DNA of 64,000 nucleotides from a bacterium. GTDB lineage: Bacteria; Hydrothermota; UBA3073; JACQXS01; JAQTXJ01. Location: assembly GCA_028716385.1 (NCBI GenBank), contig JAQUPX010000004.1, forward strand, positions 256,234 to 320,233, given 5' to 3'. A model generated the notes under the pieces. That model searched no databases and was not told the origin of the DNA. It saw only the letters and a program-made list of their open reading frames with translations. Below, piece by piece: positions 1 through 64,000 of this stretch. Position 1 is the first letter of the stretch; every line of letters starts with the position of its first letter. The position numbers and the translations under genes are program-made.

Positions 1-1
1 A

Positions 2-217
2 TATCCAAAAGGATACGCTGTTCAGGAAGAAGTGTTATCCAGTTCATTATTTTATGATGGTGATGAAGGGCTTGTTGATTTGATAGAGAATAGGCTTGTA
101 AAGGAAAGTAAAGGTATGGAAGAATTATGTAAAAATGCCGTACTAAATTCAGAAAAATTTTCTTTAAATAGAATGGCAAAGTATTTCCAGGAATATATAA
201 TAAAGGGATTAAATTGA
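2..217 (+). CDS. C-terminal end of a probable family-4 (group 1) glycosyltransferase, truncated by the window edge
   Basis: The frame is open from base 2 to the stop at 217, so the gene starts outside the window; an internal GTG at 32 need not be the start. The 71 visible residues resemble the last helices of a GT-B glycosyltransferase: a loop with YDGDEGLVDLIE, then a helix ending FSLNRMAKYFQEYI, which matches the usual C-terminal 'fs.erm...y...y' ending of group 1 enzymes. Its stop codon overlaps the TTG start of the next gene by four bases, so the two are probably co-translated in a polysaccharide operon. Donor and acceptor cannot be told from this fragment. Family assignment is inference from the tail and the context. 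Confidence 0.55.
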   Translation, partial: YPKGYAVQEEVLSSSLFYDGDEGLVDLIENRLVKESKGMEELCKNAVLNSEKFSLNRMAKYFQEYIIKGLN

Positions 218-1545
218 AAAAACTCATTCCGATATTATTTTTATTTTTATTTATTATATTATTTTTTGATTGTTTTTATGTTTCCCTCAGGTTTTCTATA
301 TCAATATATCATATTATGTTAGTTGGAATACTATTTTTAATGTTAATAACTGCTTTTTTAAACGGAAATATAAAGTTTAGATTGGATAATCTTACATTAG
401 GTTTGTTAACCGGTTTTCTATTTTTCGGATTACTATCGGCATTATTTTCATTTAATCAACCCATTGCTTTTTCTACTACACTTAAAGTATTTCTATATGC
501 TTTTTCCAGTTTTATTATATTTTTGTTTATTAAAAACTCTCCAATAAATATATTTTTAAATTATAAGGCCATAAATGTAATTTGTTGGGTTGGATTAATG
601 GTTTCTTTAATAATGATTACAGATTTTTTTAATTTAACAAATTTTTCAGATTTATTTGGTTATGGGGGAGGTATAAGGCAAGGTGGAATCTTAGGAAACC
701 CGGATCATGCATCGGCTACTTTCTCTATTATTCTTCCTCTTTTTTTATATTGTTTAATGGAAAATCAGGTTAATAAAAATCTTACGAAGGTATTTTCATA
801 TATGATATTTAGTTTTATTGTAATTAGTGCAAATTTATTAACCGGTTCACGTATGGGATTTTTAATGCTTGCGGCAACCGGGATTATTTTTTCCTTTGTA
901 GAAAAGAAGTATTTATTTAAGTTTAGTACGCGTCGATTGTTTTTGTTTATAGCTGTAATGATAATAGGGGTTGGGGCCGTTTATTTAGTAAGAAATAACG
1001 ATAAAATAATAGAGCTTGTAACTTCACTGGAAGTCAGGGCAAAAAGTATTATATTTTTCGTGATACTTCACGAGGATGTTATAGGGCGTTCTATGGATTC
1101 TCGAGCAGAGCTTTTAAGCTTTGGGTGGAAGATGTTTTTAGCGCATCCTTTATTTGGTTCCGGTTTATCTGCTTCGTATCCATTGCTTGAACAGGTGCTT
1201 ATGTCACCAAATGCTTATCATAATACTTTTATGGATATTCTTGTTGGGACCGGATTATTTGGATTTAGTTTTTTTATTGGGATGTTATTTGTGATAGGAA
1301 AAAATTTATATAAATTATGGCGAATATCAGGAGATAGAAAATATTTTTATCTTTTATTATCTTTTTTGAATGTTTGCATGGAAATGTTTTTTCTGTCTTC
1401 TTCTTCTAATCGTTTTTTATGGACAGTGTTCATTCCATTGTCTTTATATGCGGATTCTTGTAAAACTAAGAAATTAGCCGTATTATTAAAAACAAAAATT
1501 AAAGATAATCCGGATATTCAAGCAGAAGCTATAAAAAACTTTTAA
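214..1545 (+). CDS. O-antigen ligase / polymerase-like membrane protein (Wzy_C family)
   Basis: A 443-residue integral membrane protein with about ten to twelve hydrophobic segments. The large loop near residues 290-350 contains HPLFGSGL followed by AYHNTFMDILVGTGLFG, the hallmark of the O-antigen ligase/polymerase (Wzy_C) domain; another conserved-looking motif, GNPDHASA, lies near residue 163. Members join or polymerise undecaprenyl-linked glycans on the periplasmic face of the inner membrane. The start is TTG at 214, with AAAGGG eight bases upstream and a TTGA overlap with the preceding glycosyltransferase stop. The GT2 gene follows six bases after its stop, so the three form an operon. 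Whether it is a ligase (WaaL) or a polymerase (Wzy) cannot be decided. Confidence 0.85.
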   Translation: MKKLIPILFLFLFIILFFDCFYVSLRFSISIYHIMLVGILFLMLITAFLNGNIKFRLDNLTLGLLTGFLFFGLLSALFSFNQPIAFSTTLKVFLYAFSSFIIFLFIKNSPINIFLNYKAINVICWVGLMVSLIMITDFFNLTNFSDLFGYGGGIRQGGILGNPDHASATFSIILPLFLYCLMENQVNKNLTKVFSYMIFSFIVISANLLTGSRMGFLMLAATGIIFSFVEKKYLFKFSTRRLFLFIAVMIIGVGAVYLVRNNDKIIELVTSLEVRAKSIIFFVILHEDVIGRSMDSRAELLSFGWKMFLAHPLFGSGLSASYPLLEQVLMSPNAYHNTFMDILVGTGLFGFSFFIGMLFVIGKNLYKLWRISGDRKYFYLLLSFLNVCMEMFFLSSSSNRFLWTVFIPLSLYADSCKTKKLAVLLKTKIKDNPDIQAEAIKNF

Positions 1546-1550
1546 AAAAT

Positions 1551-2585
1551 ATGCCATTATTTATATCAATAATCATTCCCTGTAGGAATGAAGAAAAATA
1601 TATTGGAAAATGTTTGGATTCGATAATAAAGAGTGATTTCCCATCGAAAAGTTTAGAAATTCTCGTTGTAGATGGGTGTTCAACAGATAAGACAAGAGAA
1701 GTAATTAAAGAGTTTGCAAGTAAATATCCGAATATAAAACTATTGGATAATCCCCAAAAAATAACACCCGTAGCTTTAAATATTGGCATTAAGAATAGCA
1801 GGGGAGATGTTATAGTAAGGATGGATGCACATAATATTTATGAGAAAGATTATATTTCAAAATGTGTAAAATATCTGGAGGAATATAAAGTTGATAATGT
1901 TGGCGGGATATGGGTGATGCTGCCCGGGAAAGATACTTTTCTCGCTAAATCAATAGCATTAGCGGTTTCACATCTTTTTGGGGTTGGAAATGCATATTAT
2001 AAAATAGGTTTAAAAGAGCCAAAATATGTAGATACTGTGCCTTTTGGGTGTTACAGGAGAGATGTTTTTGACAGAATAGGGTTTTTTGACGAAGAGTTAA
2101 TAAGAAATCAGGACGATGAATTTAATTTAAGGCTAATTAAAGCAGGGGGGAAGATACTTCTTGTCCCGGATATTGTTTCGTATTGTTATGCAAGAGATTC
2201 TTTGCGTAAACTATGGAAAATGTATTTTCAATATGGTTATTTCAAACCGCTTGTTGTAAAAAAGACAAAAGGGGTTTTTACGTGGAGGCAATTAATTCCT
2301 ATGGCTTTTGTCGGGAGTTTGATAATTAGTGGAATTTGTTCCTTTTTTTTCAAGCTATGCGGAATAAGTTTTTGGGCGATTATTATTTTTTATAGTATTG
2401 TTAATGTTATAATTTGTTTTTCTTTATGTATTAAAAATGGGATAAAGCATTTTATTGGTTTATTCCTAAGCTTTACTACGCTTCATTTTGCTTATGGGGT
2501 AGGATATCTTAAGGGAATATGGGATTTTATGATATTAAAGAAAAGTAAACAAAAAACAATAAAAGATATTCCATTGACGAGATAA
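1551..2585 (+). CDS. Family 2 glycosyltransferase, ExoA (succinoglycan)-like
   Basis: 344 residues. The N-terminal GT-A domain begins with ISIIIPCRNEEKYIGKCLDSI and continues with VVDGCSTDKT (about 41-50), the usual nucleotide-binding edge of GT2. The metal-site motif reads MDAHN, the D-A-H form typical of the ExoA-like branch, not DxD; FGCYRRDVFDRIGFFDE and NQDDEFNLRL are the acceptor and ED-type motifs. Two or three hydrophobic segments follow after residue about 245, so the enzyme is membrane-anchored with its catalytic domain in the cytoplasm. It should transfer a sugar onto a lipid-linked intermediate of a surface glycan. Its last codons form the left copy of a 24-base direct repeat that flanks a small mobile-looking element. 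Substrate is unknown. Confidence 0.88.
   Translation: MPLFISIIIPCRNEEKYIGKCLDSIIKSDFPSKSLEILVVDGCSTDKTREVIKEFASKYPNIKLLDNPQKITPVALNIGIKNSRGDVIVRMDAHNIYEKDYISKCVKYLEEYKVDNVGGIWVMLPGKDTFLAKSIALAVSHLFGVGNAYYKIGLKEPKYVDTVPFGCYRRDVFDRIGFFDEELIRNQDDEFNLRLIKAGGKILLVPDIVSYCYARDSLRKLWKMYFQYGYFKPLVVKKTKGVFTWRQLIPMAFVGSLIISGICSFFFKLCGISFWAIIIFYSIVNVIICFSLCIKNGIKHFIGLFLSFTTLHFAYGVGYLKGIWDFMILKKSKQKTIKDIPLTR
2558..2581 (+). repeat. Left 24-base direct repeat flanking the GxxExxY element
   Basis: This copy lies in the last codons of the GT2 gene and matches 2972-2995 at 21 of 24 positions (AATAAAAGATATT, a variable core, then ACGAG). The copies stand outside the inverted ends of the GxxExxY element, as expected for a target duplication or for recombination between near-identical sequences. 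Confidence 0.7.
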
Positions 2586-2602
2586 AATGTAGAAAGACAT
2601 AT

Positions 2603-2960
2603 AGCCACAGAATGACACAGAAATCACAGAATTTTTTATATAAAGAGTTAACAGGGAAGATAATCGGTGCTGCTTTTGAGGTATACAAAAACTTAGGATA
2701 TGGCTTTTTAGAGAAGGTATATAAAAATGCATTGCTTGTGGAACTTAAAGTAGAGAAAGAGTATAATTCCAAAAACGAATTTCAACTGTTAAATTATCTT
2801 AAAGCTACAAACGTAAAAGTAGGACTTCTTTTAATTTTTGGAGAAAAAAAGTGTGAGGTAAAGAGAATGGTATATTAATCCCGCCAAGGCGGGATTGGAA
2901 ATGAAATTCACAGAAATAAACAAGGAGGATTTTCTGTGCTCTTCTGTGAATTCTGTGGCT
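2603..2960 (+). mobile_element. Small GxxExxY-carrying element with imperfect terminal inverted repeats
   Basis: Both ends begin AGCCACAGAA when read inward (2603-2612 on the plus strand, 2960-2951 on the minus strand) and continue with CACAGAA-rich sequence for about 29 bases. A 24-base imperfect direct repeat lies outside each end (2558-2581, 2972-2995). The 358-base interior holds a shortened GxxExxY gene and, directly after its stop, a hairpin (AATCCCGC..GCGGGATT, 2877-2896). No transposase is present, so any movement would have to be in trans. CACAGA-rich borders around GxxExxY genes are, to my knowledge, frequent in metagenomic genomes; calling this unit mobile is inference from its symmetry. 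Confidence 0.6.
2612..2878 (+). pseudogene. GxxExxY-family protein with an internal deletion
   Basis: The 88-residue frame contains the family's N-terminal motif (ELTGKIIGAAFEVYKNLGYG then FLEKVYKNAL, including the GxxExxY signature) and its C-terminal motif (QLLNYLKATNVKVGLLLIFG). About 40 central residues, where the family carries a second beta strand pair and an IVELKA motif, are missing. The junction falls at LVELKVEK, where two similar 'ELK' segments of a full protein would recombine, so the loss is in frame. Full-length members are about 125 residues and their function is unknown; a nuclease-like fold has been proposed. The start is an ATG inside the left inverted repeat without a clear Shine-Dalgarno sequence. 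Probably a non-functional remnant. Confidence 0.7.
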
Positions 2961-2971
2961 TAATAAAAAAA

Positions 2972-2995
2972 AATAAAAGATATTCTGTTAACGAG
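2972..2995 (+). repeat. Right 24-base direct repeat flanking the GxxExxY element
   Basis: Matches 2558-2581 at 21 of 24 positions. Its end (ACGAGGTGAT) runs into the ribosome-binding site of the methyltransferase starting at 3005. The element therefore sits between the end of the GT2 gene and the translation start region of the next gene. Confidence 0.7.
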
Positions 2996-3004
2996 GTGAT
3001 TATA

Positions 3005-3736
3005 ATGAATAAAAAAGAAGAAGCGGAGAGAATAAAGGAAGCTTATAAAAAAAGGGAAAAAGATATAATATCCCCGGAAACAACCGGAGATGCAGTTAAG
3101 AAATTAAACAGATATTCTTTTTTTAATCCTGCTTATTTGTTTATGATTCAAAGAATGGAATGGGATTTTTTAGATATCTTAAAAGAATATAATATAAATG
3201 AAGTAAGCGATAAAAAAATATTGGACATTGGTTGTGGAATTGGAGCGATGTTGAGAAATTTGATTAAGTATGGTGCAAAACCTGGAAATTTATATGGAAT
3301 AGATCTTTTGTCAGATAGAATTGAATTAGCAAAAAAATTAAATCCAAATATAGATTTTAGATGTGAAGATTGTTCCAACCTTAGTTTTGAGGATGGAAGT
3401 TTTGATATAATTATGCAATTTACTGTTTTCACATCTATTCTGGATGATGAGATGAAAAATAGTATAGCAAAAGAAATGTTGAGATTGTTAAAACCGGGAG
3501 GAGTAATTGTATGGTACGATTTTCATAAAGACAATCCGAACAACAAAGATGTGAAAGGTGTTAGGGAAAAAGAAATATATAAACTTTTCAATGGGTGCGA
3601 TATTTATCTCAAAAAAGTTACACTTGCACCTCCGATTACGAGATTTGTAGCTCCTTTGTCATTTTCTTTAGCGTATTTACTTGAGAAAATGAAGTTTTTG
3701 AATACGCATTATATAGGTATAATTAGGAAAAAATAA
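3005..3736 (+). CDS. Class I SAM-dependent methyltransferase (Methyltransf_11 type)
   Basis: 243 residues from ATG 3005, chosen because GAGGTGAT lies just upstream at 2993-3000; a longer GTG-started frame would read through the inverted repeat of the neighbouring element. Motif I is LDIGCGIGAML, followed by the acidic strand YGIDLLSD, motif II/III CEDCSNLSFEDGSFDIIMQF, and the post-motif LRLLKPGGVIVWYDF. These define a Rossmann-fold methyltransferase acting on a small molecule or glycan. The position next to GT2 and O-antigen ligase-like genes suggests capping or modifying a surface polysaccharide, but the substrate cannot be read from the sequence. The N-terminal 40 residues are highly charged and helical. 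Confidence 0.85.
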   Translation: MNKKEEAERIKEAYKKREKDIISPETTGDAVKKLNRYSFFNPAYLFMIQRMEWDFLDILKEYNINEVSDKKILDIGCGIGAMLRNLIKYGAKPGNLYGIDLLSDRIELAKKLNPNIDFRCEDCSNLSFEDGSFDIIMQFTVFTSILDDEMKNSIAKEMLRLLKPGGVIVWYDFHKDNPNNKDVKGVREKEIYKLFNGCDIYLKKVTLAPPITRFVAPLSFSLAYLLEKMKFLNTHYIGIIRKK

Positions 3737-3900
3737 GAATCAGAAAATAACTTTTTGTAAGTAACATCATTTCAAACTTGAATTGTCATTACAAGGAATG
3801 TTGAATTGTTTTCCTCCTGGTTGAAATGAATTTAACGGATTAAGGAGCGTGTTTTAATCTTACTTGTGTCACCCAGTCAAAGCAAGAATGATATAATAAA

Positions 3901-4980
3901 ATGAAAATAGCGGATAGATATATATTAAAAGAATTTATTGTAAGTTTTATATGGAGTTTGATAGGATTGCTTGTAATATATGTAATAGTTGATGTTTTCG
4001 AGCAAATTTCTACTTATGTGGATAATAAAGCATCAGTATGGAATGTTATCCAGTATTATTTATATCAAACGCCTTATTTGATAGGAACGCTATTATCTCC
4101 CGTATCGTGTTTACTTGCGTGTGTAATATCTATTGGCAATTTATCCCGGCGTTTAGAGCTTATGAGTTTAAAACTTGCGGGAATAAGTCCGGAGCGGTTA
4201 TTTTTACCAATGTTATGGATTGGACTTTTAATTAGTGTATTGGTATTTGTTTTAAATGAAACTCTTGCTCCTCCGGTAACTCAAAGAAGTTTAGTTATAA
4301 GAGAGAAAAACATTAAGAAACAGGGGGAGAAAAAGCTTACTCCTAATTATGATGTTTATTATTCGGATGATAACAATCATTTTTATTATATAAAATTTAT
4401 AAACCCCCAGGAAGGGATTATCAATGGCTTTACAATGTATGAACTTTTGAAATCATATAGTGTAAAAGAGAGAGTGGATGCAAAAAATGCGGTATATAGA
4501 AATAATGGGTGGTGGCTTTATGACGGGTCAAAATATGTATTTAACGAGAATAATTATGAAGTTGTATATTTTGATTCTATGTTTTTGAAAATAGAAGAGG
4601 GCCCGCGAGACTTCGTGAAAGAAGTAAAACCTGAACTCGGGATGGGATTTATTGAATTTAGAAATTATATTAAGAAATTACAAAGAAAAGGAGAGGATAT
4701 TACAAAGCAACTTGTGGATTTGAATTTTAGGATATCTTTTCCATTTATGAATTTAATTGTTATTTTATTGGGGTTCCCGTTGGCAGGCAAGGTAAGAAAT
4801 ATTGGCTTTATTGTAGGCTTTGCAATTGCTTTGTTTTTTAGTTTCCTTTATTGGGGAGTATCGCAATTAGTAAGAGCTTATGGGCATGCAGGCTTTTTAT
4901 CTCCTTTACTTGCAGGTCTTTTGCCCGATGTATTATTTATTGTGATAGGAATTGTTTTATTTTATAAATATAGAGAATGA
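3901..4980 (+). CDS. LptF/LptG family permease (YjgP/YjgQ)
   Basis: 359 residues. Three N-terminal membrane segments (about 12-120) include the coupling region GNLSRRLELMSLKLAGISPERL, the charged cytoplasmic loop that docks on LptB. A periplasmic beta-jellyroll-like region follows (about 130-260), then three C-terminal membrane segments after residue 275. With LptB and LptF/G partners it forms the ABC transporter that extracts lipopolysaccharide from the inner membrane. Its stop overlaps the start of rsmA (ATGATG), so the two are translationally coupled. A second family member is encoded on the minus strand at 35149-36252; the two could be the LptF and LptG halves, though such genes are usually adjacent. 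I cannot say which is F and which is G. Confidence 0.9.
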   Translation: MKIADRYILKEFIVSFIWSLIGLLVIYVIVDVFEQISTYVDNKASVWNVIQYYLYQTPYLIGTLLSPVSCLLACVISIGNLSRRLELMSLKLAGISPERLFLPMLWIGLLISVLVFVLNETLAPPVTQRSLVIREKNIKKQGEKKLTPNYDVYYSDDNNHFYYIKFINPQEGIINGFTMYELLKSYSVKERVDAKNAVYRNNGWWLYDGSKYVFNENNYEVVYFDSMFLKIEEGPRDFVKEVKPELGMGFIEFRNYIKKLQRKGEDITKQLVDLNFRISFPFMNLIVILLGFPLAGKVRNIGFIVGFAIALFFSFLYWGVSQLVRAYGHAGFLSPLLAGLLPDVLFIVIGIVLFYKYRE

Positions 4981-5810
4981 TGTCAAACATAGAAAATCTG
5001 CTCAAAAGCCATAATTTAACTCCAAATAAATTGCTTGGGCAGAGTTTTCTGAAGGATGAAAATATAGTTTATAAATTTATAAAAAGTGTAAATATTGATA
5101 AAGAAGATATTATTCTTGAAATAGGTCCCGGAGCAGGAGTTTTTACAAAGCTTTTATGTGAGAAAGCGAAAAAAGTTGTGGCAGTTGAGAAAGATAAAAT
5201 ATTATTTGATTTTTTGGTTAAAGACTTTGAGAATATAAAGAATGTAGTGTTTTTTAATAAAGATATTTTATGTCTAGAGCTTAAAGATTTAGTAAATCAT
5301 TACGGGAAATTTAAACTTGTTTCTAATGTGCCATTTTCGATAACTTCGGATTTTCTTTATTGGTTTTTAAGTAACAGGGGTTATATTGAAAGAAGTGTAA
5401 TTATATTGCAAAAAGAGGTAGTGGACAAAATCAATGCGAAAGTCGGGAGTAAATTATACGGGGCAATAAGTGTATTTTTTCAATATTATATGGAAATTGC
5501 GCCATTATTCAAAATTTCAGGCGGAGCTTTTTTCCCGACAACTAAGATAGTTGCAGAGGTTGTAGCTATTACTCCAAAGACATTTCCGGATATAGGGAGA
5601 AATGCCGGTGTTTCTGTACTAAATGAAAAGAAGTTTTTTGAGGTGGTGAAAAAGGTTTTTTTTAATAGACGCAAGCAATTAAAAAACAGTTTAGCTTTGA
5701 AGATAGATAAACTTGGAAGTATAGATTTGAGTCGTAGGCCCGAAACATTAAATTGTAAAGAGTTTGTAGAACTTGTATTTAACTTAGAAGAAAGGGATGG
5801 AAATAAATAA
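4977..5810 (+). CDS. rsmA: 16S rRNA (adenine1518/1519-N6)-dimethyltransferase, KsgA/RsmA
   Basis: 277 residues. The N-terminus NLTPNKLLGQSFLKDEN is the conserved PKKxxGQNFL region; motif I is LEIGPGAGVFTKLL (about 47-60), motif II AVEKDK, and the catalytic motif IV is SNVPFSIT. The usual NLPY/NIPY is replaced by NVPF, which keeps Asn, Pro and an aromatic residue. The C-terminal helical domain carries FFNRRKQLKNSL, a region that contacts the ribosome. It dimethylates two adjacent adenines near the 3' end of 16S rRNA late in 30S assembly. The start overlaps the LptF/G stop; ATG 4977 and ATG 4980 are both possible. Confidence 0.94.
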   Translation: MMSNIENLLKSHNLTPNKLLGQSFLKDENIVYKFIKSVNIDKEDIILEIGPGAGVFTKLLCEKAKKVVAVEKDKILFDFLVKDFENIKNVVFFNKDILCLELKDLVNHYGKFKLVSNVPFSITSDFLYWFLSNRGYIERSVIILQKEVVDKINAKVGSKLYGAISVFFQYYMEIAPLFKISGGAFFPTTKIVAEVVAITPKTFPDIGRNAGVSVLNEKKFFEVVKKVFFNRRKQLKNSLALKIDKLGSIDLSRRPETLNCKEFVELVFNLEERDGNK

Positions 5811-5879
5811 AATATTAATGTATATTTATGGGGTATTTTGATGAAATCTGATATTAATTATAGATTTTTAATAAAAAAA

Positions 5880-5908
5880 TTGACAAAGGTTAAATGTTTT
5901 TATATAAA
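5880..5908 (+). promoter_or_regulatory. Sigma-70-type promoter of the OmpA-family gene
   Basis: TTGACA at 5880-5885, a 17-base spacer, then TATAAA at 5903-5908. AAGGAGG follows at about 5926, seven bases before the ATG. Predicted leader length is about 20 bases. This is the best match to the housekeeping consensus in the window and suggests strong expression. Confidence 0.75.
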
Positions 5909-5935
5909 AGATAATAAATTATGTAAGGAGGAAAG

Positions 5936-7969
5936 ATGAAAAAGTTTGTTTTATCTATATTGGGATTATTTGTTTTGGTTAATGTATATGGGACACCGAT
6001 GTCACCTTCTGTTGGGGGGTCAAAGGGGCTTTATCATTTAATTGCGGCGGATAATGGTTATCCCGGTATATTTTTTGGAAGAATGTGTATGAGGATGTTT
6101 ACTTCAGATTTAAAAACTTATTATTCTAGTGCAACTCTTGGTGTGGATAGCAGTTTAAGTGCAGTAGATAGTTATTTTGGAGGAGATTTTGATTTTGCTT
6201 TTAGCATGGCATTTACAAAGTGGTTAGAAATAAACACTCGCTTTAGATATAAGGCGGATTTTATTGATTGTGATGATAAACCGAGATTAGGTTCGCCTCG
6301 TTTAGAAAGACCTACTGATTGGTATTATAATGGATGGCAAAATAGGGCAAGCATAGATAGGGGAGATTTGGATATAGGAATAAAACTTATTCCTACGCAC
6401 TTTTTTGCTCTATATCCTTTTGTGGGTATTCCTATTGGGACGGACAGGGATACTACACTTTATGATGCTTCATATTTTGGTAAAAAGACGCTTTCAAATC
6501 GTGGAGGCGTATTCAGATATTTTACAAATGGTATGGTAGCTCCCGGTGGAATGGTTCTTTTAAGTGGTTCTACAAATGCTCCGTCGCCTATTAGCGGGTA
6601 TTTGAATGCGGGCTACCAGTATAAAGGTGATGCAAGTGAAATTATATACGGAGTTGGTTCGGATGTCTTATTCTTTGATTTTTTTGACCCGTATATTGAA
6701 TTCTGGGGAAACCGTAGACTTCAATCTTTTGGAGATGATTTACCAAGTTATATAACACTTGGATTTAAATTCATTGGGACAGGGATAAGCGCGGATATTG
6801 CTGCGGATTTTCTTGTGATAGGTAAAAGAGAATATCAGTTCACGGATTTTATTCCCGATACGAACGTGGAAGCATCGGCAAACCATGTTGCAACCGGATG
6901 GGGAATGAGGCCAACATGGGCGGTTAACATAGGTATAGGATTTGCCTATGATTTCTATAAGATGCAGCCTGTGACTAATAAGGGTATGTTAACTGGTAGA
7001 GTTATAGACGCAGTAACTAAAAAAGGTATAGACGCAATAATTACGGCGACCCGTACACCAAAAACCGTTAGTGAACAAGGGAGCGGTGTGTATGATGCGG
7101 ACGTATCAGCCGGAAAACTTAGAGTAACGGTAACAAAAGATGGATATAATGGGGATAGCAAGTTTGTTACAATTGAAAGAGGCGCAAGGGCAGTTCTTGA
7201 TTTTGAGCTTATGCCTCAGATTTCAAAGTCTGCGTTAGTCGGAAGAGTAGTTGATAAATGGAGTACTTTGCCGATTAATAATGCAAAAATTACGGTTTTA
7301 TCAGCCCAGAAAATGGCTTCAGTATCAGGTTCTTCCTACAAGCCTGCGGAAATTACGACAACTATAAAGGGCGAAGAATACAGATTAAATGTAAATACGG
7401 GGCAATGGGATAAAATAGAAGCAGCGGATAGCAGTAAAGCTTATGAAGTTGCAAAGCTTGTAGACAGCATTTCTATGACAAATAAGGAAGGACTTTATAA
7501 ACTGGATTCGTTACCTTCGGGCAGATATGTAGTTACTGCCGAGTATCCTGATTATATAGCCCAGAGTTCGCCTATAGTTTGCAAACCCGGGGAAACGGAA
7601 ATACTTAATTTTGATTTACTTGCCGAAAAGATAATTCTATATGGTGTTCATTTTGAGTTTGACAGTTCCCGTATTTTCGTAGACTCTTATATACTATTGG
7701 ATAAAATAGTGAGTTTTCTTAACGATAATGCCGGTATTAACGTAGAAATCGGGGGACATACGGATTGGGTAGCAGATGATGAATACAATATGGATTTATC
7801 CCAGAGAAGAGCTGAGTCTGTAAGACGATACCTTATAGCACACGGAATATCTCCAAAAAGAGTAACGGCAAAAGGTTATGGCGAAGCTGTGCCTATTTCG
7901 GATAATAATACGGATGAGGGCCGCGCTCTTAATCGTCGTATAGAACTTAAAATATTGAGAAAGAAATAA
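5936..7969 (+). CDS. OmpA-family outer membrane protein with two carboxypeptidase-regulatory-like domains
   Basis: 677 residues. A signal peptide (1-19, hydrophobic, ending NVYG) is followed by a region rich in aromatic strands (about 20-330) that looks like a beta barrel. Two CarboxypepD_reg-like beta sandwiches follow: MLTGRVIDAVTKKGIDA and ALVGRVVDKWSTLPINN. The C-terminal OmpA domain (about 570-675) has FEFDSSRI, then GGHTDWVADDEYNMDLSQRR and GYGEAVPISDN with NRRIEL, the peptidoglycan-binding signature with its Asp and Arg. It should tie the outer membrane to the cell wall. A consensus promoter and a strong Shine-Dalgarno precede it, and a perfect 14-base hairpin follows. The N-terminal barrel family is unidentified. 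Confidence 0.9.
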   Translation: MKKFVLSILGLFVLVNVYGTPMSPSVGGSKGLYHLIAADNGYPGIFFGRMCMRMFTSDLKTYYSSATLGVDSSLSAVDSYFGGDFDFAFSMAFTKWLEINTRFRYKADFIDCDDKPRLGSPRLERPTDWYYNGWQNRASIDRGDLDIGIKLIPTHFFALYPFVGIPIGTDRDTTLYDASYFGKKTLSNRGGVFRYFTNGMVAPGGMVLLSGSTNAPSPISGYLNAGYQYKGDASEIIYGVGSDVLFFDFFDPYIEFWGNRRLQSFGDDLPSYITLGFKFIGTGISADIAADFLVIGKREYQFTDFIPDTNVEASANHVATGWGMRPTWAVNIGIGFAYDFYKMQPVTNKGMLTGRVIDAVTKKGIDAIITATRTPKTVSEQGSGVYDADVSAGKLRVTVTKDGYNGDSKFVTIERGARAVLDFELMPQISKSALVGRVVDKWSTLPINNAKITVLSAQKMASVSGSSYKPAEITTTIKGEEYRLNVNTGQWDKIEAADSSKAYEVAKLVDSISMTNKEGLYKLDSLPSGRYVVTAEYPDYIAQSSPIVCKPGETEILNFDLLAEKIILYGVHFEFDSSRIFVDSYILLDKIVSFLNDNAGINVEIGGHTDWVADDEYNMDLSQRRAESVRRYLIAHGISPKRVTAKGYGEAVPISDNNTDEGRALNRRIELKILRKK

Positions 7970-7989
7970 ATTTGATTTTTCCACTAAAT

Positions 7990-8023
7990 GGATAACAAGC
8001 TCTACACTAAGAGCTTGTTATCC
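7990..8023 (+). repeat. Family A palindromic repeat (perfect 14-base hairpin)
   Basis: GGATAACAAGCTCT and its exact complement AGAGCTTGTTATCC are separated by six bases. It lies between the OmpA-like gene and alr. It could act as a terminator or mRNA-stabilising hairpin, but there is no T run after it. Related sequences recur at 20093-20170, 20977-21048, 28091-28158, 29248-29285, 30341-30375, 44667-44718 and 56767-56803. Confidence 0.8.
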
Positions 8024-8070
8024 AAATCTAAGTTGCTGATTAATGGTATTAGAAAGATATTTGATAGAAT

Positions 8071-9258
8071 ATGTTTCATGACTATTATAGGACATGGGCA
8101 ACTGTAGATTTAGATAAATTAAGGAATAATTTAAGTAAAATAACAGCAAAGCTCCCCAAAGCTGAAAATCCCTTAAAAATTCTTGCAGTAGTTAAGGCAA
8201 ATGCTTACGGGCATGGGGCAAAAGAAGTTGCAAATATATTCAGAGCTGAAAAAAGGATTTTTCTCGGAGTGGCTTCAGTAGAAGAAGCTTGTGAACTTGA
8301 GAAACTAGGGCTTCCCATTGTAATACTTTCTCCTGTTGATGCGGTAAGTGTTTCTAAAATAATAGAATCCGGTTTTATCCCAACAATAAGTAACTTGAAT
8401 TTTGCTAAATTTATAGCAAAGGAAGCGCATAAAAAAAATAAGATAGTAAAGATTCATATAGAAGTAGATACCGGTATGATAAGAACCGGGATTCCATATG
8501 AAAACAGTGTAAAGACTATTAGTGAAATAATTAAGTTAAAGAATCTAAAAGTAGACGGTATTTTTACTCATTTTTCTGAGCCTGATAATCTGAAGAGTGA
8601 TTTTACATATATTCAGTTGAAAAGATTTAGAAGCGTAATGAAAGAATTGGAAAGAAAAAAAATTAATATTCCATTAGTTCATACGGCATCTTCCGCTGCA
8701 ATACTTAATTTTCCAGATTCATATTTTAATATGATAAGACCGGGTATTTTAATGTATGGATTATATCCATCGGAAGGATGCAATAAAAGTGTTTGCGTAG
8801 AGCCTATATTAAGTCTTTATACAAGGATATGCCAGATAAATGAGATTCCTGCAAATACGGGTGTTTCATATAGTAGAACATATAAAAGTAAAGGACGTCG
8901 TAAAATTGCTACTTTATTGGTAGGTTATGGGGATGGTTATCCTCGTTCCTTATCAAATAAGGGAATTGTAATTGTAAAAGGGAAAAGAGCTAAAATTGTG
9001 GGGAATGTCTGTATGGACTTGACAATGATAGATGTAACTGATATTCTAGATGTTAAAATAGGGGATAAAGTTACACTTATTGGCAAAGAGGGGAAACAAG
9101 AAATAACTGCAAATGAAATAGCAAAGTTAGCAGGGACTATAAATTATGAAATAATAACAAGAATGTCTCCAAGAGTCCCAAGAATATATATAAAAGAAAA
9201 TAAACCATATAAAGTGCACTCGCTACTTGGAGAGGAAAATATAACATTAAGAGAATAA
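8071..9258 (+). CDS. alr: Alanine racemase
   Basis: 395 residues, close to the usual length. The PLP lysine is K42 in AVVKANAYGHG; the barrel domain continues with HIEVDTGMIRTGIP, VDGIFTHFSEPDN and HTASSAAILN, and FNMIRPGILMYGLYPS is the conserved C-terminal barrel motif. The catalytic tyrosine lies in GVSYSRTY, and the second beta domain carries ATLLVGYGDGYPR and VGNVCMDLTMIDVT. It interconverts L- and D-alanine for peptidoglycan in the cytoplasm. The ATG at 8071 has only a weak AGAAAGA upstream. An FKBP lipoprotein gene follows 20 bases downstream with its own ribosome-binding site. Confidence 0.96.
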   Translation: MFHDYYRTWATVDLDKLRNNLSKITAKLPKAENPLKILAVVKANAYGHGAKEVANIFRAEKRIFLGVASVEEACELEKLGLPIVILSPVDAVSVSKIIESGFIPTISNLNFAKFIAKEAHKKNKIVKIHIEVDTGMIRTGIPYENSVKTISEIIKLKNLKVDGIFTHFSEPDNLKSDFTYIQLKRFRSVMKELERKKINIPLVHTASSAAILNFPDSYFNMIRPGILMYGLYPSEGCNKSVCVEPILSLYTRICQINEIPANTGVSYSRTYKSKGRRKIATLLVGYGDGYPRSLSNKGIVIVKGKRAKIVGNVCMDLTMIDVTDILDVKIGDKVTLIGKEGKQEITANEIAKLAGTINYEIITRMSPRVPRIYIKENKPYKVHSLLGEENITLRE

Positions 9259-9278
9259 ATATATATGGGGAGAACCAT

Positions 9279-9695
9279 ATGAGAGTTTTAAAAGTCGTTA
9301 TAATTTTAAGTGTCGTATTATCGGGCGGATGTATGCATAAAGAAACGGGCGGAAAAGTAATTACAATGAAATCAGGGTTAAAGTGTAAAGATATTAAAAT
9401 AGGAAAAGGTAAAATGGTAAAGCGGGGTTCGCGAATAACGGTTCATTATACGGGATGGCTTCTTGACGGAACGAAATTTGACAGTTCAAAAGACAGGCGG
9501 AGTCCTTTTACTTTTATTGTGGGTGCAGGACAGGTAATTAAAGGTTGGGAACAAGGCGTTATTGGTATGAAAGAAGGCGGGAAACGAAAACTTATGATTC
9601 CTCCTGAGCTTGGTTATGGAGAACAAGGAGCGGGAAGTTTTATTCCGCCAAATTCGGAACTTATTTTTGATGTTGAATTATTAAAAGTGAAATAA
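9279..9695 (+). CDS. FKBP-type peptidyl-prolyl isomerase, probable lipoprotein
   Basis: 138 residues. The N-terminus has a basic start, a hydrophobic core and VVLSGGC, a plausible lipobox, so it is probably a lipid-anchored envelope protein. The FKBP domain fills residues about 30-138: ITVHYTGWLLDGTKFDSS, FIVGAGQVIKGWEQGV, MKEGGKRKLMIPPELGYGEQ and IPPNSELIFDVELL. Residues lining the FK506/proline pocket (Tyr, Phe-Asp, Val-Ile, Trp, Tyr) are all present. It should catalyse cis-trans proline isomerisation during folding of exported proteins. GGGGAG precedes the ATG. The next gene begins 14 bases after its stop. Confidence 0.93.
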   Translation: MRVLKVVIILSVVLSGGCMHKETGGKVITMKSGLKCKDIKIGKGKMVKRGSRITVHYTGWLLDGTKFDSSKDRRSPFTFIVGAGQVIKGWEQGVIGMKEGGKRKLMIPPELGYGEQGAGSFIPPNSELIFDVELLKVK

Positions 9696-9709
9696 AAGGA
9701 GATGGGAAC

Positions 9710-11245
9710 ATGGGAATTATAATTATATTTTATATGTTAGGGCAATCGTATGCGGATACGACATGGCCCGTATATGGCGCGAACAATGAACATACACATT
9801 TACAGAATATAGCAGGAGCCATGGTTAGCGAGCCTGTTGTAAAATGGTCGTATCAGACAGACGCGACGATAGAATCTTATGGGGCTGTGGTACTGGACAT
9901 AGATAAAGATGATACTATGGAAGTGTTAATAGGTGGATGTAATTATAAAATGTATTGTTTTAATGGAGAAACGGGTTCTTTGAAATGGAGTTATTTAAGT
10001 GGGGGAATTATTTATGCTTCTGCTGTATTATCGGATGTTAACTTAGATGATACGATAGAAGTTGTATTTGGAAGTGATGATAATAAAATTTATTCTTTAA
10101 ATGGAATAACCGGAATGGTAAAATGGAGTCGTGTTACGGGAGATGTCGTTGAATCATCTGCGTTAGCAGCAGATATTGATAAGGATAGTGCAATAGAAAT
10201 AGTAGTGGGGAGTGGAGATGGTAAGATTTATTGTTTGAATGGAGCGAATGGGGTAATAAAATGGAGTTATGGAACGGCATCTATGATATATTCTTCGCCT
10301 GCAGCGGCAGATATAGATGGAAATGATACAATGGAAATAGTATTTGGAAGCAGTGATTGTAGTATATATTGTTTAAATGGAACAAATGGGACGATAAGGT
10401 GGAGTTATTTAAGTGGAGGAGGGGTATGGGCTTCTCCGTCGCTTGCGGATGTTGATAAAGATAGTAGTATGGAAGCAATTATAGGAAGTGGAGATGGTAA
10501 GATTTATTGTTTAAACGGTAAGAGCGGGATAATAAAATGGAGTTATGGAACGGGGGACATAGTAACTTCTTCGGCAGCAATAGCGGATGTAAACAGTGAT
10601 GATACTTTGGAGGTTGTGTTTGGAAGTTGGAACAGCCGGGTATATTGTTTAAATGGGATGAGCGGGAAGAGGAAATGGGATTATATGACAGGGAGCAAGA
10701 TTCATCGTGGAATATCAGTTGCGGATATAGATGTGGATAATAAATACGAAGTTCTTATTCCTAATAATAAAACGGATTCGCTTATCTGTCTTAATGGTGA
10801 AAATGGTTCTATAATGTGGATAAAAAGGTTGGGAGAAGATGTTCATGATATAACAGTTGCAGATATAGACAAAGATGGATGTGTAGAAATAATAGTTGGA
10901 ACTGCAGAGGATAACACAATCTGGGCATTGGATGATATTGGGAACCAAAAAGATTGCGGATGTATGGGAGTAGAGGATAATGCGGATAAAAAGAATTTGG
11001 ATTTTGGATTGCAGATTGTGGATTTAAAAATAATAAAAGATAAGATTTATTTATCTGTCCCGAACACTATGGAAGCAGATATAAAACTTTATGATGTATG
11101 CGGAAGAATGCAAAAGGTTATTTACAAAGGTTCATTGAGTAAAGGAGAGTATACTTTTATACCGGAAATAAAAGGTAAAGGAATTTATTTTGTAATTTTA
11201 CGAGCAGGCGAGATAAAAAAGAGTTTGAAAATAATACGTTTTTAA
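9710..11245 (+). CDS. Secreted PQQ/FG-GAP-like beta-propeller protein with a degenerate T9SS-type tail
   Basis: 511 residues. A short signal peptide (about 1-15, ending QSYA) is followed by eight or nine repeats of about 45 residues: KWSYxTG, SSxAxADIDxD, EIVxGSGDGKIYCLNG. Each has a calcium-binding-like DxDxD loop, as in FG-GAP and PQQ-like propellers. After LGVEDN the last 80 residues (IKLYDVCGRMQKVIYKG, GIYFVILRAGEIKKS) match a T9SS/Por sorting-like domain, though shorter than in neighbouring genes. The repeats are nearly identical at DNA level (for example at 10208 and 10490), which suggests recent expansion. AAAGGAGA precedes the ATG. Probably a surface or secreted binding protein; the ligand is unknown. 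Confidence 0.85.
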   Translation: MGIIIIFYMLGQSYADTTWPVYGANNEHTHLQNIAGAMVSEPVVKWSYQTDATIESYGAVVLDIDKDDTMEVLIGGCNYKMYCFNGETGSLKWSYLSGGIIYASAVLSDVNLDDTIEVVFGSDDNKIYSLNGITGMVKWSRVTGDVVESSALAADIDKDSAIEIVVGSGDGKIYCLNGANGVIKWSYGTASMIYSSPAAADIDGNDTMEIVFGSSDCSIYCLNGTNGTIRWSYLSGGGVWASPSLADVDKDSSMEAIIGSGDGKIYCLNGKSGIIKWSYGTGDIVTSSAAIADVNSDDTLEVVFGSWNSRVYCLNGMSGKRKWDYMTGSKIHRGISVADIDVDNKYEVLIPNNKTDSLICLNGENGSIMWIKRLGEDVHDITVADIDKDGCVEIIVGTAEDNTIWALDDIGNQKDCGCMGVEDNADKKNLDFGLQIVDLKIIKDKIYLSVPNTMEADIKLYDVCGRMQKVIYKGSLSKGEYTFIPEIKGKGIYFVILRAGEIKKSLKIIRF

Positions 11246-11281
11246 GCTAAGAATATTGATACATCTCAAAAGTGAATTGAG

Positions 11282-11310
11282 TTGACAGGGGAGATTTGTA
11301 AGTATAGTAT
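11282..11310 (+). promoter_or_regulatory. Sigma-70-type promoter for the Big-domain protein gene
   Basis: TTGACA at 11282-11287, a 17-base spacer, and TAGTAT at 11305-11310, followed by an AT-rich leader and GGGGGAGG directly before the ATG at 11350. It sits in the short gap after the propeller gene, so the downstream gene is probably transcribed separately. Confidence 0.6.
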
Positions 11311-11349
11311 AGCATATTAAAAAAATAAGATTTTTGTAAAGGGGGAGGA

Positions 11350-12762
11350 ATGAAAATAAAAGAAAGTAAGAAAAGTTTAGTAAAATTTATTTTTGTATCA
11401 GTTCTGGTAGGGACTTTTTTGTTTGTTTCCAATGTGTGTAATGCAAACGTCCTTGTTAATCCTGATGCGGAAACAGGGGATATACAAGGTTGGGCGGATG
11501 TGGATAATGCCTGGAGCGCTGCTGCTGAAATAACTCCGCATGGTGGAAGCTATTTTTTCTGGCCTGCAAAACTGGACATTTCGTATACTTTCATGTATCA
11601 AGATGTGGATGTTTCTATGTATGCTTCCGGTATAGATTCCGGGAATACTTATTTCCATTTGTCGGGATGGCTGGCTAACTGGGACCAATATCCTCATGAC
11701 CAGGCTACGCTTGCAATTGAAGCACTTGATGCAGGTAACCAGCAATTATTATATTCATCTCGTTCTCATAGAAGTCCGGTTTGGACTTATTACCAGACAA
11801 ACGGACAAATTCCTGCAGGAAGTAGAACTTTACGTGTTAACCTGATTGCAACTCGTTATGTAGGCTATGATAATGATGCGTATTTTGATGACCTTTGTTT
11901 AGATGTAGATACCAATGCCCCGGACATATTTGTTACGGTTACATCGCAGGGAGGAGTATCAAAAGTTGCCGTAGATAGTACTTTGCAATTATCTGCTGTG
12001 ACCGTTGGAGGAGTGGATACATCATATATATGGACTTCATCGTTTAACGCAATAGCTACGGTAGATACCGGTGGATTGGTAACTGCCCATACAGCAGGTA
12101 GGGTTACTATTCAGGCAGAAGGAACTATTACTCATGCATCCGGTTATTTTGAGTTGGTTGCGTATTCTCCGGATTATGTAATTTTTATAAATCCTCAAAC
12201 CGGAGAGGAATGGGAAAGTAAAAAAGCTTATGATATAACATGGGAATTAGAAGGAAGTATTTCTTCAGGTGTATTATATTATAATACCGGTGGTGGAAGC
12301 AGTTGGATTAAAATAGACACAATACAGGATTTATCAGTTTTAGAATATTCATGGACAATTCCGGATACAAATAAAACACTAAATGATTGTATGGTAAAGA
12401 TGGTATGGAATGGCGGAGAATCTGTGAGTTCGCTTTTCTCTATAATCCCAACAGAAATAGGCGTTGAAGAACATAATAATAGTTTTTCCCCTATATGTTT
12501 GTTTCAAAACAAGCCCAATCCTTTTATAAATTCAACGAAAATCGAATATAGTATTACTAAAGGTGACAATGTAAACATTAGTGTTTATAATGTTTCCGGG
12601 CAGAAAATTGTTACTCTTGTAAACGGATTTCAAAACAAAGGATTGCATTCGGTGAATTGGTCAGGAGAAGATTATACCGGAAATAGAGTTACAAGCGGAA
12701 TCTATTTTTATAAATTACAGGCAGGTAAATATACATCAACAAAGAAAATGTATTTGTTTTAG
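11350..12762 (+). CDS. Secreted multidomain protein (N-terminal jellyroll, Big_2 Ig-like, Ser/Thr-rich-anchored-type domain) with T9SS-type tail
   Basis: 470 residues. The signal peptide is about 1-32 and ends CNA. Residues about 33-185 form a beta-rich module resembling a carbohydrate-binding jellyroll (VNPDAETGDIQGW start, FDDLCLDV end). A Big_2-like bacterial Ig domain follows (VDSTLQLSAVTVGGVDTSY, IATVDTGGLVTAHTAG). Next is a domain of the Kre9/KNH Ser-Thr-rich type (INPQTGEEWESKKAYDITWE). The last 95 residues are a T9SS sorting domain: FQNKPNPFINSTKIEYSI, VYNVSGQKIVTLV and SGIYFYKLQAG. Its own promoter and strong Shine-Dalgarno are present. Probably a surface adhesin or glycan-binding protein; no catalytic motif is seen. 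Confidence 0.85.
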   Translation: MKIKESKKSLVKFIFVSVLVGTFLFVSNVCNANVLVNPDAETGDIQGWADVDNAWSAAAEITPHGGSYFFWPAKLDISYTFMYQDVDVSMYASGIDSGNTYFHLSGWLANWDQYPHDQATLAIEALDAGNQQLLYSSRSHRSPVWTYYQTNGQIPAGSRTLRVNLIATRYVGYDNDAYFDDLCLDVDTNAPDIFVTVTSQGGVSKVAVDSTLQLSAVTVGGVDTSYIWTSSFNAIATVDTGGLVTAHTAGRVTIQAEGTITHASGYFELVAYSPDYVIFINPQTGEEWESKKAYDITWELEGSISSGVLYYNTGGGSSWIKIDTIQDLSVLEYSWTIPDTNKTLNDCMVKMVWNGGESVSSLFSIIPTEIGVEEHNNSFSPICLFQNKPNPFINSTKIEYSITKGDNVNISVYNVSGQKIVTLVNGFQNKGLHSVNWSGEDYTGNRVTSGIYFYKLQAGKYTSTKKMYLF

Positions 12763-12853
12763 TAAGATTCTTTGTTTTTGCGGTTGGAAGTAAAAAATCT
12801 TAAAGAGGCGTTAGATTATCATTTTTTAGTGGGATATTGTAAATAAATATAAT

Positions 12854-12942
12854 GGAGGGATGACCGAGTGGTTGAAGGTGCACGACTCGAAATCGTGTTT
12901 CCTGCTAAAACGGGAACGGGGGTTCAAATCCCTCTCCCTCCG
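12854..12942 (+). tRNA. tRNA-Ser, anticodon CGA
   Basis: An 89-base cloverleaf with acceptor arms GGAGGGA and TCCCTCC and discriminator G. The anticodon stem CACGA/TCGTG encloses loop CTCGAAA, giving CGA, which reads UCG. A long variable arm of class II type follows, then T arm GGGGG-TTCAAAT-CCCTC with one G-T pair. The 3' CCA is not encoded. The last about 36 bases are repeated just downstream, split by an insertion. Confidence 0.95.
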
Positions 12943-12952
12943 TATTAAAACG

Positions 12953-13138
12953 AAACGGGAACGGGGGGGTCCTTCGACAAGCTCAGGATAGCGACCTCTC
13001 CGGCAAAAGACTCCGGACAATCCAGCCAAGGCGGGATTTCGCTGTCGCTCAACAATCTTTTCTCTAATTGACATAAGAGATTGTAAGTAATTCCGCAAGC
13101 GTAATATAAGAGTCTGCTACAAATCCCTCTCCTTCCGT
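12953..13138 (+). repeat. Split partial duplicate of the tRNA-Ser 3' end enclosing a palindromic repeat insertion
   Basis: AAACGGGAACGGGGG at 12953-12967 repeats tRNA bases 12908-12922, and CAAATCCCTCTCC at 13120 begins a 19-base match (18 identical) to tRNA bases 12925-12943. Together they are a second copy of the tRNA 3' third, cut inside the T arm by about 152 bases of repeat DNA. The insert starts with the widespread palindromic motif CCTTCGACAAGCTCAGGA, then a family B repeat. No integrase is nearby. Confidence 0.75.
12996..13115 (+). repeat. Family B dispersed repeat, copy 1
   Basis: About 100 bases running CTCTCCGGCAAAAGA, CTCCGGACAATCC, AAGGCGGGAT, CAACAATCTTTTCTCTA and GTAAGTAATTCCGC. 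It aligns along its whole length with copy 2 at 21049-21165. Internal palindromes (CCGG..CCGG; CCGCCaaGGCGG-like) make it strongly folded. It carries no credible gene; a minus-strand frame across it is an artefact of the repeat. Confidence 0.75.
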
Positions 13139-13142
13139 GTAT

Positions 13143-13357
13143 CTTGGAGGCTATTGGACGGTAGCTCCTTGTTTACTCCACTCAGAATAAAAATTTCTTC
13201 TTATTTGCTTGTTTAACAAGAGATTAGAATAAATAAACATTTATAAAATAAAACTTGATTTTTTATAGTAATATTATATTCTAAAACATTCCTTAATGGA
13301 CGAAAATACTTATATTATTGGAAAACAGAAAATTACTTAAATAAATAGGGGGATTGT
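13143..13357 (+). other. AT-rich spacer before the M6 protease gene, with a remnant of the family F repeat
   Basis: No gene is seen. Bases 13156-13181 (GGACGGTAGC..ACTCCAC) share both ends with the palindromic insert at 54433-54483 but lack its hairpin core. The rest is AT-rich. No convincing promoter was found; TTGATT at 13255 has TATATT only 14 bases away. Confidence 0.4.
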
Positions 13358-16300
13358 GTGATTATATTAACAAGCTTTTTATTGCTTATATCATCTATGC
13401 ATTCAAAAGAATTGATGCAGCTAAAAAATCTAAAAACACAAGGTATAAAGCATTCAAAATTCGCAGCAGAAAAATTTGAAAAATTGTATCAACAACAGCC
13501 TAAATTACAATATTATATGCAACCGTCAAAAAGAGATTTACTCAAGAAATTACGGGATGGAAAAGTTAAAGGTAAGGGGAAAGCAGGGGTGGATACTCTT
13601 TTTATTCTTGCAATCAGGGCGGAATTTCAAACTGATACAAGTTCACTTACGACGGGCAACGGACTTATGGACTTAGACCATAATGAATTTCCTTATGATT
13701 CTCTTGGTTCTACTACTAACGGTTATAGATTTATATACAACGACCAGGAGACAGGTAAAGAGGTATGGGATACTCCTTTTGACGTTAATGGGCATAACAC
13801 CTTTTATGATCCACCACATACAAAACGCTATTTTGAGCATCTTATGGAAAGTTTGCAAAATTACTGGTGGACTGTTTCGGAACATACGCTTTGGTTAGAG
13901 TTTAAGGTAGTTCCCGATGGAGAAAGTGCATCGTATAAATTACCATATTCTTTACTTTATTATGGGGAACCGATGGATTTCGAGAGAGGTTTGCTTACGC
14001 TTTTTAAGGATGCAGTAACTACTTGTGATAAAGAGAGTCCCGAAATTAATTTTTCAAAATATTCGGGTGATTCCGGGGCAGTAATTGTTTTTCATGCAGG
14101 TGGATGTTGGCAGACGGATTACATGGGAGATTCGCCTTACGATATACCGGCGGCATTTATTAGCAATGTAGGAAGTTATTTCAGCACTCCTGTATGGGTG
14201 GATAACCAGACAGTGGCAATAAATGAAGGAATATTATATCCGCAGACTTCTTTCCAGGATGGAGTATATAGTTTTTTGCAGGGTGGATTAGCACATGAGA
14301 TGGGGCATCAACTAGGATTGTGGGACTTATATGATACTGAAGGGCAAACTATTGGAATTGGTGGTTGGGATTTAATGGGAACCGGAAATTGGAATTTAGA
14401 CGGAATGGTACCTCCTTATATTAACGCATTCAATTCGGAAAAGTTAGGTTTTATATCGCCGACATTATTGAATAAAGATACTACCGTATCAATTTTGTGG
14501 CGTGGTGGAGTTGTTGGGAATTCTGTTCCAAAAGTGTATAATATTCCAATAAATACAGGGGAACATTATTTAGTTGAAGAAAGATTGGTATCTTATCCAA
14601 GTAAAGATACTATATTCAAGGATACAATATATAGCGCAGATTCTTCATTACATCTTGATTCGTCAAGTGTTCGCGTATGGAAAGATGGGGTAATGACGTG
14701 GTTTTATGATTATGATTTTGGATTGCCACCGGATTCGGGTTGTGGTGGGCTTGCCATATGGCATATAGATGGAAATAAAATTTCTCAAGATTCTGCTATG
14801 AATACTGTAAATGCAGGATTTCCAAAAGGTGTAGACATGGAAGAAGCCGATGGGATACAGGATTTTGAGACTTCTTTGAGATCTGTCGTGGATGGGGAAG
14901 CAGCTTTTTATGGGACTAAATACGATGTGTTTTACAAGGGGAATTCAATTGATACAATAGCTGAATTTACGCCGTATACTTCACCTAATACCGATGATAA
15001 CATTGGTGGAATAAGCAATATTTTTGTTGAGAATATAAGTTCGCCGGATAGCGTGATGAATTTTAGTATTAAATTTGATAATAAGCTTTCCGGTTTCCCG
15101 GTGAACTGTGGAACTTATTTTGATGTAAATTCGCCAACGGCCATAGAAGTCAACGGTAAGATTAGAATATTTTGTGCTCTTGTGGATACTATCAGGAAGA
15201 TGGTTAGTGTGTTGGCGTTAAATCCTGATGGCAGTACTTTCTGGACTCGTACGATATCTGCTCCTTTCCCTTATATTTGGGCATCACCTGCTATTGGGGA
15301 TATTGATGGGAATGATACTCTGGATGTAGTAATTACGCCATTTTTCACGACAAATGTAAGTAAAGATACAAAAATGAAAATTAGCAGAACTGAATCAAAA
15401 TCAAAAAGTTTTACTAAAATAGAAGGGCGTATATATGCATGGAATGTGTATGGTAAGTCCATATTAACTAAGTTCAATGTAACAAAAGGAGAGATAGCTT
15501 CTACTCCTTTAATGGCAGATATAAATGGGGATGGCAAGCAGGAAGCTATATTTGGTTCTAATGACGGAATGTTATATGCTTTCAATAATACCGGTATGAT
15601 AACCGGATATCCTAAAAATCTTTATCAGCCTACATATGCTACTCCGGTTTATGATTCGGCAAGTAATACTTTATATACTACGACTTTTGACGGCAGATTG
15701 TGGGCAATGGGGCCGGACACTACTACTAAATGGATTGCATTGAAGCCTTTTATAAGCCCGAGTACTTGTTCTCCCGTAGTGTGTGATTTGAATAACGATG
15801 GCAGAAAAGAAATTATTTTGGGTACCGGGGAAAGAAAAATATACTGTATAAGTGATAGTGGTAAAGTGTTGTGGAGTAAAGATATTCAAGAGATGCCTTT
15901 TTATTCGTCTCCTGTCATAGCAGATATTGATTTGGATTCGTTCCCGGATATTATAATAACACTGGAAAACAAGATATACGGATTTAATAATTTGGGGGCG
16001 AATTTAACCGGTTTTCCAATAAATACAGGTGCAAGCGGTGATTTATGGGGAGCTCCTGTAATAGGAGATATTAATAACGATAAAAAGCCCGAAATTGTAA
16101 TTGGAACGCCGGACGGAAAAGTAATTGCATATAGTAACAGAGGGAAAATGTTATCGGATTTTCCTCTTGCTACCGGTGGAGGAATTTATTGTTCGCCAAT
16201 GCTTTGTGATATAAATGAAGACAACAATCTGGATATATTTATCGGGAGTGATGACGGGAACCTTTATGGGTGGAGTTTAGGGCAATATGGAAATTTACAG

Positions 16301-16648
16301 TGGCCTGAATTTCATCTTAATTCGGTAAATAATAGAATATTAGAATGGAATTATAGTTCTGCCCCGATAGCAGAGAATATTTTTATGAATAAAGAATTAT
16401 TTATTTATCCGAATCCTATAATTAGTAGTGGATATGTGAGATATTTTAGTGGGAATGTAGATAAAGTGGATATAAAAATTATAAATTTGGCAGGAAGAAT
16501 AGTGAAAGAATTAAGTGGTAAAATAGGAAATAATTATCAAGATGTTTTATTACCGGAATTGCCATTCGGGGTATATATATGTAGAGTAGAGGTAGATATT
16601 TCCGGTAAAAAATATACAAGATTTAAGAAATTTGCAGTTGCAAAATAA
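13358..16648 (+). CDS. Secreted M6-family (immune inhibitor A-like) metalloprotease with FG-GAP repeats and T9SS-type tail
   Basis: 1096 residues. A GTG start follows TAGGGGGA; the first 17 residues are a signal peptide. The catalytic domain contains LAHEMGHQLGLWDLYD (HExxH, first His at residue 313), with WDLMGTGNWN downstream, the Met-turn-like segment of M6 peptidases such as immune inhibitor A. Residues about 560-1000 carry repeated DIDGNDTLDVVI, DINGDGKQEAIFGSNDG and DLNNDGRKEIILGTG units: FG-GAP propeller blades with calcium loops. The last 90 residues (ELFIYPNPI, KIINLAGRIVKEL, FGVYICRVEV) form the sorting domain. It is probably an extracellular or surface protein-degrading enzyme. It lies downstream of the tRNA and repeat region and has no clear promoter. 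Confidence 0.92.
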   Translation: MIILTSFLLLISSMHSKELMQLKNLKTQGIKHSKFAAEKFEKLYQQQPKLQYYMQPSKRDLLKKLRDGKVKGKGKAGVDTLFILAIRAEFQTDTSSLTTGNGLMDLDHNEFPYDSLGSTTNGYRFIYNDQETGKEVWDTPFDVNGHNTFYDPPHTKRYFEHLMESLQNYWWTVSEHTLWLEFKVVPDGESASYKLPYSLLYYGEPMDFERGLLTLFKDAVTTCDKESPEINFSKYSGDSGAVIVFHAGGCWQTDYMGDSPYDIPAAFISNVGSYFSTPVWVDNQTVAINEGILYPQTSFQDGVYSFLQGGLAHEMGHQLGLWDLYDTEGQTIGIGGWDLMGTGNWNLDGMVPPYINAFNSEKLGFISPTLLNKDTTVSILWRGGVVGNSVPKVYNIPINTGEHYLVEERLVSYPSKDTIFKDTIYSADSSLHLDSSSVRVWKDGVMTWFYDYDFGLPPDSGCGGLAIWHIDGNKISQDSAMNTVNAGFPKGVDMEEADGIQDFETSLRSVVDGEAAFYGTKYDVFYKGNSIDTIAEFTPYTSPNTDDNIGGISNIFVENISSPDSVMNFSIKFDNKLSGFPVNCGTYFDVNSPTAIEVNGKIRIFCALVDTIRKMVSVLALNPDGSTFWTRTISAPFPYIWASPAIGDIDGNDTLDVVITPFFTTNVSKDTKMKISRTESKSKSFTKIEGRIYAWNVYGKSILTKFNVTKGEIASTPLMADINGDGKQEAIFGSNDGMLYAFNNTGMITGYPKNLYQPTYATPVYDSASNTLYTTTFDGRLWAMGPDTTTKWIALKPFISPSTCSPVVCDLNNDGRKEIILGTGERKIYCISDSGKVLWSKDIQEMPFYSSPVIADIDLDSFPDIIITLENKIYGFNNLGANLTGFPINTGASGDLWGAPVIGDINNDKKPEIVIGTPDGKVIAYSNRGKMLSDFPLATGGGIYCSPMLCDINEDNNLDIFIGSDDGNLYGWSLGQYGNLQWPEFHLNSVNNRILEWNYSSAPIAENIFMNKELFIYPNPIISSGYVRYFSGNVDKVDIKIINLAGRIVKELSGKIGNNYQDVLLPELPFGVYICRVEVDISGKKYTRFKKFAVAK

Positions 16649-16664
16649 TTAAAGGAATTAAAAA

Positions 16665-16690
16665 ATTCCTGTCTGTCGGCAGGCAGGAAT
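16665..16690 (+). repeat. Hairpin repeat upstream of the DUF5683-like gene (family D related)
   Basis: ATTCCTGTCTG-TCGG-CAGGCAGGAAT forms an 11-base stem with one mismatch. It lies between the M6 protease stop and the ribosome-binding site (GGGGGAT) of the next gene. Its ATTCCTG..CAGGAAT core matches the hairpin at 23575-23599. Confidence 0.65.
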
Positions 16691-16700
16691 GGGGGATAGA

Positions 16701-17351
16701 ATGAAAAAGATATTATTTATTCTGTTATTAAGTTCAGGCTTGTCTTATGGAGAGCCAAAGGCTACAAATAAAGGAGTTTTATTGTCTATTCTTTTGCCCG
16801 GGCTCGGAGAGCAGTATTTAGGTGATACTAAGGGAGCAATTCGCGGGTATTTAACAGAGGGTGTGATATGGACAACTTATTTTGCCGCACACTGGTATGC
16901 CGGTAATTTGGCACATAATTATGATTTATATTCTAAAATGAATACAAGGGTATTCCCTGAATACCAGGTTCAAAATGAGATAAAAAGTACATATTACGAT
17001 GCAATGGAGTGGTACGAAAGTATTGAAGTTTATAATACTATGATTCGTGAAGAGGCAAGGGCTTATTACCCTGATACTTTAGTCAATGCTCGTGAAGAAA
17101 GATTGAAATATATAGAAGAAAATAGTATTTCCGACACTTTAAGTTGGAAGTGGACAGATATGAATAAGTGGGATGAATTCAGGCAACTAAGGAAAACTGA
17201 ACGGGATATAATACAGAAAGCGGGATATTGTGTAGGTATAGCTTTAGCAAATCGTTTAGTAAGTGCACTGATGGTAGCGTACAAGGTGCCCAGAAATTAT
17301 GGTTTAAATATTGAACAAAACGGGATTCAATTAAATTATATGTTTAAGTAA
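16701..17351 (+). CDS. Exported DUF5683-like protein of unknown function
   Basis: 216 residues from ATG 16701. This start is preferred over ATG 16689 because GGGGGAT lies between them as a ribosome-binding site. A signal peptide (about 1-17, ending SYG) is followed by LLSILLPGLGEQYLGDTKGA, the conserved opening of DUF5683-like proteins, then a hydrophobic segment and a charged helical middle region. A second amphipathic or hydrophobic stretch (YCVGIALANRLVSALMVAY) lies near the end. Function is unknown; relatives are small envelope proteins. The gene lies between two protease-like cargo genes and is 21 bases from the next, so it may be co-expressed with the C25-like protein. Confidence 0.7.
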   Translation: MKKILFILLLSSGLSYGEPKATNKGVLLSILLPGLGEQYLGDTKGAIRGYLTEGVIWTTYFAAHWYAGNLAHNYDLYSKMNTRVFPEYQVQNEIKSTYYDAMEWYESIEVYNTMIREEARAYYPDTLVNAREERLKYIEENSISDTLSWKWTDMNKWDEFRQLRKTERDIIQKAGYCVGIALANRLVSALMVAYKVPRNYGLNIEQNGIQLNYMFK

Positions 17352-17372
17352 CTAAAAAATTAAGACTGTATA

Positions 17373-20057
17373 ATGAAAAGAGTCTTTTTATTTTGCATAT
17401 TTTTCTTTTGTGCTTCATATACATTTGCAAATATTTATAAAATCCATATTCCTAATTATGAGCTTTCAAATGGAACATCCCATCTTGGCAGTGATAGCAA
17501 TATTATCCCGCATGATTTTGGAGTAACAATAGAACCGGGGAAGCCTCAATTGCCCTGTAAGTTAGTATGGGTTGCAATACCTCCCGGAAGTGAGGTTGTA
17601 GATTGTAAAATAACGAGAGAGAGTTCGTTATTAAATGTGACTTACTATCCCAGAACTTCAGGAATCTGCCTCAGTCGGATAAAAGAAGAAGAGTTTTACT
17701 CAAGAGAAAAATCAACAAATGACGAGTCTATTTCAAATGATATTTTTCCTAAAAAGCCAGGTGAATACCTTAAGACTATAAGATTTGGTAATTATGACCT
17801 AGCGGAAGTAATAATTTATCCGTATACTTATAATGCGAATACCAATAAGCTTTATTATTCTCCCAATGTTACAATAGAATTTAGTTATGCAAATCACTAT
17901 ACACCTTATGAACCTATGATGGTCGATACAACATTAGACAGTATAATAAAGGACAAAGTAGTTAACTATGATGAGTTGAAAAAATGGTATACAAATGAAA
18001 CAGTTTCGCCTTATGATTATGTAATAATTACGCCTGAAGATTTACTACCTTCGGTTAAATCTTTTGCCGAATGGAAAAAAAGTATTGGATATAAAGTAAA
18101 AATTATCACTGCAACCGGAGATAAGAAGTTAAAATATTTACCTAAATATTTGCTTGTAATTGGTGCCCCTATTACCGTTGGCGCGGAATATCCCATTGAA
18201 AAAATAGAGGGAGTAATTTTAGGAAGGATACCATATACAGATTCTGCTATTGTAACTTCTATCCTTGAGCACATAATAGAATTTGAGCTTGCAGAAGAGC
18301 ATAAGAATATATTATTTGTAGAAGCTGCCACTGCCGGGGACAGAAGCGGTGGTATAAAAAAGAATCTTAAAACTGTACCTTATGAAACAAAAAAGGACTT
18401 ATTAAACCTTCTGAAAGATGTTGTATCTCCGTATTGGAATTATTCTGAATGTAAAAGCGAAGAAATTTTTAATGGTCATTCAATAATTAATTTTTTAAGT
18501 ATTGGTCAGGGGATGCTGGATAATGGGGATGGTATCCCTGAATCTAAAGAAATAAAAACAAGTCCAACGGCTAATTTTAAGATATTTTCTCATACACCAT
18601 TTTTTGTATTTGCGCCTTTTGATGCAAAAAAATTCCTAAAAGAGAATGCAGTTTCTATAGTTTGTCCCGATTCTTTTTCTGAATATATGTATCCGTGGGA
18701 GGATTCACTATCAGGGGGAAGTCAAAGTTTTAATTATATCTTTTTAAAATATTTAACTGACAAAAATACTGTAGGAGAGGCTTTTTTGCAGGCAAAAATA
18801 TGGTATAAGTCGAAATTTCCTCAGGATACGTTAACGACAAGAGAATTTAAAATATTTGGGGACCCGTCACTTAGTTTCAAGAAGTTCCCCGGGATAGATG
18901 TTGGTATAATAAAAACTCCTATTGGACTATTGCCATTAGATACAACTTTTTCTCCTACTTGTCTGGTGAAGAATTTTGGAACAAAATCATTAATGAATTT
19001 TGAGGTTTATTGCACAATAGATTCAAGCGAAAATACTATTTATAATGAGCGTTTATTTATAGATAGTCTTGGAGCTTTTGAACAAAAGATGATTGATTTC
19101 CCCAAATGGATTGTAGACGGTATTGGAGTTAAATATAAGTTTAATTTTGAAGTATTTTTAGCATACGATGAGAACCTAAGTAATGATACTTTCTCAGATT
19201 TTAGTTATGTAAGAAAGGGTGATTTTATAGTTTATGGGGATACCAGCATAAGTAGTATATTGAGGAAATTGAATTGCAAAGGAGCAGAAATCAGTTCTCT
19301 AAATTCTTTCACCGCCGGGGCGGAATGTTCCATTTATCCATATTTATCCGGTTTTAAGTCAATTTTTATTTGTGATACTATTGGACTGGATTCTATTGGA
19401 TATTTGCTACAACCGGGTTATAATATTTATATAGAGGGAAATAATACTTTTTTAAGCAAGTTTCTGGAGGGAAAAACTATTCAAGAGCCTGCATTACGTT
19501 ATATATCAGGGAGTGGAGTTTCATTTATGTCTTCAAAGCAATTGCCAAAAGAATGGTTTGTTCCTTCAAATTGCAGTGCCGTATTTAAAGATACTACAGG
19601 TGTTATTACAGGCTTTTATTATGAAAAAGGTTATAAAATATGGTGCAATAGATTTAAAATTTCAGATATAAATACAGAGTTAGTAAAGATTGAAATACTT
19701 GACTCTATAATGAACACTTTTGGTGTAAAAACCACAATTAAAGGGAAAGAAGCATTGGAACTTTCTAACATTATAGACTTTAAGAGTCAACCGAATCCTT
19801 TTTATAAAAAGACATATATAAAATTTAATGTTCGGAAAACAGAAACAAAAATCAATATTGCTGTTTACGATTTAAGTGGTAAACTTGTTAAAACTGTAAC
19901 AAATAAGAGTTTTAAACCGGGAAAATACGAATTAAGTTGGGATGGGTATAATGAAACAGGGATTTCTGTTAGTAATGGTATTTATTTTATTAAACTATCC
20001 GCCTCAGGCGGAGAAAAGGAAACCTTATTGTTAAAGATCATTATGCTTAAAAATTAA
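17373..20057 (+). CDS. C25 (gingipain)-like secreted protein with T9SS-type tail, probably catalytically inactive
   Basis: 894 residues. Signal peptide 1-19 (ending TFA), then a propeptide-like region with GKPQLPCKLVWVAIPPGSEV. The C25 fold begins at YDYVIITPEDLLPSVKSFAEW and continues with KSIGYKVKIIT and VILGRIPYTDSA, ending with IFGDPSLSF, as in gingipain-type domains. The catalytic segment reads NFLSIGQGML where active members have a GHGS-type histidine, and the following strand (PFFVFAPFDAKKF) lacks the nucleophile cysteine. I infer a pseudoenzyme. A CARDB-like domain follows, then a sorting domain (SNGIYFIKLSASGG). SASGG is encoded by an inserted palindrome at 19998-20012. Confidence 0.82.
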   Translation: MKRVFLFCIFFFCASYTFANIYKIHIPNYELSNGTSHLGSDSNIIPHDFGVTIEPGKPQLPCKLVWVAIPPGSEVVDCKITRESSLLNVTYYPRTSGICLSRIKEEEFYSREKSTNDESISNDIFPKKPGEYLKTIRFGNYDLAEVIIYPYTYNANTNKLYYSPNVTIEFSYANHYTPYEPMMVDTTLDSIIKDKVVNYDELKKWYTNETVSPYDYVIITPEDLLPSVKSFAEWKKSIGYKVKIITATGDKKLKYLPKYLLVIGAPITVGAEYPIEKIEGVILGRIPYTDSAIVTSILEHIIEFELAEEHKNILFVEAATAGDRSGGIKKNLKTVPYETKKDLLNLLKDVVSPYWNYSECKSEEIFNGHSIINFLSIGQGMLDNGDGIPESKEIKTSPTANFKIFSHTPFFVFAPFDAKKFLKENAVSIVCPDSFSEYMYPWEDSLSGGSQSFNYIFLKYLTDKNTVGEAFLQAKIWYKSKFPQDTLTTREFKIFGDPSLSFKKFPGIDVGIIKTPIGLLPLDTTFSPTCLVKNFGTKSLMNFEVYCTIDSSENTIYNERLFIDSLGAFEQKMIDFPKWIVDGIGVKYKFNFEVFLAYDENLSNDTFSDFSYVRKGDFIVYGDTSISSILRKLNCKGAEISSLNSFTAGAECSIYPYLSGFKSIFICDTIGLDSIGYLLQPGYNIYIEGNNTFLSKFLEGKTIQEPALRYISGSGVSFMSSKQLPKEWFVPSNCSAVFKDTTGVITGFYYEKGYKIWCNRFKISDINTELVKIEILDSIMNTFGVKTTIKGKEALELSNIIDFKSQPNPFYKKTYIKFNVRKTETKINIAVYDLSGKLVKTVTNKSFKPGKYELSWDGYNETGISVSNGIYFIKLSASGGEKETLLLKIIMLKN
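17470..17495 (+). repeat. Possible degenerate in-frame family E repeat in the C25-like gene
   Basis: ATGGAACATCCC at 17470 is followed by a degraded TCTTGGCAGTGAT, close to the unit found in the kinase gene (33489-33613) and the TldE-like gene (38041). It encodes NGTSHLGSD, comparable to GTSRLGGD and GTPRLGGD there. The match is weaker than the others. Confidence 0.4.
19998..20012 (+). repeat. In-frame 15-base palindrome (family C) in the C25-like gene
   Basis: TCCGCC-TCA-GGCGGA, a perfect palindrome with a three-base centre. It encodes SASGG within the sorting tail, where sister proteins read straight from KFSAG or KLQAG into the final strand. The same 15-mer occurs at 44684-44698 upstream of hutU. 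Confidence 0.65.
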
Positions 20058-20092
20058 CCGATGGAAACTGAGTAATCCCGCCAAGGCGGGGG

Positions 20093-20170
20093 GACTCAAG
20101 GGCTTCTTATCCGACAGATTGGATAGGAATCCCTAATCGTCCGCTTGATGCGGACTCAAGGGCTTCTTAT
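20093..20170 (+). repeat. Family A palindromic repeat, between the C25-like and MBL genes
   Basis: GACTCAAGGGCTTCTTAT occurs twice (20093-20110 and 20153-20170). The second closes a hairpin with GGATAGGAATCCCT and an inner TCCGC/GCGGA stem. The second copy ends on the ATG of the MBL hydrolase and supplies its only Shine-Dalgarno-like sequence (AAGGG). Confidence 0.75.
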
Positions 20171-20990
20171 GGAATTGGGGAAATTTAATTTAACAATTTT
20201 ATGTGAAGGAACGTTTTTAGTAGATGGTGGGGCTATGTTTGGAGTAGTCCCAAAGGTTTTATGGAATAAATATAATTCATCGGATGAATTGAATAGGATA
20301 GAATTATCTCTTAATTGTCTTTTAATACAGACAGGAGATAAGAATATACTTATAGATACAGGGATTGGAGATAAAGTAGGAGATAAGTTAAAAAAAATAT
20401 ATGGGATAAACCGTAAAGATGATTGGTTACTCGAGAAAATAAAACCGGAAGATATAGACATTGTAATAAATACTCACTTGCACTTTGACCATTGTGGGGG
20501 CAATACTTGTATGAAAGATGGTATTTTATTTCCTACATTTAAGAATGCTAAATATTTTATACAAAAAGGTGAGTGGGAAGAAGCAATGGAACCGAATGAA
20601 CGTGCCAAAGGAAGTTATTTAAAGGAAAACTTATTGCCGATTAAGGAATGTAATTTGCTTAATTTAATAGAGGGGGATACAGAAATTTGTCCGGGAGTAA
20701 AGACGTTAGTTACGGGTGGACACACTGCATATCATCAAGCTGTTTTTATAGAATCGGATGGGAATAAAGCAATTTATCTTGGAGATTTTATTCCTACGGT
20801 TTCTTTTTTAAACAAGTCATACGCATCAGCTTATGATTTATATCCTTTAGAAATAATGAACAATAAAAAGGAAATTTTACAAAAAGCATTTGAGGAACAC
20901 TGGTTGTTGATTTTTGACCACGATACTAAAGTTGCTATGGGGTATTTGGATAAAAAAGAAGAGAAGTTTATTATCCAACAGACCGGATAA
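20169..20990 (+). CDS. MBL-fold metallohydrolase
   Basis: 273 residues from ATG 20169; upstream TTG and ATG codons at 20145-20150 lie inside a repeat and would add repeat-encoded residues. The metallo-beta-lactamase fold is shown by NTHLHFDHCGGN (HxHxDH), GHTAYHQ (third metal histidine), YLGDFIP (bridging aspartate) and IFDHDTKVA (last histidine), so both metal sites are complete. The layout resembles lactonase and glyoxalase-like enzymes, but the substrate is not predictable. Its ribosome-binding sequence and its stop codon (inside GGATAAG) both lie in family A repeats, so repeats frame the gene on both sides. Confidence 0.88.
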   Translation: MELGKFNLTILCEGTFLVDGGAMFGVVPKVLWNKYNSSDELNRIELSLNCLLIQTGDKNILIDTGIGDKVGDKLKKIYGINRKDDWLLEKIKPEDIDIVINTHLHFDHCGGNTCMKDGILFPTFKNAKYFIQKGEWEEAMEPNERAKGSYLKENLLPIKECNLLNLIEGDTEICPGVKTLVTGGHTAYHQAVFIESDGNKAIYLGDFIPTVSFLNKSYASAYDLYPLEIMNNKKEILQKAFEEHWLLIFDHDTKVAMGYLDKKEEKFIIQQTG

Positions 20991-21048
20991 GAATCTCTAA
21001 TCCGCCAGAGGCGGAAAGAGCTTCCTATCCAACGGATCGGATAAGAAT
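20977..21048 (+). repeat. Family A palindromic repeat, about two tandem units
   Basis: Runs CCGGATAAGAATCTCTAATCC, the palindrome TCCGCCAGAGGCGGA, AAGAGCTTCCTATCC, then a second GGATAAGAATCTCT. It provides the TAA stop of the MBL gene at 20988-20990 and joins directly to the family B repeat. Confidence 0.75.
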
Positions 21049-21165
21049 CTCTCCGGTAAAAGATTCCGGACAATCCCGTCAAGGCGGGATGTCGCTAATG
21101 TTCAACAATCTTTTTTCTAGTTAACATACGGGCTTTTAAGTAATCCCGCCATGGCGGGAAGGGCT
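21049..21165 (+). repeat. Family B dispersed repeat, copy 2
   Basis: Aligns from end to end with 12996-13115: CTCTCCGGTAAAAGA, TTCCGGACAATCC, AAGGCGGGAT, CAACAATCTTTT, AAGTAATCCCGCC. It includes the palindrome TCCCGCCATGGCGGGA. It occupies the gap between the MBL and GT4 genes. Confidence 0.75.
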
Positions 21166-21243
21166 ACGGTTAATAAAATATAATTTGCTTGCTATCTACT
21201 GCAAAACATTGTCCATTTAAGTGGGAGGGTGTCATATCAAAAG

Positions 21244-22422
21244 ATGAGAATTGCTATCATATCGCATAATATTGTAAAACAGGGGTCAGGGCAAGGCAAG
21301 GTTACTTATGAGTTAGTTAGATATTTATTAGAAAAAGGATATTTTATAGATTTATATGGTGAAGCTGTAGACGCCGATCTTATCCGGCATAATAAGATTA
21401 AATTTTTTATTATAAAGATTCCCCAAAAACCGGCTATCATTCGCAATATTTTATTTATTATAATCGTTAATCGAAAATTAAAAACTATAAAACTTAAAAG
21501 GGCTAAATACTATGATATAATTCATATAGACAGCGGATGTACTACAACAGATTTTTGGGATATAAGTACCTGTCATTATTGTCATAATAGGAGTAAGGAA
21601 TATGAAAAGGGAATATATCATAGGTTTTGTGCAATAATAAACAGCCGGTTAGAAAAATGGATGTATAAGAAACTGATTGTTTCCGAAAGTTTTAGAGATA
21701 ATCGTATGCAAAGCAAGAAGAGTATTATTGCTGTTTCAAAAAGATTAAAAGATGATTTACAAGAATATATAGGGATAGACCCTAAAAAAATTAATATAAT
21801 TCATAATGGCGTGGATTTAGATGAATTTAATCCTGAAAACCGTGATTTTTTCCATCAAGAGTTATTAAATTTATATTTTGGCAGTTCCCTTGATAGAAAT
21901 AGTTTTATCATGCTTTTTGTCGGCGACTTAATTAAACGCAAGGGGATAGATTTATTGTTGAATGCTATGAAACAGATGCAACCGAACATTAAATTATTAA
22001 TTGTGGGGCAGGAAAGGCTTATTTATATTAATAAAGTGGTAAAATATGGTATGGGAAATAACATTAAGTTTATTGGGTTTCAAAATAATATTGCGGGAAT
22101 TTATAAGGGATCAGATGTTCTAATCGTGCCAAGTTTGTATGATAGTTTTGGAAATGTAGTTTTAGAAGCAATGGCTTGCGGGACTCCGGTTATTGTATCT
22201 AAGTTTGCGGGAAGTTCGGAAATTATTAGTGAGGGGATAAACGGATTAACTTTTGATACTTTTGAAGGACTTGTAGAAAAAATGGATCTATTATATAAAA
22301 ATAGGGATTTGTATGAATCAATTCGTATAAATGCGAGAAGAACTGCAGTTAAATATTCGTGGACAGCTATGGCAATGGCTGTAGAAAAATTATATCTAGC
22401 GATGTTAAATCAGAATAGGTAA
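21244..22422 (+). CDS. Family 4 (group 1) glycosyltransferase
   Basis: About 392 residues. The GT-B fold opens with MRIAIISHNIVKQGSGQGKVT, a glycine-rich loop. INIIHNGVDLDEFNP marks the hinge, MLFVGDLIKRKGIDLLL starts the donor domain, and the nucleotide-sugar signature is VPSLYDSFGNVVLEAMACGTPVIVS with the ExxxE-like pattern. It should transfer a sugar from a nucleotide donor onto a glycan or lipid in the cytoplasm. The start is uncertain: ATG 21244 gives a typical N-terminus, while GTG 21229 overlaps GGGAGGG. A second GT4 gene follows after 17 bases. Donor sugar is unknown. Confidence 0.88.
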   Translation: MRIAIISHNIVKQGSGQGKVTYELVRYLLEKGYFIDLYGEAVDADLIRHNKIKFFIIKIPQKPAIIRNILFIIIVNRKLKTIKLKRAKYYDIIHIDSGCTTTDFWDISTCHYCHNRSKEYEKGIYHRFCAIINSRLEKWMYKKLIVSESFRDNRMQSKKSIIAVSKRLKDDLQEYIGIDPKKINIIHNGVDLDEFNPENRDFFHQELLNLYFGSSLDRNSFIMLFVGDLIKRKGIDLLLNAMKQMQPNIKLLIVGQERLIYINKVVKYGMGNNIKFIGFQNNIAGIYKGSDVLIVPSLYDSFGNVVLEAMACGTPVIVSKFAGSSEIISEGINGLTFDTFEGLVEKMDLLYKNRDLYESIRINARRTAVKYSWTAMAMAVEKLYLAMLNQNR

Positions 22423-22439
22423 ACGAATAGGTAAGCCTA

Positions 22440-23567
22440 ATGCATAAATTTTTATTCTTAGTCAATGGTAACCCTGATAGCTGGGCGGGTATAAGAGCAA
22501 GGAGATTTTCAGGTTTTGTTGGCGATTCTTATCAGACCGAGCGTGCCGCCACAGCCGGTTCTTCGATATACTATAAAAACGAAGAAAAACTCAGAACAGT
22601 ATTAAAATTTATTAAAGTTGTATTAAAGAATAAACCATCAGCGATATACGTTTTACAGGTCGGGTATGTTAATTCTATCCCTGCACTCCTTGCAAAAATC
22701 ATTTTTAGGACAAAAATAATTATTGATATAGGAGACATAAATTATGAAGTAGCGAAAATTAACGGGGATAGATTATGGATAGAGATTATGTTTATAAAGA
22801 ATATGGAAAAATTATTATGGAGATTATCAAACATAATTATTGTCAGAGGGACATATCATAAAATATATTTTGATGTACTTGGTTATAAAAACGTGTATTT
22901 TATTCCTGATGGCGTGGATACGGATATTGTAAGACCAATAGAAAACAGCGAGGTTTTTAGAAAAGAATTTGGGTTGGATGATTTTTTTACAATAGGAGTT
23001 TTAGGAAGCATTAACTGGAGCAAATCGTTAGAAATGTGTTACGGTTGGGAAATAGTAGAAGCAATAAAATTACTTAATGATATGAATGTGAAGAGAAAAA
23101 TAAAAGGTATCATAATAGGGGAAGGTGACGGAGTTTCCATATTAAAAAAGAAAGCAGAAGAGTATGGAATACAGGATAAAATATTATTTTTAGGTAATGT
23201 TAAGTACGAAGAACTATACAAATACATTAGTCTTATGGATATATGTATTTCGACTCAAACCAACAATATTTTGGGCTGGATGAGGACTACGGGTAAAATC
23301 CCGATATATTTATCCTGCAATAAGTATATTTTAGCGAGTAAAGTAGGAACCGTTGTCGGGTTATTGCCCGAAGAAATGTTAGTCTCTTATTCCGGAATAA
23401 AGGATTTAAATTATCCTTTGAAATTAGTTGATAGAATTTGTAAGATTTATGATAATCGTGATTTATTGTCATTGGGAAGTATTAGTAGAGAAATTGCGAA
23501 GAAGCATTTTGAATATAAGATACTCGGGGAAAAAGTAGGGGATATTGTAGAATCTATAAAAAAATAA
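22440..23567 (+). CDS. GT-B glycosyltransferase (group 1-like)
   Basis: 375 residues. The N-terminal half is divergent, with KPSAIYVLQVGYVNSIPALLA and KIIIDIGDINYE. The middle carries VYFIPDGVDTDIV, the usual GT4 hinge, and TIGVLGSINWSKSLEM and GIIIGEGDG start the donor domain. The C-terminal signature is atypical: MDICISTQTNNILGWMRTTGKIPIYLSC replaces the PSxxExFGxxxxEAxAxG motif, with TTGKIP in the position of the nucleotide contact. It is translated 17 bases after the preceding GT4 gene and probably acts in the same glycan pathway. The family call is supported by the fold-level motifs; the substrate is unknown. Confidence 0.75.
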   Translation: MHKFLFLVNGNPDSWAGIRARRFSGFVGDSYQTERAATAGSSIYYKNEEKLRTVLKFIKVVLKNKPSAIYVLQVGYVNSIPALLAKIIFRTKIIIDIGDINYEVAKINGDRLWIEIMFIKNMEKLLWRLSNIIIVRGTYHKIYFDVLGYKNVYFIPDGVDTDIVRPIENSEVFRKEFGLDDFFTIGVLGSINWSKSLEMCYGWEIVEAIKLLNDMNVKRKIKGIIIGEGDGVSILKKKAEEYGIQDKILFLGNVKYEELYKYISLMDICISTQTNNILGWMRTTGKIPIYLSCNKYILASKVGTVVGLLPEEMLVSYSGIKDLNYPLKLVDRICKIYDNRDLLSLGSISREIAKKHFEYKILGEKVGDIVESIKK

Positions 23568-23574
23568 AAATAGT

Positions 23575-23599
23575 GGATTCCTGCTTTCGCAGGAATGAC
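23575..23599 (+). repeat. Family D hairpin repeat
   Basis: GGATTCCTGCTTTCGCAGGAATGAC: an 8-base stem (ATTCCTGC/GCAGGAAT) with a TTTC loop. This motif type is widespread in bacterial metagenomes. A copy split by an insertion lies at 59005-59077. It sits just after the GT gene stop and may end transcription, although no T run follows. Confidence 0.7.
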
Positions 23600-23717
23600 A
23601 AATGGGAGGAAGTGAACAAAAAAAGTTCATCTGTCTACCCACAGGCAGGAATTCTTGTCTAAAGAACAAGGTGTTCAGCCAATATTAAAATAAAGATTTT
23701 TTGTTCAGGATTGTAAT

Positions 23718-24890
23718 ATGAAGTATAAAAAAAAGATAAGAATCCCTAAAGTTATTTTAGTAACACCTGATTTTCCACCTGAAAATGGGGGAATTCAGAA
23801 TGTATTATATGGGCTTGCCAAAAGCTTGGGAATAGATGTGATTACGCCGAATAGTCCGGGGGCAAGAGAGTTTGACAGGAAACAGAGTTTTAGAACTTAT
23901 CGTGTTCCTTTTTTTGCAGGTAATAAAAAATTATCCTTACCTTTTATTATTATAAAAACCATATTATTAATCCACCTCAGGCGAGCTGACTTTTTAATTT
24001 GTGGGCATATTCTTACGGCAATTGTGGGGAAGTTAGCGTTAAAACCTTATATAGTATATACTTATGGGATGGAAGTAACTACTTTTAGGTACCGGTTATT
24101 AATGAGATGGTTAATGATGAAAGCATACAGAGTAATTACTATATCAGAGTTTACGAAGAAATATTTATTAAAGTTAGGAGTGCCTTCAGCAAAAATAGTG
24201 AAAATTTATCCGGTAGTGGATATGAAAGTGTTTAATTTAGAGGTTGATGAGATGACTGTTGTCGAAAAATATAATCTTTATAATAAGCATAAAGGCGGGA
24301 TGGTTCGTAAGTCAATTATGTTAACTGTGGCGCGTATGTCAAAGGAAGAGAGATATAAAGGGCATGATATTATGATAAAAATATTACCTGAAATAATTAA
24401 AAAAATTCCTGATGTGGTTTGGGTAGTTGTAGGTACAGGGGATGATTATGAGAGATTTACAGAGGATATCAATAATTTGAAATTGTCAGAATATGTTGTG
24501 TTTACGGGAAAAGTAAGTCAGGCGGAATTAGCCGGTTTATACAAAGCTGCGGACGTATTTGTAATGCCGAGTGTTGAAAAGCCTGTTTTAGAGGGGGTTA
24601 AGGGGGAAGGTTTTGGAATAGTGTATATAGAGGCAAATGCTTGCGGAACGCCTGTTGTTGCATACAGAACGGGTGGGGTTTCAGAGGCCATAATAGATAG
24701 TGTTACGGGGGTTTTAGTGGAGCAGGGAAATATTAAGAAACTTACCGAATCAATAATTAAATTATTGCTGGACAAGAATCTTTCAGAAAAGTTAGGTCTT
24801 CAGGGGAACCAGAGAGTTAGTAAAGAGCTGAATATAGAATCGTTAAGAGAGAGATTTGAAAGTTTAATAAAATTTACAATTAAGACTTGA
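23718..24890 (+). CDS. Family 4 glycosyltransferase, PimB/mannosyltransferase-like
   Basis: 390 residues. KVILVTPDFPPENGGIQNVLYGLAK is the typical opening of PimB-like GT4 enzymes with the GG loop. YTYGMEV and VITISEFTKKYLLKLGV follow, then IYPVVDMKVF at the hinge. The donor domain has LTVARMSKEERYKGHDIMIK, VVGTGDDYE and the signature GFGIVYIEANACGTPVVAYRTGGV preceded by PSVEKP. All catalytic positions appear intact. It should use GDP-mannose or a UDP-sugar, though the donor is not certain. A 150-base spacer with hairpins separates it from the upstream GT, so it may have its own promoter. A degenerate palindrome-like TCCACCTCAGGCGAG occurs in its N-terminal domain at about 23971. Confidence 0.88.
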   Translation: MKYKKKIRIPKVILVTPDFPPENGGIQNVLYGLAKSLGIDVITPNSPGAREFDRKQSFRTYRVPFFAGNKKLSLPFIIIKTILLIHLRRADFLICGHILTAIVGKLALKPYIVYTYGMEVTTFRYRLLMRWLMMKAYRVITISEFTKKYLLKLGVPSAKIVKIYPVVDMKVFNLEVDEMTVVEKYNLYNKHKGGMVRKSIMLTVARMSKEERYKGHDIMIKILPEIIKKIPDVVWVVVGTGDDYERFTEDINNLKLSEYVVFTGKVSQAELAGLYKAADVFVMPSVEKPVLEGVKGEGFGIVYIEANACGTPVVAYRTGGVSEAIIDSVTGVLVEQGNIKKLTESIIKLLLDKNLSEKLGLQGNQRVSKELNIESLRERFESLIKFTIKT

Positions 24891-24943
24891 CATTTTTCTC
24901 TCTTGAAATACAAAGTATATAGTAGATTTTAGCTAAAAAGTTG

Positions 24944-26752
24944 ATGATAATAAAAGAATTAAGGGTAGCGTTAAGTAATATATTATTATATCCCCCTGAT
25001 AGTGAAATCATAAAACAATCTCTGGAAAATTGCAGTGCGGATATATTGAATTTTTTAAAAGCAGAATCTTCGCTTACTATCAGTGAGTCGGAAGGCAAAT
25101 TACTTGTAAACGACAAGTCAGTTGATACAGCAGGTGGAATATTTTTTGATTGTCTTGTTGCCTGTACAATAAGAAGCATAACTTTTAAATCCGGTTTTAC
25201 CCAGCAAGAGCTTTATAATTTTTTACATAAGCTTTCTCTTAAACAAAAGCCAGAACCGTCAGAACATATAAACATAAATGAAAAGTTATATGTGGCTATG
25301 GGAGACAATGATATTGTTATAGCAAAGGGGCAGGATTTATTGGGGATAAAGGACAAAGTGTTATTATATGCCGATGAGATTGCTAAACTTATTGATAGGG
25401 TTGAGGATTCCGGGGCTAAATCAGATTTAAAAAATAAAGTGATAGAAAAACTCGGAACGGGAGTTTTTTCTAATAAAGTAGAAACTCAAGTAGTTGCGGA
25501 TAAGTGTCCTATCCCGGACAAGCTGGAGATAAAAGATTTTTTGAATATGGATGATAAAGATATGATGGAAGAAGAATTATTAAATAAACTACCTTCTTTA
25601 CTGGAAAGTTTACATTCGCCGGAAGAATTGGAACAAGCAAGTGAGCTATGTAATAAATTAGCTTCTAATTTAGAAGCAAGTGTTACAGATATCAGATTGA
25701 AAGCAATAATAGCCTTTAAGAAGCTTTATTCGGTTATTGAATTTATCAGAGAGCCCAAGATTATAAAAGATATAGACAAAAAATTTGTTGAAGCCGGACG
25801 GAAAGAAACAAACGGAGAAATTTATAAAGAAATAGTAGATATTCTTGGTAGTGCAGCAACAAGGTATCTAAAGCAGGGAGATTATGCATCTACGCATATG
25901 ATTACTGAAATGCTTGGAGCGCATGCAAGCTCTACGGAATTTGATGAAAGGAGAGAAAGCGCAAAGTCTACAATAGATAGTCTTATAGGAACTGAATTTA
26001 CAAGATTATTAGTCTATGATTTACATAGCGATGACGAATCGCGGCGAGAAAAAGCGATATCAATATTACTGGATATAGGGGATTCCTGTATAAAACCATT
26101 AATAGCGGAATTAAAAGAAGTTACGGATATAAGATTAAGAAAAGCGATTGCAGATATTCTTATGAAGATAGGAGAATCAGGGATTATGCAGTTAATGGAG
26201 GAAATAAAAGCAGAACCTTTACCTATTGCGATTTCAAAAATGCTTGACGTCTTAGATGGCATTGGTTATGAAGAACAGGTGGTAGAAGGATTAAAGAAGA
26301 TAATACACCATCCTAATTTTTATGTTCGCAGGAAAGTTGTGGATATTCTTTATAAAATAGGTACAGAATCCGCAAAACAATTATTATTTGAGGAAATAAA
26401 TGATGAAATAAGTGCTATTAAAGAAAGAGTAATTACTTATTTAGGCGAACTGCATTATTTTCCTTTAGCTGTAAAGTTGATTGAGATACTGGATAAACGT
26501 AAAGATGAAAAAGAAACGGTACAAGTATGTGCATGCAAGGCTTTGATTGAATTAGGTGATGCGAGTGCAACCCCCGTGCTTTTAAAGGTGGCAATGCCCG
26601 GAAGTATGTTTAGACAGGCAAGGTCAAGAGAAGTAAGAATGGCAGCTATAGAAGCACTTATTATGTTAGGGGATAAAAGGGTTCATCAGTTTATGAATGA
26701 TAAAGATAAAATTGTGCAGAGATTTGTCCGTGAACTTATTGGCAATAAGTAA
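24944..26752 (+). CDS. HEAT-repeat protein of unknown function
   Basis: About 602 residues, soluble. ATG 24944 is used; TTG 24941 is also possible. Residues 1-110 form an alpha/beta-looking region beginning ELRVALSNILLYPPDSEIIKQSL. Residues about 190-320 are acidic and helical. From about 345 onward HEAT/PBS-type helix pairs recur (RREKAISILLDIGDSCIKPLIAEL, RLRKAIADILMKIGESGIMQLM, YVRRKVVDILYKIGTESAKQLL, EVRMAAIEALIMLGDKRVHQFM), about seven units. Such arrays act as protein-binding scaffolds. No enzyme motif is visible. It lies between the GT4 gene and rnfC with a 52-base gap to rnfC, but nothing ties it to either function. Confidence 0.75.
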   Translation: MIIKELRVALSNILLYPPDSEIIKQSLENCSADILNFLKAESSLTISESEGKLLVNDKSVDTAGGIFFDCLVACTIRSITFKSGFTQQELYNFLHKLSLKQKPEPSEHININEKLYVAMGDNDIVIAKGQDLLGIKDKVLLYADEIAKLIDRVEDSGAKSDLKNKVIEKLGTGVFSNKVETQVVADKCPIPDKLEIKDFLNMDDKDMMEEELLNKLPSLLESLHSPEELEQASELCNKLASNLEASVTDIRLKAIIAFKKLYSVIEFIREPKIIKDIDKKFVEAGRKETNGEIYKEIVDILGSAATRYLKQGDYASTHMITEMLGAHASSTEFDERRESAKSTIDSLIGTEFTRLLVYDLHSDDESRREKAISILLDIGDSCIKPLIAELKEVTDIRLRKAIADILMKIGESGIMQLMEEIKAEPLPIAISKMLDVLDGIGYEEQVVEGLKKIIHHPNFYVRRKVVDILYKIGTESAKQLLFEEINDEISAIKERVITYLGELHYFPLAVKLIEILDKRKDEKETVQVCACKALIELGDASATPVLLKVAMPGSMFRQARSREVRMAAIEALIMLGDKRVHQFMNDKDKIVQRFVRELIGNK

Positions 26753-26804
26753 GATACTTGCCTAACAGAATGTAGGCGGGAACTAATAGAATTAAGGAGT
26801 TTAT

Positions 26805-28106
26805 ATGCAAGTGAGAACATTTTTAGGGGGAGTGCGTCCTTATAGCAAAAAAATTACACAAAACAATACTATTGAAATAATGCCTATTCCTAAAATGGTT
26901 ATTATTCCTTTACTTCAGCACACGGGAATGCCTTCCCAACCTATCGTTGAAGTAAAAACAAAAGTAAAAGCCGGGACAAGAATAGGGGAAATTGATGGTA
27001 GGATATCGTCTAATATACATTCGAGTATTGCAGGAATAGTAAGAAGCATTGAACCCTGTTTTTCTTCTTCGGGGGCGAAGGTTCTTTCCGTAACGATAGA
27101 ATCGGACGGGACAGATGAAATGGAATTATATCCTGATGAAGCAGTTTCTCCCGCTGAAATTATAAAACGGGTGGAGGCTGCGGGTATTGTGGGAATGGGT
27201 GGAGGAGCTTCACCAACATATATAAAATTAACTCTACCCAAAGATAAATCGGTAAATACTATAATCTTAAACGGATGTGAGTCGGAACCATATTTAACGG
27301 TAGATTCTAGGTTGATAATGGAAAAGACAAGAGAAATATTCGAAGGGGCTAAGCTTATAATGAGTGTTGTTGGTGCAAAAAAGTGTTGTATCGGGATAGG
27401 AAATAATAAGATTCAAAATTTATGGCAAATTAAGGCAATTGCGAAGGAGTTTGGTTTTTATGTTCATATATTAAGAACAAAATATCCTCAGGGGGAAGAG
27501 AAACAACTGATATCAGTTATTACGGGTAGAAAAGTGCCATCGGGGGGCTTGCCTTGTGACGTTGGAGTTTCGGTGTATAATATAGGGACTGTTTATGCGA
27601 TATATGAAGCTTGTAAATTGCGGAAACCTTTAATAGAAAGAGTAGTAACCGTTACAGGCAGGGTAAAACAACCTAAAAACGTTAAAGTAAGAATAGGGAC
27701 ATTATTTAAAGATGTGATTGAGTTTTGTGGAGGGTATAGTGATATCCCGGCCAAAATTATAATGGGTGGTCCAATGATGGGAATTGCCCAGGCGGATGAT
27801 AATGTGTCTGTGATAAAAGCAACATCGGGGATTCTTGTGCAAAACAGGCAGGATATTTCTTTATATGAGGAATATACCTGTATAAGGTGTGGAGCTTGTG
27901 TTTCTGTCTGTCCGATGGGATTAATTCCATCAAAGCTTGGCAATTATGTTGAAAAAAATAAGTTTGACGAAGCAAGAAAACTTTGTATAATGGACTGTAT
28001 GGAATGCGGTAGTTGTGCGTATATATGTCCATCAAAAAGGAATTTAGTGCATTTAATAAAGTATGGTAAAATTAAGGTGAAGTCCGAACCGGATAAGAAT
28101 CCCTAA
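26805..28106 (+). CDS. rnfC: RnfC/RsxC-type electron transport complex subunit
   Basis: 433 residues. The N-terminal Gly-rich domain has FLGGVRPYSKKIT, then a biotinyl/barrel-sandwich-like segment (VKAGTRIGEIDG). The nucleotide and flavin-binding region is GMGGGASPTYIKL and NGCESEPYLTVDSRLIMEK. The SLBB region is PSGGLPCDVGVSVYNIGT and the C-terminus has two 4Fe-4S motifs, CIRCGACVSVCP and CMECGSCAYICP. RnfC is the NADH-oxidising, membrane-associated subunit of the ion-pumping Rnf complex (ferredoxin:NAD+ oxidoreductase). No rnfA, B, D, E or G is adjacent, which is unusual. Its last residues (EPDKNP) and its stop are encoded by a family A repeat at 28091. Confidence 0.92.
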   Translation: MQVRTFLGGVRPYSKKITQNNTIEIMPIPKMVIIPLLQHTGMPSQPIVEVKTKVKAGTRIGEIDGRISSNIHSSIAGIVRSIEPCFSSSGAKVLSVTIESDGTDEMELYPDEAVSPAEIIKRVEAAGIVGMGGGASPTYIKLTLPKDKSVNTIILNGCESEPYLTVDSRLIMEKTREIFEGAKLIMSVVGAKKCCIGIGNNKIQNLWQIKAIAKEFGFYVHILRTKYPQGEEKQLISVITGRKVPSGGLPCDVGVSVYNIGTVYAIYEACKLRKPLIERVVTVTGRVKQPKNVKVRIGTLFKDVIEFCGGYSDIPAKIIMGGPMMGIAQADDNVSVIKATSGILVQNRQDISLYEEYTCIRCGACVSVCPMGLIPSKLGNYVEKNKFDEARKLCIMDCMECGSCAYICPSKRNLVHLIKYGKIKVKSEPDKNP

Positions 28107-28158
28107 TCGTCCGCCTGAAGCGGGCTCAAGGGCTTCTTATCAAAAGATAAGAAACCCC
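28091..28158 (+). repeat. Family A palindromic repeat ending rnfC
   Basis: GGATAAGAATCCCTAATCG, inner stem TCCGC..GCGGG, CTCAAGGGCTTCTTATC, then a partial second unit GATAAGAAACCCCTA. The TAA of rnfC (28104-28106) lies within GAATCCCTAA, so the repeat has replaced or trimmed the original 3' end. Confidence 0.75.
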
Positions 28159-28191
28159 TAGTGTTAACATGGGGGGAAAGGTGATTTTAAA

Positions 28192-29244
28192 ATGAAAATA
28201 GGAATGATGGGAGGATGGAATACAAATTCAGGCTCTTCTTTTCATGCAGAACTTATTGGTAAGGAATGGATAGAAAGCGGGCATAAATTGGGAATTTTCA
28301 CTTTTTATGATTACGCGTTTCACGGAACAGCAATTACAGGTGTAGATGAACCTTATGTTAGAAGATGTTTTACCGTATCGAGTTATGTCCCTCAAAAATT
28401 AGACCCTATACCATTTTTAATTTCAGAGTATGAAGTATTTGTTACGCAGGATTTAGGGATGCTACCGAAAAACGAATTAGGTAAGATTTTTAAAAGAATA
28501 AAAAAGCGTTCCAAATGTGTGACTGTAATTCACGATGGTAATTTATCTCAAAATCCCGACTTTTATCAATTTGAATGGGACTCTGTTGTATGCTTTGATG
28601 AACGATATGAAGAATTTTTAAAACCGGTATATGGAGATAAAATCCGTATAATCCCTTATCCCTGTTTGCCATGGAAGCTTGGGAATAAAGAAGATGCGAG
28701 AAGAAAATTAGGTTTACCGATGGACAAAAAAATTGTTTTTTCCTTTGGTCCGGCAGCAAAGCACATAATAGATATTATTCCGGATATTGCAGAGCTTGGC
28801 AAAAAATATCCTTTATTATTACTTATAGTGTCAAAGGAAAGGGATATTGTTAATTTTTTAAAGAGTTGTCTTCCTGTTATTCCTATACCTGTAAAAATTA
28901 TAGAAGAAACGCCGGATACGAATAAATTGTATGATTATTTATATGCAGCAGATACGTTAGTATTTAACAAGCCGTCTGCTTCGCAGGTTGTTGTATCAAG
29001 CACTGCTTTTCAATGTCTTGGTTCGGGGTGTCCTATAATATCCCGCAATTCCAATTTTGCCGAATATTTTGATAAAGAAGTAATGAAATTTTCAAATACG
29101 GATGAATTAAAACAACAATTGGTTTCAGTGTTTGAAGAGAAAGAAGAATATAAAAAAACTTTAGAATCTGCAAAACTATATGTGACTAAAAATTCCTATA
29201 AGGAGATAGGAAGAATGTTTATAGACCTTTTTAAGAGTCTTTAA
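28192..29244 (+). CDS. Glycosyltransferase-like protein (GT-B), partner of the GH130 gene
   Basis: 350 residues. The opening MKIGMMGGWNTNSGSSFHAELIG and the later KIRIIPYPCLPW hinge, KIVFSFGPAAK and the C-terminal LYDYLYAADTLVF, with FQCLGSGCPIISRNSNFAEYF in the place of the EAxAxG motif, indicate a GT-B fold related to group 1 enzymes. The canonical acidic pair is not clearly present, so activity is uncertain. GGGGGGAAAGGTGAT precedes the ATG. The GH130 gene follows 51 bases later; GT and GH130 genes often occur side by side, and a joint role in building or recycling a mannose-containing glycan is inferred. Specific substrate unknown. Confidence 0.7.
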   Translation: MKIGMMGGWNTNSGSSFHAELIGKEWIESGHKLGIFTFYDYAFHGTAITGVDEPYVRRCFTVSSYVPQKLDPIPFLISEYEVFVTQDLGMLPKNELGKIFKRIKKRSKCVTVIHDGNLSQNPDFYQFEWDSVVCFDERYEEFLKPVYGDKIRIIPYPCLPWKLGNKEDARRKLGLPMDKKIVFSFGPAAKHIIDIIPDIAELGKKYPLLLLIVSKERDIVNFLKSCLPVIPIPVKIIEETPDTNKLYDYLYAADTLVFNKPSASQVVVSSTAFQCLGSGCPIISRNSNFAEYFDKEVMKFSNTDELKQQLVSVFEEKEEYKKTLESAKLYVTKNSYKEIGRMFIDLFKSL

Positions 29245-29247
29245 ATT

Positions 29248-29285
29248 GATAAGAAGCCCTATTTGCTATTGCTCAAGGGATTATC
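29248..29285 (+). repeat. Family A palindromic repeat before the GH130 gene
   Basis: GATAAGAAGCCCT and CTCAAGGGATTATC can pair around a short centre. It starts directly after the preceding stop and ends at the CAGGAAA ribosome-binding sequence of the GH130 gene. Confidence 0.6.
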
Positions 29286-29295
29286 AGGAAAAGCT

Positions 29296-30225
29296 ATGAA
29301 TAATATTTTAAAAAGATATAAGGGAAATCCGATTTTAGAACCCATATTTGAAAATTCGTGGGAAGCTCGTATGGTATATAATTGTGCGGCATTATATGAA
29401 GGTGGTAAAGTTCATCTTGTGTATAGAGCAAGAGGCGTGGATGGCGGGGTATCAAGATTGGGATATGCTTCAAGCAAAGACGGTTTACATATTGATGAGA
29501 GATTACCGGAGCCAATTTTTACCGGTAATTCTTCAAGTGATTTTGAATGTTTTGGATGCGAAGACCCGAGATTAACAAGGATAGAAGATAGAATATATAT
29601 GTGTTATACAGCTTTTGGACAAGTTCCGGGTATTAGCAGACGGGTAAATTCAATACAATTGGGCATGACTTCTATTTCTTTGCGTGACTTTTTGAACAAA
29701 AGATGGAACTGGGAAAAACCGTGGTACCCATTTTTTAGAGTAGACAATAAAGATGCTTTTTTATTTCCTGAACGTATTAAAGGGAAATATGTTTTATACC
29801 ATAGGATACCGCCTCATATGTGGATAAGTTATTCAAATGATTTAAAAAACTGGGATGAAGCGAAAATACTAATGAAAATTCGTTCCGGGTGGGAAAACTT
29901 TAAAATAGGTGGGGGAGCGCCGCCTATTAAAACTAAAAAAGGCTGGCTTATTGTATATCATGGAGTAAATGAAAAATTTCATTATCAATTGGGGCTTGCG
30001 ATGGCTTCATTAGACGACCCGTCTAAAATTATATATAGATACGAGAAGCCATTTTTGAGCCCTACGGAAAGTTATGAGAAAGAGGGATTAGTTCCTAATG
30101 TAGTTTTTACTTGTGGTGCGGTGGTAATAAAGGATACTCTTTTTGTTTATTATGGTGGTGCGGATAGTGTTATTTGTGTTGCAACTGCAAATATGAAAGA
30201 GCTATTGAATAAAATAAAAATATAG
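29296..30225 (+). CDS. GH130-family glycoside phosphorylase / glycosidase
   Basis: 309 residues from ATG 29296; an upstream TTG at 29263 lies in a repeat. Family motifs occur in order: YKGNPILEP, MVYNCAALYEGGKVHLVYRARG, SRLGYASSKDGLH, CEDPRLTRIEDRIYMCYTAF (Asp90 is the probable catalytic acid) and DAFLFPERI. HRIPPHMWISYSNDLKNW, GGGAPPIKTKKGWLIVYHGV, LSPTESYEKEGLVPNVVFTCG and YYGGADSVICVA follow. GH130 enzymes phosphorolyse or hydrolyse beta-mannosidic linkages, releasing mannose-1-phosphate when phosphorylases. No signal peptide, so it is cytoplasmic. The preceding GT-like gene probably works on the same glycan. Confidence 0.92.
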   Translation: MNNILKRYKGNPILEPIFENSWEARMVYNCAALYEGGKVHLVYRARGVDGGVSRLGYASSKDGLHIDERLPEPIFTGNSSSDFECFGCEDPRLTRIEDRIYMCYTAFGQVPGISRRVNSIQLGMTSISLRDFLNKRWNWEKPWYPFFRVDNKDAFLFPERIKGKYVLYHRIPPHMWISYSNDLKNWDEAKILMKIRSGWENFKIGGGAPPIKTKKGWLIVYHGVNEKFHYQLGLAMASLDDPSKIIYRYEKPFLSPTESYEKEGLVPNVVFTCGAVVIKDTLFVYYGGADSVICVATANMKELLNKIKI

Positions 30226-30340
30226 TTATACTGAAACACTCTGCCTTAGATGGGATTAAAGCCTAACAGCAGGGAGAAAAATTTATTGATTTATAATATC
30301 CTGATAAATGCAAGGTGACTGAAAGTTCCGTAACATAACA

Positions 30341-30375
30341 GGATAACAAGTTCTAAAAAAAGATAAGAGCTTATA
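30341..30375 (+). repeat. Degraded family A repeat
   Basis: GGATAACAAGTTCT followed by AGATAAGAGCTTATA, related to the perfect hairpin at 7990-8023 but with a disrupted stem. It lies just upstream of the GAGGGGAGAGG ribosome-binding region of the propeller gene. Confidence 0.45.
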
Positions 30376-30391
30376 AAGAGGGGAGAGGATT

Positions 30392-32554
30392 ATGATAATA
30401 TTATTTCTCATTATGGCACAGCAATGGACGAGCTTTTTAAATCCACAACCGATATATAATATTGCTTCAAATGGTGAAAACATATGGGCGGCTACTAATG
30501 GAGGAATATTAGGTTACAAAAAATCAACAACAGATAGTTTTCAACAGATTACAAATACAAGTGGCTTGCCAAACAATCAGATAGTAGATGTTGCTATTGA
30601 CAGATATGGTAATATGTGGTTTTTATGTGCGAATAGAGTTGTTACCAACGGAGGAATAATTATTATGTCTTCCGATATGAGTAAAAAGAGACTTTTTACA
30701 TATATGGAGGGATTGCCAAGTTATAATTTTTCATCAATTTGTATAGATGGTGATTCAGTATGGGTGGGGACAGAAGATAATACTAAGATATGGCTTTATG
30801 ATATGAAAGGCGATCCATTCAATGCGAGCCAGCAGGGTATTTTACTGAAAAATCTTTATCCGAGTAATGAAGTTAAAGAGATAAAGATATTTGAAGATAT
30901 AGTATGGTTCGGGACAAATAGTGGAATTGGCGTATCAAACAAATCTCTTGATAGTTTTATAGTTTGTAACACTGATAATGGATTACCTAACGATACTGTA
31001 TATGCTATTGAAAAATGGAACAACTATATGTGGGCCGGCACTAAGAAGGGAATAGCAAGAATACTTGTTGATAGTATAAGATTTGGAGATAGCGTATTAT
31101 GGGATATTGTAGATACTAATTTTAAAGTAAATGACTTTTGTGCCGTAGATACGGCGTTATGGATGGCATGTTCGCAAGGAACTTATAGATGTGAATTAGT
31201 CGGAGACACTTCTTGCAATTGGGTACAAATTGCAGGTTATGACTCAAGGGCGTTATTATTTGACAATACATTATGGATTGGAACTGCGTGGAATGGAATT
31301 GTAAAATATGCAAATCCTATTCAAGAATACAAACCGGAAGGGCCTGCTTCTAATTATTTTCTTAATATGGCAATGGATTTAGATGGCAGCATCTGGTCAA
31401 GTCACTGGGGAGCCCCCGAATGGGAACATAATAAAGTCAGCAAGTTATATAAAGATGGGGATGATTGGAAATGGAAAGTATATTCTTTTGACGTTCCATC
31501 CGTTACGAATATTCTGGTGGACAAGAATAACAATAAATGGATAACAATGGCAGACTGGAGGAATCAACCGGTATGTGCCGTAGCAAGAATATTTCCAAAC
31601 GATTCAATAATTTACATAACAATAGATGCACCCGGAGGGGCGAATTTTGTTACCGGTTCTTGTTTAGATAATAATGGAGATTTATGGATTGCAAGTACGG
31701 ATGGGTATATTCGTAGGATTAGAGCCAGCACGAATCAGGTAGATACTGCATTTTCGGATCCTAATGGCTATACAACATGGGTATGTCCAATGATGAGAGA
31801 TGCCGATGGAAATTTATGGTTAGGCAGTATAAGGCCTCAATGTTTAGCGATACTGAAAAAAGACGGGACGATGCAGAAAGAATTAATAAACGAGGAATTT
31901 TATTTTTTTAATAAAGAAAAGCCGGGTGAAGTATGGGTAGGTTCTACCAGTGGTGTGCATCAGTTTAAGAATCTTCAAAATATTAATTCTAATTCTTACA
32001 CTATAAGTCAACTTGGTGGAGTTCCCCGTGATATGATAATAGATTCTACAAATATATGGTTTGCGATATCTAAATCTACAGAAACAGACATTGGTGGAAT
32101 AAGAAAACTCTCAAGTACTGGGGGTTTTACAACATATACAACTCAGAATGGTTTGGTAAACGACCTTGCAAAAGGTATAGAACTTGACCGTATAAATAAA
32201 GTTTTATGGGTTGGGACAGACAATGGGTTATCAAGATTTGTTGAATCATCTACAACGCTTATTGATACTTCAAATGCGTCTGAAATTATAGTATGTCCGA
32301 ATCCATTTATGGTATCCAAACATAAAGAAGTAGTATTTTATATAGACTCTGCAGGGATTTCAGGTGGAGAGGTTAGAGTATATACTTTATCCGGGAAATT
32401 ACTGAAAAAAATAGAGCATATTAATTCTTCTAAAGTTATATGGGATGGTAAAGATATGATGGGGAGTAAAGTTTCCTCAGGAGTATATTTAGTCAGCGCT
32501 TTTAATAATACAGCAAAGAAGAAATATCTTACGAAATTTGCAATTATTAAGTAA
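30392..32554 (+). CDS. Secreted Reg_prop-type beta-propeller protein with T9SS-type tail
   Basis: 720 residues. A very short hydrophobic N-terminus (about 1-9) may be a signal peptide. Repeated two-component-regulator propeller motifs follow (NIASNGENIWAATNGGI, GLPNNQIVDVAIDRYGNMWF, GLPNDTVYAIEKWNNYMWAG, GLVNDLAKGIELDRINKVLW), adding up to one or two seven-bladed propellers. No kinase or DNA-binding domain is attached, unlike hybrid two-component sensors. The C-terminal 85 residues are a sorting domain: IIVCPNPFMVSKHKEVVFYI, VYTLSGKLLKKIE, SGVYLVSAFNN. GAGGGGAGAGG gives a strong ribosome-binding site. Probably a secreted or surface binding protein. Confidence 0.86.
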   Translation: MIILFLIMAQQWTSFLNPQPIYNIASNGENIWAATNGGILGYKKSTTDSFQQITNTSGLPNNQIVDVAIDRYGNMWFLCANRVVTNGGIIIMSSDMSKKRLFTYMEGLPSYNFSSICIDGDSVWVGTEDNTKIWLYDMKGDPFNASQQGILLKNLYPSNEVKEIKIFEDIVWFGTNSGIGVSNKSLDSFIVCNTDNGLPNDTVYAIEKWNNYMWAGTKKGIARILVDSIRFGDSVLWDIVDTNFKVNDFCAVDTALWMACSQGTYRCELVGDTSCNWVQIAGYDSRALLFDNTLWIGTAWNGIVKYANPIQEYKPEGPASNYFLNMAMDLDGSIWSSHWGAPEWEHNKVSKLYKDGDDWKWKVYSFDVPSVTNILVDKNNNKWITMADWRNQPVCAVARIFPNDSIIYITIDAPGGANFVTGSCLDNNGDLWIASTDGYIRRIRASTNQVDTAFSDPNGYTTWVCPMMRDADGNLWLGSIRPQCLAILKKDGTMQKELINEEFYFFNKEKPGEVWVGSTSGVHQFKNLQNINSNSYTISQLGGVPRDMIIDSTNIWFAISKSTETDIGGIRKLSSTGGFTTYTTQNGLVNDLAKGIELDRINKVLWVGTDNGLSRFVESSTTLIDTSNASEIIVCPNPFMVSKHKEVVFYIDSAGISGGEVRVYTLSGKLLKKIEHINSSKVIWDGKDMMGSKVSSGVYLVSAFNNTAKKKYLTKFAIIK

Positions 32555-32599
32555 ACTAGCAGAGTTGGATAATCCGCCTGATTCGGTGCCAATTGATTC

Positions 32600-33718
32600 C
32601 TAAGAAACAGGCAGCGAATTTATTATTTCTTTTAGTTTTGGAAATTCAGTGGTTTCGGAAAGTGCCTTTTTCAGGTAGTTAACCCCGGGTGGGATATATT
32701 GAAGGAATGAAGTTTTACCTTTTACAAGAGAGAGGAAAGCAAATGCGCCGAGCGCCTGCATATTTCGTTGAAGCCCTGTGTAAATAAAAATTTGTTTAAA
32801 TTGTTCTTTGTTGATATTTACTTTCCATATATCTATCAGGGAATTAATGTAATAATTTATAAGTTCTTCTCTTATGGTATCTTCCAATACTATGTAAGGG
32901 TCTTTCAGTAAGGAGGCTATATCATAAGCAAGCAAGCCCTGTCTTGCTCCCTGAAAGTCTACAATATATACCCTATTTTGTTTCAAGAAGATATTTTTAG
33001 ATTGAAAGTCTCTATGCATAAAATAAAATGGTTCATTTACAAGGCGCATTGCCAGATTATGGAATTCTGTCTGTAAAAGTTGGTTGTTTTCGATATTGTT
33101 TATTCCGCCTGAGGCAGATTCCATCACCGCCGCAGCGGGATGTTCCATTTTACAATACTTTCCAAGAAAATATTGAGTAAAATATTGAGTTTCCCATCTA
33201 AAAGTATTGTAATCAAACTTACGGGTAATTATAGGGGCGCAGTGTGAACTTTTTTCTAATCCCATTATTTGCATATTCAGAAGCGTGTCAATGACCTGTT
33301 TATAAGTTTCCAGAACGGGATAATTATATTTTTTTATAGCAAGTTCAAGACTTAAGTCGCCTATATCTTCTGCGAGCAGAAAATGTTCTTTTTTATCAGA
33401 GTAATAAATTTCAGGAACTGCTGTTTTTGTTTTTTTAAGGACAGATGCAATTGCAATATAATTTTCAAATTCCTGATCCCCGGGAGTATCGCCACCAAGA
33501 CGGGGTGTTCCATCTATTAAAAGTATAATAGATTTCCCCCCGCTAAGACCACTAAGGGCTACGCCCAAAGGCTTTCTACTGTCTTCTTTCGCCGCCGTAG
33601 CGGGATGTTCCATAATCCTATAAAATTCCCGAGTCGAGCCCCCTTCTGTCAGTTGTTGTATGGCAAAGTTATCATGGAAACCAAGATTTCGAATAGCTTT
33701 TCTTATTATAGCGTTCAT
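32600..33718 (-). CDS. Aminoglycoside phosphotransferase-family kinase, probable AmgK (amino-sugar kinase), carrying three in-frame repeat insertions
   Basis: 372 residues. STREFYRI starts the glycine-rich N-lobe, AEDIGDLSL is the hinge, FMHRDFQSKNIFL the catalytic loop (Asp237) and IVDFQGARQGLLAYDIASLL the metal-binding DFG-equivalent. These match AmgK, which phosphorylates N-acetylmuramate/GlcNAc at C1 in cell-wall recycling. The nucleotidyltransferase gene 16 bases upstream would be MurU, the next enzyme. Three segments do not fit the fold: EHPATAAKEDSRKPLG..LSGG, GTPRLGGDT and EHPAAAVMESASGG. Each coincides with a palindromic repeat in the DNA (33541-33613, 33489-33513, 33104-33148). The reading frame stays open and catalytic residues are intact, so the protein may still work. 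Confidence 0.75.
   Translation of the reverse strand: MNAIIRKAIRNLGFHDNFAIQQLTEGGSTREFYRIMEHPATAAKEDSRKPLGVALSGLSGGKSIILLIDGTPRLGGDTPGDQEFENYIAIASVLKKTKTAVPEIYYSDKKEHFLLAEDIGDLSLELAIKKYNYPVLETYKQVIDTLLNMQIMGLEKSSHCAPIITRKFDYNTFRWETQYFTQYFLGKYCKMEHPAAAVMESASGGINNIENNQLLQTEFHNLAMRLVNEPFYFMHRDFQSKNIFLKQNRVYIVDFQGARQGLLAYDIASLLKDPYIVLEDTIREELINYYINSLIDIWKVNINKEQFKQIFIYTGLQRNMQALGAFAFLSLVKGKTSFLQYIPPGVNYLKKALSETTEFPKLKEIINSLPVS
33104..33148 (-). repeat. In-frame palindromic repeats (families C and E) inside the AmgK-like gene
   Basis: Coding strand reads ATGGAACATCCCGC, GGCGGTGATGG and then TCTGCCTCAGGCGGA, encoding MEHPAAAVMESASGG. The insertion lies between the helix ending FLGKYCK and LLQTEFHNL. 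Confidence 0.7.
33489..33513 (-). repeat. In-frame family E repeat inside the AmgK-like gene, read in the alternative frame
   Basis: Coding strand ATGGAACACCCCG then TCTTGGTGGCGAT encodes DGTPRLGGD. The same unit at 33104 and 33590 is read one base later, as EHPA. The base sequence is shared while the peptide differs. Confidence 0.65.
33541..33613 (-). repeat. In-frame composite palindromic repeat inside the AmgK-like gene
   Basis: Coding strand begins ATGGAACATCCCGCTACGGC and ends CTTAGCGGGG, with an inner hairpin GGGC-GTA-GCCC and outer arms CCCGCTA/TAGCGGG. About 24 codons are inserted between YRI and GKSIILLID, in the loop after the first N-lobe strand. Confidence 0.7.
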
Positions 33719-33734
33719 TTAGGAGTATTATTTA

Positions 33735-34649
33735 CTACTCAAGCTGGAAGCTTGAGTTACTAAAGAATATTCTATTTTTATCTTTTGTATTATTAGCGAT
33801 TGTAATATTATCCCATACAATACAATTTTCTAAAACCACATTATTTCCGATTGTGCAATTTTGTCCTATAGAAACAAAGCCATTTAATATGGTAGTTTTA
33901 GGTATATTAGAACCTTTTCCGATATGAATATTGGTAGAGGGTAGGGGAATAGATAGATTAATTCCGTTTAAAACTATAGATTTATGGGTTTCAAGGTAAC
34001 TTTCCGGTGTTCCTATGTCTGACCAGAAATGATTTTGGGTAATATAGCCCTTTATAGCGTTAAGGTTGATTAATTTATTATAAGCAGGTATAATATCGGC
34101 AGGTCCCTTATTATCCGGCAAAAAATCAAGTATTTTGTTTGACATAATTGAAATTCCTGTAAATGCAAGAGATTTTGGATTATTTTGGTCATTAACGCTT
34201 AAAATGTTATTTGCGGATAAAGTTACTTTATTGAATGTTTTATAGTCGTGTAATATAAGTGTAATTATAGCGTTTTCTCTTTTATGGAATTCAATTGCGG
34301 GCTGAAGGTTTATATTGCTTAATATATCGCCATTATGGACTATAAATATGTCTTCGGAATGTAAAAATTCTTTTATATTTCCAATTCCGCCTGCGATACC
34401 AAGTATTTGAGATTCGTAGGAAAAATTAAAAGTCGCGTTGAATTTAGCGCTTGATAGTATATAATTCTTTATTTTATCTGCCAGATGGTGGGTATTTATA
34501 CAAAACTCAGATATATTCAACGATTTTAGATGAAAAACAATGTTATCAATAATAGGTTGTCCAAATATAGGGAATAGGGGTTTGGGAAGGTAATTTGTTA
34601 GTGGCATTACCCTTTTCCCATAGCCTGCGCAAAGTATAACTGCCTTCAT
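33735..34649 (-). CDS. Sugar-1-phosphate nucleotidyltransferase, probable MurU
   Basis: 304 residues. KAVILCAGYGKRVMPLT is the Gx2GxGxR-type nucleotide-binding loop, followed by PKPLFPIFGQPII (Lys of the active site), HNGDIL (metal Asp) and WSDIGTPESYLETH, the usual end of the catalytic domain. The last 80 residues contain hexapeptide repeats (IGKGSNIPKTTILNGFVSIG, IGNNVVLENCIVW), a short left-handed beta helix. The neighbouring downstream kinase suggests MurU: transfer of UMP to MurNAc-1-phosphate or GlcNAc-1-phosphate in peptidoglycan recycling. A mannose-1-phosphate guanylyltransferase is the main alternative, given the GT4 and GH130 genes nearby. Its final codons and stop overlap a palindrome at 33737-33757. 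Confidence 0.75.
   Translation of the reverse strand: MKAVILCAGYGKRVMPLTNYLPKPLFPIFGQPIIDNIVFHLKSLNISEFCINTHHLADKIKNYILSSAKFNATFNFSYESQILGIAGGIGNIKEFLHSEDIFIVHNGDILSNINLQPAIEFHKRENAIITLILHDYKTFNKVTLSANNILSVNDQNNPKSLAFTGISIMSNKILDFLPDNKGPADIIPAYNKLINLNAIKGYITQNHFWSDIGTPESYLETHKSIVLNGINLSIPLPSTNIHIGKGSNIPKTTILNGFVSIGQNCTIGNNVVLENCIVWDNITIANNTKDKNRIFFSNSSFQLE
33737..33757 (-). repeat. 21-base palindrome at the 3' end of the MurU-like gene
   Basis: ACTCAAGCT-GGA-AGCTTGAGT: 9-base perfect arms with a three-base centre. It encodes the last residues (SSFQLE) and overlaps the TAG stop, so it looks like a repeat that ended up at the C-terminus. It could also form a weak hairpin between the two genes. 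Confidence 0.6.
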
Positions 34650-34700
34650 AGGGTGTATATTAATATTTTTATAAAGAAAGGCAAGAAATTTTATATTTTT

Positions 34701-34749
34701 CCAGTGGTTACAATTTTTTCGTCTTTTTTTTAGAGATTGAAACCACTGG
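34701..34749. repeat. Inverted repeat in the divergent MurU/FlgM-like promoter region
   Basis: CCAGTGGTT (34701-34709) and AACCACTGG (34741-34749) are perfect 9-base arms around a T-rich 31-base centre. It lies in the 190-base gap between a minus-strand and a plus-strand gene. It could be an operator or an RNA structure; no other evidence. Confidence 0.4.
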
Positions 34750-34840
34750 AGGGACTATAGTAGAAAAGAATAAGAGCTTCTAAAAAAATAAATTATTTTT
34801 TATTAAAGTTTTTATAAAAGCATACGATAATGATTGTAGA

Positions 34841-35107
34841 ATGGGAATAGATAAAATAAAAGGTATTATAGACGAGTCGAAGGTTTCGCCTTCAAAATCC
34901 AAGAATACGGATAAAGGCAAGGCTACGACTGATAGTAATAGTGTAGGTGGGGATATAAATGGTACCCAGAAGGTTATTTTTGAATCATTGGATATAAGGG
35001 AAGACAAGATTGCAGAAGTAAAAGAAAGAATTAATCAAAGTTTTTACGATAGAGATGATGTAAAGAAAGAAGCTGTTGAGAACTTGTTGAATATTTTCAA
35101 TTCGTAG
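34841..35107 (+). CDS. flgM: FlgM-like anti-sigma-28 factor
   Basis: 88 residues. The N-terminal half is low-complexity and charged (about 1-45), as expected for the disordered half of FlgM. The C-terminal half, SLDIREDKIAEVKERINQSF then YDRDDVKKEAVENLL, matches the FlgM consensus 'vRedKVaeikerI..G.Y.vd...vAe.ll', the two helices that bind sigma-28. FlgM holds sigma-28 inactive until the flagellar hook is complete and FlgM is exported. No other flagellar gene is in the window. The ATG has no strong Shine-Dalgarno, and an antisense frame at 34780-35007 is judged a shadow. In a non-flagellate lineage it could regulate an unrelated alternative sigma factor. Confidence 0.65.
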   Translation: MGIDKIKGIIDESKVSPSKSKNTDKGKATTDSNSVGGDINGTQKVIFESLDIREDKIAEVKERINQSFYDRDDVKKEAVENLLNIFNS

Positions 35108-35148
35108 GATTCCTCGTAGTTGTAGTCCCGTTTAATTCATTATTTTTC

Positions 35149-36252
35149 TCAGGATAATTTATTTGCTCTAAAGGTTGCAAATATTGCAATTATTAGGAGT
35201 GCGGCGTTTGCGAACCACATTGCAATCCACGGTTGAACTACGCCTCTATCTCCCAAACTTTCTCCACCTACAAGGCATACGTAATAAAATATAAAGAATA
35301 GTAGCGGTAATCCGAAACCTACGCCAATGCCTCTTTTTTTCACTCTGATTGCTAAGGGGCAGCCTAACAGGATAAATATGAAAGAGGCAGCGGGTATCGA
35401 GTATTTTTTATGGTATTCTACCAGCATTGAGTATATTTTACCGCTTTTAATCTTAGTTGGCTTAGATTTTTGTAATTCTCTGTTTATATCTTTTTTTAGT
35501 GCTTTAGCGGAGAGTTCCCGTTCTCCCCGGAAGTCTTTTTGTATTCTAATTTCTTCGTTATCCATAGGGATATAAATTCGCTGTTCTTTAAAGCTTATTT
35601 TCCGGTAGCGTTTATCTTTAATCAATTCGTGAATCTCCCCATTATTTAGTACCAATATAACTTTGTTGCTATCGGTAATAAACTTACCATTTTGGGCAAA
35701 AATTTCTCGTTCAGTAGATTTTTCTAATAGTCTAACACGTTCAATTTGTCCTGATTTATAATTAACTGCTCCTACATTCAGGTAATATCCTTCAAAATCA
35801 GTAAATGTTACGAAAGGTTTTATCTGCAGACTTGGTTTTTTTTGTGCCAATTCAAGCATTATGTTTTTTAGTTTATGATTGGATTCAGGTAAAGTATGGT
35901 TATTAAACCATATCATAAATAGTGCAAGTCCTATGCCCATAATTAAAGGGAATGTATTAAGTTTTAACGGGTTAATTCCCGAGCTTCTTATTGCCGTGAT
36001 TTCAAAATCCGAAGACAATCTGCCGAATGCCATACAAGAAGCTACCATTACGCTCATAGGGATAGTTAATGCGAAAATGGAAGGCATATATAAGAGTAAT
36101 ATATACAATACAGTTAAAAAGGGGACGCCTTTACCAATTACATCCCATATAAGGAGGAAGATTTGGTTCATAAGCAAGATGGACGTTAATGCTAATAATC
36201 CAATGAAGAATGGGGCGATATGTTCTTTTACTACATAAAGATTAAGAATCAT
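35149..36252 (-). CDS. LptF/LptG family permease (second copy)
   Basis: 367 residues. Three N-terminal membrane segments (10-115) include ASCMAFGRLSSDFEITAIRS, the LptB-coupling loop of this family. A periplasmic beta region (about 125-250) contains FTDFEGYYLNVGAV and GEIHELIKDKRYRKISF. Three membrane segments follow after residue 280 (AASFIFILLGCPLAIRVKKRG, GFGLPLLFFIFYYVCLVGG). It is the probable heteromeric partner of the protein at 3901-4980 in lipopolysaccharide export with LptB. It follows the TldE-like gene on the minus strand with a gap of about 90 bases and converges with the FlgM-like gene. Which of F or G it is cannot be assigned; the SSDFE loop is common in LptF-type members. Confidence 0.9.
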   Translation of the reverse strand: MILNLYVVKEHIAPFFIGLLALTSILLMNQIFLLIWDVIGKGVPFLTVLYILLLYMPSIFALTIPMSVMVASCMAFGRLSSDFEITAIRSSGINPLKLNTFPLIMGIGLALFMIWFNNHTLPESNHKLKNIMLELAQKKPSLQIKPFVTFTDFEGYYLNVGAVNYKSGQIERVRLLEKSTEREIFAQNGKFITDSNKVILVLNNGEIHELIKDKRYRKISFKEQRIYIPMDNEEIRIQKDFRGERELSAKALKKDINRELQKSKPTKIKSGKIYSMLVEYHKKYSIPAASFIFILLGCPLAIRVKKRGIGVGFGLPLLFFIFYYVCLVGGESLGDRGVVQPWIAMWFANAALLIIAIFATFRANKLS

Positions 36253-36341
36253 AAACTATAGTTGTTTATCATTATAGGTAGATATGCAGTATGGAAAGTA
36301 TAATTTCCATACTTTAGGTTACTTAATAAAAGCAACATCCA

Positions 36342-38129
36342 TTATTTTTTACCGGAGAAATAAGGATGAGGCAATACCGGGAGTGTAACCGGTCTGGTTT
36401 CTTGATTAGTAATGTCTATTTCATCTACTATGATAGATGGAGTTATTACAGAGACAGGTAATTCTCGCATAAATTTATCTCTTATAATTAAGTTACAAAC
36501 ATTTTCTTCAGAGGATGCCCCGATAATATTTTTCAAGACTTTAGGTGTAATTTCCTTGAGTCTAATATTTCTTAGAGGTTCTGTATGTCCATCCGTATAG
36601 AGTTTATAAGCATATAAAGGTTCCGGCAACAAAGACTTTGATCCTTGTTCTTGAAAGGAAGATAAGAAAGAGAGCATCATTTCTTCTTTTTCCATAGTCA
36701 TTGAACTTGTAAACCTAGATATTACAATTCCGTAATCAAGTTTTTTCTCTTTGCACAGATTAATGAGTTTTTCTTTTATTTTTTCCTGTTTATCCGTGCT
36801 TTCGACAAATAGATTAGCGCAACTCGCCTTAGTTTTATCTCCTGTAATAGCGCGTCCATGTCCATTAGATTTTGTTCCTTCTTTAGTTGGGGTGCGGCTT
36901 ATTAATAAATTTTTTAACACTCCATCTTTTACAATTTCTACCCGTTGGGATTTAACACCTTCATCATCTATCGGGAAGCTCCCGATTAAGGGGATACTAT
37001 TTTTTTCTGTAATAGTTGGGTCATCATATACAGAAAAAGAGGCCGGCAATATTGTTTGGTTGATTTTATCCGTTAAGAAACCGTTTTCTTCCGGCAAGAA
37101 TTGAGCAAACATCTGGTTTTCATAAATAGGTGTTCTTGAGGTAGAAACGCCTTTTCCCAGGAGGTAGAAAAAGAATTCACCAACTGCCTGATCCGTGAAT
37201 AAAACGGGTCCGCTATATTTAATTTCTTTTTGTATATCGGTTTCAAGGGACAAGTTTTTTGCCATTTCTTCCACACTTGCCGTGATGGTTTTAAAATCCG
37301 GTAGATTTTCAGGTGTGCGGCCATAAAATCCAATGAGGTCTTTTACCGGGTCACCATTTTTAGCTTGAGTTTTAGCAATAATTTCAAGGCTTGTAATAAG
37401 GTTCCCATTAGTATTTTTGCTACCTTCAGAATCAATAAAATACTGATTTTCCTGTCCTGTAGAAAAATTTATCCTCGATGTTTGAATTTTAGGGAATTTT
37501 TTGAAAACCTCGGACAATTCTTTTAAGTATTTTACCCATTCTTCTTCATTGACGGATAATTTCGTTTCTTGTCCTTCATAAACGGTAGGGGTTACTTTAG
37601 AAAAGTCATCAGGGATATCCGTAATTACCTGATTTTTCATTGCCGATTTTTTTTGAGCTAAAATATCTAATGCTTCTTTGTATTGTTCGTCTGTTCCCAA
37701 CCATAAGCTATTTTGTAGCGCATCATAATTATCGTCCATAGGTCCTGTGCTATACCCACTCATACCACTAAACATTCCCATTCCTCTTTCGGAAATAAAG
37801 TTAGTATTATCTAATTTATAGTTTCCGACTCTCATAGTAATAATAAGGTTTCTAGCTTTATCATGAGTTGTGGAAATGAGTCCGCCGAAATCAGTTTTTA
37901 TTGTTAACCAGTTTTGATCATGTACCAAGTATGCTACATAATAAGGAGCGGGGTTATCTTTCATTTTCAGTTTTCCCGTAGTTCTTTTGAGCTCGGCGTT
38001 CATTGCTTTAAATACTACACTTTTCTCAAACGTGTTTCCGTCGCCGCCTAAGCGGGATGTTCCAGATGTTCCATATATATTGGCGGTAGCAAGAAACATA
38101 ATACATATAAGATATATTTTTTTTAGCAT
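36342..38129 (-). CDS. Exported TldD/PmbA-family protein lacking the metal motif (TldE-like)
   Basis: 595 residues. A signal peptide is visible (KKIYLICIMFLATANIYG). The body matches the modulator-of-DNA-gyrase family: a C-terminal barrel with IDDEGVKSQRVEIVKDGVLKN, LLISRTPTKEG and a final SPSIIVDEIDI-like strand (ITPSIIVDEIDITN). The helix that carries HExxxH in TldD reads QAVGEFFFYLLGKG here, so it is the non-catalytic TldE type. TldD and TldE form a heterodimeric peptidase that degrades unfolded or modified peptides. The catalytic partner is the adjacent gene (16-base gap). AGGAGGA precedes the ATG. Just after the signal peptide an inserted repeat encodes GTSGTSRLGGDG. Export of the pair is unusual for this largely cytosolic family. 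Confidence 0.85.
   Translation of the reverse strand: MLKKIYLICIMFLATANIYGTSGTSRLGGDGNTFEKSVVFKAMNAELKRTTGKLKMKDNPAPYYVAYLVHDQNWLTIKTDFGGLISTTHDKARNLIITMRVGNYKLDNTNFISERGMGMFSGMSGYSTGPMDDNYDALQNSLWLGTDEQYKEALDILAQKKSAMKNQVITDIPDDFSKVTPTVYEGQETKLSVNEEEWVKYLKELSEVFKKFPKIQTSRINFSTGQENQYFIDSEGSKNTNGNLITSLEIIAKTQAKNGDPVKDLIGFYGRTPENLPDFKTITASVEEMAKNLSLETDIQKEIKYSGPVLFTDQAVGEFFFYLLGKGVSTSRTPIYENQMFAQFLPEENGFLTDKINQTILPASFSVYDDPTITEKNSIPLIGSFPIDDEGVKSQRVEIVKDGVLKNLLISRTPTKEGTKSNGHGRAITGDKTKASCANLFVESTDKQEKIKEKLINLCKEKKLDYGIVISRFTSSMTMEKEEMMLSFLSSFQEQGSKSLLPEPLYAYKLYTDGHTEPLRNIRLKEITPKVLKNIIGASSEENVCNLIIRDKFMRELPVSVITPSIIVDEIDITNQETRPVTLPVLPHPYFSGKK
38041..38074 (-). repeat. In-frame family E repeat after the signal peptide of the TldE-like gene
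   Basis: Coding strand GGAACATCTGGAACATCCCG then CTTAGGCGGCGACGG encodes GTSGTSRLGGDG. The unit matches those in the AmgK-like gene, in the frame used at 33489, and the GGAACATC start is itself duplicated. Confidence 0.65.
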
Positions 38130-38145
38130 TTTTCCTCCTGTTAGT

Positions 38146-39858
38146 TTATTTTTTTTCTAAAGGAGCAGGTAGAATTGGTGGTTTTTCCTGTCCTTTCTCC
38201 TTTTTTTCAACTTCAATTTCAGAAACTAATATTGATGGAGAAACGCAAGATACAGGGACGCTCCCTGATTCTGCTCCACAATAGCCGTTAAAAACGGCAT
38301 AGTCATCAGCTGTAGCTAAGATATTAGAGAAAGAAGCGAGAGGAGTTCCAACAATATCTACGCCTCTCACAATTTCGTCCGGTTTTCCATCTGCATAGAC
38401 TCTCCATACTAAGAGAGGGATTACTTTAAAAGCCTGGACGAAACTTCTCTGTGTAATTGTAAATCCTCCGGAGATATCTTCAAAAACTAAGCCATAGGGT
38501 TTATTTTGTTTTTTACATTCCTGGATTAACATTTCTCTTAATTTAGCAAACGGGACAGTATTTTTTGATTCGACCATTAAATTTCCCTGTCTTGCGACAA
38601 CTTTATATCCATGTTCTCGTCGTCCGTGACCATTAGAGCGGGAGAAGTTTTCAACAGGGGAACGAGACATCAGGAAATTTTTAAGTATTCCATTTTCGAC
38701 AACGGGTACTTTTTCAGCAAGGATTCCTTCGTCATCATATAAGTAATATCCATTTAATTCTTCATTCCCAAATTTTTTCTGGGTAGGATTATCGTAAACG
38801 GAAATAAAATCAGGAAGTATTTTTTCGCCTACTTTTTTTGTAAAAGTTTGTCCTTCTTTTTCACTTTTTTGACGATGTCCTTCTATTCTATGACCAAATA
38901 TTTCGTGAAAGAAGACAGCGCTTGCGTAATTTTTTAGAATTGCGGGACCTGTATAAGGTTCAACAATAGGCGCATCTCTGAGCGCTTTAAGGTTTTGAAT
39001 AAGAGAATCAATTGTTTGGATAATTTTATTTTCGTCAGGGAGATCTTCTATTTTTTTAGAATAAAAAGGCTTATAAAGGTAGAGTTTCATCCCATCGTTT
39101 GCCGTAGTTCCGACATAAACGCCTAACAGGTAAGAGACATTCCCATTTTTTATTTTGGTGCCTTCGCTGTTGACCAGATACTTATTTGTAGCGGTGGCAT
39201 TTAAGGAAATACTTGAATAATAAATCCATGGGTATTTTTTAACATAAGAGGATGTTTTTCGTAAAAGTTCATATGATGAAGCCGGGACAGAATCTAATTT
39301 TGCGGTTTGTCCTGTAAACGCATAAGGCTTAGCAGAAGAAAAATCAGGAGATGTATCCGTTTCGGTAACTTTTACTGTTTTTTCAGAAGTTACTTTTATA
39401 AATTGTTCCTGTGCTTTTTTGAAATTTTTATCGGTTTCAGTCCATAATGATGCCCGAAGAGATGTTGGGTCATCTTCAATTGTAACGGATTTTTCCGATG
39501 GCATCAAAGATGCGAACGAAAACATATTATCTCCACGAAGTTCGTGAGTATTGTCTAATTTTGAAGAACCTACCCGCGTATCTACGGTAAGATAACGATT
39601 ATTATTTTTTGAATCGTCTTCAATCGCGCCATAGGAAGCGGTTATTCTAATAGTATTTAAGTCTGTAATTGTATATTGTAAAAAATATATAGCAGGCTTA
39701 TTTACCGATTTCAAAACCTTAAAAGAACGATTTAACTCTGTTTCCATTGTAGAGAGCACAATGTCTTTTTGAGTCTGAGCAAAGCCCTTAAAGGGTAACA
39801 TAAGCAGGAAAGTAGAAAGACAGAGTGCAATTACTCTGCATTGCAAGAATTTGAACAT
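38146..39858 (-). CDS. Exported TldD-family zinc peptidase
   Basis: 570 residues from the ATG at 39858, chosen because AAGGAGGT lies five bases upstream; a longer start at 39888 would precede that site. Signal peptide 1-28 ends GFAQ. The zinc site is FFHEIFGHRIEGH (HExxxH, His318 and His323), with the third ligand expected in the C-terminal barrel (NGYCGAESGSVPVSCVSPSI). GLVFEDISGGFT and GIVEN-like VVENGILKNFLMSRSPV are further family motifs. It should be the catalytic half of a TldD/TldE peptidase acting in the periplasm. The TldE-like partner follows after 16 bases and the DUF6263 lipoprotein gene precedes it, so the three probably form one operon. Confidence 0.9.
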   Translation of the reverse strand: MFKFLQCRVIALCLSTFLLMLPFKGFAQTQKDIVLSTMETELNRSFKVLKSVNKPAIYFLQYTITDLNTIRITASYGAIEDDSKNNNRYLTVDTRVGSSKLDNTHELRGDNMFSFASLMPSEKSVTIEDDPTSLRASLWTETDKNFKKAQEQFIKVTSEKTVKVTETDTSPDFSSAKPYAFTGQTAKLDSVPASSYELLRKTSSYVKKYPWIYYSSISLNATATNKYLVNSEGTKIKNGNVSYLLGVYVGTTANDGMKLYLYKPFYSKKIEDLPDENKIIQTIDSLIQNLKALRDAPIVEPYTGPAILKNYASAVFFHEIFGHRIEGHRQKSEKEGQTFTKKVGEKILPDFISVYDNPTQKKFGNEELNGYYLYDDEGILAEKVPVVENGILKNFLMSRSPVENFSRSNGHGRREHGYKVVARQGNLMVESKNTVPFAKLREMLIQECKKQNKPYGLVFEDISGGFTITQRSFVQAFKVIPLLVWRVYADGKPDEIVRGVDIVGTPLASFSNILATADDYAVFNGYCGAESGSVPVSCVSPSILVSEIEVEKKEKGQEKPPILPAPLEKK

Positions 39859-39897
39859 TCTATACCTCCTTGTAAAAATAAGTTTCAAATTTTTTTG

Positions 39898-40761
39898 TTA
39901 TTTTGAAGATATTTTAGTAGTTATAGTTAGATTGACGTTTATTGGGGCTTTTACAATATTGCCGGTGGATTCATTTTTGATTTCCTGTTCACCTTCCAAT
40001 GAAGTTGATATTTTTGATTCTACGAGTTTGCCTTCCTTTATTGCAAACCAAGTATATCCATTGGAAACACCTTTCAGGCTCAATTTTCCTTTTAGATGTA
40101 TTCCCTTTTGAACCATATCGATAGGAGTAGTTGTATTTATTTCTTCTTTAACGGATATTTTGGCGCAATCAAATCCTTGTTTCTTTTCGAAATTCATTAG
40201 TGTATATGTTGTTTTTTCTCCTTCAGACTCTTTTGTCCAAGTGTCATTGATTTTAACTTCTTTTTGGGGGAAAAAACCAAATTGCGAGCTAAATTGTTCT
40301 TTTGTATCATTGGCAGGAAAAGACTTAAAAGTAGTATTTGAGAACAAATCTTCCATACCCTCTACTTTGGATGTTTTCCCATTTCTGTCGATACTAAGCG
40401 TAATTTTTTTACCTGTGAATTCATCCATTTCTTTATATGTATGCATCCCATCTATACCTCCGGAGGTAGCCATTTTATCGAAAATAACATCAATTTTTGT
40501 AACTTCCCCGGTATCCGTAACAATGTATAAATTTTTGGATTCCATAGTCATATCAAAGGGGAATGACATCCCGCCTCCCAAGTTTATGGGCATATCCATA
40601 TACGTTTCCTGGTTATAATATGTAGTGTCTCCAAGTATAAACTTAGCTTTAAGGAACACGCTTGCCGATTTCGAGTATGAAGATTTTGTTGTTCCGATAT
40701 TTCCCTTAGAGGCACATCCCATAAAAAACAAAAGAATAAATGCAACCACAAAGTTTTTCAT
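39898..40761 (-). CDS. DUF6263-like lipoprotein
   Basis: 287 residues. Signal sequence with lipobox FFMGCAS (Cys near 16), so an envelope lipoprotein. The rest is beta-rich with repeated K-threonine strands, including YNQETYMDMPINLGGG, TKIDVIFDKMA, FFPQKEVKINDTWTKESEGE and GVSNGYTWFAIKEGKLVESK; these resemble the DUF6263 group, whose function is unknown. GGAGAT precedes the ATG. It lies upstream of the exported tldD/tldE pair with a 39-base gap and downstream of gyrB. A role with the exported peptidases is possible from context only. Confidence 0.7.
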   Translation of the reverse strand: MKNFVVAFILLFFMGCASKGNIGTTKSSYSKSASVFLKAKFILGDTTYYNQETYMDMPINLGGGMSFPFDMTMESKNLYIVTDTGEVTKIDVIFDKMATSGGIDGMHTYKEMDEFTGKKITLSIDRNGKTSKVEGMEDLFSNTTFKSFPANDTKEQFSSQFGFFPQKEVKINDTWTKESEGEKTTYTLMNFEKKQGFDCAKISVKEEINTTTPIDMVQKGIHLKGKLSLKGVSNGYTWFAIKEGKLVESKISTSLEGEQEIKNESTGNIVKAPINVNLTITTKISSK

Positions 40762-40800
40762 TTTATCTCCATTTTTAAGTAAATTTTCTATAGCTATGGA

Positions 40801-42687
40801 TTAGACATCCAGATTTTGCACATATTTTGCGTTTTGTTCAATGAAATTACGGCGAGGTTCAACCTTATCTCCCATTAGAACAGTAAACATTCTTTCTGCT
40901 TCCACAGAGTCTTCCAATGTAACTTGTTTTAAGGTTCTTGTGGTTGGGTCCATAGTTGTGGAAAATAGCTCTTCCGGGTTCATTTCACCTAATCCTTTAT
41001 ATCTCTGGACATCAGGTTTTGGGTCTTTCCCGGCTATTAAAGCGTTTAGTTCTTCATCCGTATAGATATAATGACTTTTGCTCTTAATTTTTACTCGGTA
41101 AAGAGGAGGCTGGGCGATATAGATATGACCTTTTTCTATGAGGTCTTTTGCGTGTCTATAGAATAGGGTAAGCAATAGTGTTCTTATGTGTAATCCATCA
41201 ACGTCTGCATCGGTCATTATTATCACTTTATAATATCGTAATTCTTTCTTTTCATCGCTGAGACCCAATGCTTTCATTATTGCTTTTATTTCTTCAGATT
41301 CCCAGATTTTATCTTCGCTTGCTTTTTCTACATTCAATATTTTACCTTTTATCGGGAGTATTGCCTGAAATTTTCTATCTCTACCTTGTTTTGCGGAACC
41401 GCCTGCGGAATCTCCTTCTACGATATAAATTTCCGTAAGTTCGGGATTACTTTCCGAGCAATCTGCAAGTTTTCCGGGTAAAGGTGATTGGTCGAATATA
41501 TTCTTTTTACGACTGAGGTCTCTTGCCTGTTGGGCAGCGAGTCTTGTTTTTGCCGTACTTAAGATTTTATTGATAATACCTTCAGCGATTTTTGGGTTTT
41601 CCTCAAAGTATATTGCCAGATAGCCATTTGTTATAGATTCGACAGTTCCTTTAATATCGGAATTTCCAAGTTTGGTTTTTGTTTGTCCTTCAAACTGCGG
41701 GTCTCTTACTTTTACGGATATGACTGCCGTAATGCCTTCTCGTGTATCCTCTCCAGCAACTTCAATGTTTTTGGATAGATTGTGTTCTTTTATGTAATTG
41801 GTTATTACTCTTGTGAGTCCTGCTTTAAATCCGATAAGATGCGTCCCGCCTTCTTTTGTATTAATGTTATTTGCGTAGCTGAACATATTTTCGGTATAAG
41901 ACGTGGTGTATTGGAAACAGACTTCAGTGTCTATTCCTTCTTTTTCCAGTTGAAAATAAATAGGAGAGTGCAAAGTTTCTTTATCCTGGGTAACGAAAGT
42001 AATGAATTCAACTATACCGCCTTTGTAAAAGAATTCCTGAAATTTGTCTATTCTTGCATCAGTAAGAGTTAAGGTAACTCCTTTATTTAAGAAAGCCAAT
42101 TCGCGAAGTCTTTCTGCGAGTATATCATAGCTAAATTTTACCAGGGAGAAGATTTCTTTATCCGGCATAAAATGAATTTCCGTTCCGTTCATAAGATCAG
42201 CATTTTCTTCTATAATAGTTAATTTTGTGACGGGTTTCCCTTTTTCATATCTCTGGTGGTACATTTTATTTTCGCGCACTACTTTTACTTCAAGCCATTC
42301 CGACAGAGCATTTACTACGGAAAGTCCGACTCCGTGTAATCCGCCTGAAACTTTATATGCTTTGTGGTCAAATTTCCCGCCGGCGTGAAGGATAGTCATT
42401 ACAACTTCCAGCGCCGATTTCTTTTCTTCGGGATGTTCATCAACGGGTATTCCCCTACCGTTATCTTTAACCGTAATGCTTTCATCTTTACTTATAGTAA
42501 CTTCTATTCTATTACACTCTCCTACAATAGCTTCATCTATGGAATTATCGGTTATTTCAAAAACGAGGTGATGAAGGCCGTATTTTTCAGTATCACCTAT
42601 ATACATTGAAGGGCGATGTCTTACCGCCTCAATATCCTGTAACACTTTTATTTCATCTGCGGAATAACCCTTATTAGATTTTTGCAT
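40801..42687 (-). CDS. gyrB: DNA gyrase subunit B
   Basis: 628 residues, a compact GyrB. The GHKL ATPase domain has LHHLVFEITDNSIDEAIVGE, VKDNGRGIPVDEHPEEKKSA, ILHAGGKFDHKAYKVSGGLH and GVGLSVVNALSE. The TOPRIM region has EIYIVEGDSAGGSAKQGRDR and IMTDADVDGLHIRTLLL; the C-terminus carries QRYKGLGEMNPEELFSTTMD. YTTSYTENMFSYANNINTKE is the transducer segment. With GyrA it introduces negative supercoils. ATG with AGAGGAGAAAAG upstream. dciA lies 21 bases upstream and hutU immediately before that; gyrB beside a DUF721 gene is a common arrangement near replication genes. Confidence 0.97.
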   Translation of the reverse strand: MQKSNKGYSADEIKVLQDIEAVRHRPSMYIGDTEKYGLHHLVFEITDNSIDEAIVGECNRIEVTISKDESITVKDNGRGIPVDEHPEEKKSALEVVMTILHAGGKFDHKAYKVSGGLHGVGLSVVNALSEWLEVKVVRENKMYHQRYEKGKPVTKLTIIEENADLMNGTEIHFMPDKEIFSLVKFSYDILAERLRELAFLNKGVTLTLTDARIDKFQEFFYKGGIVEFITFVTQDKETLHSPIYFQLEKEGIDTEVCFQYTTSYTENMFSYANNINTKEGGTHLIGFKAGLTRVITNYIKEHNLSKNIEVAGEDTREGITAVISVKVRDPQFEGQTKTKLGNSDIKGTVESITNGYLAIYFEENPKIAEGIINKILSTAKTRLAAQQARDLSRKKNIFDQSPLPGKLADCSESNPELTEIYIVEGDSAGGSAKQGRDRKFQAILPIKGKILNVEKASEDKIWESEEIKAIMKALGLSDEKKELRYYKVIIMTDADVDGLHIRTLLLTLFYRHAKDLIEKGHIYIAQPPLYRVKIKSKSHYIYTDEELNALIAGKDPKPDVQRYKGLGEMNPEELFSTTMDPTTRTLKQVTLEDSVEAERMFTVLMGDKVEPRRNFIEQNAKYVQNLDV

Positions 42688-42708
42688 CTTTTCTCCTCTT
42701 TATTCTAT

Positions 42709-43023
42709 CTATCTTTGATTGTTGTTTTGAAGAAATTTAATACCTCTTAATTTACTTGTTTCCAGATGTTCATTGATTTTAAGCAGGATTTGGGATTTCA
42801 AGAATTCCAGTTCCTGCAGCCATATTGAATCATCTACCATTACGAACAGAATGCCAAATTTTATCCATCCGGGAGTAGTATGAGTAGCAATAGTTTTTCC
42901 CACGATTTGATTCCATATTAACAGTGATTTATGTTGTTCTATGCCTGTTTTTATTCCGAGTGAAGTAAGGAGTTGAGGTAATATTATTCCTACTTTTTCT
43001 ACAGTTTTCGATTTTTTTGTCAT
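42709..43023 (-). CDS. dciA: DciA-like DUF721 protein (replicative helicase loader)
   Basis: 104 residues, typical for DUF721. IWNQIVGKTIATHTTPGWIK contains the family tryptophan and the turn after it; LFVMVDDSIWLQELEFLKSQ and ILLKINEHL form the KH-like core. The basic C-terminus (RGIKFLQNNNQR) is expected to bind DNA. DciA loads the DnaB helicase in bacteria without DnaC or DnaI. Its position between hutU (2 bases upstream) and gyrB (21 bases downstream) supports the call, since dciA often neighbours gyrB, recF or dnaA. Confidence 0.85.
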   Translation of the reverse strand: MTKKSKTVEKVGIILPQLLTSLGIKTGIEQHKSLLIWNQIVGKTIATHTTPGWIKFGILFVMVDDSIWLQELEFLKSQILLKINEHLETSKLRGIKFLQNNNQR

Positions 43024-43025
43024 AA

Positions 43026-44663
43026 TTAAGGTAATTTAATATTTTTTTCTTTTGCCGTGAGTATTGCTTTTTCGTATCCTGCATCTAAATGTCTCATCAC
43101 GCCTATTCCCGGGTCATTAGTAAGCACGCGGTCAAGGCGTTCTTCCATTTCTTTTGTTCCGTCTGCTACGGTTACCTGTCCTGCGTGGATTGAGTTACCG
43201 ATACCTACGCCGCCGCCGTGGTGAACGGACACCCATGTTGCGCCGGAAGCAGTGTTTAGAAGGGCATTTAATATAGGCCAATCCGCTATTGCATCGGAGC
43301 CATCTTTCATACCTTCGGTTTCACGAGCAGGTGAGGCAACTGAGCCCGTATCGAGATGGTCTCTGCCTATAACTATAGGAGCGGAGATTTTGCCGGTTTT
43401 CACCAGATTATTTATTACTTTTCCGAATCTTGCGCGTTCTCCGTAACCTAGCCAGCATATTCTTGCGGGCAGTCCCTGAAATTGAATTTTTTCTCTTGCC
43501 AGTTTAATCCAGCGTTTCAGTGTTTCGTCCTCGGGAAATTCTTTAAGAACGGCTTCATCCGTAGCGTAAATATCTTTCGGGTCTCCTGATAATGCTGCCC
43601 ATCTGAAGGGACCTTTTCCTTCGCAGAAGAGAGGGCGAATGTATTCCTGAACGAATCCCGGAATCTTAAAAGCATCTTTAAAACCTGCTTTTTGTGCCTG
43701 TCCTCTTATGTTATTGCCGTAATCAAAAACTATGGCTCCCTGTTTTTGCATTTCAAGCATTGCGGAAAGATGTTTAACAATAGACTCAAAGGAAAGTTTT
43801 ATGTATTCTTCGGGATTATTTTTTCTGAGTTCCAGAGCTTTTTCGAGAGGCATTCCCGAAGGGACATATCCGTTTAATTCGTCATGAGCGGAAGTCTGGT
43901 CAGTAACTATATCCGGAATAATCCCGCGTTTTAGAAGTTCGGGATGAATTTCGGCTGCATTCCCGACGAGTCCTATAGATTTTGGTGTTTTAGTTTTGCG
44001 GGCATCATCTACGAGTTTTAATGCATCATCCAGATTATAAGATATTACGTCACAAAATCCCTGTTTAATTCTGCGTTCAATTTTATTTTTATCAACTTCA
44101 ACATCAAGTATAACTGCAGAGTTCATAGTTGCTGCGAGAGGTTGTGCTCCGCTCATACCGCCCATACCTGCAGTGAGTATGAATTTTCCGGCGAGCGAGT
44201 TCGAAAAGTATTTTTTTGCGCAGGCGGCAAAGGTTTCGTAGGTGCCCTGGAGTATTCCTTGAGTTCCTATATAAATCCAGCTGCCGGCAGTCATTTGCCC
44301 GTACATTGTCAACCCCATAGCTTCAAGGCGATTGAATTCGCTCCATGTTGCCCATTTTGGGACAAGCAGGGAATTTGCGATGAGAACTCGTGGGGCGTGT
44401 TCGAAAGTTTTAAATATTCCCACGGGTTTACCGGACTGGACTAATAAAGTCTCGTCATTTTTAAGGTTTTGCAGTGCATTTACAATTTTATCAAAACATT
44501 CCCAATTTCTTGCGGCTTTGCCTGTGCCGCCGTAAACTATGAGTTGTTCGGGCATTTCGGCAACGTCTTTATCCAGATTATTCATCAGCATACGCATAGC
44601 TGCTTCGGTTGCCCATGATTTACAACTTATATTTACGCCTGTTGGCGATTTTACGTCTCTCAT
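43026..44663 (-). CDS. hutU: Urocanate hydratase (urocanase)
   Basis: 545 residues, near full length. [35 protein letters not shown] and [20 protein letters not shown] are the N-terminal motifs. [19 protein letters not shown] is the NAD-binding loop, [14 protein letters not shown] the catalytic region, and [16 protein letters not shown] the C-terminal motif. The enzyme converts urocanate to imidazolonepropionate, step two of histidine breakdown, with NAD+ as electrophile. No hutH, hutI or hutG is adjacent. A family A repeat lies immediately upstream and appears to supply the weak ribosome-binding sequence AAAGAG. dciA and gyrB follow closely, so hutU lies at the head of a replication-gene operon. 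Confidence 0.96.
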
Positions 44664-44666
44664 TTT

Positions 44667-44718
44667 TAAGAAGCTCTTTCCGCTCCGCCTCAGGCGGACG
44701 GATTAGAGATTCGTATCC
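44667..44718 (-). repeat. Family A palindromic repeat upstream of hutU
   Basis: On the minus strand: GGATACGAATCTCTAATCCG, the palindrome TCCGCCTGAGGCGGA, and GCGGAAAGAGCTTCTTA. It matches 20977-21048 closely and ends four bases before the hutU ATG. It is the only candidate for the hutU ribosome-binding region. Confidence 0.75.
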
Positions 44719-44749
44719 AGCTCCGCTGGAAATTTATTCATTAAAAAAG

Positions 44750-45178
44750 TTACTGCAATTGTTTTTGTATTCGGCTCTGGATATCTATGTTTATAGTATC
44801 TGCAAGTGCTCCGCCTATCCAGTTAAATTCGTCTTCTCCGAGACCTGCTTTAGTATAAGCGCTAAGTTCTGCACGGCGCCATTGGTCTTGTAGACGGGTC
44901 CATGATTTAGTAACTTCCGGATTTTTTTCACAGTAAGTTGAGTCGGAAAGTTCAGATAAATCGTTTGAGAGTTTCCATCTTTTTATAAATTTTTGGAGAG
45001 ATGTTTCCTGTTTCTTTATAGCTTCCATAAGAAATTTAGAAGCCTGGACATAAGAGTCTGCCTTATCCTGGGTAATTTTATTGTCCACCGGTGGCGTGAA
45101 TTCCTTTTTAGGCGGGGTATTATTATTTCCACAACCTATGATAACCAAAACAGCAATGCCTGCAAGCAAGCGTTTCAT
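44750..45178 (-). CDS. Small lipoprotein of unknown function
   Basis: 142 residues. Signal sequence MKRLLAGIAVLVIIGCGNNN with a clear lipobox (VIIGC). A proline-rich linker (NTPPKKEFTPPVDN) leads to a helical domain rich in lysine and tryptophan (KFIKRWKLSNDLSELSD, SWTRLQDQWRRAELSAYTKAG). I do not recognise the family. It starts one base after the stop of the upstream PorV-like gene, with AGGGAGGTT upstream of its ATG, so the two are likely co-translated. A 70-base repeat-bearing gap separates it from hutU. Confidence 0.75.
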   Translation of the reverse strand: MKRLLAGIAVLVIIGCGNNNTPPKKEFTPPVDNKITQDKADSYVQASKFLMEAIKKQETSLQKFIKRWKLSNDLSELSDSTYCEKNPEVTKSWTRLQDQWRRAELSAYTKAGLGEDEFNWIGGALADTINIDIQSRIQKQLQ

Positions 45179-45179
45179 T

Positions 45180-45878
45180 CTAACCTCCCTTTTTTAATGA
45201 CATATCTAGTCCCAGAATATGCGATAACCCAAGTTCGGAATGGGTTCTTGCATAATAGGACACATTAAAGTTTTTATAATTTAATTTTATTCCTCCCGTA
45301 AAAGAGTCAGGATTATTTTTTACTCCTAACGCTATAGACAGGGCGTTTGAGATTTTAATTTCATTCATAAATCTTACTTCGTTAGAGAAATTTCCTACAG
45401 TATATAACTGGATAGAAGTTTTTAGTTCATTGGTGGGGGAGAGGAGTATTTCATAAGTATTTGTTTGGGGAATTTCTTCAATGGAATTAAAGTTTTGAAT
45501 AGTAAAGTTACAGCTAACGGAGCTTGTGAATTTTGCATTTATAGCGGCTCCTATGCCGATGTAGAGGTTTTGGGTGAAGTCGTCTACATACATTTTCATT
45601 CCCTGAACGGAGGCGCCTATTCGTAGCATTTTTATGTTATGCGCATATCCAACAACGAATTGATTTTCTTTATAAAGTTCATTTCCGAAATTAGATATTC
45701 CGAATCCAACTCCTGCCGGAAGATAGAATTCTGCTCTCATATAAGGCAGTATTCCAAAGTTATTCATCCAAAGACTATGAACAGAAGGTTGGAATGATGC
45801 GACCGGAGTCTCGAAAATACCTTCTCTCGCACAATCTATCGGTTCAAATGCCATTTCTAACATTAGAATTAAAATCAT
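45180..45878 (-). CDS. PorV/PorQ-type outer membrane beta-barrel protein
   Basis: Up to 232 residues. The start is uncertain: ATG 45878, or a downstream Met at codon 6 or 9, and a promoter -10 lies only about five bases before the first. After the N-terminus comes FQPSVHSLWMNNFG, resembling the 'NPA-l' opening of the UPF0164/PorV family. Many alternating strands follow, then SFTGGIKLNYKNFNVSYYAR, TH and SELGLSHILGLDMS, matching the family's 'GyD/lDYaf..h..LG.tHr.sl' end. PorV-like proteins shuttle cargo in the type IX system, which would suit the many sorting-tail proteins here, but many PorV homologues have other roles. The small lipoprotein gene follows. Confidence 0.65.
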   Translation of the reverse strand: MILILMLEMAFEPIDCAREGIFETPVASFQPSVHSLWMNNFGILPYMRAEFYLPAGVGFGISNFGNELYKENQFVVGYAHNIKMLRIGASVQGMKMYVDDFTQNLYIGIGAAINAKFTSSVSCNFTIQNFNSIEEIPQTNTYEILLSPTNELKTSIQLYTVGNFSNEVRFMNEIKISNALSIALGVKNNPDSFTGGIKLNYKNFNVSYYARTHSELGLSHILGLDMSLKKGG

Positions 45879-45883
45879 CGAGA

Positions 45884-45911
45884 ATATTAAGTGTTATTCT
45901 AAATTTGTCAA
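45884..45911 (-). promoter_or_regulatory. Promoter of the PorV-like gene with a very short leader
   Basis: On the minus strand TTGACA (45911-45906), a 16-base spacer and TAATAT (45889-45884). The first ATG is only five bases beyond the -10, so transcription would begin at or within the codon. Either the mRNA is leaderless or translation starts at a later Met. Confidence 0.5.
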
Positions 45912-45925
45912 GCCTTTAAGATAAT

Positions 45926-47278
45926 TTAATGTTCACTTACTCCGGTAAAGTTCCAGTCTTTAATTTTGAGTGCCGGGACGACGCTACCGTTTAAGTATGG
46001 GACACCATAATTCATAGAACCCGGGATAGGAAGAGCTTTTGACAATTCTGTCACCTGAGATAACGCTTCTATTACGGATTGAGTGAACCTCAAATTTTTC
46101 AATGGTTTTGTAACTTTTCCGTTTTCTACAAGATAAGTTCCGTCTCTTGTCATACCTGTTAATGCGATCGTCATCGGGTCTATAATATTTGTATACCAGA
46201 ATCTTGTAACCAAAATTGCTTTAGAAGATTTTGAAATCATTGATTCCAGAGTATTATTATCGCCTTTCATAAACAAATTAGAAGCCGCAGCGCCATAAGC
46301 ACTGCTGCCGGTTGCGTGTCCTGTGGAAGTTTTTCCTTCTTTTTTAGCCGTTCTCAGGTCATATACCATATTTTTTACTACACCATTTTCAACCAGCATA
46401 ACTTTTTGCACCGGTGTTCCTTCGCCGTCAAAGGGGAACGGGAAACCTTTTGTATCCAATCCATCGTCCCATATAGTTATGTTATCTCCCATCAATTTCT
46501 GTCCTAATTTACCGGAGAACGGGCTTCTGCCTTCCTGATAACTCAACGCATTAAACCCGAGCCAGGAAAGGAATTCAAGGATTTCCACTACTGCCAGAGG
46601 TTCAAGAATTACTTCATATTTACCGGGTTCGATTTTAACGGGATTTTGTGATAATACTGCTTTATTTACTGCGATTTCTGCTACATCTTTATAATTTATT
46701 TGTCTTACGTCTCTGCTACCTGCGGCGGCGTAGCCTGTTCCGGATTTCCCTATAATTGTCGTGGATAGGGTTGCGGAAGTTGCTTTATTGTAGACGAACA
46801 AGCCATTAGAGTTTGCTTTACAACCTTCCATTGTGCCGCTAACGAAACTGCCGTACGCCTGAAAATCTTTTCCTTCTGCGGTTGCTCTATCAATAATAGT
46901 TTTGCATCCTTTAGCTCTTTCTTCGGGAGTAAATTTTTGTGTTTCGGGGATAAAAGTGTTTACTTCTGCTATAGGTGATTGATTGGCAAAACCGGGCCAT
47001 TCGGGGTTTGGAGGACAGAGTTTGGATATTTCATTAGCTTTGTCTATTGTTTCGTTAATTTTATCCAGAGAGTTAGTATTTGTTTTTCCAATTTTCTTAT
47101 TATTTACGCATTGTACGCTTATGCTTATATTTTCTTCACTTACATTCTGATGAATATAGGATGTAGCGAATCTTGTCAAGCCCGAATCCCATGCCCATAT
47201 ATCAATCTGGGTAGCTTCTGCAGGTGAGTGTTCCAATGCTTTTTTTGCAAATTCTTTTAATTTGTTTTCTCCTAACAT
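45926..47278 (-). CDS. Cytosolic PmbA/TldD-family protein (TldE/PmbA type)
   Basis: 450 residues without a signal peptide. Motifs of PmbA: ATSYIHQNVSEENISISVQC, SAYGAAASNLFMKGDN, YDLRTAKKEGKTSTGHATGS and the C-terminal VENGKVTKPLKNLRFTQSV. The LEFLSWLGFNAL helix lacks HExxxH, as in TldE/PmbA, and the segment FPFDGEGTPVQKVMLVENGV is typical. PmbA pairs with TldD to form a peptidase, for example for processing modified peptides. Its catalytic partner is not adjacent and could be the exported TldD only if both were in one compartment, so a cytosolic tldD probably lies elsewhere. AAAGGGGGTT precedes the ATG. Confidence 0.88.
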   Translation of the reverse strand: MLGENKLKEFAKKALEHSPAEATQIDIWAWDSGLTRFATSYIHQNVSEENISISVQCVNNKKIGKTNTNSLDKINETIDKANEISKLCPPNPEWPGFANQSPIAEVNTFIPETQKFTPEERAKGCKTIIDRATAEGKDFQAYGSFVSGTMEGCKANSNGLFVYNKATSATLSTTIIGKSGTGYAAAGSRDVRQINYKDVAEIAVNKAVLSQNPVKIEPGKYEVILEPLAVVEILEFLSWLGFNALSYQEGRSPFSGKLGQKLMGDNITIWDDGLDTKGFPFPFDGEGTPVQKVMLVENGVVKNMVYDLRTAKKEGKTSTGHATGSSAYGAAASNLFMKGDNNTLESMISKSSKAILVTRFWYTNIIDPMTIALTGMTRDGTYLVENGKVTKPLKNLRFTQSVIEALSQVTELSKALPIPGSMNYGVPYLNGSVVPALKIKDWNFTGVSEH

Positions 47279-47294
47279 ATAACCCCCTTTATCA

Positions 47295-47316
47295 CCACCG
47301 CCAAGGCGGGGTGTCG
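47295..47316. repeat. Short palindromic repeat between pmbA and the first subtilase gene
   Basis: CACCGCCAAGGCGGGGTGTCGC includes the CCGCC-AA-GGCGG hairpin. It belongs to the same GC-rich set as families C and E and occupies a 59-base gap. Confidence 0.55.
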
Positions 47317-47337
47317 CTGACGCGCCAAATCCAAAAA

Positions 47338-50300
47338 TTATTTCATTAAAACTAACTTCTTCGTTTCTTTATAACTGCCAGCTGCGAATTTGGCAAAGTA
47401 TATACCGGCAGGATAGTCTTTTGATTTCAAGTCTACTTTATAATAACCCGGCACTTTTTCTCCATCTACTAATGCCTTTACGCATCTACCTGTTAAGTCA
47501 TAAAGTCTCAAAGACACTTTACTTGTTGCAGGTATCTGATACATAAGAGTTGTATGATTTGTGAATGGATTTGGATTAGGGCTTGAGAGAGCAAAAACTT
47601 TAGGAATAGAATTTTCTTCTACTCCCACAAAACAAGAAGCTTCGGAAGAATAGCTACTTTCATTAAAGTTATTGTCCAAAATTGTATAAACATAATAAGA
47701 AATTTTACCGAGAGGCATAGTCGTGTCATTATATGCTGTGTCAGTAATTACCGTTGAGTTTATAAGTTCGTAATTGCCGCCCGATAACGTATCCCTGTAA
47801 ATATTATAACCAAGTAAATTTGCGATAGATGAATGATGCCAGGAGAGTTTCACACCGCTAACTATATTTCCGGCAATAAGCTCTCTTGATGCGCTTCCTG
47901 CGGTATAAACCCTGAAAGTATGACGGGTATCAATAGGAATTACAAAGGCGCTATCGCAAGCTCCGGCAACTTGTATTCTATAAGTAGAATCTACCACCAT
48001 TTCATTGATAGAATAATTACCGTTCCAGTGCATTAAATCAGCCCATTTCCCGCTAACTTCGTATTGAGTTAAGTTTGTATCTATACCAAAAGTGACTACC
48101 GGGGCAACAGTCGTATCCATTGGTTTACTGAAAGTGAGGTGGGTATATAAAGTTTCTATGCCTGCCGGCTCAGGATAGATTTGTACGCTGTCAAGATATG
48201 GCGGCGCGGCTCTATCCGGGGATGTCAACAGAGTGGTATAAGTTACAAGCCCGATGTTCATTGGGTCATCATTCATATCCCAGATATGTTCGTCAATGGT
48301 GTCGGTATTTGTCGTTCCCCACCAGTTACTGTCGGCAACCATAGAAACAGAAGACGTATTTTTGAAATCATAACCGGTATTCCAGAGTATATTGTTGTGA
48401 TGTACTTCATTTATTTTTTCTCCTTTAATCCCTGGTCCCGAATTATTTATAATCGTATTGTATTTTATCTCTTTAGTCTCCCTGTAACCGGTCGAGGTTG
48501 TTACTTTTATCCCGCCGGAATCATTGCCTGCTATTACGTTTGAATCTACACAAATTATACTATTGTTGATGCTCCCTATGTTACATACGCCATAACTTTT
48601 ATTATTTATTATTCTGCAGTTAGATATTATTCCACTTGCGCCGTTTATAAAGACAATACCGTTGCCAAGATTATTCTCTACCAGATTGTTACTTACTTTT
48701 GACAAAGAATCAAAACCACCCCATACCATAATGGCGCCACCGTCTACACTTCCTATATTATTGCCTATATAGTTATTACTGATATTATAAAATGTAAACT
48801 CGGGACCTCCGTTTCCGTTGCATTGCTCCTCGCTGCCGCTTTGATTACTCCCCCCGGAATTATTAATAATAGTATTTCCTGTTAGTTTAAGAGTATTTCC
48901 TGCCGTCATCCGCATACTTAGGTATATTCCGCCTCCTGATCCCGAAGATAGCCAGTCTCCTTCTGCCTTATTACTGTCTATGATATTTCCGGAAATAGTC
49001 AGCGTTAGAACATCTTGTCCCCCGATTCCACCGCCGTAAGCTTCCTGCGCTCCACCGATATGTTTTACTTTATTATTTATTATGGAATTATCCTTGATTA
49101 CGCCTCCCGAATAAGACAGGGCAATTCCTCCGCCATAACTCGAAGATGAAATGGCGCTGTCTCTACGAAAATTATTCGCTATCAAACATTTATGAATAAA
49201 CAGTGATGTTGAGTCGTAGTTTATTGCCGGTCCCGCATATTGTATGGAACAGTACTCCAGTATGCTTCCCGACAAATAATTTCCGGAACTATCATACAAA
49301 GCATCCGTCGCCGAATTGGTAAAACGAATCCCGTACCAGCTCCCCGGTTTCGGTATCGTATCGTTGGAGGTGAATTTAATTGTATCTGCAGAATCACCTT
49401 TTGCAATAAGTTCTCCGTCTATTCTTATCATTTTGCCCGACTTAACTCTTATTTCCGTTCCCGGTTCTATCGTGAGAGTAACTCCCGACTGTACTATTAC
49501 GGGATTGGTAACTATATAAAGTTTATCTTTTGTCCATAACGTATTCGTGGTTATCATCCCGCTTACATTAAAAGTATTTTGAGTTCCTATGGAAAATTCT
49601 ATCGTGTCCCGGTAAGCGCCGCTATTTGAAGTTATCTCTAACCTGAATAAAGCATTATGTTGAGGGCATCCGCCTGAAAGAGAAAATGTAAACACGTCTC
49701 CGGAATTTGCTTTTTTTTCACGAGCAAGTATGGTACCAAAACCGGCAGTAGAATCCGTAACTGTAATATCCGCATCATCCGTATGTAATATTGCTGATAC
49801 GCTGGTTGCATCCATTCCATTATCTTGAAGCGTAATTACCAAATTCACTGTTTCGCCTGCATCCGGGACACCGTCATTATCCCCGGCCGGGTCTTTTATG
49901 GTATCTCCAAACATTGCAAGTATGGGTAATAAATTTCCGGTAAGTGCGAGGCGCGCATTAAGTCTACCGTTTCCTATTTTTCCTGCATAAGTTGGATTTA
50001 AGGTGTCTATAGATTCGGTATTGTTTACAATCATATTCATTATTGCACCCGTAGAAAATCCCGGTTTATGAGCTGCAATTAATGCTGCAACTCCGGATAC
50101 AAACGGAGCCGCCTGTGAAGTTCCGGTAAATCTTGCATAATCATTCAATCTTGTATTGTATATTCCAACTCCGGGTGCCGACAAATCAACCCAGGAGCCG
50201 TAATTTGAGCCATCCCATTTTATGTCTAAAGAATCCGTTGCTGCGACTGCAATAACTGTTGATAAACAAGCAGGATAAAATAATTGTTCTTTATTATCGT

Positions 50301-51249
50301 TCCCGGCAGCTGCCACAGGGACTGATGTGGCATAAGCATTTATGAGCGCATTTTCCAAAAGGACGGAAGAAGCATATCCGCCCAGACTCATATTTATTAC
50401 TTTTGCATTATTGGCAGCCGCGTATACTATACCCAGTGCAATATTTGAGTAAAGTCCGGTACCATTATTGTTAAGCACTTTAACAGCCATAACTTTTGAT
50501 TTCCAGCTAACACCGGCAACTCCGGCACTATTGTTTGTTACTGCGCCTGCAATACCTGCACAATGAGTTCCGTGGCCTGCATCATCATTCGGGTTATTAT
50601 TATTGCTTACAAAATTCCAGCCATACACATCATCAATAAAACTATTGCCATCGTCATCTATACTATTATTGGGTATTTCATCTTTATTTACCCATAAATT
50701 ATTTACAATGTCGGGATGAGCGGTATCAATTCCCGTATCAAGTATTCCGATAACAACTGAAGAGTCGCCGGTGGTCGTATCCCATGCGGCTTCTGCCTGA
50801 ATTTTCGTTAAACCCCATTGTTCACCAAAATATGTGTCGTTTGGAGTTGCGCAGCTATGGGCAATATAATCAGGTTCGGCGTATACAACGCCGGGCATAT
50901 TGGAATAATCTTTAACAGCTTTAAGAACATCCGCATTTTCATCAAGAGTTAACTTATAAATATTTGCAAGGCTTGGAACTTTTACGGTTTTTCCTTGTAT
51001 GATAACTTCCCGGATAGATTTAACGGGTTTATAGTTTTTGAAAAGTTCATTTGCTTCCTTAATACCATATTTAGAAGCTAACTTGTCTATTGATTCAATT
51101 CCTGTTGTAAAGGAACCTTTTTCGGCGAAGGGTTTAACTTCGGGAGCGAATTTAACAATTAAAGTTCCTTTTGCGAAGTCCTGTGCGTTTAGGATAAAGC
51201 TACTTGCAAGCAAGATGCTTGCAGATACCAACTTGAAAAATTTTTTCAT
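47338..51249 (-). CDS. Secreted subtilisin-like serine protease with beta-helix and T9SS-type tail (paralogue 1)
   Basis: 1303 residues. Signal peptide 1-22, then a propeptide of I9/fervidolysin type (KGTLIVKFAPEVKPFAEKGS). The S8 domain has Asp in IGILDTGIDTAHPDI (about 170), His in GHGTHCAGI and Ser in FTGTSQAAPFVSGVAALI, with VAAAGN as the oxyanion region, so it is complete. A region with CARDB-like and NTLWTKDKLYIV segments leads to a right-handed parallel beta-helix (about 570-900) of short NNxI/GGGI repeats. An Ig or fibronectin-like domain and a sorting tail follow (SSPNPNPFTNHTTLMYQIPA, LYDLTGRCVKALVDG, AGIYFAKFAAGSY). Probably an extracellular degradative enzyme. Its paralogue lies 37 bases upstream. 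Confidence 0.94.
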   Translation of the reverse strand: MKKFFKLVSASILLASSFILNAQDFAKGTLIVKFAPEVKPFAEKGSFTTGIESIDKLASKYGIKEANELFKNYKPVKSIREVIIQGKTVKVPSLANIYKLTLDENADVLKAVKDYSNMPGVVYAEPDYIAHSCATPNDTYFGEQWGLTKIQAEAAWDTTTGDSSVVIGILDTGIDTAHPDIVNNLWVNKDEIPNNSIDDDGNSFIDDVYGWNFVSNNNNPNDDAGHGTHCAGIAGAVTNNSAGVAGVSWKSKVMAVKVLNNNGTGLYSNIALGIVYAAANNAKVINMSLGGYASSVLLENALINAYATSVPVAAAGNDNKEQLFYPACLSTVIAVAATDSLDIKWDGSNYGSWVDLSAPGVGIYNTRLNDYARFTGTSQAAPFVSGVAALIAAHKPGFSTGAIMNMIVNNTESIDTLNPTYAGKIGNGRLNARLALTGNLLPILAMFGDTIKDPAGDNDGVPDAGETVNLVITLQDNGMDATSVSAILHTDDADITVTDSTAGFGTILAREKKANSGDVFTFSLSGGCPQHNALFRLEITSNSGAYRDTIEFSIGTQNTFNVSGMITTNTLWTKDKLYIVTNPVIVQSGVTLTIEPGTEIRVKSGKMIRIDGELIAKGDSADTIKFTSNDTIPKPGSWYGIRFTNSATDALYDSSGNYLSGSILEYCSIQYAGPAINYDSTSLFIHKCLIANNFRRDSAISSSSYGGGIALSYSGGVIKDNSIINNKVKHIGGAQEAYGGGIGGQDVLTLTISGNIIDSNKAEGDWLSSGSGGGIYLSMRMTAGNTLKLTGNTIINNSGGSNQSGSEEQCNGNGGPEFTFYNISNNYIGNNIGSVDGGAIMVWGGFDSLSKVSNNLVENNLGNGIVFINGASGIISNCRIINNKSYGVCNIGSINNSIICVDSNVIAGNDSGGIKVTTSTGYRETKEIKYNTIINNSGPGIKGEKINEVHHNNILWNTGYDFKNTSSVSMVADSNWWGTTNTDTIDEHIWDMNDDPMNIGLVTYTTLLTSPDRAAPPYLDSVQIYPEPAGIETLYTHLTFSKPMDTTVAPVVTFGIDTNLTQYEVSGKWADLMHWNGNYSINEMVVDSTYRIQVAGACDSAFVIPIDTRHTFRVYTAGSASRELIAGNIVSGVKLSWHHSSIANLLGYNIYRDTLSGGNYELINSTVITDTAYNDTTMPLGKISYYVYTILDNNFNESSYSSEASCFVGVEENSIPKVFALSSPNPNPFTNHTTLMYQIPATSKVSLRLYDLTGRCVKALVDGEKVPGYYKVDLKSKDYPAGIYFAKFAAGSYKETKKLVLMK

Positions 51250-51285
51250 TGTGTTTCTCCCTGTAGGGGTATTCCCTACAACAAT

Positions 51286-54200
51286 CTACTTCATTAAAAC
51301 TAATTTCTTTGTTTTGTTATACCCACCCGCCTTGAATTTTGCAAAGTAAATTCCGGCAGGATAATCTTTTGATTTTAAGTCTATTTTGTAATAACCCGGT
51401 ATTTTTGTTTCGTCAACTAATGTTTTTATACATCTACCGGTTAAGTCAAAAAGCCGTAAAGATACGTTACTTTTCACCGGGAGTTGGTACATAAGAGTGG
51501 AGTGATTAGTAAACGGGTTTGGATTGGGGTTTGAGAGCGCAAAGACTTTAGGAACAGAATTTTCTTCTACTCCAACAAAGCAAGAAGCCTCTGATGAATA
51601 GCTACTTTCCTTGAAATTATTATCAAGGATAGTATAAACATAATAGGAAGTTTTGCCGAGAGGCATAGTTGTATCTACGTAATTTGTATCTGTAATTACT
51701 TTTGAGTTTACAAGTAGATATTGCCCGCCTGAGACTGTATCCCTGTAAACATTATATCCAAGCAAATTTGTAATAGATGGATGATGCCAGGAAAGTTTTA
51801 CGCCGGCAGCTACATTGTCGGCAACAAGTGCTTTTGAAACACTACCTGCCGTATAGACTCTAAAGGTTCTGCGATTATCAACAGGAATGGGGAATAGGAA
51901 TGAATCATCATAGGCATCGCTTACTCGTATTTTATAAATACTATCGGGCACCATTTCATTTATAAAATAATAGCCATTCCAGTGCATTGAATCTGCCCAT
52001 ATTCCGGCAAACGTATACCGGGTTAAATTAGTGTCAATACTAAAAGAAACTGCCGGAGCAATAGACGTATTCATCGGCTTGCTAAAAGTAAGATATACTT
52101 TCAGTGTTTCCACGCTCACAACGTCAAAATTAACTCGTACGCTATCCAGATATGGCGGTGCAGAACGAGATGGATGGGTAAAATAAGGGGTATAATTTAC
52201 CATTCCATAACTCTCATCATCAAGGCTGTCGTATATCAAACTGTCAATTTTTAATGTATTCGTCGTTCCCCACCAGTTGGAATCCGCCGGGATACTATTC
52301 GTACCATTGTTATACATTGCATAACCGGTAGTAAGAATATTATTATTATGAATACTTCCGCCGCAGGAGCCGGAAGCATATATTGTGGAATGAGTAGTAT
52401 CAATTATGGTGTTGTAACTTATTGTGGGCGAAGCTCCATAATTCCAGATAGTTCCGCCATTTCCGGTAAAATTATAGGCAAAGATATTGTGGCTTATTAT
52501 TGGTGTCCCTTGAACAGCAATACCGCCGCAATTATTGGAGATTGTATTGTAAGTTATTATGGCTGAACCCATAGTCGAGACGGCACCGGCATTGTAGGAT
52601 ATCTTGTTGTAACTTATCACAGCCGAACCCCCGCCAAATAAAGCGGAACCGGAATTATGGGAAACCGTATTGTAAATTATTACGGGTGAATTACCGGCAG
52701 TGATACCCCCGCCATGGGTATAAGAGACCGTGTTGTAACTTATCAAAGCCGGACCACTAATGGCTAAACCAGTCATTTCATTATGGGTAATCATATTATG
52801 GGTTATTATGGCGTCACAAGTATCTACAGTATTAATTCCCGGGCCTGCATTATATGATATCGTGCTATATCCTACATAAAGAGAATCGCCTTCGCAGCTT
52901 ATTGCCGATGTCTGTCCCGAGTACTCAATCCTGCAATATTTGAAATTTCCTTTTGACAGAGGTTTGAGCCATAAATAGCCCCACCTCTTAGTAGTATCGG
53001 GGCTGTTTCTTGTAAATATAATTGAATCCGTTGAAGTGCCGACGGCATTCAGAATTCCTTGTATTACTATTGTTTTAGCCGAATCGAGTCTAACTTCTGT
53101 ACCGGGTTCTATGGTTAGCGTTATTCCGGAATTGACTGTAATTTTGCCTGTAACTACATAAGTTCCTCGTTTCCATATTGTATTTATTGATATTGCTCCG
53201 GTTACATTTTTTGTGTTGGAAGTTCCAAGAGAGAGCTCAACAGTATCCTGATAAGCGCTATCATTTGCAGTTAAATATAACTTAAATAAAACATTATGCT
53301 GGGGACAGGTATCAGAGACTGAAAATTTGAACATCTGTACGGAGTTTGAAACTTTTTCCCGTGCAAGTGCATTACCGAAATCGGCAGTAGAATCAAGGAC
53401 AGTGATATCAATATCATCAGTATGTAAGGTTGCGGATACTCCATTTGCATCCATACCATTGTTCAGGAGCGTAACCACTAAATTCACTGTATCTCCGACA
53501 GATGGCACTATATTAGTACCCAGTAAATTTTTTGTGGTATCAGCTATAACTGCCAAATGGACTTTTAAATCTCCTGTAATCGCAAGGTATGCGTTCAGTC
53601 TGCCGCTTCCTAATTTACCCGTATAAGCCGGATTTAAGCTGTCTATTGATTCGGTATTACCTGTGAGCATATTCATAATTGCGCCGGGAGAGAATGTAGG
53701 GTTATGGCTTGCAACAAGTGCGGCAACGCCTGATACGAATGGTGCAGCACAGGAAGTCCCGGCAAGTCTCTTATAGTTACTATCCAATACGGTATTATAA
53801 ATTGCAACACCGGGTGCCGATATGTCAACCCAGGAGCCGTAATTTGAGCCATCCCATTTTTTGTCATTGCTATCAGTAGCGGAAACTGCAAGCACCATCG
53901 GAAAACAAGCAGGATAAAAAGAATCGGATTTCGCATCATTTCCGGCAGCTGCTACCAGCACTGCTCCTTTTGCATAAGCATTTGTAAGAGCATCTTGCCA
54001 TAAACTTGAAAAAGCATATCCGCCAAGACTCATATTTATAACTTTTGCGCCACTATCCGCAGCATAAGTGATACCTTGCGCAATCTTATCGTAAGAGCCA
54101 CTACCATTATTATCCAATACTTTTACAGGCAAAAGCTTACATTTCCAGCATACCCCTGCCACTCCGATAGTATTGTTTGCAATTGCTCCAATTGTGCCTG

Positions 54201-61185: not shown

Positions 61186-62925
61186 ATGAAAATAAAAAAG
61201 TTATCTCCGAAAACTTGGAAAAAACTTGAAAGAATAGGTATAATAATAGGAATAGTAATGGGAATAATAGGTGGATGGGAACGGATAAAAACGCTAACAC
61301 AACCTACGATCAAAGAGCAAATGCAAGAAGAGATAAGTGGAACGTTACTAATACAAGATTCACTTTACGCTAGAGTATTTCAGTATGTGCCAAAAGATGA
61401 ATTTGAATTTAAACTAATTATTCAAAAAGCAGATTCGGAATTTGAGAATAATAAGTTTAGAGAGGCAGAATTATCATATAAAAAAGCTTATACCGTTGTG
61501 GAAAATTCTAAAAAGAAAGAACTAATTGGAATGGCACTTTTCGGGATAGGTATAGCTAACGCAAGTCAGAAAAATTATATAGAAGCTATAGAAAAATTCA
61601 GAGAAAGTTTAAAATATATAAAAGATAAAAAAATATTTGTAGCTAAAATATATTATAGTTTAGGATTTTGTTACGAAGAATTAAAAATAAATAAAAAAGC
61701 GATAAGAAATTATGATAAAGCTATCTGTATTAACCCTAATTATGCAAACGCTTTTGGTAGTCGTGGGTTTGCTTATTATAAAGAAGGGAATTCAGAGAAG
61801 GCAATACAGGATTGTGACAAAGCTATTAGTATCAATCCTAATCTTGCAGCAGCTTTTAATAATCGTGGGCTTGCATATTATAAAAGAAGAGAATTAGGCA
61901 AGGCAATACGGGACTATGACAAAGCCATTAGTATTGACTCTAATTATGCAATAGTTTTTAATAATCGTGGACTTGCTTATAATGATAAAGGAGAGTTTGA
62001 CAAGGCAATACAGGATTGTGACAAAGCTATTAGTATCAATCCTAACCTTGTATATGCTTTTAGCAATCGCGGACTTGCTTATAATAATAAAGGAGAATTT
62101 GACAAGGCAATACAGAATTGTGACAAAGCTATCAGTATTAATCCTAATCTTGCAATAGTTTTTAGTAATCGTGGGTTCGCGTATACTAAGAAAAGAGAGT
62201 TTGATAAGGCAATGCATGATTACAACAAAGCCCTTAGTCTTAACCCTAATCTTGCAGAAGCTTTTGGTGGTCGTGGAAATGCTTATGATGAAAAAGGAGA
62301 GTTAGATAAGGCAATACGGGATTATGACAGAGCCATTAGTCTTAATCCTAATTATGCTGCAGAAGTTTTTAATAATCGTGGATCTATTTATGGTAAAAAA
62401 GGAGAGTTGGATGAGGCAATACGGGATTATAACAGAGCCATTAGTCTTAATCCTAATTTTGCAGAAGTTTTTAATAATCGTGGATTTCTTTATGCTAAAA
62501 GAGGAGATTTAGATAAGGCAATACAGGATTATGATAAAGCTATTAGTATCAATCCTAATTTTGCAGACGTTTTTCATAATCGTGGCGATGTTTATATTAA
62601 TAAAGGAGAGTTTGGCAAGGCAATACAGGATTATGATAAAGCTATTAGTATTAACTCTAATGATTCATATGCTTTTAATAATCGTGGGTTTGCTTATATT
62701 GGAAAAGGAGATTTAGATAAGGCAATACAGGATTATGACAAAGCTATTAAAATTAATCCAAATTTTGCAGTAGCAATGAAAAATATGGGAATGGCATATA
62801 AACTCAAAGGCGATAAAAAGAGAGCCAAGTTCTGGTTAAATAAGGCACTGAAAAAGAAAGAGTTTTTACCAGATAAAGCAGCAGAAGAAGAAATTAAGAA
62901 ATGGCTGAAGAGTATTGAAAGCTAA
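61186..62925 (+). CDS. Membrane-anchored TPR array protein (about 14 repeats)
   Basis: 579 residues. One hydrophobic segment at about 20-35 (IGIIIGIVMGIIGGWERI) anchors it near the N-terminus. Two divergent TPRs at about 75-160 are followed by about 12 near-identical 34-residue TPRs (AFNNRGLAYYKRRELGKAIRD type, each with DKAISINPN). One repeat has an extra residue (NYAAEVFNNRG). The C-terminal cap AMKNMGMAYKLKGDKKRAKF matches the upstream gene, so the two are paralogues with different repeat numbers. At DNA level repeats 204 bases apart are almost identical (61801 and 62005), suggesting repeat expansion by recombination. Function unknown; probably a scaffold. Confidence 0.8.
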   Translation: MKIKKLSPKTWKKLERIGIIIGIVMGIIGGWERIKTLTQPTIKEQMQEEISGTLLIQDSLYARVFQYVPKDEFEFKLIIQKADSEFENNKFREAELSYKKAYTVVENSKKKELIGMALFGIGIANASQKNYIEAIEKFRESLKYIKDKKIFVAKIYYSLGFCYEELKINKKAIRNYDKAICINPNYANAFGSRGFAYYKEGNSEKAIQDCDKAISINPNLAAAFNNRGLAYYKRRELGKAIRDYDKAISIDSNYAIVFNNRGLAYNDKGEFDKAIQDCDKAISINPNLVYAFSNRGLAYNNKGEFDKAIQNCDKAISINPNLAIVFSNRGFAYTKKREFDKAMHDYNKALSLNPNLAEAFGGRGNAYDEKGELDKAIRDYDRAISLNPNYAAEVFNNRGSIYGKKGELDEAIRDYNRAISLNPNFAEVFNNRGFLYAKRGDLDKAIQDYDKAISINPNFADVFHNRGDVYINKGEFGKAIQDYDKAISINSNDSYAFNNRGFAYIGKGDLDKAIQDYDKAIKINPNFAVAMKNMGMAYKLKGDKKRAKFWLNKALKKKEFLPDKAAEEEIKKWLKSIES

Positions 62926-62941
62926 TCATAAACATCAAACC

Positions 62942-63565
62942 ATGAGAAAAGAAGAATTCCTTATAGAATATTTTAAAGACGCTCAAGAAGAAATGAGGTG
63001 GAGAAGAAATCTTGAATTCACGTTTCTTCGGTTCCATTTAATTTATATGCCTGCTATATTGTCAGGATTGTTTGCTTTATTGAATAGTTCAATAAGTAAA
63101 ATTGTTTGTCTTCTTGTATGTATTGGTGCGATTATATTTATTCTACTTATTACTGTATTGATAGTAGAAAAAATTGAAGCAGAACATGAAATATATTCTA
63201 AAATCGGCAAAATAATTAAAAAAATATGGGAGTATTTTGAATTTTTTAATGAAAATAGTTATTTCGAATTTCAAAATAAAGCAATATTACCTACTCCTAA
63301 AAACAAGGAAGATGATTATGGGGAAGGAGATGGATGCAAAAAGACAATTAGAATAATTTGGTTAATTTCTTGGATATCGATAATTATAATAGTGATTATA
63401 ACAACATATGTAATGTATATTTTAAACATTTTAAACAATTTTTTTACTATATTAAATATTCTTTTCTTGGGAATAGTATGGACTATAATCGGGATAGGGT
63501 ACTATTATTTTGTGAAGTTGATTTTTTTACTTAGATTTTTTGTCTTTCTGAAGTTCCGCTTGTAA
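62942..63565 (+). CDS. Small membrane protein of unknown function
   Basis: 207 residues from ATG 62942; a TTG at 62915 would overlap the TPR gene by 11 bases. Residues 1-35 are charged and helical (EEFLIEYFKDAQEEMRWRRN). Two membrane helices lie at about 40-80 (LIYMPAILSGLFALL; CLLVCIGAIIFILLITVLIV), then a cytoplasmic loop, then two more at about 135-195. This 2+2 arrangement resembles small SLATT-type or related effector-like membrane proteins, but I cannot confirm the family. It follows the TPR gene directly on the same strand and its 3' end overlaps the convergent DUF4145-like gene by 39 bases. Confidence 0.6.
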   Translation: MRKEEFLIEYFKDAQEEMRWRRNLEFTFLRFHLIYMPAILSGLFALLNSSISKIVCLLVCIGAIIFILLITVLIVEKIEAEHEIYSKIGKIIKKIWEYFEFFNENSYFEFQNKAILPTPKNKEDDYGEGDGCKKTIRIIWLISWISIIIIVIITTYVMYILNILNNFFTILNILFLGIVWTIIGIGYYYFVKLIFLLRFFVFLKFRL

Positions 63566-64000
63566 TTGCATTACAGCTTTCAATCTATCTGCTTTGATTT
63601 TTGGTTCTACATACATTTCGTGTAAAATAGTTTTTAATGTCTCTATAATCAATGTCAAATAATGCGAATCCCATTTATCCCAAGATTGTTCATGGATTTT
63701 ATCACTTGTCATACCCTGAATTTGGGCAAGAATATCAAACAATGTGGGATCTATAGAGGGATGGGTATCCTTTAAAGATTTTATTTTGTCTTCATAATGG
63801 TCACCAGTAGCTTTTTCTTTGATTGTTAGTTCGTAAATGGCTTTTCTCATACATGCAGATGCTCCGGTGAGGAAATTCATCTTTAGACAACCTTCTGCTT
63901 CTGTAATTAACTCTCTAATAACAGAAGGAATCCTACTGTCTATAACAAAAAATGAAGTAGGAACCGAATAAAATATTTTTGAATCTATGTCAATGTTTTT
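63527..64000 (-). CDS. DUF4145-like protein, 5' end beyond the window
   Basis: The frame stays open from the window edge (64000) to its stop at 63527, so the N-terminus is outside; ATG 63880 is probably internal. The visible part of about 157 residues has IPSVIRELITEAEGCLKMNF, then LTGASACMRKAIYELTI, the helix seen in DUF4145/HEPN-like domains with an 'aR.aiE.l' type motif. DILAQIQGMTSDKIHEQSWD follows and the C-terminus is lysine-rich. DUF4145 domains are often fused to restriction or defence proteins, but here only this C-terminal part is seen. Function is therefore open. It converges on the membrane-protein gene and overlaps it by 39 bases. Confidence 0.6.
   Translation of the reverse strand, partial: KNIDIDSKIFYSVPTSFFVIDSRIPSVIRELITEAEGCLKMNFLTGASACMRKAIYELTIKEKATGDHYEDKIKSLKDTHPSIDPTLFDILAQIQGMTSDKIHEQSWDKWDSHYLTLIIETLKTILHEMYVEPKIKADRLKAVMQLQAELQKDKKSK

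Follow-up and report, generated by a model that had tools for sequence, protein, structure and literature searches.

The window, the whole 64,000-nt stretch of DNA analysed here, carries an ORF for a sugar kinase that holds three copies of a short palindromic repeat (Table 1) and is adjoined by an NTP-transferase/hexapeptide ORF (33735-34649). The Pfam match of the kinase, PF01636, is to APH. Its score against the NCBIfam AmgK model NF045759 (103.7 bits) is far under the cut-off of 550 bits, and because this equivalog cut-off is missed the enzyme is called AmgK-like here and is not assigned as AmgK. The catalytic motifs are undamaged (HRD from residue 235, DFQG from residue 254), and the gene is still under purifying selection, with dN 0.073, dS 0.447 and dN/dS ~0.16 relative to the sister genome G001, of the same genus (NG86).

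Within the kinase, GGAACATCCCGC lies on the minus strand inside copies 1 and 3, and the near-identical TGGAACACCCCG inside copy 2; the ORF reads them as EHPA (from residues 37 and 192) and GTPR (from residue 70), respectively. These readings, together with GTSR in a TldE-like gene, had been given in the original prediction, and all are confirmed, as are the intact HRD and DFQG motifs and the claim that three copies of one unit are read in two frames. Two of the copies are intact and one is decayed. An AlphaFold2 model of the kinase, built on an alignment of our own sequence and that of the sister only, had a mean pLDDT of 34.8 and was left unused; alignment gaps suggest that the inserted segments lie in loops.

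Table 1. Copies of the 24-nt element and associated features in the window.
Feature	Position	Strand	Remarks
AmgK-like sugar kinase ORF, 372 aa	32600..33718	-	hosts three element copies; PF01636, E = 5.8e-10
Element copy 1, 24 nt, 0 mismatches	33589..33612	-	read EHPATAA; missing in sister
GC-rich unique segment of 42 nt after copy 1	33536..33577	-	multiple of 3; non-repeat; missing in sister
Element copy 2, decayed, 3 mismatches	33489..33512	-	read GTPRLGGD; sister has a diverged version, +18 nt
Element copy 3, 24 nt, 0 mismatches	33124..33147	-	read EHPAAAV; sister has a copy too
Second palindrome TCTGCCTCAGGCGGA, shortly after copy 3	33104..33118	-	related to the scattered TCCGCCTCAGGCGGA unit; sister sequence differs
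Element copy in TldE-like gene, 0 mismatches	38041..38064	-	read GTSRLGGD; host ORF 36342-38129
Extra 9-nt unit TGGAACATC ahead of TldE copy	38065..38073	-	reads GTS; joint reading GTSGTSRLGGD
Element copy, 1 mismatch	19309..19332	-	within an 897-codon stop-to-stop frame of the + strand; antisense, FTAGAECSI; sister sequence ambiguous
Decayed element copy, 3 mismatches	17471..17494	+	GTSHLGSD in the 897-codon frame that also holds 19309..19332

The repeat unit is 24 nt long, TGGAACATCCCGCYNNGGCGGYGA, and forms an imperfect palindrome in which a 5' arm (TGGAAC) is followed by a hairpin, ATCCCGCYNNGGCGGYGA(T), exact sites having been printed with their flanks. At up to 3 mismatches the 24-mer occurs at 79 places in the genome that contains the window (G000; 3.27 Mb, 25 contigs), 45 in G001 and 6 in G005, a genome of the same order; none were found in G002, G007 or G008, and the reversed control gave 0 in all six genomes. 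Exact GGAACATCCCGC is present 31 times in G000 (reversed control, 0), and the exact 13-mer TGGAACATCCCGC 29 times in G000, 22 times in G001 and 7 times in G005, with none in G002, G003, G004, G006, G007 or G008. Allowing for up to 2 mismatches, TGGAACATCCCGC is matched 7 times in the window itself, and one of these matches (57203) is not a full copy; the shuffle mean was 0.60 and 0 of 100 shuffles reached 7. Shuffles and reversed-pattern controls thus exclude chance for the repeat.

Among the genomes searched, the multi-copy family is limited to the genus and one further genome of the order. An exact-pattern search of genome_contigs, from which our own genome was possibly left out, returned 21 stretches, 10 from JAQTXJ, 5 from JACQXS and 6 from unrelated genomes; the last are single matches that we treated as chance, and a wide taxonomic spread was rejected. 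Phage carriage was rejected too, as viral_contigs had 0 stretches with a 23-nt pattern. Across the 42 close copies (≤1 mismatch), stem positions are mostly near-invariant and the two central bases free, and the base ahead of them is a pyrimidine (C or T) in 40. Either strand is predicted to fold into an imperfect hairpin, with modest isolated-hairpin energies (z -0.9 to -2.5). With its dispersed copies the unit belongs to the short interspersed palindromic repeats (REP/SDR/RPE class, in the broad sense); its copies form a genuine family of intragenic palindromic elements 24 nt long, akin to REP, RPE and SDR.

The element is about as frequent in long ORFs as random sequence. Counting stop-to-stop frames of at least 150 aa as ORFs, 31 of the 42 close copies lie in ORFs, compared to 1605 of 2000 random 24-mers drawn from the copy-bearing stretches (p = 0.33); in the looser set (≤3 mismatches) the share is slightly low (55/78, p = 0.045). 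The 31 ORF copies are read in sense phase 1 (EHPAxAV, 14), sense phase 2 (GTSRxGGD, 8), antisense phase 1 (ITAKAGCS, 8) and antisense phase 0 (1). Of the six frames of the 24-mer, five stay open in 34-42 of the 42 copies; the one that bears a TGA is open in 8. The five mostly open frames are not used evenly (14, 8, 8, 1, 0; p = 0.0003, a value that paralogues inflate), and there is a bias towards the sense strand (22/31, p = 0.03). At 5 copies the TGA frame has at least 60 open codons upstream; 3 of these frames stop at the TGA, including two of at least 100 codons (638, in L012, and 144), and 2 have lost the stop. Of the 36 copies recovered in G001, ORFs of at least 150 aa contain 25, in six phases. 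Frames were assigned by a longest-open-frame rule, which alone cannot show selection and which misassigns at least one G001 copy (L125), where the phase differs from that of the G000 orthologue. The original prediction that DNA is kept while the peptide varies proved true genome-wide, over the four phases of the 31 ORF copies: DNA rather than peptide is conserved. The picture is that of an element which would land widely and then be filtered by what proteins tolerate.

The sister genome allows the inserts to be read directly. DNA around the kinase is 83-84% identical in G001, where the site of copy 1 is empty, GGATT being joined directly to AAAGAAAAC; with the 42-nt segment, 66 nt are missing in all. 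Insert 1 thereby exceeds the repeat, in that the 24-nt element is followed by 11 nt alignable with the sister and then by the 42 nt. This tail had been taken for part of the repeat insertion; as a second repeat family it was rejected, its 20-nt core matching only itself in G000 and having 0 matches in G001 at up to 3 mismatches. Copy 3 is common to the sister and therefore older. The kinase alignment comprised our own locus and 10 homologue loci (17 of 60 genomes matched, the weaker ones being left unaligned), and 9 more distant homologues are without all three segments. Segment 2 partly aligns with ordinary family residues (IDGTPRLGGDTPGDQEF vs. MDWSPEEGGDTQPF of 3csv), so that the refuting outcome named in the original prediction is partly borne out for this one segment; it is still marked as a decayed copy on account of its match to the 24-mer and the altered version in the sister.

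Across the two genomes, 19 places were aligned, a non-random sample in which MurE, EtfA, citrate synthase and RpiB were picked as recognisable genes; further hits between the two, such as one-sided matches for L029 and for the window copy at 17471 and matches to paralogues, stayed outside this set. The 19 places comprise 7 coding pairs with presence in one genome and absence in the other, 1 such non-coding case (L009, of ambiguous length, 22-24 nt), 9 filled in both genomes, with or without changes (kinase copies 2 and 3, L024, L032b, L150, L166, two in L181, and L139), 1 ambiguous (window 19309) and 1 unalignable (L015). Six of the coding pairs are filled in G000 (kinase copy 1, RpiB, MurE, EtfA, citrate synthase and the L032 ORF) and one, LeuS, is filled in G001 and empty in G000. 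The difference is net 24 nt in every pair, and the protein-level gap is 8 residues each in RpiB, MurE, EtfA, citrate synthase, the L032 ORF and LeuS. Outgroups were aligned for four genes and are without the insert in EtfA and MurE (G002, G005), citrate synthase (G002) and RpiB (7 genomes); LeuS and the L032 ORF were compared between G000 and G001 only. Since further homologues are without them, the inserts in the kinase, EtfA, MurE, citrate synthase and RpiB are gains. Filled and empty orthologous sites, the criterion of mobility, are therefore present in 7 coding pairs among the 19 aligned places, and a unit of net 24 nt has been inserted into intact-looking genes since the two congeneric species parted.

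The MurE and EtfA junctions carry substitutions, and at these two sites exactness holds for net length only. In the empty-site alignments, junction ambiguity is at most 1-2 nt (A or AT), with no discernible target-site duplication longer than this; an A/AT repeat fits several junctions, citrate synthase and EtfA do not conform, and we claim none. Nor did the analysis turn up an enzyme that would move the element. As regards MITE features, the junction ambiguity of at most 1-2 nt is the relevant observation, and a parent element was sought among Y1 transposases only. In RpiB (L010), four codons separate the start from the insert, which brings an in-frame ATG of its own, so that translation could restart inside the element.

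Some copies carry additional modules. A 9-nt unit like TGGAACATC stands ahead of 11 of 78 copies, a 15-nt unit like CCGCYNNGGCGG follows 6 of 78, and the loop of one G000 copy holds 21 nt that are missing in the sister. Extra modules of 9, 15, 18, 21 and 42 nt were met, and the coding changes met were multiples of 3, as noticed without a systematic survey. The second palindrome, TCCGCCTCAGGCGGA, is scattered through the copy-bearing stretches, one following kinase copy 3, and some element copies sit within larger composite palindromes. Flanking stems of at least 7 bp accompany 11 of 78 copies, compared to a permuted mean of 0.99. Nine of these 11 belong to three composite families (with ACCCCGC, ATTCCTG and GTCAGACA arms), 7 of the 9 being looser matches, and for this reason we do not claim that insertion generally favours hairpin loops.

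The three kinase segments are very probably insertions of a short, dispersed, mobile-like imperfect palindrome of 24 nt, and the kinase, as part of this best explanation, would be a bystander hit three times. The element would spread as DNA, most likely via its hairpin, by single-strand or template-switch insertion or with the help of some enzyme, and may land almost indifferently inside and outside genes. The survival of genic copies would follow from a length divisible by 3, from the openness of five of the six frames in most copies and from sites that tolerate eight extra residues; afterwards, copies may decay or acquire the extra modules listed above. A bolder reading, offered tentatively and in our judgement doubtful, sees a codon-sized mobile element, a 24-nt hairpin without a transposase of its own that would act as a fixed 8-codon cassette and enter long ORFs and core enzymes at about the chance rate, so that the genome samples 8-residue loops, and further modules would land in the hairpin loops of older copies. 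Modules in the loops of older copies were observed twice, at L139/L249 and, in the sister, at kinase copy 2.

Several other explanations bear on the same evidence. A Y1 transposase (RAYT, IS200/IS605-like) that mobilises the unit in trans as a REP, as is proposed for REPINs in PMC3116915, is unlikely, although the size and imperfect-palindrome shape of the unit fit the REPs of 20-40 bp described in PMC3733652. Y1 matches do exist in G000 (2) and G005 (4), and at one of the G000 loci (L086) the second palindrome TCCGCCTCAGGCGGA lies inside a repeat adjoining the gene. However, G001 has its 45 copies and no Y1 match at E ≤ 0.001 (in a 92% complete assembly), G002 has 6 Y1 matches and zero element copies, and four motif searches found no 24-mer core at either G000 Y1 locus (~1.5 kb on each side); these three observations disfavour the Y1/RAYT route. 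The consensus TGGAACATCCCGCYNNGGCGGYGA and the flanks of the 42 copies also have no GTAG or CGTC tag. An association with RAYT (Y1) genes of the kind known for GTAG REPs and REPINs was not found in these incomplete assemblies.

We consider it quite improbable that the repeat is a functional DNA signal kept by selection and tolerated in genes, such as an uptake sequence, a recombination hotspot or a nucleoid-protein site. Strong conservation of the 5' arm and stem around a free two-base loop, and copies on both strands and in genes, would suit such a signal. The usual view of uptake-type signals, however, is that point changes turn sequence already present into the signal, while here 24 nt appear at once in otherwise alignable genes, and 8 of the 19 aligned places are filled in one congener only.

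Selection of the eight residues as a peptide tag or regulatory loop is already largely refuted and very improbable. The uneven use of the five mostly open frames, with its paralogue-inflated p value, speaks for it, but one DNA sequence yields at least three unrelated peptides, the host proteins are unrelated and 23 of 78 copies lie outside ORFs of at least 150 aa. The original prediction had ruled out peptide selection as the explanation of the repeat; it is indeed excluded as the cause and, frame use being uneven, may still act as a filter. Equally hard to credit is a removal of the 24 nt, either ahead of translation or in the course of it, as a mini-intron or through ribosome bypassing, that leaves the protein unaltered. 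The hairpin shape resembles mitochondrial bypassed elements, and some insertion places are sensitive (e.g., the RpiB start, four codons past the ATG); removal would free both length and frame, yet all 7 coding cases are net 24 nt and only two frames of at least 100 codons end at the TGA of the element. An assembly or binning artefact or a dying pseudogene can be set aside almost entirely, for although the sister genomes are metagenome-assembled, one family with orthologous shared sites in two distinct congeneric genomes refutes the artefact in the main, and the dN/dS of ~0.16 and intact motifs of the kinase stand against the pseudogene.

Insertion of a mobile-like 24-nt palindrome, our preferred reading, has parallels among known repeats. 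Rickettsia palindromic elements (RPEs) were reportedly the subject of Ogata et al. in 2000. In PMC2229807, PMC3767692 and PMC10969869, RPEs appear as palindromic, selfish-looking repeats of ~100-150 bp with a conserved peptide, in frame within conserved protein genes; an RPE-bearing Gmk is reported in PMC2229807 to be translated and active, and according to the R. japonica paper (PMC3767692) every rickettsial orthologue carries an inserted sequence at one and the same locus. The 24-mer is like RPEs in its in-frame insertion in conserved genes (kinase, RpiB, MurE, EtfA, citrate synthase and LeuS) and unlike them in being a 24-nt unit that yields unrelated peptides and has empty sites in congeners. 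Dispersed imperfect palindromes of 20-40 bp tagged with GTAG or CGTC, including RPE-4, RPE-6 and the intragenic REPs of O. terrae, are treated in PMC3733652, which describes REPs as mostly intergenic and some of them as lying inside ORFs, DNA-repair genes included. The present unit shares with tagged REPs the form of a short dispersed imperfect palindrome partly inside ORFs; it differs in having no terminal tag, in a long-ORF share near random and in that no RAYT link was found.

Cyanobacterial SDRs are very small mobile repeat modules (Elhai et al. 2008, as cited in PMC4390886), and SDR5 is said there to insert precisely between two nucleotides of HIP1; the 24-mer is alike in its very small size and differs in sequence and host. 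Yeast mitochondrial GC clusters, which PMC4478555 describes as short GC-rich palindromes that propagate, merge and shuffle (the cluster studied there being 42 nt), are a fair analogy; they are mitochondrial, and no homology is implied. No description of a 24-nt family of this kind was met in the titles and abstract starts searched, which is no proof of its absence from print, and in a search naming Stahlbacteria and WOR-3 the word 'Stahlbacteria' was absent among the matches listed.

Intragenic palindromic repeats are thus a kind already known; the 24-nt family is new, unusually small, recent and cleanly traceable, and is valuable for its empty sites. The family bears on how the smallest bacterial repeats (REP, SDR, RPE) move and why genes tolerate them. 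An inserted unit is best defined where the empty site is known, and two congeners let the unit, its junctions and its fate be read directly. For annotation, the 8-residue insertions in MurE, EtfA, LeuS and others here stem from repeat DNA and should not be read as conserved features of the protein. They also make well-studied enzymes available as natural loop-insertion variants.

Further repeats and gene arrangements were observed around the copies. By eye, the C2 Y1 genes of G000 (L083, L086) are flanked by repeats of their own (GGCGAAGCTAAAGCTTCGC..., GCAGGTTAAAACCTGC...), which bear no relation to the 24-mer, and at L086 one flanking repeat is interrupted by TCCGCCTCAGGCGGA. The TldE-like and TldD-like neighbours (window 36342-39888) are an adjacent PmbA/TldD-family pair; in a 20-kb search of the sister, the TldD-like gene had a 68% match elsewhere and the TldE-like gene had no full match. 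Secreted-protein-like ORFs (L020, L027, L028, L029, L011, L019; L022, L145, L177) have similar C-terminal tails in which the element's position and frame vary, though the positions are close to one another (NEYGTSR..., YTNMEHPA..., NIITAKAGCSIG), which suggests that one domain was hit repeatedly or that the element was copied along with the domain. A family of larger multi-copy palindromic repeats (GGATAAGAATCCCTAATCGTCCGCC...) occupies window 20965-21160 and also 20121-20170 and 28091-28140; the first of these regions matches many places in the sister, mostly short, at 78-94% identity. Diverged repeat arrays lie at window 60477-62861 and 56995-57878, with periods of ~102 and ~150 nt.
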